Positions 1-64,000 of a stretch of DNA of 64,000 bases are shown piece after piece. The notes under the pieces are model-generated. The model made no database searches and had not been told where the DNA came from. It was given only the letters and a program-made list of their open reading frames with translations. The DNA comes from Alphaproteobacteria bacterium (GTDB lineage Bacteria > Pseudomonadota > Alphaproteobacteria > Micropepsales > Micropepsaceae): positions 1-64,000 of the forward strand of contig JANXXU010000045.1 in NCBI GenBank assembly GCA_025350465.1, read 5' to 3'. How positions within the stretch are numbered: the first letter of the stretch is position 1; each line of letters opens with the position of its first letter. The position numbers were made by a program, and so were the translations under genes.

Positions 1-1
1 T

Positions 2-1717
2 CCGCCCAATCCGGCCGGGTTTGGCAGCATTGCTGACCCCGAACACGTGTGCCTAATCGCGCGCATCGAAACTTCCAGCAGCGCGCCATTTGGCATGACC
101 GTCGCCGAGACGACGGACATCAATTTCAACACAAATCAGAACAACAACATCGCTTGGCGCAATGTACACGTCGTGGACAGCATTCCAGGCCCGTTCATGA
201 AATTGCACTTCTTGATGGCGAACGGATTCGGCGCGCCGATCAAAGCGGGGCTCCGGTTCGGCGCGATGTTGGACAGAGTCGGCGGCGCGTTTTTCGAGCA
301 CGGCGGCACGGTCAGGGTCGATCTAGGCCGCGCGCTATTTCAGCGTTGGAAAGCGGCGGGCGGCAGAGCGGAAGGTGTTGAAGCCCTTGCCGAGGGGCAG
401 CTGCGGATTTCTCGCCCGGACGTGGTGCTGGACGGACTCGAATTGAAACCCAGAGAGCAATTTCCCGTTCAGGTGTATTTCGACTTGAAGCGGGACTACA
501 AACCTACCAAGCCGGGCGAGTATCTCATCTTCGACGTCGTGCAGACCGGCACGCCCAAAGACCCGAAAGCCCCAGTGGGCGGGCAAAGGTATCAAGTGGC
601 ATTGGACAGACTGACGCCGCTTGAGCGCGGGCGCGTTTGGCGGTGGACACGAGGCGACAAGCGAGCGCCGGAGAAATGGACAGACAACGAGTTCGATGAC
701 AGCCGCTGGTACGAGAGAAAACTCGACCTTGGCTGGGTTGAACCACCGGGTCACGGGCGCCTCGGGTCCGACATCTCGCCCACATATTACTTTCGGCGCA
801 CCTTCACAGTCGAAGACCCGGGCTTCTACCGAGATCTGAAATTGAGAATAAGGCGGAGCGACGCGGCGATCGTCTATCTCAACGGCAAAGAGGTGTACCG
901 GAGCAACTTACCGGAGGGGGCCGCTTCGGTTCAGATGTTTGCCCGCACGCCGGTCAGCGAACTCGAACGAAACGTCTATTTCCCCGTTAAGCTAGACCCG
1001 TCTCTGCTTCGACGGGGGCGTAATGTGCTCGCGGTCGAGATCCATCGCGCCGAGCAGAATGATGGAGCCTTGACGTTCGATGCTGAGATCCTCGCGAACA
1101 CGGGGTCCGGCAAAGAGGCACCCGCAGTCCTACTGGCAAACGTCGCTGACGGAACACTCTTAACGGCGGGAAGAGTCGCGACGATCAATGCCGATGCGCT
1201 CAAGATCGAAGGGTCAATTCGCTCGGCGACGCTCTTTGTCGACGACAAGCCAGTTCAAACGTTGGAGAAGCCGCCATTCAGCTTCAAGTGGCCGGTGCAG
1301 CGCGGCACTCACCGCCTACGTGTCGTCGTCACCGACAGCGATGGAATGCAGTCGAGCGCGTACGCGACTGTCAGCGGTGTCCAGAACGTTCCGCCGACGG
1401 TGGAGATGATTGCGCCCGCACGACACATCGAGATCGCGGCCGGTGAGGCCTTTAACGTGGCCGCGCGCGCCGAAGATCCGGACGGCAAGATCGTTCGAGT
1501 CGATTTCTTCGTCCATGACAGCTACATCATCGGCGCGCCCGGACGGCTGATCGGCTCGGTAAAGGCGCCGCCATACCAAGTCAGCGTAAGCGATCTGAGA
1601 GTCGGTCACGCGATGATCACAGCGGTGGCGTTCGACGACGGCGGCGCGCGGACTGCAGCTATTCCGATCATGGTGATTGTGCGGGAAAAGGGAGCGCCTC
1701 AGGGCCATCCTCACTAG
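2..1717 (+). CDS. Secreted multidomain protein with Ig-like/PKD-like repeats, 5' truncated by window edge
   Basis: The frame is open to the first base, so the GTG at 47 is only an internal codon and the real start lies outside the window. The visible part is 571 residues. Its middle (RRTFTV, then IVYLNGKEVYRSNLP and NVLAVEIH) looks like the galactose-binding-like fold often found in exported hydrolases and adhesins. It is followed by two Ig-like/PKD-like beta modules, from about RVATINADALKIEG and from PPTVEMIAP to the end. No catalytic motif is visible in this part. It is probably an extracellular or periplasmic protein whose enzymatic domain, if any, is upstream. It is alone on its strand and is followed by a convergent gene. 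Confidence 0.7.
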   Translation, partial: PPNPAGFGSIADPEHVCLIARIETSSSAPFGMTVAETTDINFNTNQNNNIAWRNVHVVDSIPGPFMKLHFLMANGFGAPIKAGLRFGAMLDRVGGAFFEHGGTVRVDLGRALFQRWKAAGGRAEGVEALAEGQLRISRPDVVLDGLELKPREQFPVQVYFDLKRDYKPTKPGEYLIFDVVQTGTPKDPKAPVGGQRYQVALDRLTPLERGRVWRWTRGDKRAPEKWTDNEFDDSRWYERKLDLGWVEPPGHGRLGSDISPTYYFRRTFTVEDPGFYRDLKLRIRRSDAAIVYLNGKEVYRSNLPEGAASVQMFARTPVSELERNVYFPVKLDPSLLRRGRNVLAVEIHRAEQNDGALTFDAEILANTGSGKEAPAVLLANVADGTLLTAGRVATINADALKIEGSIRSATLFVDDKPVQTLEKPPFSFKWPVQRGTHRLRVVVTDSDGMQSSAYATVSGVQNVPPTVEMIAPARHIEIAAGEAFNVAARAEDPDGKIVRVDFFVHDSYIIGAPGRLIGSVKAPPYQVSVSDLRVGHAMITAVAFDDGGARTAAIPIMVIVREKGAPQGHPH

Positions 1718-1823
1718 TTCGACGCTCGACTCCGCAACGCTAGTTTAGTGGGGTGACTGGTCGTGGTATCGGCGCATGTTCCGAATAAGTGCGCGCCGGC
1801 GCCGCCATGATCCGGCGTGCCCG

Positions 1824-2291
1824 CTACACGAGCAGACGGCCGATCTGGGCGAGAGCTTCGGGCTCACCGAGTTTGCGGGCAAGGACGGCAACGTCTCGGG
1901 AAACCCAATCCGGAAATGAGGTCGTGCGAACGACGTGACGGCCCGATGGCGTGTGCTCCTCCCTGAGCCGGGCGAGGCCTCCGCGCGGAAAGCGATCGGC
2001 AAGGCGAATTAAGGCGGGCCAAAGCCTGCGATGAACGAACGTGACTTTGCCGTCGGCGACGCGGCAAACGAGAACGTCGTCGCAGTCTCGCACCAGCCGC
2101 GTCAGGGCGAATATCTCGCGGCCCTTTGAATGGGACCACCAGTTGCCCTTGATCGGCGCACCGGCCACGGCTTCGGCAAAAGAAACAACCTTGCCGCGCG
2201 ACGATTCCAGAACGACGCCATGCTTGCGAACGAAGGCGATCGCCTGGCGGCCGGTGACGATCGTGCGTGGAGGCGCAGCCGTGAGAGCCAT
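1824..2291 (-). CDS. Conserved hypothetical protein
   Basis: A 155-residue soluble protein with no signal peptide or membrane segment. I chose the ATG beginning MALTAAPPRTIV because the 36 codons further upstream are arginine-rich and look like read-through. Charged segments such as RQAIAFVRKHG and the aromatic motif NWWSHSKGREIF suggest a small globular, perhaps nucleic-acid-interacting protein, but I do not recognise the family. It is divergent from the patatin-like gene, about 155 bp separating the starts, so the two may share a promoter region. Function unknown. Confidence 0.6.
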   Translation of the reverse strand: MALTAAPPRTIVTGRQAIAFVRKHGVVLESSRGKVVSFAEAVAGAPIKGNWWSHSKGREIFALTRLVRDCDDVLVCRVADGKVTFVHRRLWPALIRLADRFPRGGLARLREEHTPSGRHVVRTTSFPDWVSRDVAVLARKLGEPEALAQIGRLLV

Positions 2292-2447
2292 CGTTTGAAG
2301 CCTATCACGTGGCGCCAAACGGCGGCGACCCGGCAAAATTTGCCGCTTGCGGGGCAGTCCGTCTGCGGCGGCAAGGGCCAATCGATACCTCATCTTCACC
2401 GTCGTGACGCACTATGGGCGGAACTGGAAATGGAGCGCCGTCCCCCC

Positions 2448-3611
2448 ATGAACGTACAGACGCCGAAACATATGCTTGGGATATCGGGCCTTGGCTGGCG
2501 CCCGGCGCGCTGCAGGCGCGTCGCGCTGGTGCTGCAAGGCGGCGGCGCGCTCGGCGCCTATCAAGCGGGCGTCTATCAGGCGCTGCATGAAGCCGACATT
2601 CAGCCGGACTGGATCTCGGGCGTTTCGATCGGTGCGATCAACGCGGCGCTGATCGCCGGCAATCCGCCGGAGCGGCGCATGGAACGGCTGACCGCGTTTT
2701 GGGAATCCGTCACGGCGCGCACGGTGTGGGCGTTCACGCCGGACGGCAACGTCTTCCGCCAGATGCGCAACGCCACGTCGGCTTTAATGAGCGCTTCGTT
2801 GGGGCAGCCCAACTTCTTCAGCCCGCGCTTTCCCGGACCCTGGTTCAGCGCGCCCGGCGCCGCGGCCGCGACCTCTTACTATGAGACCGCGCCGTTACGC
2901 GAGACGCTTTGCGAATTGGTCGATTTCGATCTCATCAATTCGAGCGACATCCATTTCTCGGTCGGCGCCGTCAATATCGCCACCGGCAATCTCGTCCATT
3001 TCGACAACACCAAGGAGGCGATCGGGCCGGACCACATCCTGGCGAGCGGCGCGCTGCCGCCGGCGTTTCCGATGGTGAAAATCGGCAACGAACATTATTG
3101 GGACGGTGGCATCGTCTCCAACACGCCGCTGCAATATCTCTTGAACCACGAGGACGGATTGAACGCGCTCGTCTTTCAGGTCGACCTCTTCAACGCGCGC
3201 GGGACGCTGCCGAGCGACATAACCGAGGTCATGGGCCGTCTCAAGGACATCCTCTATTCCTCGCGCACGCGCCACAACACGGACGTCTTCCGCCGCGTGC
3301 ATACGTGGAAGGCGCGCCTGCGCGAGGCGCTGCTCAAAATGCCGAAAGAGCTGATGTCGGCGGAAGACAACCGCCTGCTCGAAGAGCTCGAGCACCAGCC
3401 TGAGATGACGATCCTGCAGCTCATCTATCAGCAGAAGGCCTACGAGGGACACGCCAAGGACTTCGAGTTTTCCGGCACCTCGATGCGCGAGCATTGGGCG
3501 AGCGGCCACGAAGACACCAAGCGCACGCTGAAGCACGAGGATTGGCTCGCCATCCCCCCGCCCGGCGGCGGGATCGTGACGCACGACGTGCACAACAAGT
3601 TTCGCCGCTAA
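2448..3611 (+). CDS. Patatin-like phospholipase with C-terminal DUF3734-type region
   Basis: Predicted lipid acyl hydrolase. With the start chosen here (387 residues) the glycine-rich oxyanion loop GGGALG is at residues 31-36, the nucleophile elbow GVSIG has Ser60, and the partner aspartate is Asp219 in DGG, so the Ser-Asp dyad of patatins is complete. The C-terminal part (MGRLKDILYSSRTRHNTDVFRR) resembles the DUF3734 extension of alphaproteobacterial patatin-like proteins. GGAG lies 12 nt before the ATG; an in-frame ATG at 2430 is an alternative. It has no signal peptide, so it probably acts in the cytoplasm or at the inner membrane on phospholipids or storage lipid. The substrate is not determinable from sequence. 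Confidence 0.88.
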   Translation: MNVQTPKHMLGISGLGWRPARCRRVALVLQGGGALGAYQAGVYQALHEADIQPDWISGVSIGAINAALIAGNPPERRMERLTAFWESVTARTVWAFTPDGNVFRQMRNATSALMSASLGQPNFFSPRFPGPWFSAPGAAAATSYYETAPLRETLCELVDFDLINSSDIHFSVGAVNIATGNLVHFDNTKEAIGPDHILASGALPPAFPMVKIGNEHYWDGGIVSNTPLQYLLNHEDGLNALVFQVDLFNARGTLPSDITEVMGRLKDILYSSRTRHNTDVFRRVHTWKARLREALLKMPKELMSAEDNRLLEELEHQPEMTILQLIYQQKAYEGHAKDFEFSGTSMREHWASGHEDTKRTLKHEDWLAIPPPGGGIVTHDVHNKFRR

Positions 3612-3644
3612 CGGGCGCGCAGGGGTCGCTTCGATCGGGCCTCA

Positions 3645-3968
3645 ATGTTGAAAGCCCTGTTTCTTTGCACCCAAAACCGAAGGCGCAGCCCGACGGCTGA
3701 GCAGGTATTCGCAGCGTGGCGGGGCGTCGAAACAGATTCTGCCGGCTTGCACGCAAGCGCCGCGGTCGTTCTCTCACCAGAACAAATCGAATGGGCCGAC
3801 GTCATCTTCGTCATGGAACGGCGGCATCGGGCACAGCTGTCCAAGGGCTACCGCAAGCACCTCAAGGGCAAGCGGGTCATTTGCCTCGACGTTCCGGATA
3901 AGTTTGCATTCATGGATCCTGCCTTGGTGTCCTTGCTTGAGAGCAAGGTCGGGCCTTTCTTGCGATGA
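3645..3968 (+). CDS. Small protein tyrosine phosphatase-like protein
   Basis: A 107-residue protein beginning MLKALFLCTQNRRRSPTAE, which is the low-molecular-weight phosphatase P-loop pattern C-x5-R-S/T near the N terminus, with Cys8 as predicted nucleophile. It is shorter than classical LMW-PTPs (about 150 residues) and matches the predicted protein-tyrosine phosphatase group COG4551 in length and in the VIFVMERRHRAQL segment. It starts 33 bp after the patatin-like gene on the same strand, so co-transcription is possible. The physiological substrate is unknown. Confidence 0.8.
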   Translation: MLKALFLCTQNRRRSPTAEQVFAAWRGVETDSAGLHASAAVVLSPEQIEWADVIFVMERRHRAQLSKGYRKHLKGKRVICLDVPDKFAFMDPALVSLLESKVGPFLR

Positions 3969-4037
3969 AACTCTCGGTTCCCGCGTTGCCGAATCCGATT
4001 AAACTCTGCGCGACAACAGCGCCTCGTTGCGGTTGAC

Positions 4038-4607
4038 TCAGGCGAGGCTCGTGCGTCGGGCCTGGCGGCGCCATAGAGCGACGCGGGCTGCGAAATAGAT
4101 GACGAGCACGAAGATCGCGGCCATCCACGCCGTGTGCGTGAGGCCGATGAGCGGGGCCTGCATGGGCTGACCGCCCTTTGCCGACGCCAGCAAGAGCGCG
4201 CGCAACGGATCGAGCCGGGTGTACGCCTCGTTGATGCCGCCGCCGACGAGATCGTAATAGCTCAACAGCATCATGGTCGGATGCATATAGGCCCAGAACG
4301 CGCGGTCTTGATGGCGCGCGGCGTACCAGCCGACGAGAATGCAGACGAGCGCCGCGACCGCAAACCAATGGAAGAGACCGAAGACGCCGGGCCCGCCGCG
4401 GAAGGGCACGAAGCCTGCAATGTCGAATTTAAAGAGCCAGAAGACGCTGATGTTCACGACCAGCATCGAGACGATGTAGGCGCGGCCCACGCGCTTGTGC
4501 ATCGGCGTGCCCTTGGGGAGCGCCAGATTCCAGGCGCCGGTGACGAGCGCGATAAGACACGCGGCCACATGCAACCAGCCGAGCGCAATGATGTCCGAGA
4601 CGTGCAT
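4038..4607 (-). CDS. DUF2306-type integral membrane protein
   Basis: A 189-residue protein with about five hydrophobic helices. The pattern of GWLHVAACLIALVTG, HKRVGRAYIVSMLVVN and a conserved histidine in YMHPTMMLLSYY resembles DUF2306 membrane proteins of unknown function. The ATG has a good ribosome binding site (GGAGAG). It is the last gene of a three-gene unit (183-residue membrane protein, winged-helix regulator, this gene) with only 12 bp after the regulator, so it is probably controlled by that regulator. The histidines could bind a metal or haem, but that is speculation. Confidence 0.75.
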   Translation of the reverse strand: MHVSDIIALGWLHVAACLIALVTGAWNLALPKGTPMHKRVGRAYIVSMLVVNISVFWLFKFDIAGFVPFRGGPGVFGLFHWFAVAALVCILVGWYAARHQDRAFWAYMHPTMMLLSYYDLVGGGINEAYTRLDPLRALLLASAKGGQPMQAPLIGLTHTAWMAAIFVLVIYFAARVALWRRQARRTSLA

Positions 4608-4619
4608 GGTTCTCTCCGC

Positions 4620-4919
4620 TCAGCCTTCGGCTTGATCGATGATGTCGCGCAAATAGGCGACGTATTTCTCGAAGGCGCGGCGGCCGGATTTGGTCAGCGC
4701 CACGCGCGTGCGCGGCTTCTTGCCGTTGAAATCCTTGATGACCTTGGCGTAGCCCGCGCCTTCCAGCGTTGCGATATGGGCGCCGAGATTTCCCTCCGTC
4801 GCGCCGACGATCGTCTTTAGGCGGACGAATTCGAGAAGCTCGCTCTCCGGCATCACCTTCAGGGCGGCCATGATCTTGAGCCGGACCGGCTGATGGATCA
4901 CGGCGTCGGGTTGATCCAT
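4620..4919 (-). CDS. Winged-helix transcriptional regulator (MarR_2/HTH_27-like)
   Basis: A 99-residue one-domain regulator. VIHQPVRLKIMAALKVM is the first helix, TEGNLGAHIATLEGAGYAKVIK is the recognition helix and start of the wing, and TRVALTKSGRRAFEKYVAYL is the typical C-terminal end of small MarR/ArsR-like proteins. It has no ligand domain. Its ATG begins one base after the stop of the preceding membrane protein, so translation is probably coupled. The perfect palindrome at 5511-5522 in front of the operon is a good candidate for its own operator. Confidence 0.85.
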   Translation of the reverse strand: MDQPDAVIHQPVRLKIMAALKVMPESELLEFVRLKTIVGATEGNLGAHIATLEGAGYAKVIKDFNGKKPRTRVALTKSGRRAFEKYVAYLRDIIDQAEG

Positions 4920-4920
4920 G

Positions 4921-5472
4921 TTACGCGGCCTTCAGCCAAATGCCGCCCAGGACCAGCCCGCCGCCGCCGACGATCGCCATCCACAGCGCGAAGTAAGGCT
5001 GCAAATAGAAGAAGCCGAACAAGGTGAGCGCCACGAGCGCGACGCCCGCGATCAGCATGCGCACGCCGCGGCACCATATGCCGATGAGCGTGTAGAAAAA
5101 GCCGACGAGAATGGGAAAGAACGCGCCGGTCTGCGCGCCGGTGACCGGCGGCAGAATCGCGAACACCGCGCTGATGAAGGCCGCCATCGCCGCGAATGTC
5201 GCCGCGTAGCGCCATTCGAATTTCACGGCGCCTTGAGGCTGCGTGCGTGCGCCGAACCAGAAGCTCGCGACCATTCCGATCACGACGAGCGCCGGCCAGA
5301 CCGCCTGCCATTGGGGCCGAAAATAACTCGCCGTGTAGCCGACGGCCCAGATAACGCCCCACACGATCAAGTGCGGCGACGCCACGCGATAGCCGTAGAG
5401 ACGCGCGCTGCGCTGTTGGGTCTGATCGATATCGCGAAGCGCGTCGGCGGCGTCGTTTTGGGAGACGGGCAT
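4921..5472 (-). CDS. Integral membrane protein of unknown function
   Basis: First gene of the three-gene unit. It has 183 residues, a soluble N terminus (DAADALRDIDQTQQRSARLYGYRVASP), then about five or six membrane helices including IVWGVIWAVGYTAS and YFALWMAIVGGGGLVLG. The ATG follows AGGAAGAG. This type of protein commonly precedes a MarR_2-like regulator in proteobacteria and its role is not known. The palindromic site between its -10 and the upstream DNA suggests tight repression. Confidence 0.7.
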   Translation of the reverse strand: MPVSQNDAADALRDIDQTQQRSARLYGYRVASPHLIVWGVIWAVGYTASYFRPQWQAVWPALVVIGMVASFWFGARTQPQGAVKFEWRYAATFAAMAAFISAVFAILPPVTGAQTGAFFPILVGFFYTLIGIWCRGVRMLIAGVALVALTLFGFFYLQPYFALWMAIVGGGGLVLGGIWLKAA

Positions 5473-5504
5473 GGGGATCTCTTCCTACCTGACCAGAATA
5501 CTCT

Positions 5505-5522
5505 ATCATACAGAGTACTCTG
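5505..5522 (-). promoter_or_regulatory. Candidate promoter -10 with abutting operator palindrome
   Basis: On the minus strand TATGAT (5510-5505) is a good -10 element 33 bp before the ATG at 5472. Directly next to it, at 5511-5522, is the perfect 12-bp palindrome CAGAGTACTCTG, and a related copy (AGAATACTCT) lies at 5495-5504 on the other side of the -10. I see no convincing -35 at 16-18 bp; TTGAGT is 19 bp away. The arrangement fits self-repression by the small winged-helix regulator of this operon. Confidence 0.5.
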
Positions 5523-5577
5523 ACGCAAGACTCAACGGCGCCCTGCCCCTGGGTACCTAACGCCTCGCGGCGTGACC

Positions 5578-7299
5578 TCAACGCGCGAAGCGTTGTTTGA
5601 TCCAGCTCGACACGGCCTCAAGCGCCATGGGTGAAAATGTTTGCTCGATCTCGATGTATTCGCTCATCCCACCGGTCTTGGCCGTTTGGAAGAAATGATT
5701 GAGGCCGTCGAGTTTGCGTATCGTGACGTCACCATCGCGGGCGAGGCCCCTCTTGATCGCGGCGAGATTGGCGTCGGGCTCGACTTGGCGATCGCGCGTC
5801 CCGTCGAGCGCCAGCACCGGCACCTTGATCTTGGCGAGGTAGCTTGCCGGATCGAGGCGCAGGAGATGGCGCATCCAGACGTTCGCCATGTTCTGAATGA
5901 AGAGTTCGGTGTTCGCGGTATTCGAAGGGGGCATGCCGAGGGCGGCGACGGCGTCGCCCGTCAACAGCGCCCTGACGCGCGCGGTTGCTTCTTCGTCGCT
6001 CGAGGCGCTGGCGACGGCGTCCAAGATGCGGGCGAGGATGGGCTCGCTCGTGGCGATCGTGCTTTGCGAAAGGCCTTGAGCCGCAGCGAGCAAACGATGC
6101 TGGGTCAAGAACATCTCGCGCAGATTCGTCCCCGGCGCGGCGAGGAGAACGAGATAGGCGATTCTCGGATTGGCGCTTGCCGCGATCATCGAGACCAAGC
6201 CGCCTTCGCTGTGACCGATGAGGCCGATCGCATTCTTCTTGATATCGGTGCGCCCGGCGAGATACGCGACGGCGGCATCGGCGTCGGTCGCGAAATCGAC
6301 CGATGTCGCGGTCTCGAACGTGCCGGTCGATTGCGGTACGCCGCGATCGTCGCAGCGCAAGACTGCGACGCCTTGGCGCGTCAGATGATCGGCGATGACG
6401 GCAAAGGGCTTGTGCTCGTACATCGTCTCGTCGCGATCTTGCGCGCCCGAGCCCGTGACAAGGGCTGCCGCCGGAAAGGGTCCCTCGCCTTGCGGCACCG
6501 TTAGTGTGCAGGCGAGAGTGACGCCGCGCGCCGCCGGGTTGGCGACACGCACCTCTTCGACGCGATAGGGGAACGGGGGCTTGGGCGTTTGCGGACGAGC
6601 GCGCGGCGCGGTTTGCGCTTGCGCGTTGGTGCGCGCGAAGACGATTTGCACGTTCGGCCGGCTCGGGAACGACCACGTGCCTTCGATACGATCGGCGCCG
6701 GTCAGCTTGCCGTTGAAACTTGCGCCAGCGGCCGGCACCGTGAAACGAACGCGATCGCCGTCGCGCTGGAAATTGGCGACGCTCAAGTTGAAGGCGCCGG
6801 CGTCCGGCGCATCGAATTTGATCGTGGCACCCTCGGCGTTCGAGGTGATGCGAAGGATGATGCGGCGCGTCCCCTCGTCGCGCCGGACTTTGGCTTCCCA
6901 CACGCCGTCCATTCCTTTGACGGCGCTCGTCGCGGGACCGGAGCGCAGCACAAGCGGGAATTTGTAGCCCGATTGAAGCCATGTTCCCGACCAGTCGGCA
7001 ATTCTGTCGTCCCACGCGCCGGCGTAGGATCCTTTGATCGAAGGCGCCGTGAACGCCAGGTGAGCGCTCGTCGCCGTCGTGATCGTCAGCGGCACGGGCT
7101 CGCCCGGCGCCTGATCGGGGCTTTCCAGATCGCCGGTGAAAGCGCCCGCCTTCTCGGCGATGCGCACGACGATGGTGAACTCGCCGCGCGGCGTCATCAC
7201 CGTGCCGTGCCAATCGCCGACGGCGCGCGGCGGCGGCGCCGTACACGACGCGGCGAAGATCAAAAGGGCGCCGAGAACTAGAAGCCGGAACGTTTTCAT
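5578..7299 (-). CDS. Exported alpha/beta hydrolase, probable lipoprotein
   Basis: 573 residues from the ATG that begins MKTFRLLVLGALLIFAASC, a lipoprotein-type signal with Cys19. The N-terminal half is beta-rich (GDWHGTVMTPRGEFTIVVRI and a second similar unit GVWEAKVRRDEGTRRIILRI). The C-terminal half is an alpha/beta hydrolase with nucleophile elbow GHSEGG, acid region LALDGTRDRQVEP and catalytic histidine in GLNHFF. The order resembles the DUF3887/Peptidase_S9-like hydrolases of proteobacteria, which are esterases or peptidases of unknown substrate. The first 63 codons of the open frame upstream look non-coding. Confidence 0.85.
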   Translation of the reverse strand: MKTFRLLVLGALLIFAASCTAPPPRAVGDWHGTVMTPRGEFTIVVRIAEKAGAFTGDLESPDQAPGEPVPLTITTATSAHLAFTAPSIKGSYAGAWDDRIADWSGTWLQSGYKFPLVLRSGPATSAVKGMDGVWEAKVRRDEGTRRIILRITSNAEGATIKFDAPDAGAFNLSVANFQRDGDRVRFTVPAAGASFNGKLTGADRIEGTWSFPSRPNVQIVFARTNAQAQTAPRARPQTPKPPFPYRVEEVRVANPAARGVTLACTLTVPQGEGPFPAAALVTGSGAQDRDETMYEHKPFAVIADHLTRQGVAVLRCDDRGVPQSTGTFETATSVDFATDADAAVAYLAGRTDIKKNAIGLIGHSEGGLVSMIAASANPRIAYLVLLAAPGTNLREMFLTQHRLLAAAQGLSQSTIATSEPILARILDAVASASSDEEATARVRALLTGDAVAALGMPPSNTANTELFIQNMANVWMRHLLRLDPASYLAKIKVPVLALDGTRDRQVEPDANLAAIKRGLARDGDVTIRKLDGLNHFFQTAKTGGMSEYIEIEQTFSPMALEAVSSWIKQRFAR

Positions 7300-7382
7300 G
7301 TATCTGGTCTTTCGCGTTTTTGGACAGCCGCTCTCATCGACGCGACGGCGCGCCTTCGGCATGCCCGAGTTGCTTTGGATGA

Positions 7383-7994
7383 CTAGTCGCGGATCGGAGA
7401 TGATCGCCTTGTCGAAGGCATGATGAACGCCCAGGCGTGGCGCAAGGCCACGATCACGACCGCCGACAGCGCGGCAAGCATGCCCCAATCCGGCGCCTCA
7501 ACGACGGGCGCGAACAACCACACCAGCGCATAGACGAGGCCGGCGATGGAGAAAACCCAGCCGGAGAGGCGCTGGATCGATTGCACTTGTGCCGGCGCGC
7601 AGCGCTTTGCCGTCAGCGGGCGCAAGACTTTGGGAATCGAATTGCCGATCACCATGAGGATCGTGCCCGTGCCGACGCCCAGAGCGCGATCGGCCGTCGC
7701 GCCGCCGTCGAAACCGAGCGACGCGGCCAGAACCCTGGCGAGCGAGGCGGCGAGTATCAATCCTGCCGCTATCACCGATGCCGTAAACAAGCCGCGCTCG
7801 GCGCTGCCCTGATCGGCGAACGGCCGCGCCCGCCCGATGATGGCGACGACAAGCCAGATCACCGCCATGGTTGCGACCGCGATGACCGACGTCGTCGCCT
7901 TCGCCGGGATCACGATCCAGACGGCGGCGGCGAGTGCGACGACGAGAAGCGCGACAACGGCGACTTGCGCGTGCAGGCGTTGCGAGATCGTCAT
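7383..7994 (-). CDS. SdpI-like integral membrane protein
   Basis: A 203-residue protein with about six hydrophobic helices. The segment LMVIGNSIPKVLRPLT resembles the conserved G-N-x-x-P-K stretch of SdpI/YhfL-family proteins; B. subtilis SdpI is the immunity protein and signal-transducing partner of SdpR. Its ATG overlaps the TGA of the sdpR-like gene by 4 bp (ATGA), the same order as in the sdpRI operon. No SdpC toxin homologue is visible in the window, so the role here could be sensing something else. Confidence 0.65.
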   Translation of the reverse strand: MTISQRLHAQVAVVALLVVALAAAVWIVIPAKATTSVIAVATMAVIWLVVAIIGRARPFADQGSAERGLFTASVIAAGLILAASLARVLAASLGFDGGATADRALGVGTGTILMVIGNSIPKVLRPLTAKRCAPAQVQSIQRLSGWVFSIAGLVYALVWLFAPVVEAPDWGMLAALSAVVIVALRHAWAFIMPSTRRSSPIRD

Positions 7995-8299
7995 GACTTG
8001 GTTTCCCGTTTTACGATCGGCGCCGGTGCGGTTGCGCCGGCCCCTACTCCGAAGACTTTGGCAAAGCCCAGCAATGCGTCTTCAAGCACCGAGAGCTTCA
8101 GCCGGTAGATCACTTGCTTGCCGTCTTTCTCGGCCTCGACGAGGCCCGCTTCCTTCAACACCGCGAAATGCGCCGACATCGTCGGCTTGGCGAAATCGAA
8201 GTGATCGGAGAGCTCGCCCGCCGTCTTCGGTCCCTTGCGCAGCAATTCCAGCACCTTGCGGCGGCTGGGATCGGATAGCGCTTTGAAGACCTTGTTCAT
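7991..8299 (-). CDS. ArsR-family autorepressor, SdpR-like
   Basis: A 102-residue ArsR-type winged-helix protein. Its start MNKVFKALSDPSRRKVLELL and middle TAGELSDHFDFAKPTMSAHF closely follow the pattern I know for B. subtilis SdpR. It has no cysteine metal-binding motif. It is followed with ATGA overlap by the SdpI-like membrane protein, so the pair probably works as repressor plus membrane-bound sensor that sequesters it. The perfect palindrome overlapping its promoter suggests negative autoregulation. Confidence 0.85.
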   Translation of the reverse strand: MNKVFKALSDPSRRKVLELLRKGPKTAGELSDHFDFAKPTMSAHFAVLKEAGLVEAEKDGKQVIYRLKLSVLEDALLGFAKVFGVGAGATAPAPIVKRETKS

Positions 8300-8307
8300 A
8301 GATTTGT

Positions 8308-8336
8308 TATTTAGCTAAATGACTAATCGTTGTCAA
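8308..8336 (-). promoter_or_regulatory. Promoter and operator of the sdpR-like operon, nearly leaderless
   Basis: On the minus strand there is a perfect -35 TTGACA (8336-8331), a 17-bp spacer and a -10-like TAAATA (8313-8308). The perfect 12-bp palindrome ATTTAGCTAAAT (8309-8320) covers the -10. The predicted transcription start falls within a few bases of the ATG at 8299, and no Shine-Dalgarno sequence is present, so the mRNA is probably leaderless or nearly so. Confidence 0.7.
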
Positions 8337-8425
8337 GGGGTCAACAGAAGTTGCGACAATGTGGGTGCTCCTCAACATGCCCAACGCGATGGATTCGGCC
8401 CGCGTGGCGTAGTAATCCGTGCGTG

Positions 8426-9370
8426 ATGATCCCCGCCCCCGCCGTGCATCGGTTTGCAAGTGCCGCCGTGCTTTCCGTTGTTGCCGCACTGACGATGTTG
8501 CCGAGCCAGGCGCTCGGTTGTGCCTGTGGCTGCGGCGTATTCGAAATCGGTACCGCTTCGCTCCTGCCATCGGCGCCGGGCGTCACCGGATTCCTCGAAT
8601 ACGACTACTCCGATCAGAATCGAAACTGGAGCGGCGCCTCGCGCGCGCCCGCGTCCGACAACAGCGACAAGGAAATCCAAACGCATTTCTTCACGGCCGG
8701 CATCCAATATATGTCCGACAACGGTTGGGGCGTTATGGCCGAACTGCCGTATTGGCAGCGCCACTTCGAGACGGACCCCGGCGGCGGCGTCATTTCGATC
8801 GACCACGGTTCGATCGGCGATATTCGCATCCAAGCCTCCTATGCCGGGTTCTTCGAAGACATGTCCACGGGCGTCACCGTCGGTCTGAAGCTGCCAACGG
8901 GCGACTACAAGGATCCGCGCTTCGACCGGGACACGGAAATCGGCACTGGGAGCACCGACATTATCCTGGGCGCATTTCACCATGGCGCGATCAGCGACAC
9001 GGGCAAATGGAATTATTTCGTCGAGGCTCAATATGAGACGGCCTTCGCCGATCGCGGCGGCTATCGACCGGGCAACGAACTGAATGTCTCGGGAGGCCTC
9101 GCCTACTCCAGCATCGATATCGGCGCGGGGCTGAGGCTCTCGCCGTTGTTGAAAATCACGGTGTCGGATCGCGACCGTGACACCGGCCCGAACGCAAGCT
9201 TGGGCGATAGCGGCTACGAACGCGTGCTTATAGGCCCCGGTGTTGAAGTCGGCGGCGATTCTTGGCGCCTTTATGCCGACGTCGAAGTTCCGATCTATCA
9301 GCACATGAATGGCAACCAGCTGGTGTCGCCGGCGCTGGTGAAGGTCGTCGCCGCGTATTCGTTTCCCTGA
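8426..9370 (+). CDS. Outer-membrane beta-barrel protein (MetA-like transporter family)
   Basis: 314 residues with a signal peptide ending near SQALG, directly followed by a cysteine cluster CACGCGVFEIG and then repeated amphipathic beta strands (TGFLEYDYSDQNR, FTAGIQYMSDNGWGVMAELPY, GVTVGLKLPTGDY, ALVKVVAAYSFP ending in Phe-Pro). Size and strand pattern fit outer-membrane proteins annotated as phenol-degradation MetA-like. The four-Cys motif at the mature N terminus is unusual for a barrel and could bind metal or form a disulphide plug. It is divergent from the sdpR-like gene. GTG at 8423 is an alternative start. Confidence 0.7.
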   Translation: MIPAPAVHRFASAAVLSVVAALTMLPSQALGCACGCGVFEIGTASLLPSAPGVTGFLEYDYSDQNRNWSGASRAPASDNSDKEIQTHFFTAGIQYMSDNGWGVMAELPYWQRHFETDPGGGVISIDHGSIGDIRIQASYAGFFEDMSTGVTVGLKLPTGDYKDPRFDRDTEIGTGSTDIILGAFHHGAISDTGKWNYFVEAQYETAFADRGGYRPGNELNVSGGLAYSSIDIGAGLRLSPLLKITVSDRDRDTGPNASLGDSGYERVLIGPGVEVGGDSWRLYADVEVPIYQHMNGNQLVSPALVKVVAAYSFP

Positions 9371-9386
9371 TCAAGTCGCCTCACGG

Positions 9387-9845
9387 TCACCCGTGCTTTG
9401 CGCGCGGAAACTTTTCGAGCTCGAGCTGCCGCTGGATGATTTCGTCGCGGAAGCAGTCCATCGCCTTCAATGAATTGAGCGAGCCGCGCCGGCGGCTGTA
9501 GACGAGGCACTTCGCATCCTTGCGGTCCGACCACGCGGCTTGGCCGGTTTCGAGGCGCGAACGGTCGGCTGGCCGCGCTTTGATCAAGCTTGCGAATATG
9601 CGGTCCAATTTCCGCTGCTGAAACTCGACCTCTTGGGAGTCGCAATGCTGCATGGCCCGCATTCCTTTCGCGAGCCTCACACATTTCGTGAATTGGCTGC
9701 TGGCGCGCGTGGCGTGGGCGCTCGCTTCATGTGCCGCACGACCGTCGGCCCGAGCCGGCGCCACGGCCAACCCCTGCGCCGCAAGCGCGACGCAGGTCAT
9801 CAGCGCTACAATATGAAGGCGGGTTCTGGACACTTGGAGCGTCAC
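9387..9845 (-). CDS. LprI-like (DUF1311) secreted protein
   Basis: A 152-residue exported protein starting at GTG, seven bases after GAGG. The signal peptide ends near APARA. The mature part contains DRIFASLIKARPADRSRLETGQAAWSDRKDAKC, the W-x2-R/K-x-A-x-C signature of the DUF1311 domain, to which the lysozyme inhibitor LprI belongs. Cysteines are in positions expected for two disulphides. It is convergent with the beta-barrel gene. A periplasmic lysozyme-inhibitor role is possible, but many DUF1311 proteins are uncharacterised. Confidence 0.8.
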   Translation of the reverse strand: MTLQVSRTRLHIVALMTCVALAAQGLAVAPARADGRAAHEASAHATRASSQFTKCVRLAKGMRAMQHCDSQEVEFQQRKLDRIFASLIKARPADRSRLETGQAAWSDRKDAKCLVYSRRRGSLNSLKAMDCFRDEIIQRQLELEKFPRAKHG

Positions 9846-9974
9846 ACAAAGTCCTCGTCGACAGTCATACTAGCCGTTCGCCTGCGCTGGGCACGCTGGC
9901 GGGCCGACCTTAGCGCGGCAATTGCGAAAACGGCGGCGGCACTGTTGCCTGGAAACTCGCGCGCGGGGCGACGG

Positions 9975-10421
9975 TCAGCCCGCGGCCTTGGCGAGATACG
10001 TCGCGAGTTTGTCGAGCGTGCCGCTCCAACCGCTGTTGTGATTGTCGCGACGCTCGGGCGAAGCGAAGCCCTCGTGACGCAATGTCAGCTCTGTGCCATT
10101 GCCGCGCGCGCGGAAGGTGAGCGTGACGAGCGTGTCCTGTTCCTCGTGTTCCCATTTCCAGCTGAGGACGAGTTTCGTCGGCCGAACGATTTCGCGATAC
10201 GTGCCGCCGACCACCATGGTCTTGCCGTCCGGCAAATGCATGATCACGCGGTAGCGCCCGCCTACGCGCGGCTCGAGCAAAGCCACTTCGCCCCGGACTT
10301 CGCGCGGTCCCGCCCATTCGCCCCACGATTTGCTGAGCCAGGCGTCGAACACACGCTCGGGGCTCGCATCGTAGGCGCGCGTCATCGATAGGACGGCGGC
10401 TGAAGTGCTGACGTCAGTCAT
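9975..10421 (-). CDS. AHSA1/START-type (SRPBCC) protein
   Basis: 148 residues with the Hsp90-activator-like (AHSA1) helix-grip fold: TRAYDASPERVFDAWL at the start, EPRVGGRYRVIM and GGTYREIVRPTKLVLSWKW in the middle, and HNSGWSGTLDKLATYL at the end. Such proteins bind small hydrophobic ligands. It overlaps the 3' end of the upstream ArsR gene by 8 bp, the classic ArsR-AHSA1 two-gene unit in which the regulator and the ligand-binding protein are co-expressed. The ligand is unknown. Confidence 0.88.
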   Translation of the reverse strand: MTDVSTSAAVLSMTRAYDASPERVFDAWLSKSWGEWAGPREVRGEVALLEPRVGGRYRVIMHLPDGKTMVVGGTYREIVRPTKLVLSWKWEHEEQDTLVTLTFRARGNGTELTLRHEGFASPERRDNHNSGWSGTLDKLATYLAKAAG

Positions 10422-10743
10422 GAGACTCTCCCTTTTTCCGTTTGAGATGTTTGTCCAATTTGTCGAGGGTCCCGCTCCAGAAACGGGTGTGGAAGGAAAG
10501 CCATTCGTTCGCCTTCATGAGCGCGGCCGGCCTGAGCTTGCAGCGCCGGTGCTGCCCCTCGCGTTCGCTCTCGATGAGGGAGGCCTCCTCCAGCACCCGC
10601 AAATGACGCGAGATCGCGGGCAACGAGATATCAAAGGGCGCCGCCAGTTCGCCCACCGTCGCATCGCCGCGCGCGAGGCGCGCAAGGATCGCGCGCCGCG
10701 TCGGATCGGCGAGGGCCGAGAAAGTGGTGTCGAGCCGTTTCAT
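10414..10743 (-). CDS. ArsR-family transcriptional regulator
   Basis: 109 residues, one winged-helix domain: STFSALADPTRRAILARL, VGELAAPFDISLPAISRHL and RVLEEASLIESEREGQHRRC. The C-terminal RPAALMKANEWLSFHTRFWSGTLDKLDKHL is typical of the ArsR subfamily paired with AHSA1 proteins. It lacks the ArsR metal-binding cysteines, so it probably does not sense metals. It shares the promoter design of the sdpR-like gene in this window. Confidence 0.9.
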   Translation of the reverse strand: MKRLDTTFSALADPTRRAILARLARGDATVGELAAPFDISLPAISRHLRVLEEASLIESEREGQHRRCKLRPAALMKANEWLSFHTRFWSGTLDKLDKHLKRKKGESHD

Positions 10744-10752
10744 TTAACGGAT

Positions 10753-10781
10753 ATGTTAATTAACGTATTTGTTAAATGCAA
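10753..10781 (-). promoter_or_regulatory. Promoter and operator of the arsR-AHSA1 operon, nearly leaderless
   Basis: The minus strand has TTGCAT (10781-10776), a 17-bp spacer and TAACAT (10758-10753). The perfect palindrome GTTAATTAAC (10755-10764) overlaps the -10, and further TTAAC/GTTAA half-sites flank it. The predicted start is within a few bases of the ATG at 10743, with no Shine-Dalgarno sequence. This is most simply an autorepression site. Confidence 0.55.
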
Positions 10782-10944
10782 GCCCTACCTCGGTGTCGGC
10801 AAGGGGTGAGATTCAAGGCGAGGCGAGCACCCTGCCCCGCTTCCCAGTCAGGGTCCGGGCGCATCGACGTTTGATCCTGGTCATTGAGCCCCCTGCCCTC
10901 TTTGTCCGATGATGGCGCCCGCGCGTGGCCAACCGGGTCTACCC

Positions 10945-11301
10945 ATGATGACGAACTCCAAACAGCTTGCCGGGTTGATCGGGCCGACGCTCGTGGCGCT
11001 CGGCGTGACCGAGGCGATGAATCTCGCCGTTTTCGCGGGCAACACGCCGGCGGTCGTCTATTTCAACGGAACGGTTCTTTTCGTCGCCGGCCTCGCGATC
11101 GTGCGTGTGCACAATCGTTGGGTCCTCGATTGGACGGTGCTTGTGACGCTCACGGGTTGGGCGGCGATGCTCGGCGGCCTTTATCGGATGATCGCGCCGC
11201 AAGCTCCCCAAGCGCATGACGGCATCGCCGCGACCGTCATGTTCGCGCTGATCGTGCTCGTCGGCGCGTTCTTGACCTATCGCTCGTTCGCGCGCGATTG
11301 A
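10945..11301 (+). CDS. Small integral membrane protein of unknown function
   Basis: 118 residues from the first of two adjacent ATGs (MMTNSKQLAGLIG). Four hydrophobic helices: LIGPTLVALGVTEAMNL, TVLFVAGLAIV, WTVLVTLTGWAAMLGGLY and VMFALIVLVGAFLTY. It resembles short four-helix membrane proteins annotated only as hypothetical. It stands alone between the arsR operon and the multicopper oxidase gene, to which it is convergent. Confidence 0.65.
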   Translation: MMTNSKQLAGLIGPTLVALGVTEAMNLAVFAGNTPAVVYFNGTVLFVAGLAIVRVHNRWVLDWTVLVTLTGWAAMLGGLYRMIAPQAPQAHDGIAATVMFALIVLVGAFLTYRSFARD

Positions 11302-11341
11302 CGGAGCGGGCGGCGCTTCGCGCCGGCGTAACGGAGTACCT

Positions 11342-12793
11342 TTAGGCATAGTCGAAGAGTGCCATGAATCCGAAATCCATGTGCAGCTGCTGATGACAGT
11401 GGAAAAGCGTCGGACCGGGATTATCGGCAATGAAATCAAATTCAAGCTCTTGAAATCCGCCCAACATGACGACGTCCTTGATCACGCCCGCGGTCGGCTT
11501 ACCACCAACACGCGTCAGTTCGAAGCTGTGCCGATGCAGGTGCAGCGGGTGGATGTCGTCGCTGGCGTTGCGGAATTTCAGGCGATAGCGGCGACCTTGT
11601 TGCAAAGTGTATTTCGGCTTCATGGTCCGCATTGAAAAGGCATCACCATTGATCGTCCACTGGTTGAAGCCATTGAGTGCGGCATTGCGCTTGACGATGG
11701 TCATCTCGATCGTCTCGTCAGGCGAGGGCGACGCAGCAGCATTCGACTTACCGAATTGCGCGTAGTCCCAGCGGAACGGCCTTGGCTTGACCCAGTGCGG
11801 CTTGCCCTTATGGCCCGCGTATTCGATGACCACGCCCATCCCATGTCGGCGATCGTCGTCGGCGAGGTCGCCAAGCACCCACACGCCAGGATGATTCATT
11901 TCGACAAACGCAGAGACGCGCTCGGCGGTGCCAAGCCAGAGCACCGGGACATCGCTCTGCGTCGGCACGGGATTGCCGTCGAGTGCGACGACTCGAAAGA
12001 CATGGCCCGGCAGAGCGAGGCTGCGGATCTCGGTCGCACTTGCATTGAGCACATGAAACAACACTCGCTCGCCTTGCTTCACGCGAACGGGTTCGCCGTG
12101 GCCAAGCATTCGGCCATTGATGCAGAACAAGGCGTAGCCAACCTCAAAGCCCTTGGTCTTCTCCTGCGCCTCCTCGTCGGCCGCCTTTCCCATCTGCTGC
12201 AACGCCTTGACGGGCGCACCTGCCAGCACGTCCATTGCCATGTCGCCGCCCCGGCTGAGCGCCGGCGCAAATTCCTTCAGCACCAGAAAAACTTCGCGAT
12301 CAAAGTCTCCGGGATTGTTCTTCGGCTCGACATAGACCGGCCCGGCCTGCCCGGTGTAGGTGCCCCGGTTTAGGTCACCGCCGGCGGCGACGTGCGTGTG
12401 ATAGAACCTGAACCCCGAGGGTTGAGGCACGAAAGCAATCCGACGCATCCCGTGCGCCGGCACGAACGGCGAGCCTTCCTCGGCCGCGCCGTCCACATCG
12501 CTCGGGATCGTCTGTCCGTGCCAATGGACCAACTCCGGCGTGTCGGTGTCGTTATGAATTTCGATCACGACGCGCTGCCCCTCATTCATGCGCAGCAAGG
12601 GTCCGGGAAACGCGTCGTTGTAAAGCGTTGTCGAGACGATGTGGTCCGGCGCGAGCTCAATCAGCCCCGTCCCAATGCGCAGGGTGTGGTCCGCCCGTTC
12701 GATTGTTGTTGCGCCGGCATGTGCGACGCGAGACACCGCGCCCACCAGCGGAGCGAGTCCTGCATATTTGAGCAAAGCGCGGCGATCAATCAT
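11342..12793 (-). CDS. Tat-exported three-domain multicopper oxidase
   Basis: 483 residues. The twin-arginine start MIDRRALLKYAGLAPL implies export of the folded, copper-loaded enzyme to the periplasm. All four copper motifs are present: HWHG (90-93), HTH (132-134), HPLHLH (415-420) and HCHQQLH (465-471), giving a type 1 site and a type 2/3 trinuclear cluster. The residue five after the last histidine, the usual axial position, reads as Phe, which in laccases goes with a high redox potential. Possible substrates are Cu(I), Fe(II), Mn(II) or organics. It faces the hemerythrin-like/cytochrome cluster across a 320-bp region that holds an FNR-type box. Confidence 0.9.
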   Translation of the reverse strand: MIDRRALLKYAGLAPLVGAVSRVAHAGATTIERADHTLRIGTGLIELAPDHIVSTTLYNDAFPGPLLRMNEGQRVVIEIHNDTDTPELVHWHGQTIPSDVDGAAEEGSPFVPAHGMRRIAFVPQPSGFRFYHTHVAAGGDLNRGTYTGQAGPVYVEPKNNPGDFDREVFLVLKEFAPALSRGGDMAMDVLAGAPVKALQQMGKAADEEAQEKTKGFEVGYALFCINGRMLGHGEPVRVKQGERVLFHVLNASATEIRSLALPGHVFRVVALDGNPVPTQSDVPVLWLGTAERVSAFVEMNHPGVWVLGDLADDDRRHGMGVVIEYAGHKGKPHWVKPRPFRWDYAQFGKSNAAASPSPDETIEMTIVKRNAALNGFNQWTINGDAFSMRTMKPKYTLQQGRRYRLKFRNASDDIHPLHLHRHSFELTRVGGKPTAGVIKDVVMLGGFQELEFDFIADNPGPTLFHCHQQLHMDFGFMALFDYA

Positions 12794-13114
12794 GTCTTAG
12801 GCGACGATGTTGGTTGTTGCCCGATCATTTGCGATTAAAATACCGGAGGCGGGGCGGCTATCAACGACCACGTGCGCGAATCGCCAATTCCTTTTCTGGC
12901 CTTCTCCGGGCACCATTTGTTCCTTTTTCGGCGCATCGAGACTTTCGGCGGAAGAACCCTGCGCTACGCAGACATTCTCAGTATGATGGCGCGTGAAGCA
13001 GTGCCAATTTTATAGCGATCGTGTTTCAAGGCCTTGATCCGGATCAACACCTCATGCCGGTCGCTATGACAGATTATGACAATATGGTCCGATCGTCGGC
13101 CCGGAGGAACAGCA
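12794..13114. other. Intergenic region between divergent redox genes
   Basis: No gene seen. It holds the perfect FNR-type box at 13034-13047 and the hemerythrin-like gene's ribosome binding site. I found no clear promoter close to the oxidase start at 12793; the box lies about 240 bp from it, so control of the oxidase by this site is only possible, not shown. Confidence 0.6.
13034..13077 (+). promoter_or_regulatory. Perfect FNR/FixK-type box and -10 upstream of the hemerythrin-like gene
   Basis: TTGATCCGGATCAA at 13034-13047 is an exact match to the FNR/ANR/FixK consensus TTGAT-N4-ATCAA and is a perfect palindrome. A -10-like GATTAT follows at 13072-13077, which would put the box about 41-44 bp before transcription start, the class II activator position. 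The same spacing is seen before the cytochrome c gene. Confidence 0.75.
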
Positions 13115-13663
13115 ATGCGTCATAGATCATGGACGGTACTCGCGCTGGCGGCGTTCACCGCGGCGCTGGTGGGATCTTGGGGATTTGCGGCGACCCCGCC
13201 TGCGCCATCCCAACATTTGATTCCTCAATCGCTCATCGTTGAGCACCAAGACACGCTCGAGCGCCTCACCGAGCTGACGCACCACCGCGGCGCAGTCGGG
13301 CAAGAGGCGCGCAAGGCCCTTGCCCTTTTCAAGGCCCATACGGCGCGCGAGCAGGAATACATTCTGCCGCCTTTAACTCTGCTGCCGGACCTTGCTGCCG
13401 GCAAGGTCACACCCGACATGGCTTGGGCGCTTACCATGGCGGATCGAGTGAGGGCCGACCGCGCGCAGATCGACCAGGAGCACGTGCAGGTCACAGAAGT
13501 GATGACTGCGCTTTTTAACGCGGGACAGCGCGCCAAAGACAAAGAGGCCATGGATTTTGCGCGCTCCGGCGTGGCTGATTCACTAAACGACAGCGAGTTG
13601 CTCGAGCCCATGGTGTTGATGATCGGGGACACTCTGCGCAGCAAGCTGCCCTCCGCTCGGTAG
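13115..13663 (+). CDS. Periplasmic hemerythrin-like (HHE-type) protein
   Basis: 182 residues after a strong ribosome binding site (GGAGGAA). The signal peptide ends near SWGFA. The mature protein is all-helical with IVEHQDTLERLTEL, then AHTAREQEYILPP and later IDQEHVQVTEVMTAL. This reproduces the H ... H-x3-E ... H pattern of hemerythrin/HHE domains that bind a di-iron centre. Export is unusual for this fold. With an FNR-type box in front, a role in binding O2 or NO or in storing iron in the periplasm is plausible. It heads a probable transcript with the two membrane proteins that follow. Confidence 0.6.
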   Translation: MRHRSWTVLALAAFTAALVGSWGFAATPPAPSQHLIPQSLIVEHQDTLERLTELTHHRGAVGQEARKALALFKAHTAREQEYILPPLTLLPDLAAGKVTPDMAWALTMADRVRADRAQIDQEHVQVTEVMTALFNAGQRAKDKEAMDFARSGVADSLNDSELLEPMVLMIGDTLRSKLPSAR

Positions 13664-13738
13664 CTACGACGGCGAACATAAGTTCGCGGGCAGCGTCCGT
13701 TCGACGCTCGCGCCGGCGCGACCGAGGAGACGACGGCT

Positions 13739-14305
13739 TTGCAGATCACCTTCCGGGATATGATCACAATGCTCCATGGCATGGGGTTCGGCGCGCTGTT
13801 CATGCTCGCGTTCTCCGGAGCCGTCGGGGTTATCTACGCGACCGCAGTGGTGGGCCCGCGATGGCCGTCTTCGCGATGGGACAACAAAATGTTCCGTTTC
13901 TATCTGATCAGCATGGCGGCGCTCGCTTGGCTGACAGTCCTGTCGGGAACGTATCTCGTCTATCCGTGGTACCGCGCAGTTCCTCCGGCAGGGACGACAG
14001 ACCTATCCGCCTATCCGCAGCGTCTATTGCTTGCGAGCCCGCTAACGGCCGAGTGGCACAATTTCGGAATGGAGTGGAAGGAGCACATCGGTTGGTTCGC
14101 GCCGATCGCGATGACGATGGTCGCTTATGTATTCATCAAGTATGGCCCGCAACTCGCGTTCCATCGCACCATGCGCAACACGGTGCTCGGCTTCATAGCG
14201 GCGGCCTTCTTGGCCACGGCGGTAGCTGGCGCCTTTGGCGCGCTTCTCAACAAATACGCGCCCATCCGCGGCGGCGACGCCATTGTTCTTCTCAGGGGCA
14301 AGTAA
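13739..14305 (+). CDS. Integral membrane protein of unknown function, redox-cluster member
   Basis: 188 residues if started at TTG, nine bases after GAGGAG; an ATG at 13760 gives 181. Four or five helices (LHGMGFGALFMLAFSGAVG, LISMAALAWLTVLSGTYLV, IGWFAPIAMTMVAYVFI, LGFIAAAFLATAVAGAFG). Histidines in LHGMG, EWHNFGMEW and KEHIGW lie at or near helix ends, where they could ligate haem, but no known cytochrome b signature is complete. It lies 75 bp after the hemerythrin-like gene and 1 bp before the next gene. Confidence 0.7.
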   Translation: MQITFRDMITMLHGMGFGALFMLAFSGAVGVIYATAVVGPRWPSSRWDNKMFRFYLISMAALAWLTVLSGTYLVYPWYRAVPPAGTTDLSAYPQRLLLASPLTAEWHNFGMEWKEHIGWFAPIAMTMVAYVFIKYGPQLAFHRTMRNTVLGFIAAAFLATAVAGAFGALLNKYAPIRGGDAIVLLRGK

Positions 14306-14306
14306 C

Positions 14307-14690
14307 ATGGCCGCGCACATCGATCAGGAGTCCGTCAATACGTCGCCCGCAGCCGAAGACGCCCGATCTGAATTGCTTCCCAATGGAGCCGGCGCGGCCG
14401 CGATCCTTGCGGCCGGCGTTGGCTCGCTCGCGATCGGCGTGTTCGCCTTCGCGGCAGACGTCTCGCCGTATTTGAAGAACGCTTTCAATTTTTGGAGCCC
14501 CAGCGGCCCCTTGTCCGGCGTCTCGTTCACCGCGGTCCTTGTCTGGCTCTTGGTTTGGTTTTGGCTGTCCAGGCGTTGGGCCGCTCGCGAGGTGAACTTT
14601 GCGCGTGCCAGCGCGGCAGCATTCGCGATGCTGATCGCCGGATTGTTGCTCACGTTTCCGCCGTTCATGGACTTACTGCAGGGCAAGTAG
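14307..14690 (+). CDS. Small integral membrane protein, redox-cluster member
   Basis: 127 residues starting two bases after the stop of the preceding membrane protein, so translation is probably coupled. A polar N terminus (HIDQESVNTSPAAEDARSE) is followed by three helices: AAAILAAGVGSLAIGVFAFA, SFTAVLVWLLVWFWLS and AFAMLIAGLLLTFPPFMDLL. I do not recognise the family. The tight linkage suggests a complex with the 188-residue protein. Confidence 0.7.
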   Translation: MAAHIDQESVNTSPAAEDARSELLPNGAGAAAILAAGVGSLAIGVFAFAADVSPYLKNAFNFWSPSGPLSGVSFTAVLVWLLVWFWLSRRWAAREVNFARASAAAFAMLIAGLLLTFPPFMDLLQGK

Positions 14691-14742
14691 CGCGCCAGTC
14701 TCCCTAACCATCGCCGTATCCGCTGCGACCTTTTTGCCCCTC

Positions 14743-14786
14743 TTGATCTAACTCAATCACTCGAGAAGAGGATCAGTTCGTATAAT
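14743..14786 (+). promoter_or_regulatory. FNR/FixK-like box and -10 before the cytochrome c gene
   Basis: TTGATCTAACTCAA at 14743-14756 matches TTGAT-N4-ATCAA except for the first base of the second half. A perfect -10, TATAAT, is at 14781-14786. The distance from box centre to -10 equals that at 13034-13077. Since the ATG at 14785 lies inside this -10, the coding start must be downstream, at 14833. Confidence 0.65.
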
Positions 14787-14832
14787 GACAAAATCGATTG
14801 ATACATACGCCAAACACACTGAGGTCGATCCC

Positions 14833-15228
14833 ATGGTCCGTTCACCTAGGCTTTCTCTCGCACGCGGGTTGAGTCTCGCGCTCGCCTTGTTGCTCTGGAA
14901 CGCACCGCACGCATTTGCAGCGGGCGATGCGGCGAAGGGCGCGGATGTCTTCAAGCGCTGTACGATTTGCCACAATGCCGACAAAGACGGGCCCAACAGG
15001 ATCGGGCCCAATCTGTTCGGCGTCGTCGGGCGCGCTGCCGGCACCGTTTCTGGGTACAGCTATTCGACGGCAATGAAGGCGTCGGGTGTCACCTGGACCG
15101 AAGCCAACCTCACCGACTATCTGACCGATCCGAAGAAAAAGGTGCCCGCCAATAAAATGAGCTTCGCCGGCATATCCGATGCAAGTCAACTTGCCGATCT
15201 GATCGCCTATCTCAATACCCTGAAATAG
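14833..15228 (+). CDS. Class I cytochrome c, periplasmic
   Basis: 131 residues with a signal peptide ending near HAFA. The haem motif is CTICH, and the distal methionine is probably that in KMSFAG, giving His/Met ligation. The segment GPNRIGPNLFGVVGRAAGT is typical of soluble c-type cytochromes of the c2/mitochondrial-like group that carry electrons between membrane complexes and terminal enzymes. The start at 14833 was chosen because GAGG precedes it and because the upstream ATG lies in the -10 element. It is a natural electron partner for the multicopper oxidase and the cytochrome-barrel nearby. Confidence 0.92.
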   Translation: MVRSPRLSLARGLSLALALLLWNAPHAFAAGDAAKGADVFKRCTICHNADKDGPNRIGPNLFGVVGRAAGTVSGYSYSTAMKASGVTWTEANLTDYLTDPKKKVPANKMSFAGISDASQLADLIAYLNTLK

Positions 15229-15346
15229 ACTTACCAACCTCCGACTTGGCAGGCGCATTCTTCGCCAGCGTCGATGCATTGGACGCGCCTTGTCGCCCTC
15301 TGTGGCTAGCTGCGCAGCGTCGCCACGTCGGCGTGTGAACCGGACG

Positions 15347-16702
15347 TCAGTCTAAGACCCACAAGAACACCCTCGCCGTGTTGTTATCGGAGGCGCCGTG
15401 AGTGTCTCCATCAAACTTGTCGTAGGCGGTAAATTGCACGCCGACCCTCATGTTGAAGCGAGGCCCGAACGGGGAATCGCCCTCGCCGAATGGGGTGTAG
15501 TCGACTTGGAGCGTCACGCCGTCGCTGTCGGGAGAACCATTGGCAGTGCCATAGAGCGCGGCGTCCGAAGAGCCCCAGATCGTGAACGGCGAAATCGTAA
15601 AGCCGACCTGATTGTGCCAATAGTAAGCCGCGTCGAAATGCGCCTCCTGCAGCGTATTATGCGCGTTCGTCCCGGCGAGCGCTTGTGAGGCGTTCAAATC
15701 CTGATTCTCGTGCGTGTAGCGGAAATTGACCGAGTACACGTCGCCCTTCGGCTCGATATATTGGTAAGAAGCATCGACGCCGAGATCGGCGTAGTTGTCA
15801 CTGCCCGCGCTCGAGTCGGCGCCGGGAAAGAGATGCGGGAAGAAGGCAAAGCCGCCGACTTCGAAGTTCTGCTCGCCGTAGTCTTTTTGATACGCGACCC
15901 GGAAATACGGTGCCGCACTGTCGACGACGCCTCCGGCGTTACGATCGACGCCCATGGCCTTCAAGAAGCCGCGCCCCGGCGTCCAATAGAGTCCTGCTTC
16001 CGTATAGATTTGCGAGTTCCACAACGCGTAGGCGCTGACACCGAGCGTCGACTGGGCAAGCGCGCCGGAGATGACGGTCCCAGCCGCCGGACCGGGTGCT
16101 AAGGCGCTGTCGGTGAAAGGAAAGCCCCACGCGGGCAACGTATTCCAGACATCCTGCGTGGTTGGCGAATTGTTCAAGGTTAAGCCCAACAATACATCGG
16201 AGCCCGCGATCGTCGCGTGCGTGATGGCGCGCACATCCAAATTGTCCCAGCCGAATGTTCGGCCGACGCCATCGTAAGTGAATTGGGCGAAGCCGCCGAA
16301 ATGATCGCCGATGCCGCCGGCGAGAAAGATGTTCGCTTGATCGAGCGTGAAGTTATCGTTCGTCCCGTAATGTGGCGCGGGAGGCGCTGCTTGATCCTTG
16401 TCCGTGTGCACATAGCTCGCGATCGCCATCACCGAGATGGGCACCGTAAATGCGCCGACGTTGGAGGTATAACCTTCAAGCTTGAATTGTCGGCCGAGGG
16501 GCGTGAGTTGCGGACCGAGCCCGCCGACGTGACAGGCCGTGCAGGGCTGACCCGTCTGCGCCGCGAACGCCGGAACAGCCAAGGCCTCACCGCTCGATAT
16601 GCCGAGTGCACCGAAGAGAATTAAGCAGGCAAACGGCAGCTGAACGTTCCAAGGCAGGCGCGACGGCGTGCCGCCCTGACGATCGGTGCGAGTCGGACGC
16701 AT
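15347..16702 (-). CDS. Fused monohaem cytochrome c / outer-membrane beta-barrel, Cyc2-like
   Basis: 451 residues. After the signal peptide the mature N terminus reads PAFAAQTGQPCTACHVGG, then PQLTPLGRQFKLEGYT, with a single CxxCH (Cys54-His58). The remaining roughly 380 residues are alternating amphipathic strands ending LWVLD. This cytochrome-porin order and the FAxQTGxxCxxCH ... LTPxGRxFKLxGY pattern are those of the Cyc2 group, outer-membrane cytochromes known as Fe(II) oxidases, and of related proteins of unknown function. The start was chosen at ATG with AGGA nine bases before it; a TTG at 16720 is possible. It converges on the cytochrome c gene. Confidence 0.72.
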   Translation of the reverse strand: MRPTRTDRQGGTPSRLPWNVQLPFACLILFGALGISSGEALAVPAFAAQTGQPCTACHVGGLGPQLTPLGRQFKLEGYTSNVGAFTVPISVMAIASYVHTDKDQAAPPAPHYGTNDNFTLDQANIFLAGGIGDHFGGFAQFTYDGVGRTFGWDNLDVRAITHATIAGSDVLLGLTLNNSPTTQDVWNTLPAWGFPFTDSALAPGPAAGTVISGALAQSTLGVSAYALWNSQIYTEAGLYWTPGRGFLKAMGVDRNAGGVVDSAAPYFRVAYQKDYGEQNFEVGGFAFFPHLFPGADSSAGSDNYADLGVDASYQYIEPKGDVYSVNFRYTHENQDLNASQALAGTNAHNTLQEAHFDAAYYWHNQVGFTISPFTIWGSSDAALYGTANGSPDSDGVTLQVDYTPFGEGDSPFGPRFNMRVGVQFTAYDKFDGDTHGASDNNTARVFLWVLD

Positions 16703-16981
16703 GAGAACGATTCCTAACAAGAGGAGGACCTGTGAACCGGCGATGATTCGGCCCGAGAAGCAGTTTCTAGATTAGGCCGTCGTTGAGTTAACGAACTATG
16801 AACCATACGCAGACACCACCAATCAAGGGTAGTTTCACTCATCGCAGGTTCGCTCGTCGCGCCGGATGAATCGCTGGCTGATTGCACGGGCATCAGCTGG
16901 GGCACCGTCTCAGCAGGGCGTTGCCCCGCATAACTGAGGCAAATCAAGGTCCCCGGGATCCAGAGTGCTTAAGCTGAAAGT
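16703..16981. other. Divergent intergenic region
   Basis: No gene seen between the cytochrome-barrel and acyl-CoA dehydrogenase genes. It contains the inverted repeat TCGTT-N5-AACGA at 16780-16794 and a poor FNR-like sequence (TTGAT TTGC CTCAG, minus strand, 16946-16933). Neither is convincing enough to call as a site. Confidence 0.35.
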
Positions 16982-18187
16982 ATGTCGGACCTAGCGAACA
17001 CGACGCTCCGAGACGCGCCGTCGGCAGATTCCATTTTTCTGCATGACGTGCGGCAATTCCTGTCGAAGGCATTGACACTTGATTTGCGCGACGCCGGCCG
17101 CATCACAATTGGCGTTCACTCCGACATCGCCGCCTGCCGCGTCTGGCATCGTCGGCTCTACGAACGAGGTTGGATCGCTCCGGCCTGGCCAGCGGCGTAC
17201 GGTGGAACGAATTGGACGCCAGCGCAGCGCCTGATCTTTGAGCGAGAATGCGCGGCCAACGACGCGCCCGTCTTGTTCGCGGGTGGTCTGCGCACTCTAG
17301 GGCCGCTCCTAATTGCGATCGGCTCACCCTTACAACAGCATCGGTACCTGCCAGCCATTTTGGACGGCAGCGATCTGTGGTGTCAGGGATTTTCGGAACC
17401 CGGTGCCGGATCGGACTTGGCCGCGCTGCAAACTCGGGCCTGCGCAATGGACGACCACTACGTCGTCAACGGTTCGAAAATTTGGACCACCGGTGCGCAT
17501 ATCGCCAATCGCATGTTCTGTCTGGTGCGAACGGCACAGAGCGGAAAACAACAACATGGGATTACCTTTCTGCTCATCGACATGGCCACGGCCGGCATAT
17601 CCGTCAAACCCATCCGGACGCTCGCCGGGGACCATGAGTTCAACGAGGTATTCCTGGATCAGGTGCGCGTGCCTTTTGCGGATCGGGTCGGAAACGAAAA
17701 TGAAGGTTGGGCGGTCGCCAAGCTGCTGATGCAGTTCGCGCGCGCCAACAACACGACATCGGGCCTTCTGCGAAGGGCGTTTCGCCGCACCGCCGGCATT
17801 CTCGACAGTCACACCGGCGCGGACTCAGGCGTATTCCGCTGCCGGTTAAGCGAACTCGAATGCGAGTTGCGCACGTTCGAAGCTCTCGAACTGCGGCTTC
17901 TCACTCAAAGGCAAATGAACGGTTTGACCGATGCCCAGGCCTCTATGATCAAAGTGCTGGCAACCGAACTGCACCAGAAAGTCGCTTCACTTTCACTCGA
18001 AGCCGCGGGTATGGCTGCTCTAACTTCCTCGACCGGCGCCGCTGTGCAATCGCCCTGGCTCAAGGAAGGTCGCTTTGCGGCCGCCAAATATTTCGCCACG
18101 CGCGCCGCAAGTATTTACTCCGGCACGAACGAAACCCATCGGAATCTGATCGCCAGGCATTTGTTGGCTACGGCGGCGTCCGTTTAG
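16982..18187 (+). CDS. Acyl-CoA dehydrogenase
   Basis: 401-residue flavoprotein. WCQGFSEPGAGSDLAALQTRA is the FAD/substrate signature, SKIWTTGAHIANRMFCLVRT is the beta-domain, and ASIYSGTNETHRNLIARHLL is the C-terminal signature. Its predicted reaction is alpha,beta-dehydrogenation of an acyl-CoA, with electrons passed to ETF. The C-terminal motif has Ser where MCAD-type enzymes have the catalytic Glu, as in the large FadE-like subgroup where the base lies elsewhere. Its 3' end overlaps the convergent MMPL-type gene by 20 bp. Confidence 0.9.
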   Translation: MSDLANTTLRDAPSADSIFLHDVRQFLSKALTLDLRDAGRITIGVHSDIAACRVWHRRLYERGWIAPAWPAAYGGTNWTPAQRLIFERECAANDAPVLFAGGLRTLGPLLIAIGSPLQQHRYLPAILDGSDLWCQGFSEPGAGSDLAALQTRACAMDDHYVVNGSKIWTTGAHIANRMFCLVRTAQSGKQQHGITFLLIDMATAGISVKPIRTLAGDHEFNEVFLDQVRVPFADRVGNENEGWAVAKLLMQFARANNTTSGLLRRAFRRTAGILDSHTGADSGVFRCRLSELECELRTFEALELRLLTQRQMNGLTDAQASMIKVLATELHQKVASLSLEAAGMAALTSSTGAAVQSPWLKEGRFAAAKYFATRAASIYSGTNETHRNLIARHLLATAASV

Positions 18188-20513
18188 AGCGGCGCGGCAC
18201 CAAGAGATCGAGGATGACGGCCAAGGCGGGAAGCACTGTGATCGCGCCAAGCGCGTTCGCGAGCACCAAGAACGCCAAGAGCCAGCCCATGTCGGCCTGA
18301 AACTTGAGGCCGGAAAACGCCCACATGACGACGCCGATGGCGAGCGTGAGGCCGGTGTAGACCGTCGCCGTGCCTTCCTCGCGCATGCTGAGCGCAAAGG
18401 CTTTGTCCATCGCCAGGCCTTCGCGCAGATGCGTTTCGATCCGCTCGTAAAGATAGAGGCCGTAGTCGACGCCGATTCCGACCGCCAGAATGAAAACGGG
18501 CAGTGTCGCGACGGTCAATCCGATATCGAGCCAGGCCATCAGCCATAGCGCGAGGAGCGTGGCGATGCCGATCGGGATGACGCAACAGACGACGGCGCGC
18601 CAATCGCGATAGGCGACGAAGAGCAACAGCGAAATAACGGCGAAGATCAGACCCAATGCCCAACGCGCCGATGAACGTACCGTGTCGTTGATGGCAGCGA
18701 GGATGCCGCCGTTGCCGGTCGCCAGGCGAAAGGTGACGCCGGGCATCTTGTTGGTCGCGATAAAGGCACCGGCTGCGGCGCTGACGCGGCGAAGCGTTTC
18801 ATCGCGATGGTCCGTCAAATAGACAGCGATCGGCAGCAGCGTGCAGTCGCTGTTGCGAAGCCCGGTCGTATCGGAGATCGCGCCGGTCGCGATCGCCAGC
18901 GTGTCGCTCGCCTTGGGAAGAACGCGCCATTTCAGATTTCCCTCCTGAACGATGGCGTAGACAAAGCGCGCCGCTTCGGGAAACGACATCACCGACTTGA
19001 CGCCGGGAACGGCACGCATCGCCACGCCGAACTCCTCGATCAAGGCCATGACCGAATGATCCACGCAAGAATCCGCCGGCGCGACGGTGACGACGACGAA
19101 ACTGTCGAGATCGAGATCGAAACTGTTGGCGATTGCGGCGGCGTCCACATTGTAGCGCGCCGTCGACCAGAGTTCGGGCGCGCCGGGCGCCAGATGCCCG
19201 ATCGAAACGTTGCGCGCCTGCATTGCCGCAAAGACGCCGATGCCGAGCGTCACAATCAGGACCATGATGGCGGGCACCAAATGCGTGTCGCGGGAAAATG
19301 CGGCCATGAATTTTTGCCGCGCCTCCAGGAGAACCCTTTGCCGCTCGATTTGCTTGGGCCCGAAACGCACATAGCTCGCCATCAGCGGCAGCATGACCAG
19401 ATTGGAAATCAATTTGAGCGCCATGCCGACGGCGGCGATGAGGGCAACTTCCTGAACGAAGGGAATGGGCACGACCAGCATGACCGCGAATGCGGTCGCG
19501 ACGGTCATCAACGAGAAGAACCCGGGCAAGAGCAAACGCCTGAAGGCACGTTGCGCCGACTCGACCGGCGTATGTCCGCGAACGGTGGCGACCAGGAACA
19601 GGTTCAGCTGCTGGACGCCGTGACTGATCCCGATCGCATAGATGAGAAAAGGAACGATGAGGCCGAGCGGATTCAAGCTGAGATGCAGCCATGCAATGAT
19701 AGCCAGAAGCCAAACGATCGACGCCGCGGAGCAAAACACAGTGATCGCGGTCAATCGCACGGAGCGCGCGTAGTACCAGAGCGTGAGCGCGTTCAGGGCG
19801 ATCGCGACGGCAAAAAAGAAGATGAAGTTTCCGGCTTCGGTGCCGATATCGCCGATGAATTTGGTAAAGCCGATGATGCGAACGGCGGTGCGAACGTTTT
19901 CGAATTTCCGGCGAATCTTCGTTTCAAGATCGTGGGCGACGGCCAGGAGATCGGTTTTCTGGCGGCCGCCGGCGATGTCCTGGATCGACACTTGAATCAT
20001 CGCGGCTTTCGAATCGAGCGCGAAGAGCCGCCCGCGGAAACCGCCTTTGAACGCGTCGTCGCGGATCTGCGCCACCTGCTGAGGCGTCATGTGATCGGGA
20101 TTGACGCTGTTGGGAATTAGATTGCGGCCCTCGACGGCGCCTTCGGTCGCCTCATAGATTTGCGTGTTCGGCGTCCACATCGAGGTCACCGATTCGCGCG
20201 AGACGCCTGGCAAATAGAATAATTCTTGAGTGACGTCGTAGAGCGTCTTCATAAACGCCGCGTTCCAGATATTGCCGCTGCGCGTTTCGACAACGATGTC
20301 GACGGTGTTGAGGCCCGCAATCTTGTCTTTGTACTCGAGCGCCGTCTGGATGAAGGGATGGGAGAGCGGAAGCTGCGCTTCCAAATCGGCGCTGAGCCTT
20401 AGCGAACTCGCGGTCCACGCGCAGAGTGCGGTCGCCGCCAGAAGCAATGTCAGAAAGATCGCGCGGAAGCGGAACAACAACCGCTCGATTTTATCGATCA
20501 AGGACGTCCCCAA
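18168..20513 (-). CDS. MMPL/RND-superfamily transporter
   Basis: 781 residues with 12 predicted helices in two halves. Each half has one helix, a large periplasmic loop and a five-helix bundle, as in hydrophobe/amphiphile exporters of the MMPL type. Features include LNALTLWYYARSVRLTAITVF, LIVPFLIYAIGISHGVQQ and the second-half VFILAVGIGVDYGLYLYERI, where the acidic residue in helix 10 (GVDYG) is the usual proton-relay position. Relatives export lipids, hopanoids or other hydrophobic molecules. No partner membrane-fusion protein or outer-membrane channel adjoins it. Confidence 0.85.
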   Translation of the reverse strand: MGTSLIDKIERLLFRFRAIFLTLLLAATALCAWTASSLRLSADLEAQLPLSHPFIQTALEYKDKIAGLNTVDIVVETRSGNIWNAAFMKTLYDVTQELFYLPGVSRESVTSMWTPNTQIYEATEGAVEGRNLIPNSVNPDHMTPQQVAQIRDDAFKGGFRGRLFALDSKAAMIQVSIQDIAGGRQKTDLLAVAHDLETKIRRKFENVRTAVRIIGFTKFIGDIGTEAGNFIFFFAVAIALNALTLWYYARSVRLTAITVFCSAASIVWLLAIIAWLHLSLNPLGLIVPFLIYAIGISHGVQQLNLFLVATVRGHTPVESAQRAFRRLLLPGFFSLMTVATAFAVMLVVPIPFVQEVALIAAVGMALKLISNLVMLPLMASYVRFGPKQIERQRVLLEARQKFMAAFSRDTHLVPAIMVLIVTLGIGVFAAMQARNVSIGHLAPGAPELWSTARYNVDAAAIANSFDLDLDSFVVVTVAPADSCVDHSVMALIEEFGVAMRAVPGVKSVMSFPEAARFVYAIVQEGNLKWRVLPKASDTLAIATGAISDTTGLRNSDCTLLPIAVYLTDHRDETLRRVSAAAGAFIATNKMPGVTFRLATGNGGILAAINDTVRSSARWALGLIFAVISLLLFVAYRDWRAVVCCVIPIGIATLLALWLMAWLDIGLTVATLPVFILAVGIGVDYGLYLYERIETHLREGLAMDKAFALSMREEGTATVYTGLTLAIGVVMWAFSGLKFQADMGWLLAFLVLANALGAITVLPALAVILDLLVPRRSKRTPP

Positions 20514-20729
20514 GAAGTCCCCCCCAAAGTCGCGCGCTTACCTCACGCCCAATCCCCGCCCGTGGAGAGTGCTGCAAAATCGACGGTGAGTCGATTGGCG
20601 CCGGCTGAGCGGAGCGGGCTAGAACCCGCCGAATCCTCCAAAAAATGAGGCGTTCTCGTTGGCTTCGACGCGTTCGAGGGAAGCGGCGACGATTGCGCCT
20701 CATCGAGCCGAGCGGTCGATGGCAGCGCC
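20514..20729. other. Intergenic region without recognisable feature
   Basis: About 215 bp between the MMPL-type gene start and the end of the small lipoprotein gene. Short open frames here are GC-driven and lack ribosome binding sites. It presumably contains the MMPL gene promoter, but no clear -35/-10 pair was found. Confidence 0.3.
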
Positions 20730-21032
20730 TCAGAATACCCCTGTCCAGATGCGGCATTCGACGACGGCTCCCGTCCGGGCATCAATAATAGCCTGCGCCC
20801 CGCCTCGATGATTCCAGGTTGTCACGAGGGCAATCCAATCGTTGCCCTTTAGCGTGACGCGCCATGGACGGCCTTGAATCGCCGGCCAATCAGATCGATG
20901 GGAGGCCGGCTTGAGGCATGCGTCCTTTGCGATCGCTATTGCGTTGGCGGGGCCAATGGCCGGTCGATCGCATGCTGCTGCGGCAAGACAAATCAGCGTC
21001 GCCAAGGCATTTGCAATCCGGCGGCGCTTCAT
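20730..21032 (-). CDS. Small lipoprotein with PepSY-like domain
   Basis: 100 residues starting at the ATG that overlaps the metallophosphoesterase stop (ATGA). The signal ends IALATLICLAAAAC-like, with Cys as the probable lipidated residue. The mature part (AIAIAKDACLK, then WRVTLKGNDWIALVTTW and AQAIIDARTGAVVECRIW) resembles a PepSY-like unit: helix followed by a beta sheet with the typical D-x-x-T-G turn. Translational coupling suggests a functional link with the phosphoesterase. Confidence 0.65.
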   Translation of the reverse strand: MKRRRIANALATLICLAAAACDRPAIGPANAIAIAKDACLKPASHRSDWPAIQGRPWRVTLKGNDWIALVTTWNHRGGAQAIIDARTGAVVECRIWTGVF

Positions 21033-22348
21033 GGTGACCTTGGGCAATCGATGCGGGTGCCGGTGAAGACGCACGTGCGTTGTTTGCGCCCATCGACGCC
21101 GTAGACGCCGATCGTCCATTTCGAGGCGCGATAGTCCATCACCAAGAAGCCGAAGCCGGGCAACGACAGCCCGTCCTTCACCGTGACGCCGGAGGCGCCT
21201 TGAAAGATCGCGCCTTTGAGATCGCGCGGTGTCGGGTCGAGCGTGTCGCCGCCGTTGCCGGCTAGAATCTGCGGCGGCGCATCGCGCGAATAGTTTATCG
21301 CCTCGAAGGTATGAATGTGGCCCGACAGCATGAGCTCGACCGACTTGGGCACGCCGACGCCGCTGAGCGCGGCGATCAGCGTCTGGTTGCCGCCGACGCC
21401 GACGCCGAGCGGACCGGTGACGACGCCCCAGATCGGGCGATGCATCAAAAGCCAGGCCGGCGGCGCGGCCGCCTTTGCGACCGTCGCGAATTCCTTCGCA
21501 TAAATGGGCGTGGCGGCGGCGTCGACGCTGGTATCGGGCGCGCCAGCGTCGTCCATAACAATGAGTCTGATTTTGCCGAGCGCCACCTCATAGGGCGCGA
21601 GATGCGGCGCGCAGGTTTGTGCGGGATCAAACGACAACGGCCCCAATAGTCGCAACCAGCCCGGCCCGCCGCGCGCGCAATCTTCATGATTGCCGCGCAC
21701 GATCACCCAAGGCGCCGCCGCCAAGAGCGGCGCGGCCGGTGCAAAGAAATCCGCCTGCCAGGTCGGCCAATTGTCGCCCCACGGACTGCCCGCGCACTCG
21801 CGCCGATCCGCCGGACACGGACTTTCGCGATAAAGATAGTCGCCGACATGGATGACGAGGTCGGGCTTGAACGCCGCCGCCGCTTTGGCAATGCGCGGGA
21901 ACGGCCACTTCGCGGGATCGTCGCACGCCTGAATCGCCGCGCCCTTGAGGCGACAGCCGGTGTCGCCCAAAACGACGATGCGCCGCGGCGCCGCTTTGGG
22001 AACCGGAAGACGTTTGCCGCCGACGACGACGCGTTTGGTGTGGTCGCCGAGCGTCGCGCTGCACAGCGTAAGGGCAAAATTCTCATCGGCTGCGCTGCGC
22101 CGGTCCATCGCTTGGCGCCGCCCGTCGATGACAATGTCGGGGCAGGTTTCACTCGAAACCGTAACGCGCGCTTCGGCAACGCCGGACGCGTTGAATTGGA
22201 CCCAGGCGCGATCCTCGGCGCCCGCGCGCGCCGCCGACGTGCAGAGGAAAATCAAAAACAGCAACGCGAGGCTCGCGCCGATATGTGAGCGTCTACCGCG
22301 AGACCGAGAGAACGCGCATGGCGCCGATGCTGCCGTTATGAAAACCAT
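21029..22348 (-). CDS. Exported calcineurin-like metallophosphoesterase
   Basis: 439 residues with an N-terminal signal (ASLALLFLIFLCTSAARA). The metallophosphoesterase motifs occur in order: GDTGCR, GDYLYR, GNHE and SGHIHTFE, supplying ligands for two metal ions. An N-terminal beta region of about 100 residues precedes the catalytic domain, as in purple-acid-phosphatase-like proteins. Cysteines are frequent (CRLKGAAIQAC, CPADRRECAG), consistent with disulphides in the periplasm. It is probably a phosphomonoesterase or phosphodiesterase; the substrate is unknown. Confidence 0.87.
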   Translation of the reverse strand: MVFITAASAPCAFSRSRGRRSHIGASLALLFLIFLCTSAARAGAEDRAWVQFNASGVAEARVTVSSETCPDIVIDGRRQAMDRRSAADENFALTLCSATLGDHTKRVVVGGKRLPVPKAAPRRIVVLGDTGCRLKGAAIQACDDPAKWPFPRIAKAAAAFKPDLVIHVGDYLYRESPCPADRRECAGSPWGDNWPTWQADFFAPAAPLLAAAPWVIVRGNHEDCARGGPGWLRLLGPLSFDPAQTCAPHLAPYEVALGKIRLIVMDDAGAPDTSVDAAATPIYAKEFATVAKAAAPPAWLLMHRPIWGVVTGPLGVGVGGNQTLIAALSGVGVPKSVELMLSGHIHTFEAINYSRDAPPQILAGNGGDTLDPTPRDLKGAIFQGASGVTVKDGLSLPGFGFLVMDYRASKWTIGVYGVDGRKQRTCVFTGTRIDCPRSP

Positions 22349-22359
22349 CGATTGGTGCC

Positions 22360-22869
22360 CTAGCCTTTTTCGTTGTCACCGCGAAATACAAAATGGCAGT
22401 CGGCGCCCGGTGCAAAGAAGCGCCACGCCTCGTGGGCACTGCCGTCCGGAAAGATCCGGATCAAATGATCGCCCGTCAGCTCGATCCGAGCGTCGCCGGT
22501 GTGGGTGTGCGCCACCGCCATCACGACCAGGCGGTCCGCTTCGTTCAACCACGATCGCGTCGAGCGGTCATAGCGGCCGACGAGTTCGCCGAATTTTTGA
22601 TCCTGCAAACTAAGCCCGTGTTCATAAGACCAGTTCGCCGGACGCTCGCCGGGCCCGGCATACACCCAGAGGTCGCCGCTGCCGGTGATCGTTTCGATCA
22701 GCCCGTCGATCCGCCACGGACACTGAACGTGCAGCGCGTAAGCACCGGTCGTCCCCTCGCCCGAGGAATGCGGCCGGATGTCGCCGAAGTGCATGACGAG
22801 CATGTCGGCCGCCCGGCGAACGATCGACAGGCGAAGACCGATCAGCACATCCAATTCATTCCTTGGCAT
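22360..22869 (-). CDS. Conserved hypothetical protein
   Basis: 169 residues, soluble, no signal peptide. It combines a helical N terminus (LDVLIGLRLSIVRRAADMLVMHFG) with a beta-rich remainder (ALHVQCPWRIDGLIET, DLWVYAG, DRLVVMAVAHTHTGDARIEL and CHFVFRGDNEKG). The overall pattern is like small cytosolic proteins annotated as hypothetical in many actinobacteria and proteobacteria. It lies 11 bp upstream of the metallophosphoesterase start on the same strand, so co-transcription is likely. Function unknown. Confidence 0.65.
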   Translation of the reverse strand: MPRNELDVLIGLRLSIVRRAADMLVMHFGDIRPHSSGEGTTGAYALHVQCPWRIDGLIETITGSGDLWVYAGPGERPANWSYEHGLSLQDQKFGELVGRYDRSTRSWLNEADRLVVMAVAHTHTGDARIELTGDHLIRIFPDGSAHEAWRFFAPGADCHFVFRGDNEKG

Positions 22870-23374
22870 GGCGCAAGCTTAGCAGCTTGGCCGAGGCGCG
22901 TGCTTGTTGTCTTCCCCCCTTGCGGGGCTGTTGCAGTCACACAAATGATTCTGACGGCAGCACCGATCAAGACCATCGCGGGTCCGAACTCTCGCTGGTA
23001 CCGCCCCCACTGCGGGGCGGTCGATACGTTTTGAGGCGCATCAGCGCCGAGAGGCGGATCGGGTGGGGGGACGGCCGGCAACAAGATTGAACCACTAAGC
23101 ACACGAAGGACACGAAGCCGCTCTGCCTCTTCGTGATCTTTGTGACCTTCGTGGTTCAATATTTTTTCAGAGCGCAACCGTCCCCCCACCCGAACCGATT
23201 TCGCGCCTATGGCGCTCAATACGGTTCGACCGCCCCACAGCGGGGGCGGTAACAGTGAAAACCATTTCCGTGAATGCCGTAACCACAGTGGGGGAAGGTG
23301 GCTCGACGCAAAGCGGCGAGCGCGACGGCATCCACCTTCCCCCTCAAGGGGGGAAGATGGATGCGCCGTTGGTT
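22870..23374. repeat. Cluster of nested inverted repeats, gene-free
   Basis: Arms 22999-23074 and 23179-23252 are imperfect inverted copies of each other over about 75 bp. Inside them 23087-23117 and 23129-23159 form a second inverted pair (GAACCAC ... GTGGTTC). Outside, CTTCCCCCCTT at 22911-22921 is exactly inverted at 23346-23356, and each site also lies in its own small hairpin. There is no coding potential. It could be a MITE-like or REP-cluster element inserted between two genes; there is no clear target-site duplication. Confidence 0.75.
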
Positions 23375-23860
23375 CTACTTCTCGGATTCGAGGACGATGC
23401 CGGCGACGCCGGCGGCGAGATTTACGCCCGAGTCGCCTTCGATGCTGAGGGGTTGCAGCGTGATCGATTTGTCGAGTCCGCCGATGAGAACGTTGGCGCC
23501 CACGCCCAAGCCGACGCTGACGCTCGCTTGCACGCCGCCATATTCGCCTTCAAGTGCGCCCGGCTTGATATCCGATGTCGGCGCGATGACCGCCCATACG
23601 ATGGTCGCGCCGTTGGAATAGCCGATGTCGACGCCGACCTTCTCGACCTTGCCGACATAGCGCTCGCCGTGACCTTTGTTCGGCGAATAGTCGCAATGCA
23701 GCGGCTTAGTCGAGCCGACGATATAGCTCCAGCCGGGCTCGACCTTGCAGGTGAGCACGCCGACCTTGACGCCGGCTTCCGACGCTTGCGCGGGTAGCGC
23801 AAATACAAAAGCGCCTGCTACCAGTGTGGCGCCTATGGTCAAATTGAATCCGTTGGGCAC
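23375..23860 (-). CDS. DUF992-type secreted protein
   Basis: 161 residues from a GTG preceded by GAGGAG with 7-bp spacing. The alternative ATG at 23875 overlaps that ribosome binding site. Signal peptide FNLTIGATLVAGAFVFALPAQA, then VKVGVLTCKVEPGWSYIVGS and LHCDYSPNKGHGERYVGKVEKVGVDIGY, the two-cysteine pattern of DUF992, a small secreted family common in Hyphomicrobiales. It ends with glycine-rich strands (GVQASVSVGLGVGANVLIGG). Function unknown; probably periplasmic or outer-membrane associated. Confidence 0.85.
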   Translation of the reverse strand: MPNGFNLTIGATLVAGAFVFALPAQASEAGVKVGVLTCKVEPGWSYIVGSTKPLHCDYSPNKGHGERYVGKVEKVGVDIGYSNGATIVWAVIAPTSDIKPGALEGEYGGVQASVSVGLGVGANVLIGGLDKSITLQPLSIEGDSGVNLAAGVAGIVLESEK

Positions 23861-24057
23861 TTGAAGACTCCTCATCTTGGGGGGGGGCCGGAGAGTCTCC
23901 ACCATACGGGCGCCGGTTGCCAGGCCGTTCCTGGGGGCAGCGAGCGTTCGTCACACTTTCGTGGAACCCGTGGAACTCGCGAAAACCGAGCTGTCCGCGC
24001 TCAAATGGGACGGTAGAATAAGAGGAGCGTATCTCAGGCGAAGGGATCTCGGGAAAA

Positions 24058-24588
24058 ATGCCTGGTTCGGCTCGAATTGCCGGTTGGTACAGCGGTGGCG
24101 CCGCGCTAGCTAGCCTTGCCTTGTGTTGCGCCGTTGCGGCCGACGGCGCACCGCACCGCCAGTTCGGCCGTTGGGAGCAGCAGCTGACGCTCGATGACGG
24201 GAGTTACGCGATTCCAGTCAGTCAAATGTGCGTCGACGCAAAGACGGAGCCGCGATTGACCCTCGTCGGCGCGCAGATGGATCGAGCGCAATGCACGGCC
24301 TACAGGATCGAGAAGAAAGTCGGCGGCGGCTGGTCGTTCTATTCGGTGTGCAGCCTGGGCGCGCGAGGCCATGTCACGACGTCGGGCTCTGTGACCGGCG
24401 ATTTCAAGACCGGCTATGAGGTCGACGCATCCGGCGTCACATCGGATGCGCCGGACCCGAAGATGAACAGCACGCACAGGCTTACCATCAAAGCGAAATG
24501 GCTCGGCCCTTGCCTGCCCGGCGAAACGGGCGGTGACGTAACCACCAGCGGCAAGACGACAAACGTCTTCAGCGGCGGCGTTAATTAG
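24058..24588 (+). CDS. DUF3617-type periplasmic protein
   Basis: 176 residues. The signal peptide extends to about AVAADG. The mature part carries FGRWEQQLTLDDG at the start, paired cysteines (SQMCVDAKTE ... QCTAYRI ... YSVCSLGARGHV) and TTSGSVTGDFKTGYEVD followed by HRLTIKAKWLGPC, the usual order of DUF3617 proteins. Family function is unknown. It is followed by a same-strand SRPBCC-type gene after 70 bp, but a common transcript is uncertain. Confidence 0.8.
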   Translation: MPGSARIAGWYSGGAALASLALCCAVAADGAPHRQFGRWEQQLTLDDGSYAIPVSQMCVDAKTEPRLTLVGAQMDRAQCTAYRIEKKVGGGWSFYSVCSLGARGHVTTSGSVTGDFKTGYEVDASGVTSDAPDPKMNSTHRLTIKAKWLGPCLPGETGGDVTTSGKTTNVFSGGVN

Positions 24589-24658
24589 CGTCGCGCGCTC
24601 GCATCTCCAGGCGCTTACGCCTGTGCTAGGTTCACGCCTTGTTTGGCGGGAGGGACCG

Positions 24659-25195
24659 ATGACGACGAAGAACGATCCGGCGCAAGCGGTGAATGCGCTC
24701 GGGCGGCGGCAGCTGATTTTGGGCTCGGCGATTGCGTTGGCCGGCGCGGCGATGAGCACACGAGGTCTCGCGGCCGATGTTGCGGGCGCAGCCGCTGCGC
24801 CGAGCGATACGCGCACGTCGCTGCACCAAGAAGTGACGCTCAACGCCAAGGCGCAGCGCGTCTACGACGTGCTGCTGGACTCAAAGCTGTTCGCCGCGTT
24901 CTCCGGCGAACCGGCCGTGATCAACCCGCAAGCCGGCGGCACGTTTTCGATGTTCGGCGCGCGCATCGAGGGGCGAAACATCGAACTGGTTCCGGGCCTT
25001 CGCCTCGTGCAAGCGTGGCGCCCCGCGCATTGGGATCCCGGGACGTACTCGATCGCCAAGTTCGTGTTCGCGGAATTAGCGGGCAAGACCAAAGTCGTTC
25101 TCGATCACACCGGCTTTCCGGCGGGCGATTTCACGAGCCTCAGCTCGGGCTGGCGCGAACATTATTGGCAGCGGCTCGAAAAATACTTCGGGTAA
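24659..25195 (+). CDS. Tat-exported SRPBCC/AHSA1-like protein
   Basis: 178 residues. The N terminus LGRRQLILGSAIALAGAAMS carries a twin arginine and a hydrophobic stretch, so it looks like a Tat substrate. The rest is an AHSA1-type helix-grip domain: HQEVTLNAKAQRVYDVLLDS, AGGTFSMFGARIEGRNIEL, RLVQAWRPAHWDPG and SSGWREHYWQRLEKYF. AHSA1 proteins are normally cytoplasmic, so periplasmic export suggests binding of a ligand outside the cytoplasm. GGGAGG precedes the chosen ATG. Confidence 0.78.
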   Translation: MTTKNDPAQAVNALGRRQLILGSAIALAGAAMSTRGLAADVAGAAAAPSDTRTSLHQEVTLNAKAQRVYDVLLDSKLFAAFSGEPAVINPQAGGTFSMFGARIEGRNIELVPGLRLVQAWRPAHWDPGTYSIAKFVFAELAGKTKVVLDHTGFPAGDFTSLSSGWREHYWQRLEKYFG

Positions 25196-25257
25196 GAAGC
25201 GCAAGGGGCCGCCCGGCGGGCAGCCCCCCGATCCATGCGCTTAGCAGCTTGTCGACC

Positions 25258-25770
25258 TCAGGGGCCGACGTGCGTGACGACCATGACGCCGTTGGAGTTG
25301 TAGACGTTCACCGTGAAGATTTCCCCGGTCATCACGGAGCGCACGATCGTTTCCCAATCGTGAGCCTCGAGCGAGATGGTCGAGCCTTCGACATTGAGGC
25401 GCGGGCCGGTCGTGTCTCTCACGATCTGGCCGCTGCCCATGACTTGAAAGGCGAACTGAATGTTCGACGACTTGATCCAAAAGACCAGCGGCTCATTGGG
25501 ATGTCCGCCGTCGTTGAGCGTGCGATCCATCCATGTGCACTCGCCGGAGCCAGGCGCGTGAGCCGAGCCCGGCGCCGTTCCTTGTCTGAAGTAGACGAAC
25601 ATCGCCGTCGCGCCCGGAATACCCGCGCCGTTCACATCGTGATTTTCCACGATACGCATCGACGGGCCGCCATGGCAGAGGAGCGGGTAGCTCGGAGGCT
25701 CCGCTTGGGCAGGCGTCGTCACGAGTGCAGCGAACGCAAACATCACCGACGTCATCGCAATTCTTTTCAT
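25258..25770 (-). CDS. Secreted protein of unknown function
   Basis: 170 residues after GGAGG. Signal peptide MTSVMFAFAALVTTPAQA. The mature protein is beta-rich with the pattern CHGGPSMRIVENHDV, MFVYFRQGTAPG, GECTWMDRTLNDGGHP and VNVYNSNGVMVVTHVGP. It has two cysteines that may form a disulphide. The W-M-D-R segment recurs in uncharacterised secreted proteins of alphaproteobacteria, but I cannot name the family. It is a single gene facing the SRPBCC gene. Confidence 0.65.
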   Translation of the reverse strand: MKRIAMTSVMFAFAALVTTPAQAEPPSYPLLCHGGPSMRIVENHDVNGAGIPGATAMFVYFRQGTAPGSAHAPGSGECTWMDRTLNDGGHPNEPLVFWIKSSNIQFAFQVMGSGQIVRDTTGPRLNVEGSTISLEAHDWETIVRSVMTGEIFTVNVYNSNGVMVVTHVGP

Positions 25771-25864
25771 CTTGTCCTCCCGTTGTTGTTCTCGCGCCGT
25801 GCGATCGAACTCGCGCGGGGCCAGATCATTCTATCATCTAGGCACTCGAATGCCGTGAGGCAGA

Positions 25865-26380
25865 TCACGGTTTTGGCGTGATCGGGCTGATTTTATGCGG
25901 CTTGCAATAGGTCGCGCTGTTCTGCGGGAAAGGAGACAAATTGGGATTGAGCTGCTGATAGTTGTTGCCCTCGACATCCTCGACGACTTCGTTTTGGGAA
26001 TCGGCGTCGACGCGAACGTAACTGGTCAACGGCACGGCCTTCGTCAGCGGGATCGACCACGACTGACTGCCGTTGGCAGGGAGCGGATTGGCGACAACCG
26101 TCGTTGCGAAAAGCGACGCGCCGCCCTGGGTCGCCGCAATCTTGAGCGCAACGTGGAACGATTTTGCCACCTTCACGCCGCAACCTTCCTTGACCGTGAA
26201 CGAGACATGATCGATGAAGGCTTGCGTGATACCCGGCGCCGTTTGAGCAACCTGCAAGTCGGAGACGATCAAGTCGGGGTATTTGACGCTTCCCAACATC
26301 ACGATCGGGCCCGCCATAACCGCCATAGGCGCGAAGATCGAAACGGCAGCCCCGAAGGCGATCAATTTTCGAACGGACAT
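25865..26380 (-). CDS. Secreted CARDB-like protein
   Basis: 171 residues beginning MSVRKLIAFGAAVSIFAPMA after AAGGAGTGAC. The mature part YPDLIVSDLQVAQTAPG, HVSFTVKEGCGVKVAKSFHVALKIA, QSWSIPLTKAVPLTSYVRVDAD and NEVVEDVEGNNYQQL follows the CARDB pattern: an Ig-like adhesion domain ending in the E-x2-E-x-N-N motif. It is probably a single beta-sandwich domain in the periplasm or on the surface. The partner is unknown. Confidence 0.72.
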   Translation of the reverse strand: MSVRKLIAFGAAVSIFAPMAVMAGPIVMLGSVKYPDLIVSDLQVAQTAPGITQAFIDHVSFTVKEGCGVKVAKSFHVALKIAATQGGASLFATTVVANPLPANGSQSWSIPLTKAVPLTSYVRVDADSQNEVVEDVEGNNYQQLNPNLSPFPQNSATYCKPHKISPITPKP

Positions 26381-26659
26381 GGATGTCACTCCTTGTGATT
26401 TTTTGCGAACGTCGCGCGACGGACAATTCGAGTTCGGATGCGCGCCGCGCGCCATCGCGCGGGGCCGGATGCGTTTGTTGTTCGATGCAAATCGCAGGTG
26501 CCGCGTGCGCGCTTCCTCTTTGAAGCAGATAATGTGCGCGGCCAAGTCTTACTGATGCCGGATCAACGCACACGCCGCCGTCCGAAGCAATGCGGTCACT
26601 GTGCAGCGCAACGAGAACGGAAAATCGACGCAAAGTCTGCGCGATGCGGCGTTTCGCGG
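26381..26659. other. Intergenic region without recognisable feature
   Basis: About 280 bp. No open frame with a ribosome binding site, no clear terminator hairpin and no promoter I can defend. It should contain the CARDB-like gene promoter on the minus strand. Confidence 0.3.
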
Positions 26660-28036
26660 CTAAACGACCTTACCGGGATTGAGAATGTCGAGGGGATCGA
26701 GCAGGCGTTTGAGGGACCGCATCAGCGCGATCTCCTGTGCATTGCGGGACAACTCCAGATAGGGCTTTTTCTCGAGGCCGATGCCGTGCTCGGCCGAGAC
26801 CGAACCGCCGACCGGCTGCAAGGGCGTATAGACGATGCCTTCAACGGCCGTGCGCGCGGTGCCGCCGGCATCACCCGCACGGATCACCAGATGCAGATTG
26901 CCGTCACCAAGGTGGCCGAACACCCAGCAGCGGCAATCCGGCCAGCGCGCAAGAAGCTGGGCGCGAACGCCGTCGATGTAGGTCTCCATCGCCGCGATCG
27001 GCAGCGAGACATCGAAGACGAACGGCGCGCCGAATTGCCCGACCTGCCCGACGTCATCGCGCAGCGCCCAGAGAGCGTGGCGCTCGCGATCGGACTGCGC
27101 GATCGTGGCGTCGGCAATTAGGCGCTGCTCAAGGGCTTGCGCCATCGCCTCCTCGAAGCGCAGCGCATCATGTTCGGCATCGGCGCCCTGCGACTCGACG
27201 AGCACGTAATAGGGATGGGCCTGCGCCAGCGGCGGCGTTCCCTTGGCCGGCGGCGTCGTCACCAGCAGATAGAAGTCGCGCCACATCACTTCGAAGGCCG
27301 AGAGGCCGCCGCCCAAGGCGCGATCGATGTGTTTGAGAAAGGTGGTGAGCGCGGCGAAACTGTCGACCGCCACAAAGGCCACGCTCTGGCTGCGCGGGCG
27401 TTCGAACAAGCGCAACACGACCCGGGTGACGACGCCCAACGTTCCTTCCGAGCCGATGAAGATCTGCTTGAGGTCGTAGGCGGCGTTGTTCTTGATCATG
27501 CGGTTGAGCGAACTGACGACCGTGCCGTCGGCGAGAACGGCTTCGAGGCCGAGCACCATCGCACGCGTCATGCCATAGCGGATCACGCGGTTGCCGCCGG
27601 CATTCGTCGCGACATTGCCGCCAATGGTAGCGCTGCCGCGCGCGCCGAGGTCCAAGGGGAATATCAGATCGTGAGTTTCAACCGCCTCCTGCAATTGCTG
27701 CAGCACCACGCCCGCTTGAACCACAGCGATGCGCTGTACCGGATCGATCTCCTCGATGGCATTCATGCGCTCCAACGACAGTATCAGCTCGTCGGCTTTT
27801 GAATCCGCGCCATGCACAAGACCGGTGCGCCCGCCGTGCGTGACCACGGGCTGGCGGGCGGCATGCGCCAATTTCAGCACGGCCGACACTTCGTCGGTGC
27901 TTCGCGGACGGACCAAATATTGTGCCCGCGTTCCGGAGCGTGAAAAGCCGGCGCCGCGATCGGAAACGGCGGCGCCGCTGAGGACACCGTTGTCGCCCGC
28001 AATCGCCCTCAATTGCGCGATAAAATTTTCATCCAC
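26660..28036 (-). CDS. FAD-linked oxidase, GlcD / D-2-hydroxyacid dehydrogenase family
   Basis: 458 residues from the GTG that has AAGGAG six bases before it; the open frame runs 21 codons further up but has no ribosome binding site there. N-terminal FAD-binding PCMH domain (YLVRPRSTDEVSAVLKLA, VTHGGRTGLVHGA, LGARGSATIGGNVATNAGG, FIGSEGTLGVVTRVVL) and C-terminal FAD-oxidase domain ending VGGSVSAEHGIGLEKK. The likely reaction is oxidation of a D-2-hydroxy acid (lactate, glycolate or 2-hydroxyglutarate) with transfer of electrons to ETF or quinone. No glcE or glcF lies nearby, so the single-subunit type is more likely. Confidence 0.9.
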   Translation of the reverse strand: MDENFIAQLRAIAGDNGVLSGAAVSDRGAGFSRSGTRAQYLVRPRSTDEVSAVLKLAHAARQPVVTHGGRTGLVHGADSKADELILSLERMNAIEEIDPVQRIAVVQAGVVLQQLQEAVETHDLIFPLDLGARGSATIGGNVATNAGGNRVIRYGMTRAMVLGLEAVLADGTVVSSLNRMIKNNAAYDLKQIFIGSEGTLGVVTRVVLRLFERPRSQSVAFVAVDSFAALTTFLKHIDRALGGGLSAFEVMWRDFYLLVTTPPAKGTPPLAQAHPYYVLVESQGADAEHDALRFEEAMAQALEQRLIADATIAQSDRERHALWALRDDVGQVGQFGAPFVFDVSLPIAAMETYIDGVRAQLLARWPDCRCWVFGHLGDGNLHLVIRAGDAGGTARTAVEGIVYTPLQPVGGSVSAEHGIGLEKKPYLELSRNAQEIALMRSLKRLLDPLDILNPGKVV

Positions 28037-28123
28037 ATCGATCTCCTTAGCGAGGCCCTGCGCGGCCACGTCGCCAGGCGCAATCAAACCCAGCTTCACG
28101 CGAAACCATTGGGCGTCAGTGTA

Positions 28124-28363
28124 CTAGGTCTTGCCGTCTTGGTCGCCTTGGTCGTCGTAGCCGTGGCGCGCGCTGTAGAAGACGAGAAACATCAGCCCGC
28201 CGCCAACGAGGATCGTGAAGACACTGCCGAGGACGAGCGCGATCCAGCCCGAGGCGCCGATCTCGACCCCCGGCATCGACGACCAGACATGCCAGGAGTA
28301 TAGCGCCGCGACCACGAGGAACGCAGTGAAGAAGACGACAAGTGCGATTTGACCGATGCGCAT
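28124..28363 (-). CDS. Small two-helix membrane protein
   Basis: 79 residues with two clear membrane helices, IALVVFFTAFLVVAALYSW and WIALVLGSVFTILVGGGLMFLVF, and an acidic C-terminal tail HGYDDQGDQDGKT. It looks like small uncharacterised inner-membrane proteins of alphaproteobacteria. It precedes the FAD oxidase by about 90 bp on the same strand, so it could be co-transcribed. Confidence 0.6.
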   Translation of the reverse strand: MRIGQIALVVFFTAFLVVAALYSWHVWSSMPGVEIGASGWIALVLGSVFTILVGGGLMFLVFYSARHGYDDQGDQDGKT

Positions 28364-28432
28364 CTAGAGCAGCGTTGGCGGTTGGTGTGTCATAGCCGGT
28401 CGCGCGTGTTTGCCGGTGGTCCGGCAAAACCT

Positions 28433-28900
28433 TCAGTGCGCGCGTATCTTGTCTTCGCGGCGCACGGGTTTGTTTTCCAAATGCACGGGCGGGGTGACCG
28501 CCATGTGTTGAAAGACGGCGTCGGTGATCGCGCTCATCTCAGCCGGCGTTGCGGCGGCGACCTGCCATTCGCCGATCACGGCGCGCGTCTTGAGATCGGT
28601 CAAGCGAATGGTCTTGCTTTGCGGCGCGACGGCGGCAACGACAAGCTCTGTCGTGCCCGCCGGATTGGCGAGCGTGACGGAAAATCCCGGCGCGAGAGTG
28701 GGCGCGCGCAGCAGGGCGTCGATCTTTTCGGCCAGCAGCGCATTGGCGCTCGGCGCGCCGTGCGAGCCGGCGCTCACGTTCTTGGCGGCGGGACGCGATG
28801 CGAGGCCCGCGTTGGCGATGTCGTGCGCCGAACTTGGAACGGCGAACAGGAAGGCTAACCCGAGCGACAGGAGGCCTGTGTTTCGACGCTTTACGGTCAT
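28433..28900 (-). CDS. Periplasmic protein of unknown function
   Basis: 155 residues with a signal peptide LLSLGLAFLFAVPSSA. The mature part has VSAGSHGAPSANALLAEKIDALLRA, TTELVVAAVAPQSKTIRLTDL and VIGEWQVAAATPAEMSAITDAVFQHM. It has no cysteines and no family signature that I recognise. It lies about 70 bp upstream of the small membrane protein on the same strand. Confidence 0.6.
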   Translation of the reverse strand: MTVKRRNTGLLSLGLAFLFAVPSSAHDIANAGLASRPAAKNVSAGSHGAPSANALLAEKIDALLRAPTLAPGFSVTLANPAGTTELVVAAVAPQSKTIRLTDLKTRAVIGEWQVAAATPAEMSAITDAVFQHMAVTPPVHLENKPVRREDKIRAH

Positions 28901-29132
28901 GTCTCGTAAGCCCTCTCAATCCGACGCATGATAGCAAGGATTGCGCCGGCGCGACCAATATTCGGGGCGCCGCCCCGCCGTCGAAGCGAAACACTCGCCC
29001 GTCAGACGATTTCGCGCGGTCAGGCGCAAGGCACGCACGAGTTCGCGCGGCGCCTGCACAAACGCAGTCGAATGGGTCACCTACTCTGTGCTAGTGATCA
29101 GCGAAGACTGCGAATAACCGGGGGATCGAACA

Positions 29133-29630
29133 ATGGTGCGCGCACTCCTTTTGACGACGCTCGTCACTGCGATCGCGACAGCGGCGCCAGCGGGCGCGAG
29201 CCCCCTGCCCGTCGGCGGCGTCACGCCGGCCGAGGTCGCGACCGTTCTGCAAGCCGGCGGCTTCAAGGCAGAAATGAAAACCGGCTCGCATGGCGACCCG
29301 ATCATCGAGAGCGGCGCGGAGGGCGCCGCGTTCCAGGTCTATTTCTTCGACTGCAAGTCCGGGCGCTGCATCGGCATCGAATTCTCCGCCGGCTTCGACC
29401 TGCCGAAGGGCATGTCGTGCGAAGACGTCGACAAATGGAATCGCGGGCACCGCTATGGTCGCGCCTTCCTCGACGACGAAAAGGACCCCTATGTGGAGAT
29501 GGATCGCGACTTCGAGCGCGGCGGCACGACGGAGGCGATCGAAAACGAGCTCGCCGTGTGGGTCGCGGTGTTGCGCGAATTCACTAAGGTGATCCATTTC
29601 TGGGGAGATGAGCAGCCCTTGGTGCGTTGA
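29133..29630 (+). CDS. YbjN-domain secreted protein
   Basis: 165 residues after GGGGGA. Signal peptide LLLTTLVTAIATAAPAGA. The YbjN pattern is clear: GVTPAEVATVLQAGGFKAEM, FQVYFFDCKSGRCIGIEFSAGF and VDKWNRGHRYGRAFLDDEKDPYVEMD. YbjN proteins are linked to stress and surface traits in enterobacteria. Exported copies such as this are frequent in alphaproteobacteria and uncharacterised. Transcribed alone. Confidence 0.82.
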   Translation: MVRALLLTTLVTAIATAAPAGASPLPVGGVTPAEVATVLQAGGFKAEMKTGSHGDPIIESGAEGAAFQVYFFDCKSGRCIGIEFSAGFDLPKGMSCEDVDKWNRGHRYGRAFLDDEKDPYVEMDRDFERGGTTEAIENELAVWVAVLREFTKVIHFWGDEQPLVR

Positions 29631-29909
29631 AGATACCGGCCGCGCAAGCTGGCAACAGCGAGGTGCTGAAGGACCCGGCCACCATGCGAGCTTTCATTCA
29701 CCAACGGCGGCCCGGCAATTCGAAGAGGGGCCGTGACCGCAGCGCCGGCTCCGCGCCCCGCGTCGCGGTAAACCGTCCGCGGCTGATTTCACGCAGGCCC
29801 TCGGAAATGTAGACGGCTTTCGCGGGCAGCATAGTGTTGGTATAAGGCTCAGCCTCGCAAATCGCCGGTGTTCGGCCAGCGAGGCTCTTGCGAGTTGGGG
29901 GACTCACCG

Positions 29910-31919
29910 ATGAATTCAATTCTTTCGCGCTTCTTGTTCCTTGCGGCCGGCTTGATTAGCTCGGGCCTTTTGGCGACGAACGCGGGCGCAACGCTGCCGG
30001 TCGACGTCTACGCCGCCCTCCCAGACATCACGCAGACCGTGATCTCTCCGGACGGCCAGCACGTTGCCATGATGCAGCCCGTCTCTGGAGCGGCGAGCGT
30101 TACGATTTATAGGGTCGGAGCCGGCGGCTCGCCCTGCGCTTTTGCTCCGACGGATGTGAGAATTCGAGGTGTCGCTTGGGCGAGCACGCGCCGCCTGCTC
30201 GTCAATCTCAGCTATACGAAAACGTTGACCTGGTTCGGCGAGAGTGTCCCGCGCGAGTTCCACAAACAGATCTTGATCAACACCGAGTGCAAGGACCCCA
30301 AGCAAGTCCTCGGCAATTTGGAGCAAGTCCGCGAGACAATAAATTCGAACACGGAATTGGTGGGCCGTCCGCCGAACGACTTCGAACATATCCTCGTCGC
30401 TTCGTTCGGCTATACCCTGGAAATTTACAAAGTCGATCCGGAAACCGGTACCGGCGACCTCGTCTATGTCGGCAAGAACCAAGAAACCTCCATGGCTCAT
30501 GCCCAATCTAGTCCGGATTTTGCCGGGACCTATAGGGTCGTGCTTGACGACAACGCGGTGCCCAGAATTCGCTACGACTCTTTCAACCACGAGCACGATA
30601 CCGTCGTGTCGGCGCGTCTGGCGGGGTCGGAGACGTGGACTGAAATCTATCGTTACTCCACGTCGGAGGATGAAAAACGCGGCATCGACTTTGTCGGCTT
30701 CTCGTCGACCAATCCAAACATCGCTTACGCGGTGGCGCGAAACGGCGGCGATCGTGTGGGCGCCTATGAATTCGACCTGACGACCAAGACATTCGGGCGC
30801 ACCCTCTATCAAGACTCCAAAATGGACGTCGACGGTTTCTTCTTGGAACCCTACACGCGACGCGTGGTCGGCGTAGAGTACGGCACGCTCGAAGGCGACC
30901 GAGTCAGCTGGCTCGATCACGGTTGGGCGCAAGTCGATGCAGACCTTCACGCGACCTTCGAAAACAGCCTGATCAATATCACCTCGGCGACGGCGGATCG
31001 AAAAAAGTTCACGGTCTATGTCGAGGGGCCGCAAGATCCGGCCGGCACGTACTATTACTACGACTCGACAAAGCCGGAGATTGTCAAAATCGGCGCGCTT
31101 TACCCGCGTGTCACACCCGCAGAAGCGGCCCAAAAGCGTTTGATTTCCTACAAGGCGCGCGACGGGCTCGAAATCCCTGCGTATCTGACGCTTCCGCCCG
31201 GCGCCTCCGGCAAGAACATGCCGTTCGTCGTCATGCCGCACGGCGGACCCGAAGGTCGCGACGACCCAGGTTTTGATTGGTGGGCACAATTCGTCGCGAC
31301 GCGGGGCTTCGCCGTTCTTCAACCGGAGTTCCGAGGGTCTGCAGGCTTCGGTCAGGCTTTCAAGGAAGCGGGGCGCCACAAATGGGGCCTCGAGATGCAG
31401 AACGACGTCACCGACGGCGTGAAGGCGATGATTGCTCAAGGCATCGCCGATCCGAAGAAGATGTGCATCGTGGGTTGGTCTTATGGCGGTTACGCGGCGC
31501 TGGCGGGGGTGACGCTGACGCCGGAGCTCTACAAATGCGGCATTGCCATGGCGGGCGTTTCGAATCTTGTGACGATGCTCGGCTTCGAAGCGAACCACCA
31601 CAACATGACCTTCAATCCGGACGTCAATTATTGGCCGCGGGTCATCGGCGATCCGACGCAAGACGGCGACCGCTTGCGCGCGACCTCGCCCGCCCTTCAC
31701 GCCGACAGGGTGACGGCGGCGCTCTTGCTCATCCATGGCAAGAACGACACGACGGTGCCCATCGAACAGAGCGAGCAGATGGCGCAAGCGATGGACAAAG
31801 CCGGCAAGCCCTATCAGTTCATCCGCATCGACGGCGACGATCACCAATTGCGCGCCGCCGCCAGCCGCAAGCAGATGCTCGAGGCGATGGACAAATTCCT
31901 GCAGGCGCAATTGAAATAA
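29910..31919 (+). CDS. Exported S9-family prolyl oligopeptidase
   Basis: 669 residues with a signal peptide ending near TNAGA. An N-terminal beta-propeller-like region (about 30-400) is followed by the alpha/beta hydrolase domain. Nucleophile elbow GWSYGGYAA; acid residue in HGKNDTTVP; catalytic histidine in GDDHQLR. PHGGPEGRDDPGF is the conserved S9 loop. It belongs to the S9C/DPP-like exported peptidases that trim peptides in the periplasm. The long open frame on the opposite strand is a shadow of this gene. Confidence 0.9.
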   Translation: MNSILSRFLFLAAGLISSGLLATNAGATLPVDVYAALPDITQTVISPDGQHVAMMQPVSGAASVTIYRVGAGGSPCAFAPTDVRIRGVAWASTRRLLVNLSYTKTLTWFGESVPREFHKQILINTECKDPKQVLGNLEQVRETINSNTELVGRPPNDFEHILVASFGYTLEIYKVDPETGTGDLVYVGKNQETSMAHAQSSPDFAGTYRVVLDDNAVPRIRYDSFNHEHDTVVSARLAGSETWTEIYRYSTSEDEKRGIDFVGFSSTNPNIAYAVARNGGDRVGAYEFDLTTKTFGRTLYQDSKMDVDGFFLEPYTRRVVGVEYGTLEGDRVSWLDHGWAQVDADLHATFENSLINITSATADRKKFTVYVEGPQDPAGTYYYYDSTKPEIVKIGALYPRVTPAEAAQKRLISYKARDGLEIPAYLTLPPGASGKNMPFVVMPHGGPEGRDDPGFDWWAQFVATRGFAVLQPEFRGSAGFGQAFKEAGRHKWGLEMQNDVTDGVKAMIAQGIADPKKMCIVGWSYGGYAALAGVTLTPELYKCGIAMAGVSNLVTMLGFEANHHNMTFNPDVNYWPRVIGDPTQDGDRLRATSPALHADRVTAALLLIHGKNDTTVPIEQSEQMAQAMDKAGKPYQFIRIDGDDHQLRAAASRKQMLEAMDKFLQAQLK

Positions 31920-32280
31920 CGGGCGAACACAACGGTCACCCGGCGCGCAGCTCCGCGCGTCGGGCGCAGGCGTCCCTACGCGCTCGCGTTAATACTCGAC
32001 GGGGCGATGCGGTCCGTGAACGCCGTTTAGATTCGGTCAACACCTGAGTCATGCCTGCAACAGCGGCCGGCATTTCTTCTTGACCCACGCCGGATCGGCA
32101 TCTTGCCCTGCACGGCGGAGCGTTCGTTTCCCGCCATAGCGCTCGAACGAAGCGCATCTGGGCGTTGTCCGGCCGGTGCGCGTGCGACCGGATTTTACGA
32201 ATTTGCAATCTCGTTGTGCGACCACGGAGGGGCACCGTGATGCTGTCAAAGAGACAGATTAAAATCCTTAAGGAAACTCC
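31920..32280. other. Intergenic region without recognised gene
   Basis: 360 bp before the outer-membrane barrel gene. A 66-codon minus-strand frame (32049-32249) ends WVKKKCRPLLQA but lacks a ribosome binding site. No hairpin terminator is evident after the S9 peptidase. The last 30 bp carry AAGGAAACTCC, the barrel gene's ribosome binding site. Confidence 0.4.
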
Positions 32281-32994
32281 ATGCGAACGAAAACGACCCT
32301 TCTTCTCTCGACAGCGATCGGCGCCTTGGCGCTGACCTCGCCCGCCCAAGCAGCCAGACCCTATTACGTCAGCGTGATGGGCGGCGCCAATTTCCTGCAA
32401 GACAATTCTTTTCATGCCGTGACCTCGCCGACCTTCTCGGCCGACACCCTGGCCTTTCACCCCAACAGCGACACGGGCTTCATCGTCGCCGCCACCGTCG
32501 GCATGCACCTCGACCAAGTCCTGAGCGGCTTGCGGGTCGAAGCCGAAGGCGCCTATCGCAAGAATAACGTCAAGGGCACTTGGCAAAGCAATACGGGCAC
32601 GCCGACCCTCATCTCGTCGGGCACGCTCGACTACGATCACTCGACATGGTCGGTGCTGGCGAATGCCTGGTACGATTTCAACGTCGGCAGCGCGCTGAAG
32701 CCCTATGTCGGCGGCGGCATCGGCTGGGCGGAGACGCGCCTCAAGGGCACCTACAAGGGCTTGAGCGCGCCAAACCCGAATTTCGATTTCAGCAACGACG
32801 GCTTTGCCTGGCAGGCCGGCGCAGGCGTCAACTACGCCCTGACGCCGAACATCGATGTCGGCATCGGCTATCGCTATTTCAGCGGACCCGACGTGACAGT
32901 GGGTTCGAGCTTCGGCGCGAACTCGGCTGCGGGCAGCATCAGCTCCGACAACCAATCGGTGCTGGTCAACCTCACGTTCGGCTTCGGCGCGTAA
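32281..32994 (+). CDS. Outer-membrane beta-barrel protein (OmpW/Omp25-like)
   Basis: 237 residues with signal peptide LLLSTAIGALALTSPAQA. Eight-strand-like barrel: YYVSVMGGANFLQDN, GFIVAATVGMHL, LRVEAEGAYRKNN, WSVLANAWYDFN, LKPYVGGGIGWAETRLKG, WQAGAGVNYALTPNIDVGIGYRYF and the terminal SVLVNLTFGFGA. This is the usual order in Omp25/Opa-like surface proteins. It is followed by a strong hairpin terminator shared with the convergent cadD-like gene. No close partner gene. Confidence 0.82.
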   Translation: MRTKTTLLLSTAIGALALTSPAQAARPYYVSVMGGANFLQDNSFHAVTSPTFSADTLAFHPNSDTGFIVAATVGMHLDQVLSGLRVEAEGAYRKNNVKGTWQSNTGTPTLISSGTLDYDHSTWSVLANAWYDFNVGSALKPYVGGGIGWAETRLKGTYKGLSAPNPNFDFSNDGFAWQAGAGVNYALTPNIDVGIGYRYFSGPDVTVGSSFGANSAAGSISSDNQSVLVNLTFGFGA

Positions 32995-33013
32995 GAGCGG
33001 CACAAGCGCAATG

Positions 33014-33043
33014 AAAAGGCCGCCCCCTCGGGCGGCCTTTTTG
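33014..33043. terminator. Bidirectional intrinsic terminator
   Basis: Stem AAAAGGCCGCCC / GGGCGGCCTTTTT with a short loop at about 33014-33043, located between the convergent outer-membrane barrel and cadD-like genes. T-runs are present in both directions, so it probably serves both genes. Confidence 0.85.
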
Positions 33044-33045
33044 AT

Positions 33046-33654
33046 TCAATTGGGCTTGAAGGTCGCGCCGGCGATCGCGCCGCTCTCGATCAGAATGTAG
33101 CAGCCGAGCGCGATCAGCACGAAGGGCGTGACGCGGCGGCCCCAGCGGCGGAAGGGCGCGCCGAGCTGAGGATGGCCGACCAAAGCTCGAGCAGCGATGC
33201 ACCACGCAGCGACCAACGCGGCGAAGAGCGCGCAGATCGCGAGAACGGCGGCGGGCGTCTGGCGCGCGAACATGGGGACGTAGACGGCGATGTTGTCGCC
33301 GCCGTTGGCGACAGTCACTGTCGCAACGGCGAGCACCGTGCCTGTCCATCCGCTTGCCGATTTCGCCGGCGCTGCGGTTGAATCCAAATTGGCCCGCCGC
33401 AGTTCCATCAGCTGCTTTGCGCCGATCAGCACCGGCAACACGCCGAGATAACCGATGTATCTATCGGGAATGGCAAGCGCCAGCGCCGCACAAATCAGCG
33501 CCGCCGCGACGAGCGCCGCGAAGCCAAGATATTGCCCGACGACGATCGCCGCGGGAGGCATCTTCGGATCGGAGAAAAACGCGAGCAGCACAAAGGCGTC
33601 GTCGATGTTCGTCGAGACGAACGCGACGGCGGCGATCGCGATGGATTCTAGCAT
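33046..33654 (-). CDS. CadD-family cadmium-resistance-type transporter
   Basis: 202 residues with about five helices. The N-terminal STNIDDAFVLLAFF and mid-protein VANGGDNIAVYVPMFA are the two acidic-asparagine motifs that mark the CadD family, some members of which export cadmium. I chose the ATG of MLESIAIAAVAFV because the 24 codons upstream are charged and would precede the first helix by an unusual margin. There is no metal-responsive regulator beside it, so the substrate is not certain. Confidence 0.78.
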   Translation of the reverse strand: MLESIAIAAVAFVSTNIDDAFVLLAFFSDPKMPPAAIVVGQYLGFAALVAAALICAALALAIPDRYIGYLGVLPVLIGAKQLMELRRANLDSTAAPAKSASGWTGTVLAVATVTVANGGDNIAVYVPMFARQTPAAVLAICALFAALVAAWCIAARALVGHPQLGAPFRRWGRRVTPFVLIALGCYILIESGAIAGATFKPN

Positions 33655-33789
33655 CGCGCCCTGCCCGCTTTCGGATCCTCCCGCGCTTTCACGCTCTTGC
33701 CTATCTTGCGTGGTAAACTTGGGCAACGACTCAAGCGGCCAAGCGCGCCACCCGGTCTTAATCAGTCGGTCTTAAGCCACCGACGCACC

Positions 33790-33856
33790 TTGACCCGGCG
33801 AGGCAAAGGGCCTAGGTCACGCCCATGCTCTAGCACTCGGCATGGTCGAGTGCCAA
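33790..33856 (+). promoter_or_regulatory. groES-groEL promoter -35 and CIRCE element
   Basis: At 33830-33856 the inverted repeat CTAGCACTC-N9-GAGTGCCAA differs from the CIRCE consensus (TTAGCACTC-N9-GAGTGCTAA) by one base in each arm, so the operon is probably repressed by HrcA. Upstream TTGACC (33790-33795) may be a -35 followed at 16 bp by a poor -10 (CTAGGT), which also fits an RpoH-type promoter. hrcA itself is not in the window. Confidence 0.88.
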
Positions 33857-33922
33857 AGGGGCTCATTTTCCAACAAATTTCGCACCGTCTCGAACCACTT
33901 CGAGGCCCTTAGGAGAACGCGC

Positions 33923-35939
<2,017 letters not shown>

Positions 35940-35966
35940 CCCTGCGCCCATCCGGCGAATTGCATC

Positions 35967-35997
35967 AGGGGCCGAAGGAAACTTCGGCCCCTTGTTT
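35967..35997 (+). terminator. Intrinsic terminator after groEL
   Basis: Perfect stem GGGGCCGAAG (35968-35977) and CTTCGGCCCC (35982-35991) with a GAAA tetraloop, followed by TTGTTT. It ends the groES-groEL transcript. Confidence 0.9.
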
Positions 35998-36121
35998 ATG
36001 ACCAGCGAACGTCAACGAAAGCCGGCGGCTCTTTCGCCGTGTACGTCACATACGGCACGACGAGCGCGGCGAGCCGGACGCAAAGTCCGGCCGTACGTGT
36101 CGCATCCGTACGTAATTTGCG

Positions 36122-36149
36122 TTGACAATGTATGCAAAATACATATGGT
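36122..36149 (+). promoter_or_regulatory. Sigma70-type promoter with an internal inverted repeat
   Basis: Perfect -35 TTGACA (36122-36127), 16-bp spacer and -10 TATGGT (36144-36149). The spacer is filled by ATGTAT-GCAAA-ATACAT (36128-36144), a 6-bp inverted repeat that a repressor would use to block polymerase. It is 27 bp before the ATG of the next gene, which has AGGAG. Confidence 0.75.
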
Positions 36150-36175
36150 GACGGCGAGCATCAGGAGACGATCCG

Positions 36176-36535
36176 ATGGCGGCCGCACCCCATATTCAAA
36201 AGGTACTCGAGCGCATCGACCGCGAAATGGACGCGTGCGCGCGTGCCGGCTTCGTCGATCACATGCTCAATTCGATCGAGGAATGGGTGCGGCCCGACGG
36301 CTGGTCGCGCGGCGTCACGCTCGCGCGCAACGCGATCGCCGATACCTCGCATGACGACGTGATCGCGGCCATTCGCGGCAAGCTCGCGACGAACCGCATT
36401 CTCAAACAAGAGCGCGGCGCCCGCACGATGGCGCGCGCGCTCGAATGGTGGCTGTGCGGCGCACTTATCGCCGAGGGACGGCTCAAGCGGGCGACGGAAA
36501 AGATGGCGCAGCGCTTTCGACCGTTGGCCGCCTAG
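36176..36535 (+). CDS. Hypothetical protein, first gene of a repressed two-gene unit
   Basis: 119 residues, soluble and mainly helical (HIQKVLERIDREMDACARAG, VDHMLNSIEEWV, AAIRGKLATNRIL, TMARALEWWLCGALIAEGRLKRATEKMAQRF). No signal peptide or known domain. Downstream of a strong promoter with an embedded operator-like repeat. Its TAG is immediately followed by the ATG of the second gene, so the two are translated together. Function unknown. Confidence 0.65.
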   Translation: MAAAPHIQKVLERIDREMDACARAGFVDHMLNSIEEWVRPDGWSRGVTLARNAIADTSHDDVIAAIRGKLATNRILKQERGARTMARALEWWLCGALIAEGRLKRATEKMAQRFRPLAA

Positions 36536-36817
36536 ATGACGCTCGATGCGCTCATCGCCCGCGCGGCCGGCGCCAAAGCGCCGGGCCAAGTCATTCGCCC
36601 CGCAGCGTTCGTGCGTGAAGTGAACCCGGATGATCCGCACGCAGAGATCCTGACGCGCACGGCCGAAAAAATCACGACGACCTATATGGACGGCTGGGAG
36701 ACGGGGTTCGCCACCGGCAAAACGATCGCCCGCGCGGCCTTCATCAACGGCGCGTTCTCCGGCGCGACAGTGACGCTGGCGGCGGTCCTGCTGGCTATCG
36801 CTTGCGCGAGTCTTTGA
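36536..36817 (+). CDS. Hypothetical protein with C-terminal membrane anchor
   Basis: 93 residues. A soluble N-terminal part (LDALIARAAGAKAPGQVIRPAAFVREVNPDDPHAEILTRTAEKITT, described here by segments) ends in one hydrophobic helix, FSGATVTLAAVLLAIACASL. It is a tail-anchored-like arrangement. It starts directly after the stop of the preceding gene. No family recognised. Confidence 0.6.
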   Translation: MTLDALIARAAGAKAPGQVIRPAAFVREVNPDDPHAEILTRTAEKITTTYMDGWETGFATGKTIARAAFINGAFSGATVTLAAVLLAIACASL

Positions 36818-36929
36818 GGAGCGCGAAGCGATACTCCTCGACCACGACGAATTTGACTGCGGCAGCGCGCTCAAGTTTCGCACCGCACCGGCGCAAAGCG
36901 CCCCAGCTTCCGACCGGATGATTACCAGT

Positions 36930-37325
36930 TCAATTGGCGGTTTTCGCCTTGTAGGTCGCGAGGTACCAAATGTTGCCGAAGGAATCCTTGACGGCCGCGG
37001 TGCGCTCTTGGAACGGGCGGTCGCTGGGCTTGGCGAGCGAACTTGCGCCGGCAGCCATCGCGCGCGCGTAGGCCGCATCGACGTCGTCTAAGTAGACATA
37101 GGTCGAAGCGCGCGTTGCCTCCGCGTAAGGCGGCTCCATGGCGGACAACACAACAACAGCGTCAGCGATGCGCGCTTGAACATGGAAGCCTGTGTCGATC
37201 TTGTTGCGCTCCAACTCAACGGCGCCAAAGACTTCGGCGACGAAATCGAGCAAATCCAAGCGGCCATAGATAAAGGGCCTGACGGCACCTAGCCCATTGC
37301 GAATGTGTTTGTGGTCTTCATTCAT
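36930..37325 (-). CDS. VOC-family (glyoxalase/bleomycin-resistance-like) protein
   Basis: 131 residues from the ATG of MNEDHKHIRNGLGAVRPFIYG. It resembles the PhnB/glyoxalase-like subgroup: VRPFIYGRLDLLDFVAEVFGAVE, VQARIADAVVVLSAM, STYVYLDDVDAAYARAMAAGA and the final RTAAVKDSFGNIWYLATY. The histidine usually present near the first strand is missing, so metal coordination may be incomplete. The substrate is unknown. Single gene, convergent with the preceding unit. Confidence 0.82.
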   Translation of the reverse strand: MNEDHKHIRNGLGAVRPFIYGRLDLLDFVAEVFGAVELERNKIDTGFHVQARIADAVVVLSAMEPPYAEATRASTYVYLDDVDAAYARAMAAGASSLAKPSDRPFQERTAAVKDSFGNIWYLATYKAKTAN

Positions 37326-37501
37326 CGGCGCTCTCCTTGGCCGGCCCCGACACTGCGACGATAGTTGAGGAAATTCCAGTCGTGTAGTTGGCCTGCCACT
37401 GAGCGCGGGCCGCCCGCGGAAACGGCCGCTTGGGCGGTGTGTGAAGTTTCGCTCCACAAGTGATATTATGGCTGCGGCATTGGCCGAAACGGGGGACCTG
37501 C

Positions 37502-37966
37502 ATGACGACCCTGAAGAGCTTGATTGACGGCGTCGGCCGCTGCCCGCGCTGCTTCCGGCAGTCGCTGCAATTGGCCGGCGTGCTTTGGGCGACGACGATC
37601 ATCGCTTTCGCGGCCGCGCCGCAGTCTTGGGTGTGGGCGATCGGCGCGACGGTTGCAATGGCAGCGACTCTCCTCTGGCTGACGCACATGATGCTGTTCA
37701 CGGCGCGCGCGAGCGCCAAGCTCATCCGCAGCGAGACGGACGGCATGATCGCCGGACGGCGTTTCGCCTTGCGCACGATCGGGCGCAGCGTCGCTTACGG
37801 CGCGGGGCTCGCGATCACGCTCTCAATCGTGCGGGCGTCGAGCGTGCGGGCGGACGAGGTTCCGGGATGCCTGCAAAATGCGCTCTGCGACGCGGACCAT
37901 CCCTGCTCGGGGTGCAGCTGTCATTATCCTCAAGGCGCGACGACCGGGTATTGTGCCGTCGATTGA
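37502..37966 (+). CDS. Cys-rich membrane protein of unknown function
   Basis: 154 residues after GGGGGA. N-terminal GRCPRCFRQSLQLAG (a CxxC pair), two helices (SWVWAIGATVAMAATLLWLTHMM and SVAYGAGLAITLSIV), and a C-terminal cysteine cluster, PGCLQNALCDADHPCSGCSCHYPQG. The C-terminal cluster could bind metal or form disulphides in the periplasm. It is not a haem site because no CxxCH is present. It is followed 21 bp later by a small secreted protein. Confidence 0.6.
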   Translation: MTTLKSLIDGVGRCPRCFRQSLQLAGVLWATTIIAFAAAPQSWVWAIGATVAMAATLLWLTHMMLFTARASAKLIRSETDGMIAGRRFALRTIGRSVAYGAGLAITLSIVRASSVRADEVPGCLQNALCDADHPCSGCSCHYPQGATTGYCAVD

Positions 37967-37987
37967 GTGAAGCGGGGGAGAGGTGCG

Positions 37988-38359
37988 ATGAGAAGGTTTG
38001 CAAAACGTTTACCCGTGGCGGCGACCGCATTGGTCTCTGCATTCGTTTTGACGACAACCACGGCGCGCGCAGAGATGATTGAGTTTGCCTGTCAACGCAT
38101 CGACGTCGCCAACCCGGACACGCTCTTGTTTCAAGTCGACCTCGCCGCGGCGACCGTGAGCCTCGTCAGCGGCGAGGTGCAATACCGTTACGGCGCGCGA
38201 GCGTCATCGATAACCGCAAACTCGATCAGCTGGTCGGACGGCTCGGGTTATGGCGCGCAGAATTGGCAACTCGACCGCCTGTCGGGTCATCTGACGATGT
38301 CGACGGAGGGCGGCAAGGTCACTGTCGAATTCGACTGCCACAAGACCACCGGATTCTGA
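37988..38359 (+). CDS. Small secreted protein of unknown function
   Basis: 123 residues after GGGGAG. Signal peptide AATALVSAFVLTTTTARA. The mature part is beta-rich (MIEFACQRIDV, FQVDLAAATVSLVSG, ARASSITANSISWSDGSGYGAQNWQLDRLSGHLTM as a series of strands, VEFDCHKTTGF) with two cysteines likely in a disulphide. Probably co-transcribed with the preceding membrane protein. Confidence 0.6.
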   Translation: MRRFAKRLPVAATALVSAFVLTTTTARAEMIEFACQRIDVANPDTLLFQVDLAAATVSLVSGEVQYRYGARASSITANSISWSDGSGYGAQNWQLDRLSGHLTMSTEGGKVTVEFDCHKTTGF

Positions 38360-38375
38360 CTTCTGGTTCGCGATC

Positions 38376-39233
38376 TCAGTTGGACGGCAGGCGGAACCAA
38401 TCGAAATTCGGGATCTCGGTGCCGGCCGCGGTCCTGTCGGCGTCTTCGATGTTGCCGCTGCCGAAGTAGACACTGAAACCGATGCTCAACTCGTTCGAAT
38501 TGAGCTTGGGAACCTCGGAGGAGGTATAGTGGATCTCGGCCTCGCGTCCCTCATATTTGAGGGTGAAGGCAACGGGCACGGATTTTCCGAACCAATATTG
38601 CGCCTCGGCCTGCCACGTCACCGCATTTGCGCCATAGCTGCCGTTGAACTGGCCATCGATGTAGCCGGCGCCGCCCGTCAGCTTTAGTTTGGTACTGGGA
38701 TAGTAGCTGACAAGGCCGCGAACGAAGCCGGCGTTCTCCACGAAATACGGATTGGAATCCATATATCCAGCCTGGCCGTAGAGCGTCCAGGGACCGCAAT
38801 AATACTGACCCTCGAAGCCGGCCATGATCGCCGTCGCGTTGTTGCCACCGTAAACATCCCACACGCGGCCGGTGGCAACGAAGAGACCGAGGAGACCCTC
38901 CGACGGGTCGCGCTCATTGAGGTGCAGCCCGACGCCTACGTTTCCGAGGGCCCCAGGACTCTCATTGTTGCTGTTGCCGTGAAGCGAAGCGTCGCCAAAG
39001 AAATCCAGCTGCAGGTTCACCTTGGTGTCGGCATAGGGAATGTTGACGCGACCAAAGCCGTAGAGGCTCGGATGGTCATAGCTGAAGCCGTTGGGACCGT
39101 ATTCGTAGTCGTCCCACCACTCGGCGAAGCCGACATAGATCACACCCGTCGTCGGGGCCGCTTGCGCGGTCGTCGCCGAAATCCCAAGCGCCACGATCGA
39201 CGTTGAGATCAACGCCACGTTCTTCAAGCTCAT
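38376..39233 (-). CDS. Outer-membrane beta-barrel-like protein
   Basis: 285 residues, starting MSLKNVALISTSIVALG. Signal peptide ends near TTAQA. Repeated strands with aromatic ends (GVIYVGFAEWWDDYEYG, KVNLQLDFFGDASL, GLLGLFVATGRVWDVYGG, LYGQAGYMDSNPYF, TLKYEGREAEIHY, ELSIGFSVYFGSG) indicate an outer-membrane barrel of about 12 strands. I do not recognise the subfamily. A specific channel role is possible but not shown. Confidence 0.7.
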   Translation of the reverse strand: MSLKNVALISTSIVALGISATTAQAAPTTGVIYVGFAEWWDDYEYGPNGFSYDHPSLYGFGRVNIPYADTKVNLQLDFFGDASLHGNSNNESPGALGNVGVGLHLNERDPSEGLLGLFVATGRVWDVYGGNNATAIMAGFEGQYYCGPWTLYGQAGYMDSNPYFVENAGFVRGLVSYYPSTKLKLTGGAGYIDGQFNGSYGANAVTWQAEAQYWFGKSVPVAFTLKYEGREAEIHYTSSEVPKLNSNELSIGFSVYFGSGNIEDADRTAAGTEIPNFDWFRLPSN

Positions 39234-39573
39234 TGTTTTCTCCCGATTTCGCCGCCGCGCGGACCTACGCACAGTGTCGACCCTCAGAAGGACACCCCGG
39301 CCGTGCCCGCACGTTGCCCCGCGCGAATCACATGGTTGTTGACGGCTGACTATAGGTTTCGACAGCCGGATCAACACGCACCGCAGCGGTCAGGGGTCAC
39401 ATTGGGACCCGGCTGTGCCGGTGGGGCAACTACAAAGGCGCCGCGCCGCGGCTATGCGTCGGGCCGTGGTGCGACTGATCGTGCCTCATCGCCCGCGAAA
39501 TTCCCATCATCGACCGCGCGAAATCGCACGTGCTAAACCCTCGCACAATTCAACAAAGGCCACACGAGACGCC
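39234..39573. other. Divergent intergenic region without recognised gene
   Basis: About 340 bp between two divergent starts. No RBS-bearing open frame and no clear palindromic operator found. It must hold the promoters of both flanking genes. Confidence 0.3.
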
Positions 39574-40440
39574 ATGATCACCGGTCCTGCTTCGCACTCC
39601 TTTATATCCCAGCGCCTGCGCCTTCGTTTTGTCGATTGGGGCAACGCGGAGGCGCCGGCGCTCATTCTTCTCCACGGCGGGCGCGATCATTCGCGCAGCT
39701 GGGATTGGACAGCGCAGGAACTCAGGCGCGATTGGCATGTGATCGCGCCCGATCTGCGCGGCCACGGCGACAGCGACTGGTCGCCCGACGGCGATTATGG
39801 CGGCCTCGCCAATCTCTACGATCTGGCGCAGCTCATCCATCAGCTCAAGCTCGCGCCGGTGACGATCGTGGCGCACTCCTACGGCGGCAACATCGCGCTG
39901 CGCTATGCGGGCGTTTATCCGGCGAACGTGAAGAAGCTGGTCGCGATCGAAGGCCTGGGGCCCAGCCCCAAAATGATGGCCGAGCGTTTCGGCAAACCGA
40001 TCGACGCGCGACTGCGCGAATGGATCGACGCCAAGCGCGGGGTCGCCGGGCGCACGCCGCGCCGCTATGCAACGCTCGAAGAAGCCTATGCGCGCATGAA
40101 AGAGGAGAACCACCATCTCTCCGACGAGCAGGCGCGCCATCTGACGATCCACGGCGCCAGCCAAAACGAAGACGGCAGCTATAGCTGGAAATTCGATCCC
40201 TATATGCGCGTCTTCCCGCCCTTCGACATGGGCCAAGCCGACGTCGAGGCGATGTGGAGCGCCATCACCTGCCCCACGCTTCTCATGTACGGCCAAGACA
40301 GCTGGGCCTCGAACCCGGAGAAGGACGGGCGCGCCAAACATTTCAAGACCGCGCGCGTCATCTCATTCGCCAACGCCGGCCATTGGCTGCATCACGACCA
40401 GTTCGAGCAATTCGTCGGCGAGCTGCGGGCGTTTCTGTAA
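39574..40440 (+). CDS. Alpha/beta hydrolase
   Basis: 288 residues from the ATG of MITGPASHSFISQRL. Oxyanion segment LLHGGRDHS, DLRGHGDSDW and nucleophile elbow AHSYGGN, with the catalytic histidine in NAGHWLHHDQ. The lid region (RMKEENHHLSDEQARHL) is typical of the epoxide-hydrolase/esterase-like subgroup. Cytoplasmic, no signal peptide. The residue after the nucleophile and the acid are consistent with a hydrolase, but the substrate is unknown. Confidence 0.85.
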   Translation: MITGPASHSFISQRLRLRFVDWGNAEAPALILLHGGRDHSRSWDWTAQELRRDWHVIAPDLRGHGDSDWSPDGDYGGLANLYDLAQLIHQLKLAPVTIVAHSYGGNIALRYAGVYPANVKKLVAIEGLGPSPKMMAERFGKPIDARLREWIDAKRGVAGRTPRRYATLEEAYARMKEENHHLSDEQARHLTIHGASQNEDGSYSWKFDPYMRVFPPFDMGQADVEAMWSAITCPTLLMYGQDSWASNPEKDGRAKHFKTARVISFANAGHWLHHDQFEQFVGELRAFL

Positions 40441-40451
40441 TTGCGAACCGC

Positions 40452-40485
40452 CAAAAACAAAGAGGCCGCCCGTCGGGCGGCCTCT
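40452..40485 (-). terminator. Intrinsic terminator of the flp pilin gene
   Basis: Stem of AGAGGCCGCCC and its complement at 40461-40485. On the minus strand it is followed by TTTGTTTTTGG, so it terminates the pilin transcript rather than the plus-strand hydrolase. Confidence 0.8.
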
Positions 40486-40535
40486 CGAAAGGCGACAATG
40501 TGGTGTCAGCACATCGGTGGATGCGGCTCTCTTTG

Positions 40536-40697
40536 TTAGAGAGCGTTGGCGACGGCTGTGAAGGTCGTCGTCAGCTTCGTACCGAGCAGCTGAACGGCGG
40601 TGATGATGACGACGGCAATCGACGCCGCAATCAAACCGTATTCAATCGCGGTCGCACCCGACTGGTCGGCGGCAAAGCGTTTTGCGAACTTAAGCAT
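40536..40697 (-). CDS. Flp/Fap-type pilin, orphan
   Basis: 53 residues, starting MLKFAKRFAADQSGATAIEYG after GGAGG. Type IVb Flp prepilins have a short leader ending in a Gly, then xxxEY; here ATAIEYGLIAASIAVVII gives the E-Y pair and the hydrophobic assembly helix. The protein polymerises into Flp pili that mediate adhesion, usually with a tad operon (cpaA-tadG). No tad gene is present in the window, so the export machinery must be elsewhere. Confidence 0.93.
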   Translation of the reverse strand: MLKFAKRFAADQSGATAIEYGLIAASIAVVIITAVQLLGTKLTTTFTAVANAL

Positions 40698-41086
40698 GCG
40701 TGAGTCCTCCCATTGCAACAAAGGCCCGTTCCCGACAACGACGCGCCGGAAATTACCTTCGCGCTCAACATAATTCCGGTCGGTGTATGAGACGTAAAAT
40801 GCGCAATTTGAAGCAAATCGTCGGCAATCCTTACGCCGCGCATTTTCCCTAACGCCGGCGCGGACGCGAAACGCACGCGCACGAGCCGCGCGCGCGGTAA
40901 ACGAAGCGCTTCGTTTGTACGGTCGTCTCAGACAAACCGCGCGCACACGTCCAGAGCGCGCAACCTCTTCAGGGATTTTCAACCATGAATGCCCCGGGCC
41001 GCAGGCTCACGTCCTCCGCGGGTGATGGCTGGAGGAAGAGGACACGGTTAGCGGCGCCTTGCCCATTTGAGCGCGCAGGCGGACCG
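40698..41086. other. Upstream region of the flp gene
   Basis: About 390 bp with no credible gene. The long frame that runs into the pilin gene from 40982 has no ribosome binding site. It is somewhat AT-richer near 40750-40800, as expected for a promoter region, but I could not define the promoter. Confidence 0.35.
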
Positions 41087-42100
41087 TCACTTCGGTGAAA
41101 GGCGCGCCTGAAAGAAGACGACGACGGAGCGGTTGAAATCGCGGTGGAAGGCGGTGCGGTCGAAGCCCGCCGCATCGCTGCAAATCACCGGCAATAGCCA
41201 AGAGGGGCACGGCGCCAAGAACGAGAAATGCGCAGCACCAGGCACCGCGTGATACTCCGGCGGCACCGGCAAGAGCCGCCGAACAACGGCTTCGTTGGTT
41301 GGGTAGGGAACTTTGCGATCGTCGACGCCGTTCCAAAGCTGTATCGCCGCAGTCACTTGCGAAAGCCCAGCGGGCTCGAAGGCAAAGCCGTATCCCGGCG
41401 CCGCAATAACCGCCGCCTTGACGCGCCCGTCATGAACCCACGCCGTTGCGGGGAGCGAAACAGTGGGAAGCTGCGGCCACAGCGTACAGCCGAATTCGGG
41501 TTGCGCTTTGCACTGCGCGCCGAGCCGCGCCAGATCGGGCACGCCGCCGATGGAGACCAGCGCCGTAAAGCCCCCAGCCGAATATCCGAACACGCCGATA
41601 CGCGCCGCATCGAGCTGGCGATGCGCCGGCCATGCGCTCAGCATGTAGTCGAGCACGATGTGAATATGACGTGGGCGATCGGTCAGCCAGCGCGGCGTGC
41701 CGACATAACTCTGGTCGTCGGCGTTGTCGCCAGTGTGCGTGACCGCGGCGACGACGAAACCGGCCGAGGCAAGCGCCAGCGCCGTATCGGAGTGACTGAA
41801 CGCCAGACCGCCATTGCCGTGCGAGATGAGAATGACTGGCAGATCGTTACCGACGACGGCGCCCTCATTCGCCACCATCTGTGCGGAGAGACCGATGAGG
41901 CTTCGTCCGGGCGGTGAATTGGTCGGGTACCAAATCGCGACATGAAGCGGTTTGTCTTGCGCGTCCGCAACCGTGACCTCTTGGAAACCAACAGGGTGCG
42001 CAGGCGTCGCCGCGTTGAGAAAGACCCTCGCGATCGCGCCCGCCGCCACGAGCGCCAGAATGAGGACGGCCCCGGCGACGACCTTCAAAATCAGCCTCAT
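41087..42100 (-). CDS. Membrane-anchored alpha/beta hydrolase, dienelactone-hydrolase/PAF-AH-like
   Basis: 337 residues. A single N-terminal helix (ILKVVAGAVLILALVAAGAIA) anchors or exports it. The hydrolase domain has LISHGNGGLAFSHSD, nucleophile elbow FGYSAGGFTALV, acid in WNGVDDRKVPYP and catalytic histidine in PGAAHFSFLAPC. The pattern matches the secreted alpha/beta hydrolases annotated as PAF-acetylhydrolase- or dienelactone-hydrolase-like. Active on the periplasmic side; substrate unknown. Confidence 0.82.
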   Translation of the reverse strand: MRLILKVVAGAVLILALVAAGAIARVFLNAATPAHPVGFQEVTVADAQDKPLHVAIWYPTNSPPGRSLIGLSAQMVANEGAVVGNDLPVILISHGNGGLAFSHSDTALALASAGFVVAAVTHTGDNADDQSYVGTPRWLTDRPRHIHIVLDYMLSAWPAHRQLDAARIGVFGYSAGGFTALVSIGGVPDLARLGAQCKAQPEFGCTLWPQLPTVSLPATAWVHDGRVKAAVIAAPGYGFAFEPAGLSQVTAAIQLWNGVDDRKVPYPTNEAVVRRLLPVPPEYHAVPGAAHFSFLAPCPSWLLPVICSDAAGFDRTAFHRDFNRSVVVFFQARLSPK

Positions 42101-42206
42101 GCTGTCGCGCCCCTGTCAGATCCCGAGCGCATAGAGCAAACTGATTGTGAGTGAAATAAGGCGGGCAGCGACGCGCGGCCAACACTTCGGCGCCGCCTTG
42201 CGGCTT

Positions 42207-42500
42207 TCAGGGAAGACACATGGTCTTGCGGCATAAGCCGCGATGGCACTGGTGCCCGCCGCTCACGCGGCGACAATTCCACTCCCAGTCGACACAGGCG
42301 TCTCGACAATATTGTGCGTGCGTCTGGCGGTCGTCGGGATTGATGGGAGGCGGCAGCTGGATAGGCGCGACTACGGGCGGCTCCGGCGGGATCGGCAGCG
42401 GCCTTATGACGATCACCGCGTGTTCGTCCGGTAAGTCCATCGCCGACGCCGACAACGCACCGAAGGCCAACAACAGCAAGCCGACAATCACCGCGCGCAT
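42207..42500 (-). CDS. Small secreted Cys-rich protein
   Basis: 97 residues from the ATG of MRAVIVGLLLLAFGALSASA. A proline-rich stretch (IRPLPIPPEPPVVAPIQLPPP) precedes a C-terminal module with six cysteines: YCRDACVDWEWNCRR and HQCHRGLCRKTMCLP. The cysteine spacing suggests a compact disulphide-bonded module after a flexible stalk. I do not recognise the family. Confidence 0.6.
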   Translation of the reverse strand: MRAVIVGLLLLAFGALSASAMDLPDEHAVIVIRPLPIPPEPPVVAPIQLPPPINPDDRQTHAQYCRDACVDWEWNCRRVSGGHQCHRGLCRKTMCLP

Positions 42501-42591
42501 GGGATTTTCGCCCCAAGGTATCAACGACGTAAAGAGACTACCGGAATTAGCTCACACATTCCATCGCTGATCGTGGGCCGGCGCGCGCAGA

Positions 42592-42987
42592 TCACGGTCT
42601 CGGCGGCCCTATGACGGCTTCGACACCTTTCCTCAGCGACGCCAAGGTAAACGGCTTCACGACATACCCGTTGACGCCCGCGTCGATTGCTTGTTTGACC
42701 GCAGCAACTTCGCCGACGCCGGTCAACATGATGAAAGGTAATGCTTTCAATTCGGACCGGGCGCGGATGGCACGCAGCAACCCCAAGCCGTCGAGCTTTG
42801 GCATTTGAGAATCCGAAATGACCAACCGCACCTGACCCTCGGCGAGCTTCTGCAACGCTTCCTCACCGTCGCTGCACTCGATCGTATCGAACCTGTAACC
42901 GATTTCACGAAGGCTGCTGCGAACCAGCATGCGCGTCGTGCGTTGATCGTCGACGATCATGATGAGATGGCCTGAAGGATCACTCAC
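42592..42987 (-). CDS. Single-domain response regulator (CheY-like)
   Basis: 131 residues if started at the GTG that overlaps the mucR-like stop by 8 bp; an ATG 9 codons later (MIVDDQ) would also work. Receiver domain with acidic pair MIVDDQRTT, phospho-acceptor Asp in LVISDSQMPKLDG, Thr in FIMLTGVG and Lys in GYVVKPFTLASL, so all catalytic residues are present. It has no output domain, so it must act by protein-protein contact. The gene order links it to the PAS_5 and MucR-like proteins upstream. Confidence 0.9.
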   Translation of the reverse strand: MSDPSGHLIMIVDDQRTTRMLVRSSLREIGYRFDTIECSDGEEALQKLAEGQVRLVISDSQMPKLDGLGLLRAIRARSELKALPFIMLTGVGEVAAVKQAIDAGVNGYVVKPFTLASLRKGVEAVIGPPRP

Positions 42988-43462
42988 CCTTGTCACTCCG
43001 CGTGTCGGGCTTTCGCGTCTTGCGCGACCGGACGTTGGACTTGCGCCCGAGTCCCGACTTTCTGGCGAATTCGGAGCGCATCCGGGCATAAGCCGGCGCA
43101 ACCATCGGATAGTCCGCAGGGAGGCGCCACTTCTTGCGATAAGCGTCCGGCGTCATTGCGTAATGCGACATCAAATAGCGTTTGAGCGTTCGCAGTTTCT
43201 TGCCGTCCTCAAGGCATATGAGGAAATCATCCTCAATCGATTTTTTCAGCGGCACGGCCGGTGTCGGCTCAGCCGCGTGGGCGCCCGTCAGCTCACGCAG
43301 TGAAATGTGGAGTCCGGCCAACAGCACGCCGAGCTGCGCGGCAGGCAGTTGATTGTTCTTGACAAAGGCGCAGGCAAGATCGGTTGCGAGCTTGAGAAGC
43401 CGCGTTTCGTCGTCGCCTTGGGCGGCGCGATCCGCCGCGTCTGCCTCCTTACGCCGACGCAC
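42980..43462 (-). CDS. MucR-family transcriptional regulator
   Basis: 160 residues starting at GTG. The C-terminal half has the MucR/Ros signature: ICLEDGKKLRTLKRYLMSHYAMTPDAYRKKWRLPADYPMVAPAYARMRS, given here in pieces of the conserved line. Typical Ros/MucR zinc fingers have two Cys and two His; here only one Cys (ICLED) is visible, as in variants with Asp. MucR proteins control motility, exopolysaccharide and cell-cycle genes. It overlaps the PAS_5 gene by 14 bp and the receiver gene by 8 bp. Confidence 0.9.
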   Translation of the reverse strand: MRRRKEADAADRAAQGDDETRLLKLATDLACAFVKNNQLPAAQLGVLLAGLHISLRELTGAHAAEPTPAVPLKKSIEDDFLICLEDGKKLRTLKRYLMSHYAMTPDAYRKKWRLPADYPMVAPAYARMRSEFARKSGLGRKSNVRSRKTRKPDTRSDKGE

Positions 43463-43967
43463 CCGCGCCTCCTATTCGCTCGAGATAGGTGGCCGCAACG
43501 ATGACATCGATCGCGCCTTGATCGGAGGCGCATGGCAGAAGGAGTTGCTCGAGCATGAACGGAGCGCCGCCGGGCGCTGCGTAGCGAACGGCGCGCACGA
43601 CAGGCCCGCAGCGCGCGAGGCACTCCAAATACGGTTCGACGGCGGCGGCTAATCGATCCGCAGGTATGCATTTGTCGAACGTCTGGCCCGTGAGATCTCT
43701 TCCGGCGAGCTCGACGAGGCGGGTTCCGAACAACCGGAACTTGAATTGCGCCGGTTCCCGAAGCACATCGACAAGGGCGATATGGCCCAGCCAGATCCGA
43801 AGGGTCTCGAATGGAAAGGCGCCGCGCGCCGGCAGCGCACGTTCTCCGCGCATCTGGTCCCAAAATGCGTGCAGCGCTTGAAGTTTTGGGTGACCGATGA
43901 CAAGGGGCGAGCCCCCGATCGATGCGCCGCCTACACGTCGATATCCGATTGGATCAGCCAGCATCAA
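43449..43967 (-). CDS. PAS_5-type sensor-like protein
   Basis: 172 residues: a PAS_5 (DUF1477-like) domain spanning HAFWDQMRGERALPARG, IALVDVLREPAQFKFRLFGTRLVELAGRDLTGQTFDKC and MLEQLLLPCASDQGAIDVIVAATYL. It has no kinase or output domain. PAS_5 proteins are common single-domain sensors in alphaproteobacteria. First gene of the overlapping cassette PAS_5-mucR-receiver, so the three are probably one transcript and one regulatory unit. Confidence 0.85.
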   Translation of the reverse strand: MMLADPIGYRRVGGASIGGSPLVIGHPKLQALHAFWDQMRGERALPARGAFPFETLRIWLGHIALVDVLREPAQFKFRLFGTRLVELAGRDLTGQTFDKCIPADRLAAAVEPYLECLARCGPVVRAVRYAAPGGAPFMLEQLLLPCASDQGAIDVIVAATYLERIGGAGASA

Positions 43968-44046
43968 TCGCGCCCACCCCGTCGCGATACCTCTGAAAGG
44001 TCGTCGTCAGAGGGATGAATCGTAATTGATTCGTCTCGCGGGTCCC

Positions 44047-44063
44047 TTGACCGAACGCGTCAA
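44047..44063. promoter_or_regulatory. Candidate operator between PAS_5 and AraC-type genes
   Basis: TTGAC-N7-GTCAA inverted repeat at 44047-44063 in the 152-bp divergent region, with another TTGAC at 44069. It could be bound by the AraC-type regulator. Confidence is low as the arms are only 5 bp. Confidence 0.35.
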
Positions 44064-44119
44064 TCCATTGACATTTCGCGCGGGGACGAACGCGCGTCGC
44101 ATGGAAAGCACTCACTGTC

Positions 44120-45118
44120 ATGAGACATTTTGCCCGCAACACCTTGCTGCGAACGATCCTCGACGTCGCGGAGTCCCTCGGTGTCAGCCGCAAACAGGTT
44201 CTCGGCACGATCGGACTTGCCCCGTTCCTCGCCGATCAGCCGGGCGGCTTCGTGCCGTCGGAGGCCATCATCGATGCGATGGAGTATGCGGCGGCGGCCA
44301 CCGGGCGGAGTGATTTCGGTCTGTTGATCGCGGATCGGCAGGATCACCGCTCGCTCGGGCCGCTCGGTCTCTTGATCGAGCAAGCCGACTCGATTGCCGA
44401 AATACAAGAATTCGGCGGGCGCTTCATGCGCTTGCACAACTCCGCGCTCGAGTACTCGATCGAGCGGGGCAAAACGCGCGCCAACATGCTCTTGAAGATC
44501 CACGCCAAGAGCGCCTACGAGCCGCGCCACTATGTCGAAGCCTTGTTCGCGATTTGCGTACGCATGGGCGGATTTCACCTCGGGGCCGAGTGGCGGCCGA
44601 CCGCCGTCAATTTCTCGCACCCGAAGGTCGGCAAGGACGCGCGTTACGAGCACCATTTCGGCCGGCACGTCAGATTCAATCAGAAGGCAGACACGATCAG
44701 CTTCCGCATCGCGGACCTCGACCGATCCGTCGCCACGCGCGAGCCCGAGCTGAAGCGAATGCTCGGCAACGTCATGCGGCAATTGGAACTGCAGCATACG
44801 GAAGATTTTCCGGCAAAGATCGCGCAGCTCGTACGCATCTTGCTACCGTCGAACGAAGCCTCCATTCAAGAGGTCGCCCACCTACTCGCGATCAAACCGA
44901 GAGCGCTGCAGCGTCGCCTTCAAGCGCAGGAAACAAGTTTCGCACGCATCCGCGCCAAAGTCCGGCTGGACATGATTCAAGATTATGTCCGGCTGGATGG
45001 TTTCACCTTGACGGAGATGGCGCCGCTGCTCGGCTTTTCCGAAGTCAGCGCGCTCAGCCGCTTTGCCCGTACTCACCTGCCGGGCTCAAGAGCGGGAAAG
45101 CCGGCCGGCGACGACTGA
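44120..45118 (+). CDS. AraC-family transcriptional regulator with N-terminal Arabinose_bd-like domain
   Basis: 332 residues. N-terminal ligand-like domain (VSRKQVLGTIGLAPFLADQ, DFGLLIADRQDHRSLGPLGLLIEQADS, MRLHNSALEYSIERG) and C-terminal double helix-turn-helix: ASIQEVAHLLAIKPRALQRRLQAQETSFARIRAKVRLDMIQDYV and FTLTEMAPLLGFSEVSALSRFARTHL. The architecture is that of OruR/ArgR-like AraC regulators. It is divergent from the PAS_5 cassette. The ligand is unknown. Confidence 0.88.
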   Translation: MRHFARNTLLRTILDVAESLGVSRKQVLGTIGLAPFLADQPGGFVPSEAIIDAMEYAAAATGRSDFGLLIADRQDHRSLGPLGLLIEQADSIAEIQEFGGRFMRLHNSALEYSIERGKTRANMLLKIHAKSAYEPRHYVEALFAICVRMGGFHLGAEWRPTAVNFSHPKVGKDARYEHHFGRHVRFNQKADTISFRIADLDRSVATREPELKRMLGNVMRQLELQHTEDFPAKIAQLVRILLPSNEASIQEVAHLLAIKPRALQRRLQAQETSFARIRAKVRLDMIQDYVRLDGFTLTEMAPLLGFSEVSALSRFARTHLPGSRAGKPAGDD

Positions 45119-45141
45119 CGTTTGGGACTCGCACGGCGGCC

Positions 45142-45444
45142 TCACGGCTCCAAGGTGCAGCCGTAGGTCTCGCGATAGGTCGCCCGGCGCTTGATGATGC
45201 CAAAGAGCGTGCCGGTCGCGGTCTTTGCGGTTTCGTCGATCGTCACGGGGATGCTTTCGAAGCCCGGCGGGTCGTCGGTGCGGCAAGAGGCGAGACTGCG
45301 CCCGTCGACGAAAACGCACGAGCACACGACCTTGGCCATTGCCGCCGCGCCGACGCCGGCTTCGACCGACGTGCGCCAGCCAAAGTAAGCGCCGACGGCC
45401 ACGACAAGCGCGACGATGCCGACAATGATCCGACGAAGGTACAT
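45142..45444 (-). CDS. Small membrane-anchored protein of unknown function
   Basis: 100 residues. One N-terminal helix (IIVGIVALVVAVGAYFGW), then a small extracytoplasmic part with CSCVFVDGRSLASC and a final YGCTLEP, four cysteines in all. ATG preceded by GGGAGAGAG. It is 50 bp divergent from a serine hydrolase gene, and similar Cys-rich short segments occur next to such hydrolases in other alphaproteobacteria as far as I recall; a link is possible. Confidence 0.65.
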   Translation of the reverse strand: MYLRRIIVGIVALVVAVGAYFGWRTSVEAGVGAAAMAKVVCSCVFVDGRSLASCRTDDPPGFESIPVTIDETAKTATGTLFGIIKRRATYRETYGCTLEP

Positions 45445-45494
45445 TTCACTCTCTCCCGCTCACCGTCTATAAAGGCGGTGAAGGGGAATTAGCA

Positions 45495-46643
45495 ATGCGA
45501 TGGTTTCAGATCGCGGCCGTTCTCGCCGCAACTCTTTTCTGCGCGCCCATCTGGGCGCCCGTCCAGGCGGACGATTTGTTGCCGTTTCCGCCACAACCGG
45601 CGAACGTTCCCTACCCGACCGCCGCATGGCCGGAGATGGACGCGAACTCAGCGGCGCGCCGCGATGTCGAAGCCGTCGTCGCGCGCGCCTTCGCCGACGG
45701 GCGGCCTGAAGCGCTTGCCAAAACAAAGGCGGTGCTGGTGGTGAGCCGCAGGCAAATCGCGGCCGAGCACTATGCCGACGGCATCAGCCGCGACACACGC
45801 CTGCAGTCGTGGTCGATGGCGAAAAGTTTTCTGCACGCGGCGCTCGGCCTTGCGATCGCGCAGGGCAAAATCGATCCGCGGGCGCCGGCGCCCGTGGGCG
45901 AGTGGCAGAGCGACGGCGATGCGCGCAAGGCCATCACCATCAGGCAATTGGCGCAGATGGCGAGCGGCCTCGCCTTCAAGGAAGACTACGGCGACCCGCA
46001 CAGCGAGGCGATGCAGATGCTGTTCGGCGACGGGCGCGGCGATGTCGGGCGCGCCGCCGCATCGACGCCGGCCGTGCACGCGCCCGGAACGTTTTGGTCT
46101 TATTCGAGCGGCTCGGCGAACATTCTCTCGCGCGTGTTGCGCGACGCGCTGGGCGGAAAGACCGCTTATCACGACTTTCTCACGACGCAATTGTTCGCAC
46201 CCCTCGGCATGACGAGCGCGGTTGCCGAGTTCGACGCCTCCGGCACCTGGATTGCCTCGTCTTATGTGCACGCGACGGCGCGCGATTTCGCGAAGCTCGG
46301 GCTGCTCTATCTGCGCGGCGGCGTTTGGGAGGGCAAACAAATCGTACCGCGTGACTGGGTCGATGTCGGCCGCACGCCGACGCTCGCCTCGAAGGGCCAA
46401 TACGGCGCGCTCTTCTGGCTGAACGCGCGCAACGCCGACACGGGCAAGGCCGCGATTGCGGAGGACGTTCCGGTGGACGCCTTCTTCGCCCGCGGCTTCG
46501 GCGGTCAGCTGATCCTTATCGTGCCGTCGCGCGACATCGTGGTCGTGATGCTGAACGCCGCCTATTCCGACGACGCCAGCGCCATCGTTAAGCTGCTCGC
46601 CGACATCCTCAAAGCGCTACCGCCGTCACCGGGCGGCGGGTGA
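45495..46643 (+). CDS. Exported class C beta-lactamase-like serine hydrolase
   Basis: 382 residues with a signal peptide FQIAAVLAATLFCAPIWAPVQA. Catalytic SxxK is in QSWSMAKSFLHA; the YxN-type element is FWSYSSGSANILSR. The third usual motif (K/H-x-G) is represented by FFARGFGGQLILIVP. This pattern resembles 6-aminohexanoate-dimer-hydrolase (NylB)-like and esterase members, not antibiotic-resistance enzymes. Acts in the periplasm; substrate unknown. GAAGGGG precedes the ATG. Confidence 0.85.
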   Translation: MRWFQIAAVLAATLFCAPIWAPVQADDLLPFPPQPANVPYPTAAWPEMDANSAARRDVEAVVARAFADGRPEALAKTKAVLVVSRRQIAAEHYADGISRDTRLQSWSMAKSFLHAALGLAIAQGKIDPRAPAPVGEWQSDGDARKAITIRQLAQMASGLAFKEDYGDPHSEAMQMLFGDGRGDVGRAAASTPAVHAPGTFWSYSSGSANILSRVLRDALGGKTAYHDFLTTQLFAPLGMTSAVAEFDASGTWIASSYVHATARDFAKLGLLYLRGGVWEGKQIVPRDWVDVGRTPTLASKGQYGALFWLNARNADTGKAAIAEDVPVDAFFARGFGGQLILIVPSRDIVVVMLNAAYSDDASAIVKLLADILKALPPSPGGG

Positions 46644-46761
46644 GAGAGCACCCCGACGACGCGGCTTTCCCAGTCAAGTTCGATCCGGCCAGACTTGCCA
46701 AACCGGCATGGACGGTGGCCTAACTGTCGGCCGATCTTTAGCCAAAGAAGGGGCGCACCGA

Positions 46762-47184
46762 ATGTGGATGATGTTGGCGGCCATCGCGGTCACCGGAACG
46801 CTCGGTGCGCTCACCGATTGGCTGTTCATGGGCGTGCTCTTTCACGACGCTTACAACCGCTATCCCGAGGTTTGGTGGCCCGGCATTCGCGAGGGCAAAG
46901 AACGCTCCGCGATCATATGGGCATCTGCGCTGGGTTACGTCATGACAACCGCCGTGATCTTGCTTTGCGTGATCACCGGGGTTCATTCGATCGGCGGGGG
47001 ACTCTTCGTCGGGTTGGTCGCGTGGCTTGCGGGGCCCTCGATCGTCATCATCATCAACGGCATGTTCATCAAGATCGATCCGAAGATCACGGCCGCACAT
47101 TGTGCGGGCTATCTGGCGCGGATGCTGCTCGCGGGCGCGGGCGCCGGCTTCGTGCTCGGCTCGCTGAGCGCGACTGCCTCATGA
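46762..47184 (+). CDS. DUF1761-like integral membrane protein
   Basis: 140 residues with four helices. The N-terminal LAAIAVTGTLGALTDWLFMGVLFHDAYNRYPEVWWPG has the W-x-x-G-V-L-F pattern of DUF1761-type membrane proteins. It is followed by ASALGYVMTTAVILLCVIT, IGGGLFVGLVAWLAGPSIVIIINGMF and the terminal YLARMLLAGAGAGFVLGS. Function unknown. Single gene, ribosome binding site AAGGGG. Confidence 0.65.
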   Translation: MWMMLAAIAVTGTLGALTDWLFMGVLFHDAYNRYPEVWWPGIREGKERSAIIWASALGYVMTTAVILLCVITGVHSIGGGLFVGLVAWLAGPSIVIIINGMFIKIDPKITAAHCAGYLARMLLAGAGAGFVLGSLSATAS

Positions 47185-47205
47185 CCTTGCGAATTGCCGG
47201 GCCGC

Positions 47206-47727
47206 CTACGCTGGAGATCTTCTGCCCGAAACGGACCGGCCTAGCCACGCCCCGATCCCGCCGCCGGCTGCCGTGGAGCCGAACACTTGGGCGAGAGCAA
47301 CGGTGTCGAACATCGGATCGCCGGTGGCCGATGCCGCAGTCCCGCTCAAGTGCGCCAGCGACAGAAGGCTTGCGCCGACCGCGGAGAAGTTGATCAGCGG
47401 CATTGCGCCCGCCGCAACGGGAACGATGCTCAGCGCTTGAGACAAGCTGGTACCGAGCGCGCCGCTGATTCCGCCCGCCGCAGCACCTGCTCCGGTCGCG
47501 ATGGTTTGCCCCGTCGTTCGCGTTGTCACGGCATAGAAGAGGCCGGTCAGCGCCGCGACGAGGCCGCCCGACGTGAGTTGTCCCGACAAGCCATATCGTC
47601 CGATGGTGTCGGCGATGCCGCCTATGTTTTGGCTGTTGGCAAACCCGAGGGCGACTTGCAGCAAGGTGCCGATCAATCCCGCTCGTAGAACGCCGGGCTG
47701 GGCCAACAAAGACAGAAAGCGTGACAT
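47206..47727 (-). CDS. Hydrophobic protein, paralogue 1 of a two-copy family
   Basis: 173 residues. It is clearly paralogous to the protein at 58171-58752: both begin with a QPGVL ... GLIGT / GLLGT segment, then GGIADTIGRYGLSGQLTSGGLVAALTGLFYAVT, GATGAGAAAGGISG-type glycine/alanine repeats and PLINFS. Several hydrophobic helices are present without a recognised transport motif. The gly/ala-rich middle resembles membrane-associated or shell-like proteins. It is adjacent to, and convergent with, the DUF1761-like gene. Confidence 0.65.
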   Translation of the reverse strand: MSRFLSLLAQPGVLRAGLIGTLLQVALGFANSQNIGGIADTIGRYGLSGQLTSGGLVAALTGLFYAVTTRTTGQTIATGAGAAAGGISGALGTSLSQALSIVPVAAGAMPLINFSAVGASLLSLAHLSGTAASATGDPMFDTVALAQVFGSTAAGGGIGAWLGRSVSGRRSPA

Positions 47728-47920
47728 GGATCGATCCGAAAAAATGTGCGCCAGAGCACTCAATATCATCCTAGGCCGGCGGCCAAGCACACTACAATCG
47801 CCGACTACAATGGCGCGGATAAGGGCCTTTGGTTGCTGCGCAATGTGCGCCGAGAAGGGAAAGCCCTTTTCCTTTGTCGAGATGACGGCGTTACACGCGA
47901 CCGCCCACTCCAGGAGCCTC

Positions 47921-48838
47921 ATGAATATCAGCATCACTGCCGCGACGCTCGCGATCGCACTTTCCTCAAGCGCGGCAGCCGCGGCGCCGCTGAGCGTGCC
48001 GTTCGACTTCTCGCACGGGGCTATCGGTCTCGATGTAACGGTTAAGGGCGCGCCTCTCTATATGATCCTCGACACCGGCGTCGATCCCTCCGCGATCGAT
48101 ATCGCGCGCGCCGACGCGCTCGGCCTCAAGGTCGATCGCGCCGCCGGCGGCGAGGCGTCGGGCGAAGGCGACGCCAAAGAAGCCAAGGTCTTCCCGGCGA
48201 CCATCGACACGCTTGCCATCGCCGGGCGCTCGTTCGCGCCGATCGATGCGCTCGCCATCGACATGGGCACACTCTCGGCAAGTTATGGGCGCACGCTCGA
48301 CGGCGTGCTCGGATTCAGTTTCCTGACCGACAAGATCGTGGTGATCGATTACGGGAAACGCACGCTCGGTATCCTCGATCGCGCGGCCGATGCGATACCG
48401 GCGATCCGGTCTTGCGCCAAGCGTTGGAGCGTGGCGCTGCGCTCGTTCGAAGGCGACAGCATTCCGGTCATACCGGCGTTTCGCTTCGGCGCGGCGTCGG
48501 CGCCGATCAGCCTCGACACCGGGTCGAACGGCGGCATTGCATTCTATAAGACTGCACTCGATCTGCCGGGCGTGCGCGGCGCATTGACAGAGAAAGGCGA
48601 GACCGCAATCACCGGCGCCCGCGGCGGCGCAAGGGCGAAAACCTATGTGCTCAATGCAACTATCGGCTTTGGCCCGTTCACGCTGCCGGCCGGCGAAATC
48701 GTCACACTGCGCAACGAGGAAGGCTCAACCGATACGCGCGTCGCCAACATCGGCAACAAGATCTTCGCGGCGATGGGCCTCAAGATGCTGCTCGACTATC
48801 GCGCCAGGCAAATGACGTTCTACGGCGACTGCCGCTGA
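47921..48838 (+). CDS. Exported aspartyl-protease-like protein
   Basis: 305 residues after CAGGAG. Signal peptide TAATLAIALSSSAAAAA. Two D-T-G active-site motifs, MILDTGVDPSAID in the first half and SLDTGSNGGIAFY in the second, with about 150 residues between. This is the pattern of pepsin-/retropepsin-like bacterial aspartyl proteases with duplicated lobes, and LDTGSNGG-type motifs are common in secreted alphaproteobacterial members. Predicted periplasmic protease or peptide-binding protein. Confidence 0.8.
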   Translation: MNISITAATLAIALSSSAAAAAPLSVPFDFSHGAIGLDVTVKGAPLYMILDTGVDPSAIDIARADALGLKVDRAAGGEASGEGDAKEAKVFPATIDTLAIAGRSFAPIDALAIDMGTLSASYGRTLDGVLGFSFLTDKIVVIDYGKRTLGILDRAADAIPAIRSCAKRWSVALRSFEGDSIPVIPAFRFGAASAPISLDTGSNGGIAFYKTALDLPGVRGALTEKGETAITGARGGARAKTYVLNATIGFGPFTLPAGEIVTLRNEEGSTDTRVANIGNKIFAAMGLKMLLDYRARQMTFYGDCR

Positions 48839-49117
48839 GGCGCGCTGCTCGGGCAACTGGCCTTGCGACCGCCCGGTAGCATTGTGACGCTAGGATTCCG
48901 CCTCCATTCGGAGCGCGGCGCGGTGCGGCTACCAGCCGAAACGATCGGCTGCAAGCGGCGCTGACGCGCAACCGTGCGATGCAACGTCGGGGCTGGAGCC
49001 TCGCTTTGGCGGCGCTCGGAGTCCTGTGGTAAGAATCGCTTCTCAGAGAGTCGCCCGCCGGCGTTAGCGGCGTGCTGGGTCTTTTCCCAACCCCAATTTT
49101 TTCGCGCGAGGCCGTCG
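48839..49117. other. Intergenic region without recognised feature
   Basis: About 280 bp, GC-rich, no ribosome binding site before any open frame except at the VWA gene. No structured RNA motif I could defend. Confidence 0.35.
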
Positions 49118-51193
49118 ATGATCCGCCGCAGCATCATGCTCGCCTTTGCCTGCCTCCCATTGATCAGTTTTGCCGATCCGGCGCCGGCGGCGACAGCCGC
49201 GAACAATACGACCGCGAACAACGTTCTCTTCATCCTCGACGCCTCCGGCTCGATGTGGGAGCGCGTCGACGGCCAGCCGAAGATCATCGCTGCAAAGCGC
49301 GTGCTCAACGACGTCCTCAGAGATCTGCCGCCCGGCACTCAAATGGGCTTGATGAGCTACGGCCACCGCCGCAAGGGCGATTGCAACGACATCGAACTCA
49401 TCGCGCCGGTGGGAACGGCAAACGCCGCGTCCCTGGCAAGGCGCGTCTCCGCTCTCTCGCCCAAAGGCGAAACGCCTCTCGCGGCGGCACTGCTGCGCTC
49501 GGCCGATGCGTTCGCCGGCACCACGGGACCACGGATGATCGTGCTGGTGACCGACGGCGCGGAGGAATGCCACGGCGATCCATGCGCGGCCGCACGGCAA
49601 CTTGCCGCCTCGGGCTTCGACGTTCACATCAATGTCGTCGGGTTCAATCTTGCAACGAAGCAGCGCGAAGGCGTCGAATGCGTCGCGCGCGAGGGCCATG
49701 GGCGCTATTTCGACGCCGCCAACACCGCGGCGCTGACGGCCGTCATGAACGAGGTCAAAACGGAAGTCGCCGCCGCGCAACCGGCACCACCTCCGCCGCC
49801 GCCCGCACCGGCAGCCAAGACAAATCTCCTGTCGCCGAAGAACGGCGGCCAAATTTTGACCTCGCCGAGCGACGTGTGGCTGGCCACCAACAACGACAAG
49901 GAAGACACCGTCACCTGGATGCGGACCGGCGAGGAAGCGGTCTACGGCTTTAAAGACGATCGTCCGGCGACCTTCGACACGTTCGCGGTTTACATCGGCG
50001 CGCAAGCCGGCGGAAATCCGAAAGAGATCGAGCTCTTCGCCGGCGACGAAGGGCCGACCGGACAGTTCCACTCGATCGGATCGTGCAGCTTCCAGAACGT
50101 TAAGATGCTGCGCACGCCCTATCAAGAGTGCAAATTTCAGGCGGTCACGGCGCGCTATCTGAAAGTGAAGCTTGGCGCGAGCTTCGCCAACGACAGTTAT
50201 ATCGCGGCGAGCGAATTCGCCGTTTACGGCACGTTGGGCGTGGCCTCGGCACACCCGGCCGGCGCCAACGCAGGCCCGGCGCCCGGCGCGCTCGACTTGC
50301 TTTCCGCCAAGAATGGCGGCGCCATCTTGACCTCGCCGAGCGATGTCTGGCTCGCCACCGTCGACGGCGAGGATGCAACCAAGACGTGGCTGCGCACCGG
50401 CGAAGAAGCTGTCTACGGCTTTCGCGACGACCGGCCCGCCACCTTCAACAGCTTTGCCGTCTTTATCGGCGCAAGCGCAGGCGGAAATCCGAAAGAGATC
50501 GAACTTCTTGCCGGCGACAACGGGCCGACCGGTCAATTCCGCTCGATCGCCACGTGCACGTTCCAAAACGTGAAGCTGACGCGATCGCCCTATCAGCAGT
50601 GCTCATTTGCGGCCACCACGGCCAAATATATCAAAGTCAAACTGGGCCAGAGCTTTGCTGGCGATAGTTACATTGCGGCGACGGAATTCCAGCTCACCGG
50701 CCAGCTCGCCGCGGCCGGCGCTGCACCCGCAGCACCCCACGCGGCACCGGCGGCAGCAGCGGGGCAAATCGATTTGCTCTTCGCCAAGAACGGCGGCGCC
50801 ATTCTGACGACGCCGACCGATGTTTGGCTGGCGACCATCGACGGCGACGAAGGCAGCAAGACCTGGATGCGCACCGGCGAAGAAGCCGTCTACGCCTTCA
50901 AGGACGAGCGGGCGGCGACGTTCGACACGTTCGCCGTTTTCATCGGCGCAAGCGCGGGCGGCAATCCCAAGACGATCGAACTCCTCATAAGCGACAGCGG
51001 TCCGACCGGACAGTTCCGGCAAGCCGCCACCTGCACCTTCGTCAACGTCAAGCTGACAAAGAGCCCGTACCAAGAGTGCAAATTCGCCGCGGTCACCGCG
51101 AAATATCTCAAAGTCAAATTGGGCCAAAGCTTTGCCAATGACAGCTATATCGCGGCGAGCGAATTCAGGCTTATGGGGCGCCTTGCTCCGTGA
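49118..51193 (+). CDS. Exported VWA protein with three tandem beta repeats
   Basis: 691 residues. Signal peptide MIRRSIMLAFACLPLISFA. VWA domain at about 35-225 with complete MIDAS: DASGSM (41-46), Thr119 in KGETPLAAAL, Asp146 in VTDGAEE. A Pro/Ala-rich linker is followed by three copies of a roughly 137-residue module at residues 236-373, 393-530 and 552-689, each with KNGGxILT, DVWLAT, GEEAVYxFxDxRxATF and AGGNPKxIEL, resembling a galactose-binding/F5-8-type-C beta sandwich. The gene is probably a surface or periplasmic adhesion or complex-assembly protein. Confidence 0.85.
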   Translation: MIRRSIMLAFACLPLISFADPAPAATAANNTTANNVLFILDASGSMWERVDGQPKIIAAKRVLNDVLRDLPPGTQMGLMSYGHRRKGDCNDIELIAPVGTANAASLARRVSALSPKGETPLAAALLRSADAFAGTTGPRMIVLVTDGAEECHGDPCAAARQLAASGFDVHINVVGFNLATKQREGVECVAREGHGRYFDAANTAALTAVMNEVKTEVAAAQPAPPPPPPAPAAKTNLLSPKNGGQILTSPSDVWLATNNDKEDTVTWMRTGEEAVYGFKDDRPATFDTFAVYIGAQAGGNPKEIELFAGDEGPTGQFHSIGSCSFQNVKMLRTPYQECKFQAVTARYLKVKLGASFANDSYIAASEFAVYGTLGVASAHPAGANAGPAPGALDLLSAKNGGAILTSPSDVWLATVDGEDATKTWLRTGEEAVYGFRDDRPATFNSFAVFIGASAGGNPKEIELLAGDNGPTGQFRSIATCTFQNVKLTRSPYQQCSFAATTAKYIKVKLGQSFAGDSYIAATEFQLTGQLAAAGAAPAAPHAAPAAAAGQIDLLFAKNGGAILTTPTDVWLATIDGDEGSKTWMRTGEEAVYAFKDERAATFDTFAVFIGASAGGNPKTIELLISDSGPTGQFRQAATCTFVNVKLTKSPYQECKFAAVTAKYLKVKLGQSFANDSYIAASEFRLMGRLAP

Positions 51194-51224
51194 CGAGGTC
51201 TTCGCGAACTCGCGCGCGCGGCGG

Positions 51225-51842
51225 TTAGTCCCTGGCGCCGCGCGCCAGCCAGTTCGCCCAGTGATCCGCCCAAGCGGCCAAGAAGTGTTCGTCCTTCAGT
51301 CCGAAGGCGGGGTCGCCGCGATCGATGGAGATCACGTAGAGAACGATAGGCCCGAAGATCGTCAGCGCCAATTCGCGGGCATTGTGCTTCGTGGCGTTGC
51401 CCTTCTTGGCGTTTGAACGCTTCAGAACGTCTTCCACCCACGGCACCACATCGATCGCCGCCAGGCGCGCGTTCGCCCGCCTCGCCGCGCGGCTGAGCAA
51501 AGGCAGCTTATGCCCCTCGCGCTGCAAGAGGAGGCGCAGCGGCCGGTGCGCCTCGGCATGACGCAGCATGCTCTGCGCAATGACGAGAAGCTCGGCCCGC
51601 GGCGATTTGAGCGAGACGATCTCCTCAAGGCGGATTGTCGCCAGCATCTCCTCGGCCATGCCGTCGATGGCGTGGACCAACACCTCCTCCTTCGACTTGA
51701 AGTGGCGGTAGAAGCCGCCGGCGCGCCGCGTCAGTCCTGCGGCCTCCTCGATGTCGCCGATCGTCGTTTCGCGGAAGCCGCGCTTGCTGATCAGGGCGGT
51801 CGCCGCCTCGGCAATGCGCGCTTTGCTCGACCCGGGTTTCAT
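51225..51842 (-). CDS. TetR-family transcriptional regulator
   Basis: 205 residues. The N-terminal helix-turn-helix (ARIAEAATALISKRGFRETTIGDIEEAAGLTRRAGGFYRHFKSKEEVLVHAI, in segments) is typical; the long helical C terminus should hold the ligand pocket. The ATG of MKPGSS has GAGG at ten bases; a second ATG three codons upstream overlaps GAGG. Divergent from an alpha/beta hydrolase with 85 bp between starts, so it probably represses that gene and itself. Confidence 0.9.
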   Translation of the reverse strand: MKPGSSKARIAEAATALISKRGFRETTIGDIEEAAGLTRRAGGFYRHFKSKEEVLVHAIDGMAEEMLATIRLEEIVSLKSPRAELLVIAQSMLRHAEAHRPLRLLLQREGHKLPLLSRAARRANARLAAIDVVPWVEDVLKRSNAKKGNATKHNARELALTIFGPIVLYVISIDRGDPAFGLKDEHFLAAWADHWANWLARGARD

Positions 51843-51894
51843 CGGCCACATGCCTCATGTAATCGTGTGATGACTCTTTGTACTCGGTTGGTTA

Positions 51895-51908
51895 TATAGC
51901 AGTCTATA
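51895..51908. promoter_or_regulatory. Candidate TetR operator in divergent region
   Basis: TATAG-CAGT-CTATA inverted repeat at 51895-51908, 20 bp upstream of the hydrolase ATG, in the AT-richest part of the 85-bp divergent region. It overlaps where the hydrolase -10 should be (TATATA). Arms are short, so this is tentative. Confidence 0.4.
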
Positions 51909-51927
51909 AGCGACTGGGCGGCGAGCG

Positions 51928-52935
51928 ATGCGGTTAATCGGCAAGATTGTGAAATGGGCGGGCATCGGCGTGCTGACCCTCGTAGTCGCGGGCGTGCTCT
52001 ATCAACAAATCGGGCTGTTGCTCGATGCCAAGTTCGCACCGCCGCCTGGCGACATGGTTAGCGTCGAAGGTCACGCAGTGCATCTCGTCTGCATGGGTCA
52101 GGGCTCGCGCACCTACGTTCTCGATGCCGGAGCGGGTGCGGGCGTGTTCGAGTGGTATCGCATTCAGCCCCAGCTGGCAAAGACCGGGCGCGTGTGTGCC
52201 TTCGATCGCGCGGGGCTCGGTTGGAGCGAGGCCGCGAACGGCGGTTATGACGGCGTGCCCGCCGCCGCCTATCTCGCTTTGCTCGTAAGGGCGGCAAAGA
52301 TTCCCACGCCCTTCATCTATGTCGGCCATTCCCTCGGGGCTAATTTCGCTGAAATCTATCAGGCCCGCTATCCAAACGACGTCGCCGCGCTCGTGCTCAT
52401 CGAGCCGGGCGTTCCCGCCGATTTGCTCGAGGATTTTCACGGCACGCGGAACGAGGCGATGGCTGCACCCGATTGCGACGCGACCTGTTACGCGGCGGGC
52501 GCCGCGACCGCGCTCGGCATCGTTCGCCTGTCGGCGATCGGCGCCGGCCGGCGGACATTGAGCGAGCCCACGAGCCGCATCTATCAGGCTCATTTGGCCC
52601 GGCCGTCGACGATGATGACGGTCGTCGCCAGCCTCAACGCAACGCCGAAGACGGCTTACGAAGACATGGACGTGCGCAGCTTCGGCAAGACGCCGGTGCT
52701 CGTGATTGCGTCGTCCGAGCCGCTGGCCGGCGGCGAATTCGGTTCCGTGCCGGACTATCGGAAATGGCGCGGGGCGCAGCTCTCGTATTTTTCCGAGCTG
52801 GCGGCGCACTCCGCGCACGGCGCCGGACCGCTCATCGTGCCGAATTCCACACATGCGTCGATGACATTGGGAGAAGCGCAAGCCAATGCTCTGACGAAAA
52901 TGATCACTGAATTTGTGGCAACCGGCGGTCGTTGA
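51928..52935 (+). CDS. Membrane-anchored or exported alpha/beta hydrolase
   Basis: 335 residues. An N-terminal helix (AGIGVLTLVVAGVLYQQIGLLLD) anchors it, then LVCMGQGSRTYVLDAGAGAG as oxyanion region, CAFDRAGLGWSE, nucleophile elbow YVGHSLGANFAEI, and histidine in IVPNSTHASMT. The lid contains two cysteines (PDCDATCYAAG). It belongs to the bulk alpha/beta hydrolase family active on small esters or amides. Under probable control of the divergent TetR. Confidence 0.85.
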   Translation: MRLIGKIVKWAGIGVLTLVVAGVLYQQIGLLLDAKFAPPPGDMVSVEGHAVHLVCMGQGSRTYVLDAGAGAGVFEWYRIQPQLAKTGRVCAFDRAGLGWSEAANGGYDGVPAAAYLALLVRAAKIPTPFIYVGHSLGANFAEIYQARYPNDVAALVLIEPGVPADLLEDFHGTRNEAMAAPDCDATCYAAGAATALGIVRLSAIGAGRRTLSEPTSRIYQAHLARPSTMMTVVASLNATPKTAYEDMDVRSFGKTPVLVIASSEPLAGGEFGSVPDYRKWRGAQLSYFSELAAHSAHGAGPLIVPNSTHASMTLGEAQANALTKMITEFVATGGR

Positions 52936-53233
52936 GCGCAGCGCTGTTCCACGAATCATTTTCTCTCTTGAGCAGGAAATCACGCGCTGTCACTTGCATC
53001 TTTTGCGTGTGGTTCGACAAAATGTTGCGGGAAATGCGGAATACACTCGCGCTCAAGCTGTGCATAAGTGTGAATTCGACTGCCACATATGCGCTTTCGC
53101 GATGCCTGTTGCGTGACTGAGACAACGCGACATGCATGCGAGGCGTACCCTTTTTTTGCAAAAGCGATTCGCATGAACGCGCGCTTCCCCCGGTTCGCGT
53201 GTGCACATCGCATAAAAAAGGTGGCTCTATCCC
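52936..53233. other. Intergenic region without recognised gene
   Basis: 298 bp, locally AT-richer than the neighbourhood. It probably carries the promoter of the OmpA-like gene. No hairpin terminator after the hydrolase was found and no open frame has a ribosome binding site. Confidence 0.35.
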
Positions 53234-54349
53234 ATGTCTCACAAACTATCGCTTCTCGGCGCCGCAGCGTCGATCGCCCTTCTCGCCTCGGCGTCCGGTT
53301 CGGCCAGCGCCTCCATTCACAACGGTTGGTATGTCGGTCTCGAAGGCGGCGCCGACTGGGTGCAAAATATGAATCTCGACGTTTCCTCCCGCGACATCGG
53401 CGGAACGCCGGACTCCACCTTCGAGATGAAACTCGGAACGGACGTGGGCTGGGCCGCGGTGATCACCGCCGGCTACGGCTTCGGCGATCATTGGCGCGCC
53501 GAACTCGAGGGCAGTTATCGCCACAACAATTTCAGCAAGGCCACCTACGCCGGACCAATAGTGACCTCACCCGGCGGCGACTTGAGCGAGTGGACCATTA
53601 TGGGCAACGTGCTCTACGACTTTCTGCTCACCGACAGGTTCAGTCTTTCGCTTGGCGTTGGCGCCGGCGTCGATGACTCGCGCTTCCACTTCATTCCGCC
53701 ACCAGCACTGTTTTCGAGCGTTCACGTCGACAACAGCGATTGGCGGTTTGCCTATCAGGGCATCGTCGGCCTCAACTACGCGATCGGCCAGCAGTCGGAG
53801 CTGACGTTGACTTACCGCTATTTGCGCGTTCAGAAGCCGCAGTGGAACGGCTCAGTCGCAGAGTTCCTCGAGACCGATAATTTGCGGTTCTCCAATGACG
53901 AGGATCTGACCAAGCACACGGTGACGATCGGACTGCGCTATCACCTGCAGCCCGCGGCGGAACCGTATGAACCGGCGCCGCAAGCGCTGCCGGCTGCACC
54001 GCCTGCGGCGCCAAGCCAGGCGCAGTCGTTCATGATTTTCTTCGGCTTCAACAAGTGCAACATCACGCCGGAAGCCGACAACGTTCTGGCGCAAGCGGCG
54101 TCGGCCGTCCATTCGATGGGCTCGGCGGCGATCCAGATCGTCGGCCACACCGACACCAAGGGCACGAGCAAATACAATCAGAAGCTCTCGGTGTGCCGCG
54201 CCAACGCCGCCAAGTCGAACCTGGTGGCCAAGGGCGTAGCAGCCGGCTCGATCGCGACCAGCGGCAAGGGCGAGACCGAACTCCTCGTGCAGACCGCCGA
54301 CAACGTCAAAGAGCCGCAAAACCGCCGCGCGACCGTCGACCTGCAATAA
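53234..54349 (+). CDS. OmpA-family outer-membrane protein
   Basis: 371 residues. Signal peptide SLLGAAASIALLASASGSASA. N-terminal eight-stranded beta-barrel (WYVGLEGGADWVQNM, VITAGYGFGDHWRAELEGSYRHNNF, LLTDRFSLSLGVGAG, LTLTYRYLRVQ), a Pro/Ala-rich hinge (PAPQALPAAPPAAPSQAQ), then an OmpA C-terminal peptidoglycan-binding domain (FMIFFGFNKCNITPEADNVL, IQIVGHTDTKGTSKYNQKLSVCRAN). The domain ties the outer membrane to peptidoglycan. Followed by a strong terminator. Confidence 0.93.
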   Translation: MSHKLSLLGAAASIALLASASGSASASIHNGWYVGLEGGADWVQNMNLDVSSRDIGGTPDSTFEMKLGTDVGWAAVITAGYGFGDHWRAELEGSYRHNNFSKATYAGPIVTSPGGDLSEWTIMGNVLYDFLLTDRFSLSLGVGAGVDDSRFHFIPPPALFSSVHVDNSDWRFAYQGIVGLNYAIGQQSELTLTYRYLRVQKPQWNGSVAEFLETDNLRFSNDEDLTKHTVTIGLRYHLQPAAEPYEPAPQALPAAPPAAPSQAQSFMIFFGFNKCNITPEADNVLAQAASAVHSMGSAAIQIVGHTDTKGTSKYNQKLSVCRANAAKSNLVAKGVAAGSIATSGKGETELLVQTADNVKEPQNRRATVDLQ

Positions 54350-54369
54350 GGCTGCGCGTATCTGGGGAC

Positions 54370-54400
54370 GGGGCGGAGAGAAATCTCCGCCCCTTTTTTT
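54370..54400 (+). terminator. Intrinsic terminator after the OmpA-like gene
   Basis: Stem GGGGCGGAGA (54370-54379) with TCTCCGCCCC (54384-54393), GAAA loop, then seven Ts. Confidence 0.92.
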
Positions 54401-54464
54401 GCGCCGTCGCGTTGGGCCCATGCCTATGCGTAGATTGCAAAGGACGGAACGCGGGGAGCTTTCG

Positions 54465-54878
54465 ATGAGCGCCGGAGCAGTGAAGTTCGTGTGCGCCGTC
54501 GTCCTGGTGTCAGTTTCCGGGATTACCCCTGCCCTTGCCGGCGCGACGCTATCGTGCGCGCCGAACACACTCAAAGAGATAACCATCAAAGGCACCATCC
54601 GTTTCGTGCGCTCGACCATACGGCCCTTCATGGGGCCGGACGGGAAAGCCGACTACAGCATCTTCGATACGATCGACGAATACGAAGTGTCGATGCCGGG
54701 CATGGCATGCGGGCCGCGCTTGCGCGTGCGCTTCGAGTATGGCGACGTGCAGTATGTGGCTTGCGCCGACCATGTACCGGCGACAGTCTCGGGCTTTCTG
54801 CAACGCGACGACAGCGATGGCAGCGTATTCCTGAGCGTCATCTCGCCGTCCGACCTCGTCTGCAAAGCGCCGGGGTGA
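54465..54878 (+). CDS. Secreted protein of unknown function
   Basis: 137 residues starting MSAGAVKFVCAVVLVSVSG after GGGGAG. Signal peptide ends near PALAG. Mature beta-rich domain with four cysteines: ATLSCAPNTLKEITIKGTIRF, YEVSMPGMACGPRLRVRFEYGD, VQYVACADHVPATVSGFLQ, LVCKAPG. Compatible with an OB-like or small beta-barrel fold held by disulphides. Family not recognised. It precedes the aldo/keto reductase by about 70 bp. Confidence 0.6.
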   Translation: MSAGAVKFVCAVVLVSVSGITPALAGATLSCAPNTLKEITIKGTIRFVRSTIRPFMGPDGKADYSIFDTIDEYEVSMPGMACGPRLRVRFEYGDVQYVACADHVPATVSGFLQRDDSDGSVFLSVISPSDLVCKAPG

Positions 54879-54950
54879 GGTGCACATGCCCATACTTGTC
54901 AACGTCGCCGCCTTCCTCAACGCCGTCGCAACCTCCGTGGAGACAGCACC

Positions 54951-55901
54951 ATGAAATACCGCAAGCTCGGCAATAGCGACCTCAGCGTTTCGGAAATTTC
55001 GCTGGGCTCGTGGTTGACCTATGGCGTCGGGGTCGAGCGCGAGAGCGCCGCGGCTTGCGTCAACCGCGCCTTCGACCTCGGCATCAACTTCATCGACACG
55101 GCCAATGTTTACGGCCGCGGCGCGGCGGAAAGTTTTCTGGGCGAGGTGCTGGCCAAGCGGCCGCGCGATTCCTACGTGCTCGCGACAAAGATCTATTTTC
55201 CGATGAGCGATGGCGACAAGGGTTTGTCGCGCGGGCAAATCAACAAGCAGATCGACGCCTCGCTGAAGCGGCTGCGCGTCGATCATGTCGATCTCTATCA
55301 ATGCCATCGTTACGACACCGAGACGCCGCTCCAAGAAACGATGCAGGCCTTGAGCGAGGTCGTGCGCGCGGGCAAGGCGCGCTATATCGGCTTCAGCGAA
55401 TGGTCCGCGCCGCAGATCGACGCGGCCTTCGCCGTCGCCGGCAGCGAACGCTTCGTTTCAAGCCAGCCGCAATATTCGCTCTTGTGGCGCAAGCCGGAAG
55501 AAAAAGTCATCCCGCTGAGCGCCAAAAAAGGCGTCTCGCAAATCGTTTGGTCGCCGCTGGCGCAAGGCGTGCTCTCCGGGAAATATCTGCCGGGCGCGAA
55601 AATTCCGGCCGACTCGCGCGCGGGAAGCGAAAGCATGGGCAAATTTATCGGCTCGTGGCTGCAGCCGCGGGTGCTCGATGCCGTTCAGCGCCTTAAGCCG
55701 CTCGCGGCCAAAGCCAATTGCACATTATCGCAATTCGCGCTCGCCTGGGTGTTGCGCGAGCCCAATGTCGCGTCCGCCATCGTGGGCGCCAGCAAGCCCG
55801 AGCAGCTTGAGGAAAATGCCCGCGCCTCGGGCCTCGCCATCGATCCCGCGCTCTTCGCTCAAGCCGAGGCGATCGTGGCCGGCGCGGAACGCGGCGTTTA
55901 G
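54951..55901 (+). CDS. Aldo/keto reductase
   Basis: 316 residues. TIM-barrel with catalytic tetrad segments: FIDTANVYGRG (Asp, Tyr), VLATKIYFP (Lys) and LYQCHRYDTETPL (His). Short-chain voltage-gated K-channel-beta/YghZ-like pattern, with NADPH-binding region SIVGASKPEQLEENA-type (AIVGASKPEQL). Predicted NADPH-dependent reduction of a carbonyl substrate in the cytoplasm. The next gene is convergent. Confidence 0.92.
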   Translation: MKYRKLGNSDLSVSEISLGSWLTYGVGVERESAAACVNRAFDLGINFIDTANVYGRGAAESFLGEVLAKRPRDSYVLATKIYFPMSDGDKGLSRGQINKQIDASLKRLRVDHVDLYQCHRYDTETPLQETMQALSEVVRAGKARYIGFSEWSAPQIDAAFAVAGSERFVSSQPQYSLLWRKPEEKVIPLSAKKGVSQIVWSPLAQGVLSGKYLPGAKIPADSRAGSESMGKFIGSWLQPRVLDAVQRLKPLAAKANCTLSQFALAWVLREPNVASAIVGASKPEQLEENARASGLAIDPALFAQAEAIVAGAERGV

Positions 55902-55955
55902 GAACATTTCGGCAGCCGTGCCGGCTTCGACGTCGGCGGTGGGGTGATCTCGACC

Positions 55956-57245
55956 TTAGAAATAGGCGGCATCGACGTAGAGCCCCGGGCGTTCGGTTGG
56001 GTCGGGCTCCGGGTGGAAGCATTGAAAAGCGTAAGGCTCCAATTCTTCGGCAATGCTTTTCAATGTTGTGGCGCCTGGCGTGTGATCCGAACTCAATATC
56101 GACAAATGCGTGATGCCGCGTTCCGCGCAATCCGAGCAAGCCGAGCGCAGCAGCGCTTCGAATTCCTCCTCGCCCGCCGCACCGCGAAGCCCGTAGTCGG
56201 CGACGAGAGCGAGACGCCGCTCGCTTCGGCCGGCAGAGTCCTCTTGGATTTCTCGCTCGTCGCTCAGCCAAACGCCAAGCGCGGCGTTTTGCGTCATCGC
56301 GAGGTTGCTCCATGCATAGTCGGCGGGCAAACGCGAAAGGCGCCGCGCGAGCGTGTCCTCGCGATAAGGCACGAACAATTCGTCTTGGCCGCGGGCGGCG
56401 TTGATCAAACCGCAGAGCGCGGTCGCGTCTTGCGGCTTCGCCGCGCGGCCAGTGCGGGGACCGGCAAGCTTTGCGCAGTTCAACAACGCCCGAAACAGTC
56501 CGCGCTTCCAGGTGGGTGAAAGCGACCACGCCTTGATGCGCTCGTTCCCGGCCGCGACGACGGCAACGATGAATTCGGCGGGCGACCCGATCTGAATGAG
56601 CTCCGAGGTCCGGGCAGCCATCGCGTCGTTGAGACCCAAGCGTTGAAACTCGCGCCGCACGCACATGTCGGCCCGAATACCCGCCACGATCAACTTGCCG
56701 CCAACCAAAACGTTCGACTGATAATAAACTTGAAACCCGGCGATCCGATTGCCCGCCATCATGACAGTCGCCCACCAGGGGTCGGCCAATTTGAGATAAT
56801 TTTCGAAACATCGCGTGCGGTCGGTGAATTGGCGCACCCCTCCGGCAAGCTCGAGCGGCGCGTCGAGTTCGACGAGCGCCAACTCGGAAAGCTCCGACGG
56901 CAGGACGGCGCGAATGTGCAGACCCTGCGGCAGGCGGCGTTGCAGCGACAATTGCGTGAGCTTGCCACCCTGCGTCAATCGCGTGCGGATGTCGTAGTCG
57001 TGGCCATTGCCGCCGCGCGCCGCAAGGACGACGACCTCATCCTGATCGACTGCGATCCCATCGAAAACGAATGGGGCTAACCTCTTTATCCGCGCCGCCA
57101 TCAAGCTAAAGAAATAGCCCTGGCAGTGGAAGACACTCAGCTCTTGGATTTTGCGCAACGCCGCCGCGTCGTTTTCACAGATGGCGGAGCGCAGTAGTTC
57201 GAGGGTCTGGCGGTGTGCCGGAGAGAACGACGCAAAATCGCTCAT
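55956..57245 (-). CDS. Large GNAT-like protein, second gene of an unknown operon
   Basis: 429 residues, soluble. The C-terminal half contains acetyltransferase-like segments: LIVAGIRADMCVRREFQRLGLNDAMAART, LALVADYGLRGAAGEEEFEALLRSACSDCAERG. The N-terminal region may be a second GNAT or NTF2-like fold (FVFDGIAVDQDEVVVLAAR). Motif A resembles R-x-x-G-x-G/A only partly. The ATG overlaps the upstream gene stop by 4 bp. Substrate unknown; assignment to GNAT is tentative. Confidence 0.6.
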   Translation of the reverse strand: MSDFASFSPAHRQTLELLRSAICENDAAALRKIQELSVFHCQGYFFSLMAARIKRLAPFVFDGIAVDQDEVVVLAARGGNGHDYDIRTRLTQGGKLTQLSLQRRLPQGLHIRAVLPSELSELALVELDAPLELAGGVRQFTDRTRCFENYLKLADPWWATVMMAGNRIAGFQVYYQSNVLVGGKLIVAGIRADMCVRREFQRLGLNDAMAARTSELIQIGSPAEFIVAVVAAGNERIKAWSLSPTWKRGLFRALLNCAKLAGPRTGRAAKPQDATALCGLINAARGQDELFVPYREDTLARRLSRLPADYAWSNLAMTQNAALGVWLSDEREIQEDSAGRSERRLALVADYGLRGAAGEEEFEALLRSACSDCAERGITHLSILSSDHTPGATTLKSIAEELEPYAFQCFHPEPDPTERPGLYVDAAYF

Positions 57246-58009
57246 TGCACCGCGATCTCAAATAAATTGCGCGCGACGTCTTCGCGAGGTTTGGTGCGTA
57301 GTGCGCCCAAGCGCTTGAAGATGCCGTCAAACCCTCCGCTCTCCGGGTTTACGCGCCGCAGTGCTGCGTCGAAGCCCGACCGATTCAGTCCGATCGCAGC
57401 GAAGTAACCGCGGATATGGATCTGATTCCATTCCGGCATCTGCGCCGCCGCGTACTGGACCGAAAGCGTCTCGGCAGCGAACATGCTGTAGAGTTGCTCT
57501 TGTTGAACGATTTGCCCAAACGCCGGTCCGATCATTCCGCTCACAGTGTCGCGATAGGCGTTGAGAGCGTCCGGCGAATTGCGCACCGCGATATACTCGA
57601 CGATATACTCCACGCCCGCTTCAAGCGCCGGCTTGGGATAGTTCGCATTCGGCGTTGCGCGCAAGATCTCCAGACGGCGCAGCTCGATACCTGGGCCCTT
57701 CAGGCAGAGCGCCGCTTCGTCCGTTCCAAGAGACCGTTCGGCGCCAAACAATGCTTCCGGCATGACGCCAGCCCCAAGCCGGCTGAGCATGAGAAAACTC
57801 CACGCTGGTTGCGAGCCTTCGGGCAACCGCACGGATGTCGTTTCAAAGACGTGCTTGGCGGACAAGAAGCCCTCTTGTTTCAGCTTCCTCCATTGCGGCA
57901 CCGCATACTGACGCAAACAGGCGATGAAGCGGTCCCTCTGCGCGGGACCGACCGATATCGCTTGGGCAACATATATGACGTCGTCGGCCGACTGGTTCTG
58001 TTCAAACAT
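57242..58009 (-). CDS. Protein with possible tandem dimeric alpha-beta-barrel domains, first gene of an unknown operon
   Basis: 255 residues beginning MFEQNQSADDVIYVAQAIS. Two similar halves: VIYVAQAISVGPAQRDRFIACLRQYAVPQWRKLKQEGFLSAKHV (first) and EYIVEYIAVRNSPDALNAYRDTVSGMIGPAFGQIVQQEQLYSMF (second). Each has the beta-helix order of EthD/NIPSNAP-like dimeric alpha-beta-barrel proteins. Soluble, no signal peptide. ATGA overlap with the GNAT-like gene implies coupled translation. Confidence 0.55.
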   Translation of the reverse strand: MFEQNQSADDVIYVAQAISVGPAQRDRFIACLRQYAVPQWRKLKQEGFLSAKHVFETTSVRLPEGSQPAWSFLMLSRLGAGVMPEALFGAERSLGTDEAALCLKGPGIELRRLEILRATPNANYPKPALEAGVEYIVEYIAVRNSPDALNAYRDTVSGMIGPAFGQIVQQEQLYSMFAAETLSVQYAAAQMPEWNQIHIRGYFAAIGLNRSGFDAALRRVNPESGGFDGIFKRLGALRTKPREDVARNLFEIAVQ

Positions 58010-58170
58010 GGGACACTCTCGCACGCGCCCCGATTGCATGGGACGCAGCGGTGAGGTCTGAAGGGCGGCTGACAGTGTCAGATCAAATGGGGCCGCGCAA
58101 ATATGCGGCCGACGATCGGCACGCGCCCGGCACGCGCTTTGCCGTGCCGGGCTTTCGACCTAAGGCCGCG

Positions 58171-58752
58171 TCAGTGCGCGTGGTGGGCGTGCGATGTCCG
58201 GCGCGAGGCGCGGCGCGTCTGATGGCCGGTGACGAAACGCCCGAGAAGCGCGCCTGCTCCACCTCCTGCCGCGGTCGTCGCGAAGACTTGCGTCAGCACT
58301 GTCGTGTCGAACGCGGGTGCGATCGCGTGCGCGGCGCCGGCTGCGGCAGTCGTCGCCGCGGGATCGGACAAGCCCAAGAACGTCAACAGCGCCGGCAGCA
58401 GCATCGAGAAGTTGATGAGCGGTGTTGCGCCGGCGGCGAGCGGCGTGATGCCCAACGCCTGACTGAGGCCCGTGCCGAGCGTGCCGGAAATACCGCCCGC
58501 CGCGGCGCCGGCGCCCGTTGCCACCGTGTGGCCGGAGATGCGCTCGGTCAGCGAATAGAAGAGGCCGGTGACGGCGGCGACGAGACCGCCGGAGGTGAGC
58601 TGCGCGCTCAAACCGTAATGGGCAATCTGATCGGCAATACCGGCGACGTTCATGTTGCTGGCGATGCCGAGTGCCAGCTGCATGAACGTGCCGAGGAGAC
58701 CGGTCGTCAGCACGCCCGGCTGCATCAAATACGCATAGAAAATCTTGGTCAT
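58171..58752 (-). CDS. Hydrophobic protein, paralogue 2 of a two-copy family
   Basis: 193 residues from MTKIFYAYLMQPGVLTTGLLG. Paralogue of 47206-47727 over nearly the whole length, sharing QPGVLxxGLxGT, GIADxIxxYGLSxQLTSGGLVAAxTGLFY and the ATGAGAAAGGISGxLGTxLSQAL stretch. It has a histidine-rich C terminus (SRRTSHAHHAH) missing in the other copy. No operon partner. Function unknown. Confidence 0.68.
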   Translation of the reverse strand: MTKIFYAYLMQPGVLTTGLLGTFMQLALGIASNMNVAGIADQIAHYGLSAQLTSGGLVAAVTGLFYSLTERISGHTVATGAGAAAGGISGTLGTGLSQALGITPLAAGATPLINFSMLLPALLTFLGLSDPAATTAAAGAAHAIAPAFDTTVLTQVFATTAAGGGAGALLGRFVTGHQTRRASRRTSHAHHAH

Positions 58753-58948
58753 GGTCCGCCCCTTCAGTGCCGGTGGTGCCGATCTCACCCGATCGGCGCG
58801 TACCCCGAATCACCTGAGTGAAATGCTAAGGAAAGAAGGGCTGGCGACCAAGTGCGCCGCCGCACAGTTGTGACAATGGTCGATCCATAACGCACGGCGC
58901 GGCTATCCCGGGCGCGACCTAGCCGGCCCGGAGGTGCGTTGGAGCCGC

Positions 58949-59206
58949 TTAGTGGCAGGTCGCGACTTGGGTCACGTTGACCGCGCTGCCGCCGAACAAA
59001 ATCATCACCGTTTGAAAGAAGCTGCCCGTAACGCCGGCGCCGCAGCTTTGGCTCGTGGAGACAGTCGTGGTGCCGCCGGTCCGCGTGATGACGGTGTTGT
59101 TGCCGATGACGGTTGTGTTCTTGACCACGATCGGCGCTGCAATTGCCGACGGAACCAAGGCAAGCCCAAGAGCCGAGCCAACGAGAAGCGAGCGTGCACG
59201 CAGCAT
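58949..59206 (-). CDS. Small secreted protein
   Basis: 85 residues after GGAG. Signal peptide LLVGSALGLALVPSAIA, then a Thr/Val/Asn-rich mature region (VVKNTTVIGNNTVITRTGGTTTVSTSQSCGAG) with two cysteines, the last in VATCH at the end. The repetitive Thr/Asn pattern suggests beta strands or a surface-exposed secreted peptide. Family not recognised. Confidence 0.6.
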   Translation of the reverse strand: MLRARSLLVGSALGLALVPSAIAAPIVVKNTTVIGNNTVITRTGGTTTVSTSQSCGAGVTGSFFQTVMILFGGSAVNVTQVATCH

Positions 59207-59313
59207 GGCATGTCTCCTTTGTTGTCAGCGGTCGCGCGAATCGACCGGCCGCCGGAATGTTACTCTGCGCCCATGGAGGGGGTATAGTTGAGGGATGCCG
59301 TCATACCTCCGTT

Positions 59314-59412
59314 GTCATTCCCGCGTAGGCGGGAATCCAGCAACGAAATTGCACCAACTAATATACAAGGCTTTTCTAAGAAGGACTGGATTCCCGCCTT
59401 CGCGGGAATGAC
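59314..59412. repeat. Palindromic intergenic repeat, copy 1
   Basis: Inverted arms at 59314-59339 and 59387-59412 built around GTCATTCCCGCGTAGGCGGG and its complement, with an approximately 50-bp middle (GCACCAACTAATATACAAGG). It nearly duplicates the repeat at 59791-59893, and the two bracket the GIY-YIG gene. Confidence 0.85.
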
Positions 59413-59436
59413 AATTGGTGGGGGGGCACGCCGCGG

Positions 59437-59763
59437 TCAGGGCGCCATCGTATCGTAGAGGTCACGCCAATCGGGATTGTTCTTCTCGATCAACCTCAGC
59501 TTCCACGCGCGATTCCACTTCTTCATTTGTTTCTCACGCGTGATGGCATCGGTAATGTCACCGAACGCTTCGTAGTATACAAGAATGTGCACGCCGTAAC
59601 GCTTTGTGAAGCCCTCGACCACGTCGTTCTTGTGCTGCCATGCGCGATTGAGAACATCGTTGGTCACGCCGATATAGAGCGTGCCGTTGCGCTTGCTGGC
59701 GAGAATGTAGACGAAGTAGGTCTTGGTCAGAACGGCCGGGCGGCTACGCATGGGAAGGATCAT
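59437..59763 (-). CDS. GIY-YIG nuclease domain protein
   Basis: 108 residues. The catalytic core is clear: FVYILASKRNGTLYIGVT (the GIY-YIG strand pair), NRAWQHKND with Arg, and KQMKKWNRAWKLRLIE-type C terminus. Single-domain UvrC/YhbQ-like nucleases cut DNA and are often found beside dispersed palindromic repeats. Start chosen at ATG of MILPMRS; MRSRPAVL downstream is possible. It is framed on both sides by the same repeat. Confidence 0.92.
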   Translation of the reverse strand: MILPMRSRPAVLTKTYFVYILASKRNGTLYIGVTNDVLNRAWQHKNDVVEGFTKRYGVHILVYYEAFGDITDAITREKQMKKWNRAWKLRLIEKNNPDWRDLYDTMAP

Positions 59764-59790
59764 ACCTGTCATTGCCGCCCACACTTACTT

Positions 59791-59893
59791 GTCATTCCCG
59801 CGTAGGCGGGAATTCAGCAATGAAATTCGCGTGAGCCCGAGTGAAGAGTCTTTTTTGAAGAGAAGGCTAGATTCCCGCCTTCGCGGGAATGAC
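59791..59893. repeat. Palindromic intergenic repeat, copy 2
   Basis: Arms as in copy 1 (GTCATTCCCGCGTAGGCGGG at 59791 and its complement ending at 59893). The central portion differs (GTGAGCCCGAGTGAAGAGTC), so copies share ends but not middles, as in REP/MITE-like elements. Confidence 0.85.
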
Positions 59894-59967
59894 AATCGGG
59901 GTCTCCGCGCGGCGGACATGGTTATGGTGAGCGCGGGCGTGCGGAGCTTGGCGAAGATGGCGAGACG

Positions 59968-60705
59968 ATGATCGATCGGCAAATTGAGATTGCGACGAAG
60001 GATGGACACCTTACGACGTTCATCTCTCACCCCGAGCGCGGCGGACCCTTCCCCGTCATACTCTTTTATATGGATGCGCCGGGCATCCGCGAAGAGTTGC
60101 GCGACATGGCGCGGCGGTTCGCGAGCGTTGGATACTACCTGATGCTGCCGAACCTCTATTACCGCTCGGGCGTGATGGAGATCGGACCGCTGCCGCGCGA
60201 TCCGCAATCGCCCGAACGCAAGCGCATGGTCGAGCTGATGGAGTCGCTGAGTATCGATAAAATCATGAGCGACACCGTCGCGCTCTTGGCCTTCGCCGGC
60301 AAACAACCCGAGGCCAAGCACGGTGCGATCGGTTGCGTCGGCTATTGCATGAGCGGCCAGTACGCAATCAACGCCGCGGCGCGCTATCCCGACCGCGTTG
60401 CGGCAGCGGCGTCGATCTACGGCGTGCGCCTGCTCACCGACCAACCCGACAGCCCGCACACGATCGCGCGCAAGGCAAAGGGCGAACTTTATTTCGCCTG
60501 CGCCGAAGTCGATCGTTGGATGCCGCTCGATCAGGTTGAACCCTTGCGCCAGGCGCTGCGCGCAAGCGACGTCAACGCAGAGGTCGAACTCTTTCCCGGC
60601 GTCGAGCACGGCTTCGCCTTTCCGGCGCGGCCCGCTTACAACAAAGAGGCTGCCGAGCGTCATTGGGAGCGGCTCTTCGCACTCTTCCGCCGGCGGCTCG
60701 GCTGA
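59968..60705 (+). CDS. Dienelactone hydrolase family protein
   Basis: 245 residues. Cysteine nucleophile in GCVGYCMSGQYAI, acid in ACAEVDRWMP, and histidine in GVEHGFAFP: the Cys-Asp-His triad of dienelactone hydrolases. The N terminus (VILFYMDAPGIREELRDMARRFASVGYYLMLPNLYYR) fits the family. Cytoplasmic; possible role in aromatic or lactone degradation, but no ortho-cleavage pathway genes are nearby. Confidence 0.92.
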   Translation: MIDRQIEIATKDGHLTTFISHPERGGPFPVILFYMDAPGIREELRDMARRFASVGYYLMLPNLYYRSGVMEIGPLPRDPQSPERKRMVELMESLSIDKIMSDTVALLAFAGKQPEAKHGAIGCVGYCMSGQYAINAAARYPDRVAAAASIYGVRLLTDQPDSPHTIARKAKGELYFACAEVDRWMPLDQVEPLRQALRASDVNAEVELFPGVEHGFAFPARPAYNKEAAERHWERLFALFRRRLG

Positions 60706-60862
60706 ACCGCGCGCCCGACGCACAAATGTCGCGGCTGACGGGGCGATTACACGCGCCTTTGCTGCAACGGAACCTGCTGCCAGCCGTTAAGAAAGCTGAA
60801 CATGCCGCGCACGATTGTGCGCGGTTGCCCATGTTCGTTCTAACAACAAGGGACTAAGACCC

Positions 60863-62209
60863 ATGAAGCGAAGAAGCGTTGCGCGGGCCGTTGGCTTGTG
60901 CCTGGCCGGAACCGGCCTATTTCTTGTGGCGTCGGCGGCCAATGCAGCGCCGGCGCCGGAGGGAAGCTACCAGCAGAGTTGCCGCAATTTTGCGGCGAGC
61001 CACGGCACGTTGAGCGCGGAATGCAAATCCAGCGCCGGCGCGTGGAGTGCCACCCAGCTCGGCGAATATCGCAGCTGCACCGGCGACATTTCGAACAACA
61101 ATGGTCAACTGACCTGCCAAAAAGGTAGCGGCGCGGCCGGACCAAGTGGACCAGGTCCTGCGCGGACGAGCGGACAAGGCTCCGGCGCAACAGGCGGGCA
61201 AGGTTCAGGCGGAACCGGCGGACAAGGTCCCGCCGCGACCGGAGGACAAGGTTCGGGCGCGACCGATGGACAAGGATCCGGCGGGCATGGCGGAACGGGG
61301 GGACAAGGTCCGAGCGGAACAACGGGACAAGGTCCTGCTGGAACCGGCGGGCAAGGTCCGGCGGGTACTGCCGGGACCAGCGGACAGGGCCCGGCAGCGA
61401 CCGGCGGAACCGGTGGACAAGGTTCCGGCGGAACGGGCCACGGCGACGATCACACCGGCGATCGCAACCACAGCGACAACGGGAATGACAGCGATCGCGG
61501 CGCGCCGGCGGGCAGCTACAAGGATACCTGCCGCAACGTGCATATGGATGGCGACAACCTCGTCGCCGAATGTCGCACGCGCGATGGCGATTGGCATCGC
61601 ACATCGCTCGACAATTACCGCCAATGCAGAGGCGACATCTCCAACGATGACGGCCGCTTGCGCTGTCAGCGCGGCGACGAAGGCCGTGGCGGACGTGGCG
61701 ATGAAGGCCAAGGCGGCGGACTCGAACCACGCGGCAGCTACCAGCAGACGTGCCGCAACGTCCGCGTCGATCATGGCGATCTCACCGCGGAATGCCGCAC
61801 GCGCGACGGCGATTGGAATCGCACGTCGCTCGACAACTTCGGCCGGTGCGATGGCGACATCGCCAACGACAATGGCCGATTGCTATGTCAGCGCGGAGAC
61901 GAAGGCCGTGGCGGTCGCGGGGACGAGTATCGCGGTCGCGGTGGATACGAGCCGCGCCAGGCTTTCGCGCGGATCACGCTCTACGAAAATTCCCGCTTCC
62001 GCGGGCGGAGCCGCAGCTTCGACAGCGATACGCCGGATCTCGGCGGATTTGCCGACAAAGCCTCAAGCGCCAACATCCAAGGCGGCGTTTGGCAGCTGTG
62101 CACGCGGCGCTTCTATCGCGGCCGGTGCGTGACGCTCGACCGCAACGTCAACAATTTCGTGTCGCTCGGGATCAACGACCGCACGGAATCGCTGCGCCGC
62201 GTTCGCTGA
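60863..62209 (+). CDS. Secreted three-CVNH, Gly-rich, beta/gamma-crystallin protein
   Basis: 448 residues after AAGGGA. Signal peptide to about residue 29 (VASAANA). CVNH (cyanovirin-N homology) modules at 34-87, 217-270 and 291-344, each with GSYxxxCRN ... C ... C ... GDIxNxxGxLxCQ and spaced cysteines. A Gly/Gln/Thr-rich linker at 88-192 consists of GQGxxGxGG-like repeats. The C-terminal 367-448 is a beta/gamma-crystallin domain (LYENSRFRGRSRSF, LYxxRFYRGRC type). CVNH domains bind oligosaccharides, so this may be a lectin or cell-surface protein. No partner gene. Confidence 0.85.
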   Translation: MKRRSVARAVGLCLAGTGLFLVASAANAAPAPEGSYQQSCRNFAASHGTLSAECKSSAGAWSATQLGEYRSCTGDISNNNGQLTCQKGSGAAGPSGPGPARTSGQGSGATGGQGSGGTGGQGPAATGGQGSGATDGQGSGGHGGTGGQGPSGTTGQGPAGTGGQGPAGTAGTSGQGPAATGGTGGQGSGGTGHGDDHTGDRNHSDNGNDSDRGAPAGSYKDTCRNVHMDGDNLVAECRTRDGDWHRTSLDNYRQCRGDISNDDGRLRCQRGDEGRGGRGDEGQGGGLEPRGSYQQTCRNVRVDHGDLTAECRTRDGDWNRTSLDNFGRCDGDIANDNGRLLCQRGDEGRGGRGDEYRGRGGYEPRQAFARITLYENSRFRGRSRSFDSDTPDLGGFADKASSANIQGGVWQLCTRRFYRGRCVTLDRNVNNFVSLGINDRTESLRRVR

Positions 62210-62229
62210 GAGTTCGCGTTTGAACATGA

Positions 62230-62262
62230 GCCTCGCGAGATCAGACTCGCGGGGCTTTTTTT
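62230..62262 (+). terminator. Intrinsic terminator after the CVNH gene
   Basis: Stem GCCTCGCGAG (62230-62239) pairing with CTCGCGGGGC (62246-62255), a six-base loop, then a T-run. One G-T wobble. Confidence 0.88.
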
Positions 62263-62318
62263 GTCTTCCGCCCTGGCCCCATCTTCGCCGTCAAAAAAAT
62301 AACCTTGATTCCGCTCGC

Positions 62319-64000
62319 CTATGTTGTGCCCAAACGGAGGCCTCGCGATTGTGTCTCCCGTCTCAACTCGCGAGCTTTTGTCAGCGAATAAATCGCCGGA
62401 ATAACGATTAGAGTGAGAAGCGTCGACGACACCATGCCGCCGATCATCGGGACCGCGATGCGTTGCATCACTTCCGAACCAGCGCCGGTGCTCCACATGA
62501 TCGGCAGGAGGCCCGCCATGATGGCGGCGACAGTCATCATCTTCGGCCGAACGCGGTCGACCGCGCCCTCGATAACCACCGCGTGCAGGTCGTCGGCATC
62601 GAGAGAACGACCTGCCTCGGCGGCGCGGGCGCGGCGCGATCTAAGCGCGCTGTCGAGATAGATCAGCATGACGACGCCCGTTTCGGCGGCGACACCGGCG
62701 AGTGCGATAAATCCTGTCGCTGCCGCAACACTGAAGTTGAAGCCCATCAGATACATGAGCCACAAGCCACCCGCGAGCGAGAACGGCAGCGACAGCATGA
62801 CGATGAGCGTCTCGGTCAGGCGGCGGAAGTTCAGATAGAGCAGGAGAAAAACAATGAGCAGGGTCAGGGGTATGACGACCATCAACCGCGCCTGCGCTCG
62901 TTGCATGTATTCAAATTGTCCGCTCCACACAGCGTAGGCGCCGGGCGGAAACTTCACTTGCGCCGCCACGGCCGCGCGCGCGTCAGCCACGTAACCGCCG
63001 ATGTCGCGGTCGCGGACATCGACGAAGACGTAAGCGGCGAGTTGCGCATTCTCGGTCCGGATGGTTGATGGCCCCTGGCCCAGATAAATCGCCGCGACCT
63101 GGCCGAGCGGCACGGTGCCGCCAGCCGACATCGGCACCATGACTTGCGTTGCAATCGTTTGCGGATCGCTGCGCAAGTCGCGGGGATAGCGAATGTTGAC
63201 CGTGTAGCGCTCGCGGCCCTCGACCGTCGTCGTGACCATCTCGCCGCCAAGCGCGGTTGCGATCGTCTGCTGGACGTCGTCGATCGACAAGCCATAGCGT
63301 GACATCTCGCTGCGTTTCGGCTCGATGTTTAGATAGTACCCGCCGCCGACGCGTTCGGCATATGCGCTTGAGGTGCCGGGCACGGCGTGCAGCACCCGCT
63401 CAATTTGGCGCGCCGACTGTTCGATATCGGCGAGCGTGCGGCCGTACACCTTGACGCCCACCGGCGTGCGAATGCCGGTCGAAAGCATGTCGATGCGCGC
63501 CTTGATCGGCATCGTCCAAGCGTTGCTGACGCCCGGAAATTGGAGCGCTGCATCCATTTCGGCAACGAGCTTGTCCGTCGTCATGCCGGGGCGCCACTCG
63601 AACTCCGGCTTCAGGTTGATCACGGTCTCAAACATTTCCAGAGGCGCAGGATCGGTCGCGGTCGCGGCGCGCCCAGCCTTGCCGAATACGGAGGCGACTT
63701 CCGGAAACGAGCGGATGATTTTGTCCTGAGTCTGCAGCAATTCGGCCGATTTGGTGACCGAGAGCCCGGGCAATGTCGTCGGCATGTAGAACAGCGTGCC
63801 TTCATTCAAGGTCGGCATGAACTCACTGCCGATGCGCAGTGCCGGCCACAGGGATGCGACGAGCACGACCGCCGCGAGCGCGAGCGTTACCCAACGCCAG
63901 CGCAAGACCAATTCGATGACCGGGCGGTAGAGTGCGATGAGCACTCGGTTCAAGGGATTGCGCGCTTCCGGCAGGATGCGGCCGCGCACGAACAGTACCA
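62319..64000 (-). CDS. cusA: CusA-type heavy-metal RND efflux pump, 5' part beyond window edge
   Basis: The open frame continues through the last base with VLFVRGRIL, so the ATG-like GTG at 63989 is internal and only the C-terminal about 560 residues are visible. Strong CusA-like features: RIDMLSTGI, GGEMVTTTVEGRERYTVNIRYP, QLKPG-equivalent VKFPPGAYAVWSGQFE, GVAAETGVVMLIYLD and RVRPKMMTVAAIMAGLLPIMWSTGAGSEVM. The three methionines reported for Cu/Ag binding in E. coli CusA align with Met in RIDM, GGxMV and VPM. Predicted periplasmic Cu(I)/Ag(I) export driven by proton gradient. Confidence 0.9.
   Translation of the reverse strand, partial: VLFVRGRILPEARNPLNRVLIALYRPVIELVLRWRWVTLALAAVVLVASLWPALRIGSEFMPTLNEGTLFYMPTTLPGLSVTKSAELLQTQDKIIRSFPEVASVFGKAGRAATATDPAPLEMFETVINLKPEFEWRPGMTTDKLVAEMDAALQFPGVSNAWTMPIKARIDMLSTGIRTPVGVKVYGRTLADIEQSARQIERVLHAVPGTSSAYAERVGGGYYLNIEPKRSEMSRYGLSIDDVQQTIATALGGEMVTTTVEGRERYTVNIRYPRDLRSDPQTIATQVMVPMSAGGTVPLGQVAAIYLGQGPSTIRTENAQLAAYVFVDVRDRDIGGYVADARAAVAAQVKFPPGAYAVWSGQFEYMQRAQARLMVVIPLTLLIVFLLLYLNFRRLTETLIVMLSLPFSLAGGLWLMYLMGFNFSVAAATGFIALAGVAAETGVVMLIYLDSALRSRRARAAEAGRSLDADDLHAVVIEGAVDRVRPKMMTVAAIMAGLLPIMWSTGAGSEVMQRIAVPMIGGMVSSTLLTLIVIPAIYSLTKARELRRETQSRGLRLGTT

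Follow-up and report, generated by a model that had tools for sequence, protein, structure and literature searches.

A recurrent alphaproteobacterial gene cluster around a Cyc2-like cytochrome-porin, a candidate oxygen-regulated electron-uptake module

Do six neighboring genes for redox and membrane proteins in a member of the Micropepsaceae form one electron-transfer system and, if so, of what kind? The genes occupy positions 11342 to 16702 of the window, the whole 64,000-nucleotide stretch of contig JANXXU010000045.1 (assembly GCA_025350465.1) that was analyzed. A first-pass annotation had proposed that their products pass electrons between the outer membrane, periplasm and inner membrane and that the combination is not a named system. 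All six genes are present at the positions claimed, and the parts fit such a route. Their G+C contents (0.58-0.63) lie around that of the window (0.62), so the island is not marked by a break in base composition. An Rfam scan at the gathering threshold and a tRNA scan of the window gave no matches.

The cytochrome-porin

PORCYT (15347-16702, minus strand) encodes a protein of 451 amino acids with a single CXXCH motif near its N-terminus, CTACH at residues 54-58. Its structural model has 16 strands of at least nine residues and one of three (mean pLDDT 63.5, which is moderate; pTM 0.69), with low confidence in the haem part. The model matches the porins OmpC (2xe5; Z 19.7, rmsd 3.8, 295 residues aligned), OprO (4rjw; Z 19.3, rmsd 3.7, 294 aligned) and OprP (2o4v; Z 19.1, rmsd 3.9, 299 aligned). 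A PORCYT profile compared with PDB sequences returned azurin rows only (best E 0.14), and a relation to azurin was judged spurious.

Cyc2 is a monohaem cytochrome-porin that oxidizes Fe(II); a Mariprofundus Cyc2 oxidized iron (+208 mV; PMC8406198). That paper characterizes Cyc2 by a single CXXCH near the N-terminus, the motif AXPXFAR[Q/K][T/Y] upstream of it, a PXL motif four residues downstream of it, a fused 16-strand porin of at least 365 residues, and Fe(II) oxidase activity. PORCYT has the single N-terminal CXXCH and, in a model of moderate confidence, the fused 16-strand porin of at least 365 residues. Upstream it reads AVPAFAAQT, with alanine in place of the diagnostic arginine, and the proline of its PQL is the sixth residue after CXXCH, two residues later than in the canonical relatives of the same retrieved set, where it is the fourth. 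The strict upstream motif occurs in 7 of the 47 rows retrieved with the PORCYT query. Without that arginine and with PXL displaced, PORCYT is a Cyc2 variant, Cyc2-like rather than a strict Cyc2.

The likeness to Mariprofundus Cyc2PV-1 and Acidithiobacillus Cyc2 lies in a signal peptide-like N-terminus, one CXXCH, the fused modeled porin, and a c-type cytochrome gene that often adjoins; PORCYT differs also in being accompanied by HHE, MP1-MP2, MCO and FNR/FixK-type boxes. Nine plasmid relatives of PORCYT were found, and in five of the six inspected the next gene encodes a c-type cytochrome; one of these five also has a HiPIP gene beside PORCYT. To describe the locus as no named system was thus too strong for its cytochrome-porin part, since the Cyc2 likeness had gone unrecognized.

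The companion proteins

CYTC (14833-15228, plus strand) encodes an exported class I monohaem cytochrome c that scores over the cut-off for PF00034, and among solved structures its best relatives are of the cytochrome c and c2 types. One solved cytochrome c2, 1hro, comes from Rhodopila globiformis according to a reference title; the CYTC of the operon in that species is a relative of 1hro but not the same protein.

MCO (11342-12793, minus strand) encodes a multicopper oxidase whose signal peptide contains RR; its N-terminus reads MIDRRALLKYAG, which we take to be a Tat signal. Matches to Cu-oxidase, Cu-oxidase_2 and Cu-oxidase_3 over the Pfam cut-offs, together with the copper ligands, identify it as a three-domain enzyme. 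The 11 copper-ligand positions checked, assigned by the general pattern of the family, are unchanged in all seven aligned proteins, and the axial position is Phe in five of these and Leu in two. By sequence, 6vow and 6vox are its best relatives of known structure. MCO resembles CueO and CopA in its three cupredoxin domains and its complete set of copper ligands; it differs in scoring far under the NCBIfam cut-offs for both (CopA, 109 bits against 479; CueO, 92 bits against 525).

HHE (13115-13663, plus strand) encodes an exported protein that had been called hemerythrin-like. The description stands only for a divergent member of the family, 9 of 16 members of which match PF01814 at E values up to 1 (best 4.6e-5); the window protein itself has no hemerythrin profile match. 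Relatives encoded on plasmids, about 30% identical, carry the annotation hemerythrin domain-containing. H75 and E79 are conserved in 16 of 16 members, H123 in 15 and H44 in 10; these positions are candidate members of the hemerythrin metal-ligand set. The HHE profile found no matches among PDB sequences.

MP1 (13739-14305, plus strand, TTG start) encodes an inner-membrane protein for which four long helices are predicted, and MP2 (14307-14690, plus strand), which starts 1 nt after MP1, a small membrane protein with three hydrophobic segments judged from hydrophobicity. The two adjoin in 40 of 41 loci, and MP1 is found across several phyla. All MP1 sequences in the family alignment (A5) share the motif WH-x3-MEWKEH, which is predicted to face the periplasm. 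MP1 has no Pfam or NCBIfam match, and a Foldseek search with its model (pLDDT 78.3, pTM 0.73) found nothing in the PDB at E ≤0.001. VIA-align 2 aligned the model with helical bundles of a generic kind (best Z 13.5, rmsd 2.8, 139 residues aligned), a likeness that may reflect no more than a common arrangement and that we do not use to assign a function.

Recurrence of the neighborhood and of the FNR/FixK-type boxes

All six genes are adjacent in five other loci, in Acetobacteraceae and Caulobacteraceae, making six with the window, and the order PORCYT-HHE-CYTC-MP1(-MP2) is common to seven loci; gene calls in the other loci were made by codon-usage score, on which gaps and gene ends there rest. 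The operon is also present in Rhodopila globiformis DSM 161 (L011), a strain with a culture-collection number, where MCO is not beside it. PORCYT occurs in all 16 genomes that carry an MP1 at least 70% identical to that of the window (own genome included), compared with 16 of 387 in an even sample of the class. The adjacency is tight, on the same strand and repeated with different PORCYT lineages, and the PORCYT tree requires at least three changes in association with HHE or MP1.

The expectation of a conserved neighborhood therefore holds in other families and fails in the organism's own order. There MP1 was found in 1 of 96 genomes, its own, and in none of the 95 others; repeating the search across the order on the 78 genomes of at least 85% completeness changed nothing, since that order consists of one family. 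HHE is present in 2 of the 96 genomes, the other copy being at most 33% identical. PORCYT is present in 37, and the window copy groups with those of the organism's own genus. Vertical inheritance of the whole cluster within the order is ruled out by the counts for MP1 and PORCYT. Judged from these distributions and the PORCYT grouping, the cluster in this genome is a mosaic, with a PORCYT of own-genus type and an MP1 seen in no other genome of the order.

FNR/FixK-type boxes had been reported in two of the promoters, and both were recovered. One, TTGATCCGGATCAA (13034-13047), has 10 of 10 consensus bases and lies where the MCO and HHE genes diverge, 241 nt before the former and 68 nt before the latter; the genome contains this exact sequence once. 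The other, TTGATCTAACTCAA (14743-14756), has 9 of 10 and lies 5' of CYTC. The first 40 kb of the window contain three sites with at least 9 of 10 bases, against 0.25 expected from mononucleotide shuffles, the third being within the MCO gene. Genome-wide, TTGATN4ATCAA occurs 16 times and its reversed control 0 times. No box of at least 9 of 10 lies upstream of PORCYT in the window. Boxes recur 5' of orthologous genes: in 12 of 14 island loci, an island gene has one of at least 9 of 10 in the 300 nt before it, L011 and L022 having none of at least 9 upstream of island genes, and over the same 14 loci a box precedes 18 of 86 island genes versus 5 of 180 other genes. These features suggest that the cluster is probably switched on when oxygen is scarce, by an FNR/FixK-type regulator that would bind the boxes.

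A proposed electron-uptake route and its alternatives

We consider it an evenly balanced proposition that the genes were brought together horizontally into a module for electron uptake, with a variant Cyc2 at its core, FNR/FixK-type regulation, and Fe(II) as the most likely reductant. At low oxygen, PORCYT, placed in the outer membrane, would hold its haem close to where the pore opens into the periplasm and would accept electrons one at a time from a dissolved external reductant, most likely Fe(II). From there CYTC would ferry the electrons through the periplasm to a terminal oxidase, the probable one being the oxidase with a box of this type at its subunit I gene. In phototrophic carriers they would go towards the reaction centre instead. 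MP1-MP2, a candidate inner-membrane partner, may form a complex with a metal or haem site on the periplasmic face (H13, H107, M111, E112, E115 and H116) and exchange electrons between CYTC and the quinone pool, while MCO and HHE could play accessory parts in the periplasm, dealing with metal ions and with oxygen or NO.

This electron-uptake reading is favored by the recurrent gene order, the co-occurrence of MP1 and PORCYT, the recurrent boxes, the CXXCH and 16-strand porin that PORCYT shares with Cyc2, the c-type cytochromes beside its plasmid relatives, and the repeated changes in association with HHE or MP1. Against it count the deviating arginine and PXL, the low-confidence haem part, the loci that lack boxes, the patchy presence of MCO, the occurrence of MP1-MP2 without PORCYT, and the organism's own genome, which has no PF00016 (RuBisCO) match and therefore indicates no lithoautotrophy via RuBisCO.

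The lack of RuBisCO would suit protection against metals, a reading we regard as rather unlikely, in which PORCYT and MCO oxidize Fe(II), Cu(I) or Mn(II) and spare the low-oxygen periplasm, HHE binds O2 or NO, MP1-MP2 handle metal, and little energy is conserved. The complete copper-ligand set of MCO, its place within the cluster in 7 of 41 loci, and one plasmid on which MP1-MP2 lie near chromate and mercury genes agree with this. However, MCO is neither CueO nor CopA by the NCBIfam cut-offs, it is missing from 3 and partial in 1 of the 16 close MP1 carriers, all of which have PORCYT, and detoxification needs no dedicated cytochrome c.

MP1-MP2 also occur in several other phyla without the other genes, with PORCYT absent from the vicinity or from the genome (PORCYT was found in two of the nine more distant MP1 carriers searched). 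In genomes G481 and G483 the pair (L012, L014) lies apart from PORCYT-HHE (L089, L090), and several carriers have MCO at a distance from MP1. These arrangements would be expected if MP1-MP2, HHE and MCO merely traveled with the Cyc2-like pair under shared low-oxygen control and served a different process, NO or O2 stress for instance. Close same-strand linkage that recurs with PORCYT genes of different lineages and the joint presence of MP1 and PORCYT in every close carrier make this improbable.

The boxes would suit the use of an alternative acceptor, with the same parts running outward to Fe(III) or another acceptor at low oxygen, and Cyc2 and Cyc1 isoforms are described in PMC10715153 as acting in ferric iron reduction in acidithiobacilli. 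CYTC is, however, of the class I, oxidase-donor type, and iron oxidation is the activity shown for the Mariprofundus Cyc2 (PMC8406198); we hold export to be quite improbable. Chance neighbors with chance boxes, for which one could cite the absence of the arrangement from the own order (MP1 in 1 of 96 genomes), are ruled out by the recurrence in other families and with distant PORCYT lineages, the box enrichment, the MP1-PORCYT co-occurrence and the PORCYT tree.

Among known systems, the rus operon of Acidithiobacillus, cyc2-cyc1-cup-coxBACD-rus, likewise combines a cytochrome-porin with a periplasmic cytochrome c, as outlined in PMC10654088, whereas the window cluster has MCO and MP1-MP2 instead of cupredoxin or cox genes. 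The ircABCD genes of Gallionellaceae encode iron-responsive periplasmic cytochromes together with a hypothetical and a b-type inner-membrane protein, a likeness by description, any homology of MP1 and MP2 with IrcC and IrcD being putative; irc has two c-type cytochromes and is described in that paper without a porin, HHE or MCO (PMC12442390). No description of the present gene set was found in the literature searched, whose reach covered few subscription journals. Returning to electron uptake, it is possible, though doubtful, that MP1 and MP2 are the two subunits of a new redox or metal complex of the inner membrane, present in several phyla, which in Alphaproteobacteria was recruited repeatedly as partner of a variant Cyc2 to give an oxygen-regulated electron-uptake chain unlike rus, Mto/Pio and irc.

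Evidence on the periplasmic and inner-membrane components downstream of Cyc2 is limited, according to PMC12442390. A recurrent operon that joins a Cyc2-like porin, one cytochrome c and a membrane pair with invariant His, Met and Glu is a concrete candidate for this gap. If the electron-uptake reading is true, it would suggest that oxygen can control Cyc2-type conduits and that such conduits can be of use to an organism whose genome gave no RuBisCO match.

The six-gene set and its recurrence

The gene set occupies positions 11342-16702 of the window. It comprises a multicopper oxidase (MCO, 11342-12793, minus strand), a divergent hemerythrin-domain protein (HHE, 13115-13663, plus), the paired membrane proteins MP1 (13739-14305, plus, with a TTG start chosen by alignment with orthologue starts) and MP2 (14307-14690, plus), a class I cytochrome c (CYTC, 14833-15228, plus; assigned from a Pfam match and solved relatives), and a Cyc2-like cytochrome-porin (PORCYT, 15347-16702, minus). 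Read by eye, the translations of the flanking frames, small and membrane-like at 10909-11301 and acyl-CoA dehydrogenase-like and RND-like from 16982 onward, look unrelated to the set. The frame at 8330-9370 (plus) appears to encode an exported, beta-barrel-looking protein with a CACGCG cysteine cluster directly past the signal region; Pfam and NCBIfam scans gave no match to it.

MCO exceeds the Pfam cut-offs for Cu-oxidase, Cu-oxidase_2 and Cu-oxidase_3, scores far under the NCBIfam cut-offs for CueO and CopA, and belongs to an alignment in which 11 checked copper-ligand positions are identical in 7/7 proteins. The term hemerythrin-like, applied to HHE in the first-pass annotation, would hold for a divergent member at most: the window protein by itself had no hemerythrin match in the Pfam scan, and in its family 9 of 16 members match PF01814 and the first histidine is eroded (kept in 10/16).

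One scan of genome contigs with MP1 returned 39 loci; adding the window and a Burkholderia plasmid makes 41. MP2 adjoins MP1 in 40 of the 41, the exception being L009, where the stretch stops at MP1. Counting the window, 13 of the 41 stretches fetched carry PORCYT, 14 carry HHE, 15 carry CYTC and 7 carry an intact MCO, all lower bounds because many stretches stop at contig ends. Recurrence as neighbours supports the proposal that these genes form an island: the whole set occurs together in five loci besides the window (L015, L016, L018, L021 and L022). The order PORCYT-HHE-CYTC-MP1(-MP2) is found in L007, L009, L011, L016, L017, L020 and L022, where the genes up to MP1 are spaced 9 to 102 nt apart. 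MP1 is absent from the stretches of L089 (PORCYT-HHE-MCO-CYTC) and of L090 and L068 (PORCYT-HHE-CYTC). L019 has the other five genes and an MCO remnant in two pieces (L019:8919-9504), and MCO may thus be the most dispensable part of the set. Second HHE and CYTC copies lie beside PORCYT in L019 and L021, downstream of the MP1-MP2 set. In six loci of the Acetobacteraceae type (L007, L009, L016, L019, L021 and L022) the island is immediately preceded by a gene that we take to be GroEL-like; the presumed counterpart of this gene in the window (34290-35939, plus) is 18 kb from the island.

The cytochrome-porin and the membrane protein pair

At E 0.1, neither Pfam nor NCBIfam gave a family match to PORCYT. 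Keffer et al. (PMC8406198) characterise Cyc2 by CXXCH, AXPXFAR[Q/K][T/Y], PXL at four residues past CXXCH and a porin of 16 strands. Like Cyc2, PORCYT has CXXCH and a model with 16 strands; unlike Cyc2, it lacks the motif arginine and the PXL spacing. The AlphaFold2 model contains 16 strands of at least 9 residues and one of 3 (mean pLDDT 63.5, pTM 0.69), with residues 1-88, haem motif included, below pLDDT 50. Its barrel aligns with OmpC 2xe5 (Z 19.7, rmsd 3.8, 295 aligned), OprO 4rjw (Z 19.3, rmsd 3.7, 294 aligned) and OprP 2o4v (Z 19.1, rmsd 3.9, 299 aligned). The full canonical motif is present in 7 of 47 rows retrieved with the window PORCYT as query, and by our reading 6 of these 7 sit in one 10-row group of the tree. 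The window protein belongs with the other 37 rows (97/98 at the branch separating them), all of which have a longer spacer; within the 10-row group, the plasmid rows L050 and L051 share it. Judged by its arginine and PXL departures and its grouping apart from most of the canonical rows, the protein is placed in the Cyc2 superfamily as a variant branch and not as a strict Cyc2.

Neither MP1 nor MP2 matches a Pfam or NCBIfam family over cut-off, and the weak matches of 39 MP1 members are spread across 34 families. Record titles place MP1 in Acetobacteraceae, Caulobacteraceae, Oxalobacteraceae, Paralcaligenes and Granulicella, and also in Verrucomicrobiales, Chloroflexi, Deltaproteobacteria, Armatimonadetes, Elusimicrobia and Actinomycetota. 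YPWYR, W106-H107 and M111-E112-W113-K114-E115-H116, among others, are invariant in 39/39 rows, and H13 is unchanged in 33/33 rows having that position. Loops 39-55 and 136-151 carry 4 and 2 K+R, against 3 K+R and 4 D+E in 75-116. If the positive-inside rule, used to orient the loops, holds, these charges would place the invariant motifs at the periplasmic face; the C-terminal tail, with 4 K+R on the periplasmic side in this model, argues against that orientation. Modelling gave MP1 four long helices (pLDDT 78.3), and fold searches with the model found no specific relative. We infer a redox or metal role for the pair.

Several Chloroflexota loci have MP1-MP2 next to genes for a HisKA_3 histidine kinase and a response-regulator-like protein (L028, L030, L031, L032, L041 and L042; Pfam checked in L028 alone). 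An exported protein family adjoins the pair in L023, L025, L026, L027, L034 and L038, with PF13557-type neighbours in Acidobacteriota, Verrucomicrobiota and Oxalobacteraceae; the matches are in L023 and L025, and the L034 member is just under the cut-off. The L038 member shares one open frame with MP1. In L043 (466-6097) MP1-MP2 and one small gene precede the gene of a molybdopterin oxidoreductase of 1170 aa that has a Tat signal. Two Caulobacteraceae MAGs have a cytochrome b561 gene after MP2 (L012:8934-9479, PF01292 checked; L014, assigned by clustering). On Burkholderia contaminans plasmid pB1701 (L006:7899-8898) the pair lies between a Tn3-family transposase gene and chromate/mercury resistance genes, a setting that is a possible route of spread.

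FNR/FixK-type boxes and a probable mosaic origin

TTGATN4ATCAA occurs at 16 sites in the window's own genome and its reversed pattern at none; for the full box, allowing up to 2 mismatches, the counts are 35 versus 1. A scan of ten proteins next to 9 of these 16 sites identified, among others, COX1, a PAS histidine kinase, an AurF-like protein, a nitroreductase, a PLP aminotransferase-fold protein and, in divergent orientation, a Crp/Fnr-type regulator and an MFS transporter; 'cbb3', 'FixL-like' and 'ALA synthase-like' would be our own readings. Across 14 island loci, boxes matching at least 9 of the 10 consensus bases lie within 300 nt upstream of 18/86 island genes versus 5/180 other genes. 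Twelve loci have such a box at an island gene; L011 (Rhodopila globiformis DSM 161) and L022 have none within that distance of any island gene. Boxes also precede PORCYT outside islands, as in L075 (own genus), L072 and L088, and are absent upstream of other non-island copies such as L073, L077 and L080.

Within the organism's own order, 96 genomes with its own counted, PORCYT is found in 37 (E 1e-5), MCO in 8 (E 1e-60), HHE in 2 and MP1 in 1. In the 47-row PORCYT tree the window pairs with members of its own genus (100/97), and 11 Acetobacteraceae-type island rows make up a clade apart (100/100). We labelled 15 rows 'HHE or MP1 adjacent', leaving L068 (HHE adjacent) without the label, which needs at least 3 changes on this tree. 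The window MP1 groups with Acetobacteraceae rows on a branch that is not strong (90/87), within a strong 17-row set including Caulobacteraceae (98/99). For the window MCO the closest rows are from Acetobacteraceae (L018 at 82% identity), among branches without resolution. By the scarcity of MP1 and HHE in the order and by these placements, MP1 and its companions probably came from outside and joined a native PORCYT.

Proposed electron uptake and its alternatives

Co-occurrence was searched in the window's own genome and those of 25 of the 39 MP1 loci (24 genomes; all but L031-L037 and L039-L045). PORCYT is present in 16/16 genomes with MP1 at least 70% identical (the own genome, Acetobacteraceae, Caulobacteraceae and a single MAG titled 'Proteobacteria'); of the 9 others, 2 have it, one of them as fragments. 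In an even class sample of 387 genomes, own genome counted, MP1 is found in 1 and PORCYT in 16, most of the latter without MP1; as carriers were selected for MP1, this is a contrast of carriers with the class sample and not a test over all genomes.

That the set protects against metal instead of yielding energy is unlikely. It would fit the lack of a RuBisCO (PF00016) match in the own genome, a family that 14 of 18 searched genomes do match, counting the own one (7 of the 14 above 400 bits), but MCO (E 1e-40 or better) is found in only 13 of the 16 close carriers, one copy partial, and in 1 of the 9 others, fewer close carriers than have PORCYT. Mere co-regulation of separate functions is improbable: MP1-MP2 does occur in other phyla and PORCYT is rare among the more distant carriers, but its constancy in the close ones and the tight PORCYT-HHE-CYTC-MP1 order argue against it. 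Outward electron flow is, in our judgement, likewise improbable.

Against an iron reading stand the PORCYT motif departures and the missing RuBisCO match. A table in the part of a study of R. globiformis springs consulted (PMC12542754) gives ferrous iron as 57, 53, 0.36 and 50 uM in four samples not matched to the organism, and that part does not mention Cyc2. Because of the likeness to Cyc2, the cytochrome c partner, a HiPIP gene adjoining one plasmid relative of PORCYT, and carriers whose record titles contain peat, bog or lake names, we consider it an even prospect that the gene set would serve to take up electrons at low oxygen, with Fe(II) as their most likely source.
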